DNA of 13,014 bases from an uncultured Bacilli bacterium (lineage in GTDB: Bacteria; Bacillota_I; Bacilli_A; RF39; UBA660): assembly GCA_905236935.1 (NCBI GenBank), contig CAJOQL010000080.1, positions 1 through 13,014 of the forward strand. Reading direction: 5' to 3'. Positions 1 through 13,014 of this stretch are shown in pieces (positions within the stretch are counted from its first letter, which is position 1; each line of letters begins with the position of its first letter). A program made the translations under genes and the position numbers. The notes below the pieces were generated by a model. It was given only the letters and a program-made list of their open reading frames with translations, had not been told where the DNA came from and did no database searches.

Positions 1-17
1 TCCCGTACGAACCGCCA
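1..17 (+). tRNA. 3' end of a tRNA, probably tRNA-Asp (partial)
   Basis: Only the 3' strand of the T stem (CCCGT, 2-6), the 3' acceptor strand (ACGAACC, 7-13), a G discriminator (14) and an encoded CCA (15-17) are inside the window. A G discriminator just upstream of tRNA-Phe matches the Asp-Phe order common in Bacillota tRNA clusters. The anticodon is outside the window, so the identity is inferred; tRNA-Glu is the main alternative. Confidence 0.7.
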
Positions 18-20
18 TTT

Positions 21-96
<76 letters not shown>

Positions 97-102
97 GTTT
101 TT

Positions 103-137
103 AAGCCTTAAAAAGTCTTTACAACAAGGCTTTTTTT
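103..137 (+). terminator. Probable terminator of the tRNA-Asp/Phe transcript
   Basis: AAGCCTT (103-109) pairs with AAGGCTT (126-132) and the strand runs on into seven T residues (131-137). The 16-base loop is long but can hold a small inner AAAG/CTTT pairing. It lies seven bases after the CCA end of tRNA-Phe. Confidence 0.65.
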
Positions 138-237
138 AATGCAAATCTAATTTTAAAAAAATATATAATAACTATATCCAAAAAATCATTTTTTTAAAAA
201 TATTAACGAATGTATACTATATTTTCCCTAATATTTT

Positions 238-246
238 TGATATAAT
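238..246 (+). promoter_or_regulatory. Extended -10 promoter for the NAGPA/LRR operon
   Basis: TGATATAAT (238-246) is an extended -10 element of the form TGnTATAAT. No convincing TTGACA-like -35 box lies 16-18 bases upstream, which is typical where the TG extension compensates. The start codon follows 24 bases later. Confidence 0.6.
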
Positions 247-270
247 TTATATTATAGTAGGGTGAGTAGA

Positions 271-1644
271 ATGAAGTTAAGCAAAAGAAAAATTGACAAA
301 TTAATTGATGAATACAATAATTTTACTTATAAAGATCTAGTAAAATCTAAAGATAATTTACCTTTTAAACTTAAAAAAACTTATATTAACAAAAAATCTA
401 TTGAAATATTTATGGATTTAGTTAAAGAAAATATTAAAGAAAATTTAAGTATTTATAAAAAACATAAAATATCTTATAAAAATGAAGTATATTTATTACC
501 GGATTTCTATGCTTTAAATAATATTCCTATTCAAGTAAAAGAAAAATTTATATTTAAGTTTTTATATGATAAAAATCCTGACTTTAAGAATAAATTTGAA
601 AAAAAATATAATAAAATTCTTACTAAGCATTTAATTTTAAAATCTTTATCATTTGTAGGAACATTCCTACTATTTTTAACAGTAGGCTTATATTTAACTT
701 TAAAAGTTGTTTGTTATGGCCCATCAACTAAGGCAAGAAATATGTTTGTATCAACATTTTTAGAAACAGGAATGTTAAAATTTATTCCTAGACTTGTAAT
801 GAGTGAAAAAGAAATTAACAATATCGTAAATAAAAATAACTTATTAGAATTCAATGAAGAAATTGATACTGATAAAGTAGTTGTAAATGAAGAAACAAAA
901 ACTGATGAAATTGAAATTAAAAAGGTTTATGGTAATAATTTCTTCGGCATGATGATGATTGTCCATGACCCATCAAGAGTGAAATTAGCAACCACTTACC
1001 CATTTTCAAAATATGGGAAAGAATTAAATGAAATTGTAGAATTAAATAACGCGATAGGTGCAGTAAATGGTGGACTTTATGAATCACTAGGCAATCACGG
1101 AGGATATCCTGTTGGTGTAGTTGTATCAAATGGTCAAATTCAGTATAACGACCCAAATGGTAAAGGTTATCACTTAATTGGGTTTGATACAGACAATAAA
1201 CTAAGAATTTTGTCTTTAGTAGGATTAGACGCAAATGGTGTTACAGAATTAGTTAAAAAAGAAAAAATAAGAGATGCGGTTACATTCCAAGAAGAGTTTA
1301 GTGATGCTAATAACCATTTTGTAAAGTTAATAATAAATGGAGAAAATAGAAAAACTAATGGGCTTGGTAGTGGTGCAAACCCAAGAACTGCTATTGGTCA
1401 GCGAGCAGATGGTACAGTTTTATTCCTTGTTACTGATGGAAGAGGAATATCTGGACATTTAGGAGCTACTGCTAGTGATCTAATTGACGTTATGAGCAAA
1501 TATGGTGCAGTAAATGCAGCTAATATTGATGGCGGTTCATCATCATCTATGTTCTATAAAGGTGAATATTTAATGACATCTGTTACTTTATATTATAGTA
1601 ATTCATCTTGGCGCTTACCAGATGCATTCATAGTTACAAAGTAG
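271..1644 (+). CDS. Membrane-anchored phosphodiester glycosidase (NAGPA-domain protein)
   Basis: 457 residues from ATG 271. GGGTGAG at 260-266 places the Shine-Dalgarno site just before this ATG and makes an in-frame GTG at 262 unlikely. Residues 1-120 are a lysine-rich, probably cytosolic region that I do not recognise. Residues about 121-147 form one transmembrane helix, followed by an acidic linker. From about 219 to the end is the NAGPA (DUF2233-type) fold: NPRTAIGQ at 370-377, a DGR turn at 389-391 and NIDGGSSSSM at 418-427. Family members hydrolyse sugar-1-phosphodiester bonds; eukaryotic NAGPA uncovers mannose-6-phosphate, and bacterial relatives are linked to envelope or exopolysaccharide glycans. 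The domain is therefore expected outside the membrane; the natural substrate is unknown. It is the first of three genes, with 7 bases to the next. The domain call is firm, the substrate is not. Confidence 0.9.
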   Translation: MKLSKRKIDKLIDEYNNFTYKDLVKSKDNLPFKLKKTYINKKSIEIFMDLVKENIKENLSIYKKHKISYKNEVYLLPDFYALNNIPIQVKEKFIFKFLYDKNPDFKNKFEKKYNKILTKHLILKSLSFVGTFLLFLTVGLYLTLKVVCYGPSTKARNMFVSTFLETGMLKFIPRLVMSEKEINNIVNKNNLLEFNEEIDTDKVVVNEETKTDEIEIKKVYGNNFFGMMMIVHDPSRVKLATTYPFSKYGKELNEIVELNNAIGAVNGGLYESLGNHGGYPVGVVVSNGQIQYNDPNGKGYHLIGFDTDNKLRILSLVGLDANGVTELVKKEKIRDAVTFQEEFSDANNHFVKLIINGENRKTNGLGSGANPRTAIGQRADGTVLFLVTDGRGISGHLGATASDLIDVMSKYGAVNAANIDGGSSSSMFYKGEYLMTSVTLYYSNSSWRLPDAFIVTK

Positions 1645-1651
1645 GTGAAAT

Positions 1652-2755
1652 ATGAAAAAAATATTAAAATATAAAAATGCGTTAATTATTTTTTCTGTAT
1701 TTTTAATTTTCCTTTTATCATTTTATCTTCAAGCCTTATATAAAAGTCTTGCTAAGTTTGAGGAAAATGATGTTGATAACTATATTAATTCCGTAATAAA
1801 TAACCTAAAAGACAAAGAATACATTAATAAATACTTAAAAGATGAAAAAGTATCAAATAAATTCGAAAATAATGTTTCAAAACTTGATGCCTTTACAAAT
1901 GCTTTTAATAAAAATAACGTTTCTTACTTAAAAGTTGATAATAATGTTTATGAACTTCTTAATAATAATAATCGTATTGCAACCCTAACCCTTAAAGAAA
2001 ATAAAGAAGAATCAGTATTAGGTCTTTTAAGTTATACTCCATTAGATATTGCTAATTTATCATTTGATAAAGGAATATATAGTTATAAGATAAAAGCTAA
2101 CAGCACTTATAAAGTATATGTTAATGATATCTTATTAAGTAGTGATTTCATTAAAGAAACAAAAGAATATGAAGAACTTGATAGACCTAACATAAAAAAA
2201 TTAACTCCCAAAATTTATATTTATGAAATTGACAATTTATTAGAAGAACCTACTATTAAAATTCAACAAGCAAATAAAGAAATAATTTCTCCAGATATAA
2301 AAGATAACGAATATGAAGCAAGCAATCCCATAATATATAATAGTTATGAAGAAGCAAAAAAACATTTAAAAAATAATTTTAATCCACTAGTTATCGCTAA
2401 AAATTGGAGTTTATACTTAACTGCCGACTTAAACGGAAGAAATGGTTTTTATACTCTTCAACCAAATTTATTAAAAGGAACAGACCTTTACACTAGAGCT
2501 AGAAATTGGTCAATCAACTATGATATTAACTTTACATCTCCTCATACATTATCTGACAAACCATTTACAGATGTAAAAATGGATAATTTTAAATTTTATG
2601 GCAATGATTTCTTTACAGTAGATATAAAACTAACTAAAAATATGATTCTTTCAAATGGTGTCAATAAAACTGATGAATTAAATGAAACATTTTATTATTC
2701 TTACATAGATGGTAATTATAAATTAATTGATATGAAATCTATCGAGGAAATATAA
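1652..2755 (+). CDS. Single-pass membrane protein, unrecognised extracellular domain
   Basis: 367 residues, not recognised as a named family. AGGTGA at 1643-1648, overlapping the previous stop codon, precedes the ATG at close range. Residues about 8-30 are a single hydrophobic helix after a short lysine-rich start, and there is no lipobox cysteine, so the rest should face outward. Residues about 60-170 end in a strand-rich stretch (YKIKANSTYKVYVNDILLSS) that resembles small beta domains seen in secreted Bacillota proteins. The C-terminal part from about 228 carries an EEAKKHL helix and an AKNWSLYL segment and ends in beta strands. This pattern could be an NTF2-like fold, a weak guess. It lies between the NAGPA gene and the LRR gene with almost no spacing, so co-translation and a shared surface role are likely. 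Confidence 0.85.
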   Translation: MKKILKYKNALIIFSVFLIFLLSFYLQALYKSLAKFEENDVDNYINSVINNLKDKEYINKYLKDEKVSNKFENNVSKLDAFTNAFNKNNVSYLKVDNNVYELLNNNNRIATLTLKENKEESVLGLLSYTPLDIANLSFDKGIYSYKIKANSTYKVYVNDILLSSDFIKETKEYEELDRPNIKKLTPKIYIYEIDNLLEEPTIKIQQANKEIISPDIKDNEYEASNPIIYNSYEEAKKHLKNNFNPLVIAKNWSLYLTADLNGRNGFYTLQPNLLKGTDLYTRARNWSINYDINFTSPHTLSDKPFTDVKMDNFKFYGNDFFTVDIKLTKNMILSNGVNKTDELNETFYYSYIDGNYKLIDMKSIEEI

Positions 2756-2756
2756 T

Positions 2757-4058
2757 ATGAACAAGAAAAGTATTATTACTATTGTTATAATCCTTTTTTT
2801 ATTAACAACAAGTTTTTTTATAACAGAGCATTTAAATAAACCAAAAGAAGTCTCTATTGGAAACGCTGAATATTTAAATAACGCTAAAGAACTAGATTTA
2901 TCAAATAATAGTTTAGATAATGATAATAACTGGTTAACAAAATTTAGAGAATTTAAAAATCTTAAAAAAGTAAACTTAAAAAATCAAATTATAACTAGTG
3001 AACAAGAAAAGTATTTATTACTAAATTACCCTAATATAAAATTTAACATGGATATATATTACAAAATATATGAAGATTTATATAATGAGAATATCACTGA
3101 ATTAGATTTATCAAACATATCAGTTGATGACAAATTAATTAATTATTTAAAACCATTTAAAAATCTTCAAAAAATTGAATTTAAAAATAATAAACTCAAA
3201 TTAGAATTAATGAGTAAATTAGTAAAAGAATATCCGAATATAGATTTTAATTGGCCAATAAATTACCAAAATAAAACTATTTCTAAAGAAGATGAAAAGA
3301 TAAGCTTTATTAACAATAAAAATTTAAAAATAGCAGAAATAAAAGATTTAATTACCATATTACCTAATCTTAAAGAAATTGACTTTTCAGATTCCAACTT
3401 AACTAATGAAGAACTAGATTCATTAAGAAAAAGCTTTCCAAATATTAATATCATTTGGCGCTTACATTTAGGCAAATGGTCCCTAAAAACTAATGATGTA
3501 GCTTTCTCAGTATTAGTAGGTAAAATTGATTATGTAAGATTAACTAGTAAAGATATTGAAGTTTTAAAATACTGTACTAACTTAAAAGCATTAGACTTAG
3601 GACATCAAGCAATTGAAGACATAAGCATCATTGGAACCTATCTAAAAGATCTTCGTATATTAATCCTTGCTGATAACAAAGTAAAAGACCTTACACCATT
3701 AAAAAATTTAAAACATCTTCATTATCTTGAACTATTTGTCAATAAAATTAATGATTTTTCACCTCTAACTGAATTAAAAGAATTAGTTGACATAAATATT
3801 GGATATAATGATGCTTCCAATATTGAACCATTATTAAAACTTGGCAACATTGAAAGATTTTGGCTTGTTAATGGTGGCATTACAGAAAAAGATCGCCAAA
3901 CTTTAAAAAATGCTTATCCTAACGCAATAGTAAATACAACATGGAGTTTAAGCTCTACTGAAAAAGGATGGCGCAATCACCCAAGATATTATGCTATGAT
4001 TGATATGTTTCATAAAAAGAATTATCTTAGTGAAGAATTTTCAAAATACGATAAATAA
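2757..4058 (+). CDS. Membrane-anchored leucine-rich-repeat protein
   Basis: 433 residues, starting one base after the previous stop; GAGGA just before that stop supplies the ribosome site. A helix at residues about 6-22 anchors the protein. Residues 44-237 hold three copies of a long module with LDLSN-type strands and a closing Y/FPNI motif at 91, 159 and 227, a period of 68-69 residues. Residues 277-370 switch to classical bacterial LRRs with a 22-residue period (LKALDL, LRILIL, LHYLEL, LVDINI, IERFWL). A final partial copy of the long module (YPNAIVNTTW) leads into a GWRNHPRYYAMIDM tail, resembling the end of other Bacillota LRR proteins I recall. LRRs normally form curved protein-binding surfaces; no enzyme motif is present. 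A surface binding role is inferred. The likely terminator after this gene closes the operon. Confidence 0.88.
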   Translation: MNKKSIITIVIILFLLTTSFFITEHLNKPKEVSIGNAEYLNNAKELDLSNNSLDNDNNWLTKFREFKNLKKVNLKNQIITSEQEKYLLLNYPNIKFNMDIYYKIYEDLYNENITELDLSNISVDDKLINYLKPFKNLQKIEFKNNKLKLELMSKLVKEYPNIDFNWPINYQNKTISKEDEKISFINNKNLKIAEIKDLITILPNLKEIDFSDSNLTNEELDSLRKSFPNINIIWRLHLGKWSLKTNDVAFSVLVGKIDYVRLTSKDIEVLKYCTNLKALDLGHQAIEDISIIGTYLKDLRILILADNKVKDLTPLKNLKHLHYLELFVNKINDFSPLTELKELVDINIGYNDASNIEPLLKLGNIERFWLVNGGITEKDRQTLKNAYPNAIVNTTWSLSSTEKGWRNHPRYYAMIDMFHKKNYLSEEFSKYDK

Positions 4059-4063
4059 GACAT

Positions 4064-4098
4064 AAAAGTGTTGAGTTTATAACCAATGCTTTTTTTTT
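4064..4098 (+). terminator. Probable terminator of the NAGPA/LRR operon
   Basis: AAGTGTTG (4066-4073) pairs with CCAATGCTT (4084-4091 region) through eight base pairs, two of them G-U, around a 10-base loop. An A tract precedes it and a run of nine T residues begins at 4090. The stem is modest but sits directly after the operon's last stop codon. Confidence 0.5.
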
Positions 4099-4108
4099 CT
4101 ATTTTTTA

Positions 4109-4117
4109 TGCTATAAT
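4109..4117 (+). promoter_or_regulatory. Extended -10 promoter of the alpha/beta hydrolase gene
   Basis: TGCTATAAT (4109-4117) is a perfect TGnTATAAT element. A TTGAGT at 4071-4076 is 35 bases upstream, too far to serve as its -35 box. AGGTGG (4128-4133) and ATG 4138 follow. Confidence 0.6.
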
Positions 4118-4137
4118 ATCAACTCATAGGTGGTTTT

Positions 4138-5127
4138 ATGAATTTTTTAAAGCACATAATTTTAACATACAATATAAAAGATTTTTTAGACATATACAAA
4201 TATATACTTATAATAGTACCAATTTCTCTTATATGCTTTATAATCATCGATTTTTTTTATAAAGATAATTTAAGAATAAAAAAGAGAATAGTATATATAA
4301 CGATATTATTAATTCCATGGCTATTTATAAATATGATTATAATGATAATACCAAATGATACAAAAACTACAATAAATATAAAATATGAGGAAATTAACAA
4401 TATTCCTAAAGATTCACAAGAAAAAATTAATCATGACATATCTATAAAAGAACAAGAAAAAATTAAAAAATATTTAAATATTCCAAGTGGCTCATCATTA
4501 AATAAATATTTAACAACAAATAATAAAACTATAAATTATTATCAAATCGTTTCAAAAAATCCCACATATGATATGCCATTAATAATATATTTACATGGTG
4601 ATGGAGAAACTTATAATATAAAATCTATTCCAAATTTACCTATTTATAAATATATCTTAAATGAATACATAAATAATCCCTTCATTTTTATCGCACCACA
4701 TACTACTAAAAGGGACTGGATAAGCACTAGCGTAACTACAAATTTAAAAGAATTAATTGATTATGTAATAAACACTTACCACATTGATAAAAGTAAGGTA
4801 ATAATAATTGGTGCATCTCGTGGTTCTATGGGAGTTTGGAATATGATAAGTATTTATGGAGATTTTTTTTCTTCTGCTTGTCCAATTAGCTGGCACCCAA
4901 CTACAAATCTAAATTATAATAATTTAGTTAAAGTCCCAATTTATGCTATTTCAGGTAATTCTCAATATCCAGAAAATGAAGTTAATAAGAAGATGACTGA
5001 AGTAGTTAATAGGATAAATGAACTAGGAGGTAGTGCAATTATGAAAACTTATAACGGAGAGACACATGATACTATTGCTTCAGCTCTTTCTAGTAAAGAA
5101 ATATTTGACTATCTATTAGAGAAATAA
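4138..5127 (+). CDS. Membrane-tethered alpha/beta hydrolase (esterase-like)
   Basis: 329 residues with AGGTGG at 4128-4133 before the ATG. Two hydrophobic helices (about 21-40 and 50-71) tether it, with the two ends of this hairpin on the same side. From about 145 it is an alpha/beta hydrolase of the esterase D / PHB-depolymerase kind. LIIYLHGDGE (148-157) is the oxyanion strand, FIFIAPH (182-188) is the next strand, and IIIGASRGSMG (222-232) is the nucleophile elbow with Ser227. NGETHD (306-311) supplies His310. The usual acid position, GxxD before the last helices, reads GNSQ (273-276), so the acid may be supplied by Glu279 or Glu281 or be absent. Substrate is unknown; esters or a cell-wall acyl group are guesses. 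It has its own promoter and no obvious terminator before the next gene. Confidence 0.85.
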   Translation: MNFLKHIILTYNIKDFLDIYKYILIIVPISLICFIIIDFFYKDNLRIKKRIVYITILLIPWLFINMIIMIIPNDTKTTINIKYEEINNIPKDSQEKINHDISIKEQEKIKKYLNIPSGSSLNKYLTTNNKTINYYQIVSKNPTYDMPLIIYLHGDGETYNIKSIPNLPIYKYILNEYINNPFIFIAPHTTKRDWISTSVTTNLKELIDYVINTYHIDKSKVIIIGASRGSMGVWNMISIYGDFFSSACPISWHPTTNLNYNNLVKVPIYAISGNSQYPENEVNKKMTEVVNRINELGGSAIMKTYNGETHDTIASALSSKEIFDYLLEK

Positions 5128-5153
5128 GCATTAAAAGTATTTTAAAAATTAAT

Positions 5154-5182
5154 TTGATAAAAAGAAAATTTTATGATAATAT
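5154..5182 (+). promoter_or_regulatory. Promoter of the transglutaminase-like gene
   Basis: TTGATA (5154-5159) lies 17 bases before TAATAT (5177-5182). The TG at 5174-5175 also gives an extended -10. An alternative TATAAT at 5180-5185 would have a 20-base spacer and is less likely. AGGGGGA at 5197-5203 is the ribosome site. Confidence 0.55.
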
Positions 5183-5208
5183 AATAAACAACAAAAAGGG
5201 GGATAAAA

Positions 5209-6207
5209 ATGAATACAAGTTTTTTTATAAACAAAAAGAGTTTTTCTGCATATAAAGAATTACTTGAATATTTAATTAAATCTAAAGAAAAACTTATATT
5301 ATTACCTACAATTGAGCAATTTGAATTACTTGAAGAAATGTATCAAAAAGTTAAAGAATATTCTCTATATTTATATGATAATAATGATAAATTTTATTTC
5401 TTTTATAGCAAAATTATTAACATATTAACAGAATGTGAAAATATGGTAAAAGGATTAAATTTAGATTCTAATTCCTCAAAATACAAAGTAGAAGAATTTA
5501 TCAAAGTGCATTCAATAGAAACATTATTAGATTTTATTGTAACTAATGTAAGAAAAAAGATAACTGATGAATATATTCTTTATGCAAAGAGTTCTTTAAA
5601 TATTAATAATCCACATATACGTATAGATCAATTAGATTTATCAGGAAAATGCGAAACAATAAGTTATTATGTTAAAGAAGAGTTTGCAAAATTTGGAATT
5701 GACTGTGAAATAATTAGAATAGACCCAGCCTTTAGCCAAAAACTTAATCTATACAATAATAAAGGATATCATTACTTTAATAAAATAAGTTTTCAAGGTA
5801 AAGAATACATTATTGATTTAAGTTATAGTCAATTCTTTAAACAAGATAGTAGTAATATGTTGTCTAAACTTGGAGTACCATTCAGTTTACCATGCAAACC
5901 TGGTATATACATGTTAATTGATAAAAATAGAGCAAAAGTTGCAACAACCATAATAGATAGAGGATGGATTATTTTAACCGAAGAAAACATTAAACATTAC
6001 TTTGATGGATTTATGTTATCATCTAGAAATGGTTTATATTACGAATTACTAGGTAAAGTTGAATATCAAACAGAATACGATTTTGATGATTACTTTAACT
6101 TTTTAAACGATTGTGACTCTGTAATAAATTATGAACCAATTGAAGGATTAGGCTATCAAAAAAGGCCTCTTAAAAATCCTTATATAAATTTTAAATTAAA
6201 TAAATAG
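5209..6207 (+). CDS. Predicted transglutaminase-like cysteine enzyme, cytosolic
   Basis: 332 residues; AGGGGGA (5197-5203) precedes ATG 5209. There is no signal peptide and no transmembrane helix. Residues 1-130 are mostly helical and unrecognised. The centre has the layout of the transglutaminase / papain-like core: SGKCETI with Cys148 at the start of a helix, GYHYFNKI with His188 after a strand, and EYIIDLSYSQF with Asp203 on the next strand. The 40- and 15-residue spacings fit a Cys-His-Asp triad in that order. Members of this fold act as proteases, amidases, transglutaminases or deamidases, so the reaction cannot be chosen here. It has its own promoter and terminator and faces the minus-strand pair. 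It could be a housekeeping peptidase-like enzyme or an effector. The fold call is inferred from motif order and spacing only. Confidence 0.72.
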   Translation: MNTSFFINKKSFSAYKELLEYLIKSKEKLILLPTIEQFELLEEMYQKVKEYSLYLYDNNDKFYFFYSKIINILTECENMVKGLNLDSNSSKYKVEEFIKVHSIETLLDFIVTNVRKKITDEYILYAKSSLNINNPHIRIDQLDLSGKCETISYYVKEEFAKFGIDCEIIRIDPAFSQKLNLYNNKGYHYFNKISFQGKEYIIDLSYSQFFKQDSSNMLSKLGVPFSLPCKPGIYMLIDKNRAKVATTIIDRGWIILTEENIKHYFDGFMLSSRNGLYYELLGKVEYQTEYDFDDYFNFLNDCDSVINYEPIEGLGYQKRPLKNPYINFKLNK

Positions 6208-6211
6208 TTAT

Positions 6212-6246
6212 AAAAAATCTGCAACCAACTAAGTTGTAGATTTTTT
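6212..6246 (+). terminator. Strong terminator, probably bidirectional
   Basis: AAAAAATCTGCAAC (6212-6225) pairs with GTTGTAGATTTTTT (6233-6246): 14 base pairs with one G-U, and a 7-base loop. A tracts on one side and T tracts on the other allow it to stop transcription in both directions between two convergent genes. Confidence 0.85.
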
Positions 6247-6251
6247 AAAAG

Positions 6252-6276
6252 AAAAACTATACCTTTTTGGTATAGT
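6252..6276 (-). terminator. Terminator of the minus-strand small gene
   Basis: ACTATACC (6256-6263) and GGTATAGT (6269-6276) form a perfect 8 bp stem with a 5-base loop. Read on the minus strand, the stem is followed by TTTTTCTTTT, so it ends transcripts of the 87-residue gene. It begins eight bases past that gene's stop codon. Confidence 0.8.
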
Positions 6277-6283
6277 CCTTAAA

Positions 6284-6547
6284 TTAAAATCTTATAGTAT
6301 TTTGAATAGTTTCACTTGGTTGCATTTCTTGTTCAACACGAGCAATAACTTCACCTAATAAAGCAGCATTTTCTTCTTTTCTAAGTTCAGGATTGCAACA
6401 AATAATAGCTTTAATAATACTTTCTTTATTTAAGCCAGATATTTTAAGCATATTTTTGCTTCCTTTACTTTCTACACCAAAATGTCCTTCAACTGTCATA
6501 TCTGGTTGAGCAACAAATGGTCTTAAAATTTCATCAACTGTTTTCAT
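6284..6547 (-). CDS. Small soluble protein of unknown function (87 aa)
   Basis: I do not recognise this protein. It starts MKTVDEILRPF, has no signal peptide or membrane segment, and carries adjacent cysteines (IICCNPEL) in the middle, followed by a probable charged helix (RKEENAALLGEVIARVEQEM). The start is well supported: a strong GAGGGGG Shine-Dalgarno sequence lies a few bases upstream. A near-consensus promoter (TTGACA, 16 bases, TATAAT) lies at 6574-6601. A dedicated terminator follows the stop. The full set of promoter, ribosome site and terminator makes this a real, probably well-expressed gene. Its promoter lies in the short gap after the radical SAM gene, so it can also be reached by read-through from there. 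The CC pair could bind metal or be redox-active, but nothing else supports that. Confidence 0.85.
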   Translation of the reverse strand: MKTVDEILRPFVAQPDMTVEGHFGVESKGSKNMLKISGLNKESIIKAIICCNPELRKEENAALLGEVIARVEQEMQPSETIQNTIRF

Positions 6548-6573
6548 TATTATTTCCCCCTCAACGCTTATAT

Positions 6574-6601
6574 ATTATACACACTTTTTACTTAATGTCA
6601 A
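6574..6601 (-). promoter_or_regulatory. Consensus sigma-A-type promoter of the 87-aa gene
   Basis: On the minus strand TTGACA (6596-6601) and TATAAT (6574-6579) are both perfect consensus hexamers separated by 16 bases. This is the best-matching promoter in the window and begins ten bases beyond the radical SAM gene's stop codon. Confidence 0.82.
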
Positions 6602-6611
6602 TAGAAAATTT

Positions 6612-7511
6612 CTAATTATAGTCAATCCCTTGATATGCTTTATCTTTTTTTAACTTTTTTACGATTCCATTTAAAATATCAATCTTTTTTATTGCCCAAA
6701 GTGGTTCGATTAAATCTTCTTTTTTAGGATCACCTGTTAACCTATGCACAACAATACTTGGATTTAATAAACGTAGTTGTTTACAAACAATATCAATATA
6801 TTCATCTCTTGATAAGAGTTTAAAAGGATTATTTATGTACATCTCAGCAAGTTTAGTATTCTTAACAATAAATAAATTATGAATTTTAATTCCATTTATA
6901 CCAAGATTATTTAAATACCTAATATTTTCTAGCATCATATCTTCCGTTTCATTAGGTAGACCATTAATAATATGAGCTATTACGTTTATATTAAGAGCTT
7001 TTAGCTTTCTTACACAGTCTGTAAAATTAGCTTTATCATGACCACGATTTATAAATTTTAATGTTTCATTAAATGATGATTGAAGGCCTAATTCAACTGT
7101 TAAAAAAGTTCTTTCATTTAGTTCTTTCAAATACTCAAAGCATTCATCAGAAATTGAGTCAGACCTAGTTCCAATAGATAAACCAATAACATTAGGAAAT
7201 GAGAGTACTTCTTCAAAACGCTTTTTTAAATTCTCAACCTTATCAAAAGTATTTGTAAAAGAGCCAAAATAAGCTATATATTTTGCATTTGGCCATTTAT
7301 TATCTGCAACTATACTTTGCTCATCATATTGTTCCTTCAAACTTTTATTTACACTACCTGCATACTCATAACTTCCAGAGCAAAATATACATCCACTTCC
7401 TCCATTTAATCTATTTGGACAAGTAAATCCACCATTAAAAGATAATTTAACCACCTTACAGCCAAACTTACTTTTATAATAATCAGATAAATTGTTATAA
7501 TACACCTTCAT
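6612..7511 (-). CDS. ytqA: TIGR01212-type radical SAM protein (YtqA/YhcC family)
   Basis: About 299 residues from the ATG at 7509-7511, close to the family norm. The iron-sulfur motif CPNRLNGGSGCIFC gives Cys31, Cys41 and Cys44. The CxxxxxxxxxCxxC spacing and the NGGFTCPNR lead are hallmarks of this family, unlike the usual CxxxCxxC. Further family-like segments are GLSIGTRSD, LTVELGLQS, HIINGLPNE and the VVHRLTGDP end. The enzyme should cleave S-adenosylmethionine with a 4Fe-4S cluster. From memory, the Bacillus subtilis member was recently tied to wobble-uridine (mnm5U) modification of tRNA; I cannot confirm that here. The start is uncertain. GGTG directly abuts the ATG, whereas a GTG two codons later (7503-7505) has GGTGA at normal spacing, so translation may begin there. 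The longer in-frame reading up to 7586 would overlap the divergent gene and its promoter and is rejected. Confidence 0.92.
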   Translation of the reverse strand: MKVYYNNLSDYYKSKFGCKVVKLSFNGGFTCPNRLNGGSGCIFCSGSYEYAGSVNKSLKEQYDEQSIVADNKWPNAKYIAYFGSFTNTFDKVENLKKRFEEVLSFPNVIGLSIGTRSDSISDECFEYLKELNERTFLTVELGLQSSFNETLKFINRGHDKANFTDCVRKLKALNINVIAHIINGLPNETEDMMLENIRYLNNLGINGIKIHNLFIVKNTKLAEMYINNPFKLLSRDEYIDIVCKQLRLLNPSIVVHRLTGDPKKEDLIEPLWAIKKIDILNGIVKKLKKDKAYQGIDYN

Positions 7512-7522
7512 CACCAATTTAT

Positions 7523-7549
7523 ATTTTAACAAATATATGTTATAATCAA
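7523..7549 (-). promoter_or_regulatory. Possible promoter of the radical SAM gene
   Basis: On the minus strand TTGATT (7544-7549), 15 bases, TAAAAT (7523-7528) with TGT just before the hexamer gives an extended -10. Transcription would then begin only about 5-10 bases before the start codon. A second option is TATAAC at 7539-7544. Either choice overlaps the plus-strand promoter at 7538-7546. Confidence 0.4.
7538..7546 (+). promoter_or_regulatory. Extended -10 promoter of the membrane protein/serpin operon
   Basis: TGTTATAAT (7538-7546) is an extended -10 element. AAAGGAAG (7557-7564) is the ribosome site six bases before ATG 7570. No good -35 box is visible. It is interlocked with the divergent promoter of the radical SAM gene. 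Confidence 0.6.
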
Positions 7550-7569
7550 AAGCAAGAAAGGAAGATTTT

Positions 7570-9162
7570 ATGAAAAGAAATATCATAAGTTTAATTATTA
7601 CTTTATTTATTGGTTACATCTCATTTTATTTATTTTTGCCAGCTTTAAATATTCATAGTTTAGGTTTTTGGCTTTTTGTAATTTATTTAATTATAATTTA
7701 TAGTGCTATTGCCTTTACTAGTGCTATTGGAGAATTATTTTCAACTAATCGTATAAGACATCATAAAACTAAATTTGGTTTTAGTATGATCCTATCAATC
7801 CCAATTATATTATTTACAATTATAGTATTAGATATTATTGGTGGACCTATATTTAATGCCAAAAGTTATGCAACTCGTATCACTATTGATGAAAATAAAA
7901 CATTTACAGATAATGTAAGCTTAGTAGATTTTACTAAATTACCATTACTTGATAAAGATTCATCTCAAAAATTAGGCGACCGTGTAATGGGACAAATGAG
8001 TGAATTAGTAAGTCAATTTAACGTTTCAGATATTTATACACAAATTAATTATAATGATAAAATTGTTAGAGTTACCCCTTTAGAATATGCATCATTCATT
8101 AAATGGATAACTAATAAAAAAGAAGGCATTACAGGATATATTACTGTTGACTCTGTTACTGGAGAAGCAAATTTAACTAAATTAAATAAAGGAATGAAAT
8201 ATGTACCATCTGCTCACTTTAACGAATTACTTCAAAGAAAATTACGTTTTTCTTATCCAACTGATTGCTTTGGTAGAATATCATTTGAAATTGATAATGA
8301 AGGCAATCCTTACTGGATAGTTCCAGTTATAACTTATAAGTGGATTGGACTTCGTGCTGAAGTAACTGATTTAATTATTTTAAATCCATTTGATGGAACA
8401 AGTGAAAAAATGAAAATCTCTGAAGTACCTACTTGGGTAGATATGGCTTATTTTGCAGATCTTATCATTGAACAAGTAGATGATTGGGGAACTTATAGTG
8501 GTGGTTATATTAATAGTATTTTTGGTCAAAAAAATGTTGTAAATACCACAGATGGTTATAATTATTTAGCTATTAATGATGACATTTATCTTTATACTGG
8601 TATAACTTCAATCGTAGCTGATGAATCAAATTTAGGATTTATCTTAACTAATATGAGAACAAAAGAAACATCATTTTATAGTGTTCCAGGAGCTGAAGAA
8701 TACAGTGCTATGGCTTCTGCTGAAGGTGCTGTACAACAAATGAAATATACTTCAACTTTCCCATTACTAATAAACTTAAATAATAAACCAACATATTTAG
8801 TAAGTTTAAAAGATGCTGCTGGTTTAGTTAAAATGTATGGTTTTGTTGATGTAACTGATTATCAAAAAGTAGTAGTAACTGACTCTTCAAAAGGAATTGA
8901 AGCAGCTGCTCAAAACTATTTAGGCGATGTAAAAGTAGAAACTGATGAAAGTGCTTTAACAACAAAAAATATAACTATTAAAACAATTAAAGAAGCAACT
9001 ATTAATGGAAACTCTTATTATTACATTACTGATGAAAATGACAATAAATATAAAGTATCAATCACTTTAAGTGATGAATTACCATTCTTAAAAGCTGGAT
9101 CAAATATTAAAATTGGTTATAATACTGAAAGTAAAATAACTAATATTGTAAAAATATATTAA
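7570..9162 (+). CDS. Three-helix membrane protein with large external region, unknown family
   Basis: 530 residues; AAAGGAAG at 7557-7564 precedes the ATG. Three hydrophobic helices lie at about 5-27, 31-55 and 70-91. With positive residues (NRIRHHKTK) between helices 2 and 3, the last 435 residues should face outward. The external part includes DCFGRISFEIDNEGNPYWIV (232-251), strongly hydrophobic strands up to about 275, and SAEGAVQQ ... TFPLLINL ... PTYLVSLKDAAGLVKMY (383-423), a repeat-like beta layout somewhat like PepSY domains. A small C-terminal module (466-530) looks like a beta barrel of the OB or SH3 type. I believe related proteins exist in other Bacillota but cannot name the family. 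It is followed after 17 bases by the serpin gene, almost certainly on one mRNA, so a link to extracellular proteolysis control is possible. Confidence 0.85.
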   Translation: MKRNIISLIITLFIGYISFYLFLPALNIHSLGFWLFVIYLIIIYSAIAFTSAIGELFSTNRIRHHKTKFGFSMILSIPIILFTIIVLDIIGGPIFNAKSYATRITIDENKTFTDNVSLVDFTKLPLLDKDSSQKLGDRVMGQMSELVSQFNVSDIYTQINYNDKIVRVTPLEYASFIKWITNKKEGITGYITVDSVTGEANLTKLNKGMKYVPSAHFNELLQRKLRFSYPTDCFGRISFEIDNEGNPYWIVPVITYKWIGLRAEVTDLIILNPFDGTSEKMKISEVPTWVDMAYFADLIIEQVDDWGTYSGGYINSIFGQKNVVNTTDGYNYLAINDDIYLYTGITSIVADESNLGFILTNMRTKETSFYSVPGAEEYSAMASAEGAVQQMKYTSTFPLLINLNNKPTYLVSLKDAAGLVKMYGFVDVTDYQKVVVTDSSKGIEAAAQNYLGDVKVETDESALTTKNITIKTIKEATINGNSYYYITDENDNKYKVSITLSDELPFLKAGSNIKIGYNTESKITNIVKIY

Positions 9163-9179
9163 AAAGGTGGAAATCTAAT

Positions 9180-10403
9180 ATGAAAAAGAAAATTATAATA
9201 ATATTATTACTTATTCTTGTCTTATTAGTTTTTTTCTTTTTATATAAAAAAGGAAAAAATGATAACCAAGATAGTAATATAACTTTAACTCAAAATCTTG
9301 ATATTAATTTGCTTAAATTAGTTAACAAAAAAGAAGAAGATAACTTTCTTATAAGCCCATATTCAATAAAAATGGCTTTATCTCTTTTAAAAGAAGGTGC
9401 AAGTGGCAATACTTTAAATGAAATAAATAAAATATTAAGTAACGGTCCAAGTAAAATAAATAATCAATATATCAAAGTGGCAAATGCTTTATTTGTTAAA
9501 GAGAATTTAAAACAGTATATTGAAAAATCATATATTACTAACTTACAAACAAAATATAATTCAGAACTTTTAGTAGATAAATTTACGACTCCTGATATTA
9601 TTAATAACTGGGTAAATAAAAATACTGATGGAATGATTGAAAAAATATTAGATAAAATGGATAATGACTTTGTTCTAGGACTTGCAAATGCACTTGCTAT
9701 TGATGTTAAATGGCAAAATGAATTTGAATGCATATCTACTAAAGAAGAAGAATTTACAATGTTAAATAATAAAACTAAAAAGGCTCAAATGATGCACAAC
9801 AGTTATTCAGATAAAGATTATAAATATATTAATAGCCCTAATGCTAAAGGAATAATCTTACCATATTCAAAAGATTCTAACTTAGAATTTATTGGCTTAC
9901 TTCCAAATGATAATCTAAATTCTTATATTGCAAATTATCTAGAAGAAGATTTAACTAATCTACCTAAATTACAAAAAAGTGCTAGTAGCGATACTGTCAT
10001 AAATTTATCAATACCACGATTTACCTTTAGTTATTCATTAGACAACTTTAAAGATATTTTAACAGAATTAGGAATTAAAGATGTATTTAACAAACAAAGT
10101 GCTGATTTATCTAAAATAATTAGCAAAGAAAATCTAAATAAAATGAATAAACAAAATATTTATGTAGACGAAGCCATTCATAAAACTTACATTAATTTTA
10201 ATGAGACTGGAACTAAGGCAGCAGCAACAACATATTTTGGAATTAAAGCAGATGGACTATTAATGGGAGATAATTCAATTGATATAACCTTTAATAAACC
10301 TTTTATCGCTATAATAAGAGAAAAAGTAACTAATGAAATACTATTCCAAGGAGTAGTTAATAATCCAAATACATGGAATGGAAACACATGTACAAAATAC
10401 TAA
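9180..10403 (+). CDS. Membrane-anchored inhibitory serpin
   Basis: 407 residues; AAAAGGTGG at 9162-9170 precedes the ATG. Residues 5-22 form a hydrophobic anchor or uncleaved signal after MKKK, with no lipobox, so the serpin domain (about 38-400) lies outside the membrane. Family landmarks in order are NFLISPYSIKMALSLL (55-70), NALFVKENL (102-110), NNWVNKNTDGMIEKIL (142-157), ALAIDVKWQNEF (171-182), LSIPRF (276-281) and FNKPFIAIIREK (371-382), ending FQGVVNNP. The reactive loop begins at Glu342. ETGTKAAATT (342-351) keeps the Gly-Thr and small residues of an inhibitory hinge, so it should trap serine or cysteine proteases by loop insertion. Counting 17 residues from Glu342 puts P1 at Asp358 (GIKAD, then GLLMG). 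Serpins are uncommon in bacteria. It is the last gene of its operon and overlaps its terminator. Confidence 0.95.
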   Translation: MKKKIIIILLLILVLLVFFFLYKKGKNDNQDSNITLTQNLDINLLKLVNKKEEDNFLISPYSIKMALSLLKEGASGNTLNEINKILSNGPSKINNQYIKVANALFVKENLKQYIEKSYITNLQTKYNSELLVDKFTTPDIINNWVNKNTDGMIEKILDKMDNDFVLGLANALAIDVKWQNEFECISTKEEEFTMLNNKTKKAQMMHNSYSDKDYKYINSPNAKGIILPYSKDSNLEFIGLLPNDNLNSYIANYLEEDLTNLPKLQKSASSDTVINLSIPRFTFSYSLDNFKDILTELGIKDVFNKQSADLSKIISKENLNKMNKQNIYVDEAIHKTYINFNETGTKAAATTYFGIKADGLLMGDNSIDITFNKPFIAIIREKVTNEILFQGVVNNPNTWNGNTCTKY

Positions 10404-10458
10404 AAAACTTCATATGAATATTTACCAATAAAGTATTTATTCACTTATGAAGTTTTTT
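10402..10458 (+). terminator. Strong terminator of the serpin operon
   Basis: AAAAAACTTCATA (10402-10414) pairs with TATGAAGTTTTTT (10446-10458) over 13 base pairs. The stem continues as TGAATA (10415-10420) with TATTCA (10438-10443), with a 2-base bulge between the two helices. It starts inside the serpin stop codon. Its symmetry suggests it can work in both directions. Confidence 0.88.
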
Positions 10459-10638
10459 ACTTGCACTTCTATATTACAAAATATTTTTACATAATTGAAA
10501 TGCAAAAGCTATTAATATAAAAACTATGCACATTATAAATAATAAATTAAAAGATAAAATAATTATTTAAAAAGAGTTTAAATAACTAGTTTTATTTTTT
10601 GAAATAATCTATAATAAACTTTATAGGAGTAAAAAAAT
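10459..10638 (+). promoter_or_regulatory. Leader region of tex with a weak promoter
   Basis: This 180-base stretch holds no gene. TATAAT at 10610-10615 is the likely -10 of tex, though no good -35 box or TG extension accompanies it. TAGGAG (10624-10629) is the ribosome site, nine bases before the start. An all-A/T inverted repeat, TTATTTAAA (10563-10571) and TTTAAATAA (10577-10585), sits upstream of the promoter; chance is the simpler explanation at this base composition. Confidence 0.45.
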
Positions 10639-12768
10639 ATGAATGAAATAGTAATAAAAGAACTATCTAGTGAGTTAAATATTAAAGAAAGTCAAATTGA
10701 GGCAGTATTGAATCTATTAAGTGAAGGAGCTACTATCCCTTTTATTGCCCGCTATCGTAAAGAAGCAACTGGAGCTTTAGATGAAAATGAAATAGCCAAA
10801 ATAGAAGAAAAATATCGCTATTATAATAATCTTATGGAAAGAAAAGAACAAGTAATTAGATTAATAGATGAAAAGGGAATGCTTACTGATGAAATAAAGG
10901 CTAATATCCTAGCATGTACTAAACTTGTCGATGTCGAAGATATTTATCTTCCATATAAAGAAAAGAAGAAAACAAAGGCTACTGAAGCAATTAAAATGGG
11001 ACTAGAACCACTTGCTAAACTTATTATGTCTTTCCCTACTAAAGGAGATATGCATAGTATATGCTCAATTGTAAACGTAGAAGAAAAAATTGCTTTAGAA
11101 AATACTTGCTATATAATTAGTGAATGGATAAGTGATAATGCTTATTACCGCAAATTTGTAAGAAACTATATATATAATAATGGAAATATTGTATCTAAAT
11201 TAAAGAAAAATGCAGTTGATGAAAAAAAGACTTATGAAATGTATTATGATTTTACAGAAAAAATAAAATATGCTAAAAGTTATCGTGTTTTAGCTCTTAA
11301 CCGTGCTGAAAAAGAAGGAATATTATCAATTAAATTAGATTATGATACAGATTATATTTTTAACTATTTAAAAGGAAAAATAATTAAAAATCCATCTTCT
11401 TTTGTTTGCACATATGTAGAAGATGCAATTAAAGATGCTTTAAAAAGATTAATTTATCCATCAGTTGAAAGAGATGTAAGAGCAGAACTTACTGAAAAAT
11501 CAGAAGACTCTGCAATTGAAGTATTTAAATCAAATTTAGAAAACTTACTTATGACTAGACCAATAACTGGTTATCGTGTCTTAGGTTTTGACCCTGCATT
11601 TAGAACTGGTTGCAAACTTGCTTGCTTAGATGAAAAGGGTAATGTTTTACATAAGGATGTAATTTATCCCCATGAACCAAAAAATGATAAGATAGGATCT
11701 AGCAAAAAATTATTAGAACTAATTGATAAATATAAAATTAATTTAATTGCCATAGGTAATGGAACCGCATCAAGAGAAAGCGAAGAATTTGTTGCTGAAA
11801 CTATTAAAAACTTAGATGGAGTGTATTATATAATTGTAAGTGAAGCTGGTGCATCTGTTTACTCAGCTTCCAAAGAAGCTCAAAGAGAATTTCCAGATTA
11901 TGAAGTACAAGAAAGAAGTGCAGTTTCAATAGGTCGCAGAGTAATAGATCCATTATCTGAACTTGTAAAAATAGACCCTAAATCTATTGGAGTAGGAGAG
12001 TACCAACATGATGTAAACTCTAAAAAACTTACTGAATCTCTTGACTATACAGTTAGTAAAGTAGTTAACAATGTCGGTGTAAATATTAACACTGCCTCAG
12101 CCTTTATTTTAAAATATGTTTCTGGTCTAACTAAAACAGTTATAGATAAAATTATGAAATTTAAAGAAAAGTCTGACTTTAAAGATAGAAGTGAAATTAA
12201 AAAAATAACTAGTGATAAAGTATATGAACAAGCAATAGGGTTCTTACGTATTAATAATGGTACTAATGAACTTGACAATACTGGTATTCATCCTGAAAGT
12301 TACGATTTAACATATAAAATTTTAGAGATTTTAAATTTAAATATTAAAGATATTCAAAAAGAAGAATTTAAAAAACAATTAGAAAATGTTGATATTTCAG
12401 AGATTATTAGCAAAACTGGTGGAGATGAATATACAATATCAGATATAATTAAAGAATTAAAAAATCCTGGAATTGACCCAAGAACTGAAGCACCTGCTCC
12501 AATCTTAAGAAGTGATATCTTAACAATTAAGGATTTAAAAATAGGTATGGAGTTAAAAGGTACAGTTAGAAACGTTGCTACTTTTGGGGCATTTGTAGAT
12601 ATTGGTTTACATGATGATGGACTTTTACACATATCAAAAATGAGTAAAGAATTTGTAAAAGATCCTAAAGAAATTGTAAATGTCGGAGATATTATTAATG
12701 TATATGTAGATGAAATTAATATTGAAAAAGAAAAAGTTTCTTTAAGCTTATTACCAGTTTTGAAATAA
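10639..12768 (+). CDS. tex: Tex, RNA-binding transcription accessory protein
   Basis: 709 residues, slightly short for Tex (usually about 715-780) but complete. AGGAG at 10625-10629 precedes the ATG. The order of parts matches the family. An N-terminal helical region carries GATIPFIARYRKEATGALDE (30-49) and DVEDIYLPYKEKKKTKA (98-114). The YqgF-like RNase H fold starts at VLGFDPAFRTGCK (314-326) and continues through GNGTASRE (373-380). The conserved GVGEYQHDV lies at 451-459. A helix-hairpin-helix region follows (about 470-560), with GIDPRTEAP at 611-619. The S1 RNA-binding domain spans about 635-706 (GTVRNVATFGAFVDIG). Tex binds nucleic acid and has been linked to transcription regulation and, in some pathogens, toxin gene expression; its core role is still unclear. 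It is cytosolic and a single-gene unit here, with no clear terminator before the tRNA-Gly promoter. Confidence 0.97.
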   Translation: MNEIVIKELSSELNIKESQIEAVLNLLSEGATIPFIARYRKEATGALDENEIAKIEEKYRYYNNLMERKEQVIRLIDEKGMLTDEIKANILACTKLVDVEDIYLPYKEKKKTKATEAIKMGLEPLAKLIMSFPTKGDMHSICSIVNVEEKIALENTCYIISEWISDNAYYRKFVRNYIYNNGNIVSKLKKNAVDEKKTYEMYYDFTEKIKYAKSYRVLALNRAEKEGILSIKLDYDTDYIFNYLKGKIIKNPSSFVCTYVEDAIKDALKRLIYPSVERDVRAELTEKSEDSAIEVFKSNLENLLMTRPITGYRVLGFDPAFRTGCKLACLDEKGNVLHKDVIYPHEPKNDKIGSSKKLLELIDKYKINLIAIGNGTASRESEEFVAETIKNLDGVYYIIVSEAGASVYSASKEAQREFPDYEVQERSAVSIGRRVIDPLSELVKIDPKSIGVGEYQHDVNSKKLTESLDYTVSKVVNNVGVNINTASAFILKYVSGLTKTVIDKIMKFKEKSDFKDRSEIKKITSDKVYEQAIGFLRINNGTNELDNTGIHPESYDLTYKILEILNLNIKDIQKEEFKKQLENVDISEIISKTGGDEYTISDIIKELKNPGIDPRTEAPAPILRSDILTIKDLKIGMELKGTVRNVATFGAFVDIGLHDDGLLHISKMSKEFVKDPKEIVNVGDIINVYVDEINIEKEKVSLSLLPVLK

Positions 12769-12784
12769 AATTTTAAAAAAGTAC

Positions 12785-12812
12785 TTGAAAAATTGATAAG
12801 ATATGATATAAT
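12785..12812 (+). promoter_or_regulatory. Strong promoter of tRNA-Gly
   Basis: TTGAAA (12785-12790), a 16-base spacer and TATAAT (12807-12812) with TGA before it form both a -35/-10 pair and an extended -10. Transcription should begin around 12819, about a dozen bases before the tRNA. The -10 box sits in the loop of an inverted repeat (12792-12825). Confidence 0.8.
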
Positions 12813-12825
12813 TTATCTTGTCAAT
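12792..12825 (+). repeat. Inverted repeat flanking the tRNA-Gly -10 box
   Basis: ATTGATAAGATA (12792-12803) pairs with TATCTTGTCAAT (12814-12825), 12 positions with a single G-T pair, around a 10-base centre that contains TATAAT. No T run follows, so it is not a usual terminator for tex. It may be an operator-like site or chance in AT-rich DNA. Confidence 0.5.
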
Positions 12826-12830
12826 CAAAT

Positions 12831-12904
12831 GCAGGTGTAGTTTAGTGGTAGAACTTCAGCCTTCCAAGCTGACTATGTGAGTTCGATTCTCATCACCTGC
12901 TCCA
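12831..12904 (+). tRNA. tRNA-Gly (anticodon TCC)
   Basis: The acceptor pairs GCAGGTG (12831-12837) with CACCTGC (12894-12900), the discriminator is T12901 and CCA is encoded at 12902-12904. The anticodon stem is TCAGC/GCTGA (12856-12860, 12868-12872) around the loop CTTCCAA, anticodon TCC at 12863-12865. The T arm is GTGAG TTCGATT CTCAT. UCC can read all or most glycine codons, as expected in an AT-rich genome. It is a single-gene unit with its own promoter and terminator. Confidence 0.97.
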
Positions 12905-12916
12905 TTTAGATACAGT

Positions 12917-12948
12917 CTACGATACCGAAAGTATCGTAGTTTTCTTTT
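12917..12948 (+). terminator. Terminator of tRNA-Gly
   Basis: CTACGATAC (12917-12925) pairs perfectly with GTATCGTAG (12931-12939) around the loop CGAAA and is followed by TTTTCTTTT (12940-12948). It starts 12 bases after the tRNA's CCA. Confidence 0.93.
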
Positions 12949-12960
12949 ATATAGAAACTG

Positions 12961-12990
12961 AAGTTCTTCTTTGAGAAAGGAGAACTTTTT
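12961..12990 (+). promoter_or_regulatory. Hairpin burying a ribosome binding site, or a second terminator
   Basis: AAGTTCTTCTTT (12961-12972) pairs with AAAGGAGAACTT (12976-12987): 12 base pairs with one G-U and a 3-base loop, followed by T residues up to 12990. The 3' arm contains AAAGGAG (12976-12982), the apparent Shine-Dalgarno site for the ATG at 12994. The element could block translation, act as a terminator or attenuator, or stabilise an mRNA start. Confidence 0.5.
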
Positions 12991-12993
12991 AAT

Positions 12994-13014
12994 ATGCTTA
13001 ATTTCTCTTTAGAA
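12994..13014 (+). CDS. Possible start of a gene cut by the window edge
   Basis: ATG 12994 opens MLNFSLE with no stop before the window ends. AAAGGAG at 12976-12982 lies about 11 bases upstream, within range for a ribosome site though on the long side. Seven residues are too few to identify anything. It lies just after the tRNA-Gly terminator, and no promoter of its own is obvious. Confidence 0.4.

Follow-up and report, generated by a model that had tools for sequence, protein, structure and literature searches.

The window, that is, the whole 13,014-nucleotide stretch analysed here from an uncultured Bacilli bacterium, encodes a further serpin of the known gut bacterial class whose hinge is of the inhibitory type; its bait changes fast. 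The protein is probably an inhibitor of ordinary mechanism, membrane-anchored on the outside of the cell, with a rapidly rewritten bait that would act as a shield against the proteases of other organisms. The aspartate counted at its P1 position, Asp358, would represent the current state of the bait in this lineage and not the mark of a conserved Asp-specific function.

The serpin gene, its fold and its neighbours

The features of the gene and its surroundings are collected in Table 1. The 407-aa protein carries a full-length serpin domain (PF00079, MEROPS I4; 5.2e-69) and the corresponding fold, which places it in the serpin superfamily, and its best PDB matches were tengpin and other serpins. 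The AlphaFold2 model (pLDDT 88.1) contains a helix at residues 2-24; together with the N-terminal hydrophobic stretch, this makes the surface anchor proposed in the original prediction probable. In the same model, residues 344-354 form a strand and residues 357-366 fall below a pLDDT of 50, so that the reactive loop is modelled as insertable. The AAGGTGG upstream of the start codon resembles the ribosome-binding-site consensus. Downstream, the terminator-like hairpin is AT-rich with perfect arms of 14 bases, and the RNA fold over 10396-10465 reached -20 kcal/mol (z -7.88); a G+C-based terminator scan did not flag it.

Table 1. Positions of the serpin gene, its loop elements and adjacent features in the window
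Feature	Position	Strand	Basis
530-aa membrane protein, upstream neighbour	7570..9162	+	Open reading frame; 17 bases lie between its end and the serpin ATG
Ribosome-binding-site-like AAGGTGG, 9 bases 5' of the ATG	9164..9170	+	Sequence reading
Serpin gene (407 aa; starts with ATG, stops with TAA)	9180..10403	+	Open reading frame
Predicted signal anchor at the N-terminus (residues 1-24; lacks a lipobox Cys)	9180..9251	+	Hydrophobic stretch, modelled helix 2-24
Cys184, predicted disulfide partner	9729..9731	+	Co-occurrence, alignment A1
Hinge and proximal loop P17-P5, residues 342-354, ETGTKAAATTYFG	10203..10241	+	Conservation in homologues
Bait segment P4-P8', residues 355-366, IKAD/GLLMGDNS, counted cut at the slash	10242..10277	+	Variability
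Asp358 codon GAT, counted P1	10251..10253	+	17-residue count from the hinge glutamate
Cys404 of the C-terminal tail, predicted to pair with Cys184	10389..10391	+	Co-occurrence, alignment A1
Probable intrinsic terminator, hairpin and T-run just 3' of the serpin	10401..10459	+	Inverted repeat I3

Among solved structures, the best sequence match was tengpin from Thermoanaerobacter (PDB 2pee, 2pef and 2vh4; E 3.2e-40 for 2pef), which also gave the first Foldseek matches. Tengpin is likewise bacterial and shares 28-30% identity with the window serpin; its hinge reads ELGTKAGAV, and by the same count its P4-P1' is ITAA-G, so that its P1 is Ala as against Asp in the window. Excerpts of a published serpin phylogeny place tengpin in group T, along with the gut bacterial siropins 1 and 2 of Eubacterium siraeum and the serpin of Bifidobacterium longum (PMC8233489). 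The latter gut serpins act on elastase-like proteases, and miropin of Tannerella forsythia inhibits host and bacterial proteases (PMC8201313, excerpts). Miropin, also assigned to group T, has the same fold as the window serpin (5ncw, 5nct), with 24% identity in the structural match. The siropins belong to other lineages, and their cut sites have been mapped off the counted P1 (PMC5127057, excerpts).

The window serpin has just two cysteines, Cys184 and Cys404. In alignment A1 of 120 homologues both were found in 118 rows, neither in 2 and a single one in none, and from this co-occurrence a Cys184-Cys404 disulfide tying the tail to the body is predicted; such a C-terminal tether is a predicted trait of this clade. 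A looser profile alignment of 120 homologues showed both cysteines in 117, Cys184 with a gap at 404 in one and no Cys184 in two. In the looser alignment of locus rows, whose counts include duplicate and partial rows, the 45 rows of loci L001-L040 and L044 had both in 33, Cys184 only in 8 (mostly row-end gaps), Cys404 only in 1 and neither in 3, and the 119 other locus rows had both in 6. The tengpin crystal chain ends a few residues past the aligned part, without the Cys404 tail. A possible parallel to the tether is offered by thermopin, in which an extension at the C-terminus makes contact with residues that are conserved in strands s5A and s6A (PMC6718151, excerpts).

The 530-aa gene upstream is probably co-transcribed with the serpin. 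Its product has N-terminal membrane helices and a model pLDDT of 86.6; it had no match in Pfam or NCBIfam and no relative in a PDB sequence search, and its best Foldseek matches (TM-scores 0.15-0.23) were not credible. This protein occurs in 27 of 59 relatives, and the serpin was absent from the examined flanks in 25 of those 27 loci. Positions 262-5127 of the window hold a run of extracytoplasmic-looking proteins: a phosphodiester glycosidase domain (NAGPA) protein, a 367-aa protein with no known function, a leucine-rich-repeat protein and an alpha/beta-hydrolase-like protein.

Hinge, P1 register and variation of the reactive loop

Codons 10203-10271 translate to ETGTKAAATTYFGIKADGLLMGD, and the hinge is intact (ETGTKAAATT), in agreement with the original prediction of an inhibitory-type serpin. 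Positions P17-P9 (ETGTKAAAT) conform to the ExGTxAAAA type of inhibitory hinge with small residues at P12-P9, P9 being Thr. Relative to the published motif, ExGTEAAAA (PMC8233489, excerpts), Lys replaces Glu at P13 and Thr replaces Ala at P9, a position occupied by Val or Ile in most homologues. Among the 120 homologues (the best of 987 found among 7998 candidates scored), P17, P15, P12, P11, P8 and P6 were invariant, P14 and P10 kept the same residue in 119, P13 in 117 and P5 in 114, and P16 varied.

The loops of these homologues were pooled with those of the serpins from loci L001-L111. Removal of 27 stretches without letters at both anchor columns from the 284 matched left 257; 16 more lacked the hinge pattern (leaving 241) and 34 were repeats, giving 207 unique loops, in which the alignment of distant rows is perhaps off in places. 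The contig scan with the 120-row alignment had returned 179 places, and the 80 best of these, amounting to 79 loci, were kept; a contig scan of genomes with the window protein as single query found no relative.

The numbering of the window protein happens to coincide with that of alpha-1-antitrypsin, with E342 as P17 and D358 as P1. In a canonical serpin loop, P1' is small and the even positions down to P4 face inward. Of the 207 loops, 184 had one of Ala, Gly, Ser and Thr at the counted P1' (109, 93 and 131 for the neighbouring P1, P2 and P2', respectively), and 200 had a hydrophobic residue at the counted P4, a pattern that supports P1 at residue 358 as originally counted. Our best guess for the natural scissile bond is thus at 358, with Leu360, Leu361 and Met362 as alternatives for enzymes preferring hydrophobic residues.

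A cut elsewhere in the bait, for example after one of these three residues, or cuts at several bonds as in miropin, can be entertained tentatively and would be compatible with an inhibitory shield serpin. In siropins, elastase and proteinase 3 cleaved the P3-P2 and P6-P5 bonds (PMC5127057, excerpts), and miropin has cleavage sites beyond the usual bond (PMC8201313, excerpts). Hydrophobic residues are also frequent at the counted P3' (130/207) and P4' (89/207). On the other hand, the small P1' marks the canonical register across the group, and serpin trapping reportedly depends on loop length, which argues against a displaced bond. A multi-site bait has been shown for miropin, whereas the window serpin is known from sequence and model. 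The fragment obtained with another bacterial serpin, chloropin, fits its predicted P1, Arg383 (PMC10090351, excerpts), and siropin complexes did not appear on SDS-PAGE, so that, in our reading, their cuts may be partly substrate-like.

The counted P1 of the 207 loops took 17 residue types: Asn in 49, Ser in 38, Ala in 29, Thr in 22, Gly in 20, Lys in 12, Glu and Tyr in 8 each, and nine less frequent ones that include Asp. Asn was the commonest residue there; the 120 closest homologues contribute 106 unique loops, 35 of them with Asn and one with Asp. Among all 207, Asp likewise occurred once, in the window's own loop, in line with its expected rarity. A search for IKAD-like loops with residues 331-374 alone returned 6 candidates and the window protein as sole match; this short query has low sensitivity, and other such loops may exist. 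Asn-Gly, a pair prone to deamidation, occupied P1-P1' in 16 of the 207 loops.

The aspartate had been taken as a possible sign of a target resembling those of CrmA, a cowpox virus serpin with Asp at its loop P1. CrmA is viral and intracellular and its activity is known by experiment, whereas the single, unique Asp of the window serpin belongs to a bacterial protein, probably anchored in the membrane, and stands at a position that varies freely. That Asp358 serves as P1 in trapping granzyme B, a caspase or a glutamyl- or aspartyl-specific bacterial enzyme appears unlikely to us. By the count, P1 is indeed Asp and is followed by a small residue, Gly, while P4 is Ile, in a register backed by the conserved small P1', and the 8 loops with Glu at P1 add to the acidic residues at this position. 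However, the likeness to LVAD of CrmA hangs on one residue, since KA at P3-P2 also precedes Asn at P1 in other loops (KAN-G, KAN-A), and Lys at P3, common in the group (53/207), fits poorly with caspases and granzyme B, which prefer Glu there. Asp and Glu together numbered 38 at P3, 35 at P2 and only 9 at P1 in the 207 loops, so the number of acidic residues would be very different if the cut site were slightly displaced. In addition, caspases are intracellular, as opposed to the predicted surface location of the serpin. Among the literature titles and abstract beginnings listed, there was neither a bacterial serpin with P1 Asp nor a member of this clade.

The serpin locus and the pace of bait change

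Two related loci, L001 (a contig of 4114 bases, lacking a Tex match) and L002 (with Tex downstream), keep the order radical SAM, 530-aa membrane protein, serpin. With the window sequence as reference, the dS of the serpin was 0.82 in L001 (radical SAM 1.06, 530-aa protein 0.66) and 1.20 in L002 (neighbours 1.16, 0.88 and 1.25). Its dN was 0.208 in L001, against 0.127 for radical SAM and 0.074 for the 530-aa protein, and 0.413 in L002, against 0.190, 0.152 and, for Tex, 0.088. Serpin dN was therefore 1.6 to 4.7 times that of its neighbours at similar dS, and the entire serpin, bait and body both, is fast-evolving. Bait identity to the window was 33% in L001 and 8% in L002. The bait dN/dS values of 0.60 and 1.78 come from 12 codons with dS near saturation and are thus no formal test of positive selection.

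In locus L114, the neighbours match and the 530-aa gene and Tex lie some tens of bases apart with no serpin between them; a serpin search of its genome (G007) gave no match. The serpin was present in 21 of the 116 genomes searched around G001, G001 counted. The empty site, this patchy presence and the high dN indicate that the serpin gene is an accessory, optional and quick to change, while the site itself is stable. The nearest named loci come from metagenome-assembled genomes labelled Bacilli, Bacillales or Erysipelotrichaceae and, where a site is named, from rumen, omasum or other ruminant gut; some bear RUG isolate labels, which denote rumen genomes.

Other serpin arrangements were also seen. 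Three loci (L096, L104 and L105) contain a second, larger type with frames of 540-610 aa, in which the two parts that match serpins are separated by a longer stretch and the hinge is altered (NEGIKAS, QDGIKAS and NEGIKAA, with Ile instead of Thr at P14); this type is perhaps non-inhibitory. One genome (G085) has five serpins, three of them clustered at about 1.444-1.462 Mb of contig C1 (L085, L103, L111), and in a phage collection two records included serpins, with identities of 27-30%.

Loop variability is common among serpins in general. Here, residues 356-363, directly adjoining the nearly invariant P17-P5, had the highest column entropy of all 8-residue windows in 40-404 among the 120 homologues, and in the seven closest homologues (P0002-P0008) the 12-residue window of lowest identity begins at residue 355. 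In pairs with 50-60% body identity (n=4813), mean identity was 92% in the hinge and 21% in the bait. On a tree of the 120 rows built with the loop columns left out, the counted P1 residue changed at least 51 times by parsimony, a count made without a shuffle control. The nearest rows to the window on this tree carry VYAS-S, VKNT-A and VKNT-S. The window's IKAD-GLLMGDNSIDITF resembles FKAN-GLIMEKNSIDITF of P0032, a distant row, and IKAN-G and FKAN-G loops, close to IKAD-G, sit in distant branches; the likeness of IKAD and FKAN may reflect retention, convergence or loop exchange.

Position 358 thus varies freely among homologues, an outcome that the original prediction had itself named as refuting it: besides the 17 residues found overall, the closest syntenic orthologue (L001) has Thr and the next (L002) Ala, so that the P1 Asp is not conserved even among orthologues, as a fixed target class would have it. 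The original suggestion of an Asp-specific target is not borne out here, its only support being one residue in a column with this many tree changes, and the inference of an Asp-cutting protease from Asp358 is weak.

Candidate targets and significance of the changing bait

The protease search covered six related genomes other than the window's own (G001-G005 and G007; completeness unstated, kinship unstated for G003 and G005, and G007 without the serpin). Peptidases of families C14, C11, S8 and C13 (caspase/metacaspase, clostripain, subtilisin and legumain families) had no match in any of the six, which makes a foreign protease the likelier target; it is accordingly unlikely that the bacterial metacaspase or clostripain proposed originally would come from the serpin's own bacterium, and a CrmA-like role loses two candidate families. 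A self-made target would still be conceivable, since an HtrA-like Trypsin_2 protein, the sole match among the families tried, was found in all six genomes; it was also found in 12 of 14 control genomes, showing no special link to the serpin. The pattern of small or Asn residues at P1 would fit elastase-like, subtilisin-like or Asn-cutting enzymes.

We regard an inhibitory shield serpin as the probable explanation of these observations. The N-terminal helix would hold the protein outside the cell membrane. There, a protease would cleave the exposed loop close to P1-P1' (Asp358-Gly359 by the count), whereupon the loop, now free, would insert into beta-sheet A and leave the protease covalently trapped. 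Hinge, sheet A and probably a disulfide-held tail form a chassis that would be conserved while the short bait is rapidly rewritten, a combination that makes a shield against changing foreign proteases probable. Presumable targets are digestive or neutrophil enzymes of the host and proteases of protozoa or other bacteria. That bacterial serpins can act on proteases of other organisms has precedents in the siropins (PMC5127057, excerpts) and miropin (PMC8201313, excerpts).

A joint alternative, which we judge to be a long shot, is a membrane-anchored, disulfide-tethered serpin clade of ruminant-gut Bacilli with a fixed chassis, a rapidly exchanged bait and Asn as the commonest P1 residue. In it, Asp358 would be the acid form of an Asn-P1 bait, and the target would be an enzyme that cuts at Asn or Asp, for instance a protease of the legumain or another type from rumen protozoa or from the host. 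The GAT codon of Asp358 is one base change from an Asn codon, and we know of no characterised serpin with P1 asparagine. The reading draws on the Asn-rich P1 column and on the specificity of legumain, which cuts after Asn and, at acid pH, also after Asp; in a spleen study, P1 Asp accounted for only 4 of 116 non-asparaginyl legumain cleavages (PMC10862022, excerpts). A non-inhibitory serpin with a storage, binding or structural role and an accidental loop, a function discussed for some Streptomyces serpins, is highly improbable given a hinge that is nearly invariant in 120 homologues and close to ExGTEAAAA (PMC8233489, excerpts).

A P1 residue read from a single bacterial sequence is a weak guide to the target, since counted P1 is Asp, Thr and Ala at one syntenic site in three related genomes. 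If the Asn-P1 bait reading were true, it would define a bacterial Asp/Asn-specific serpin class; the Asn-rich counted P1 column is a concrete puzzle. As the 120 closest homologues carry 106 unique loops on one chassis, or roughly a hundred baits provided by nature, this group would permit a direct test of how inhibitors are matched to local proteases in gut bacteria.
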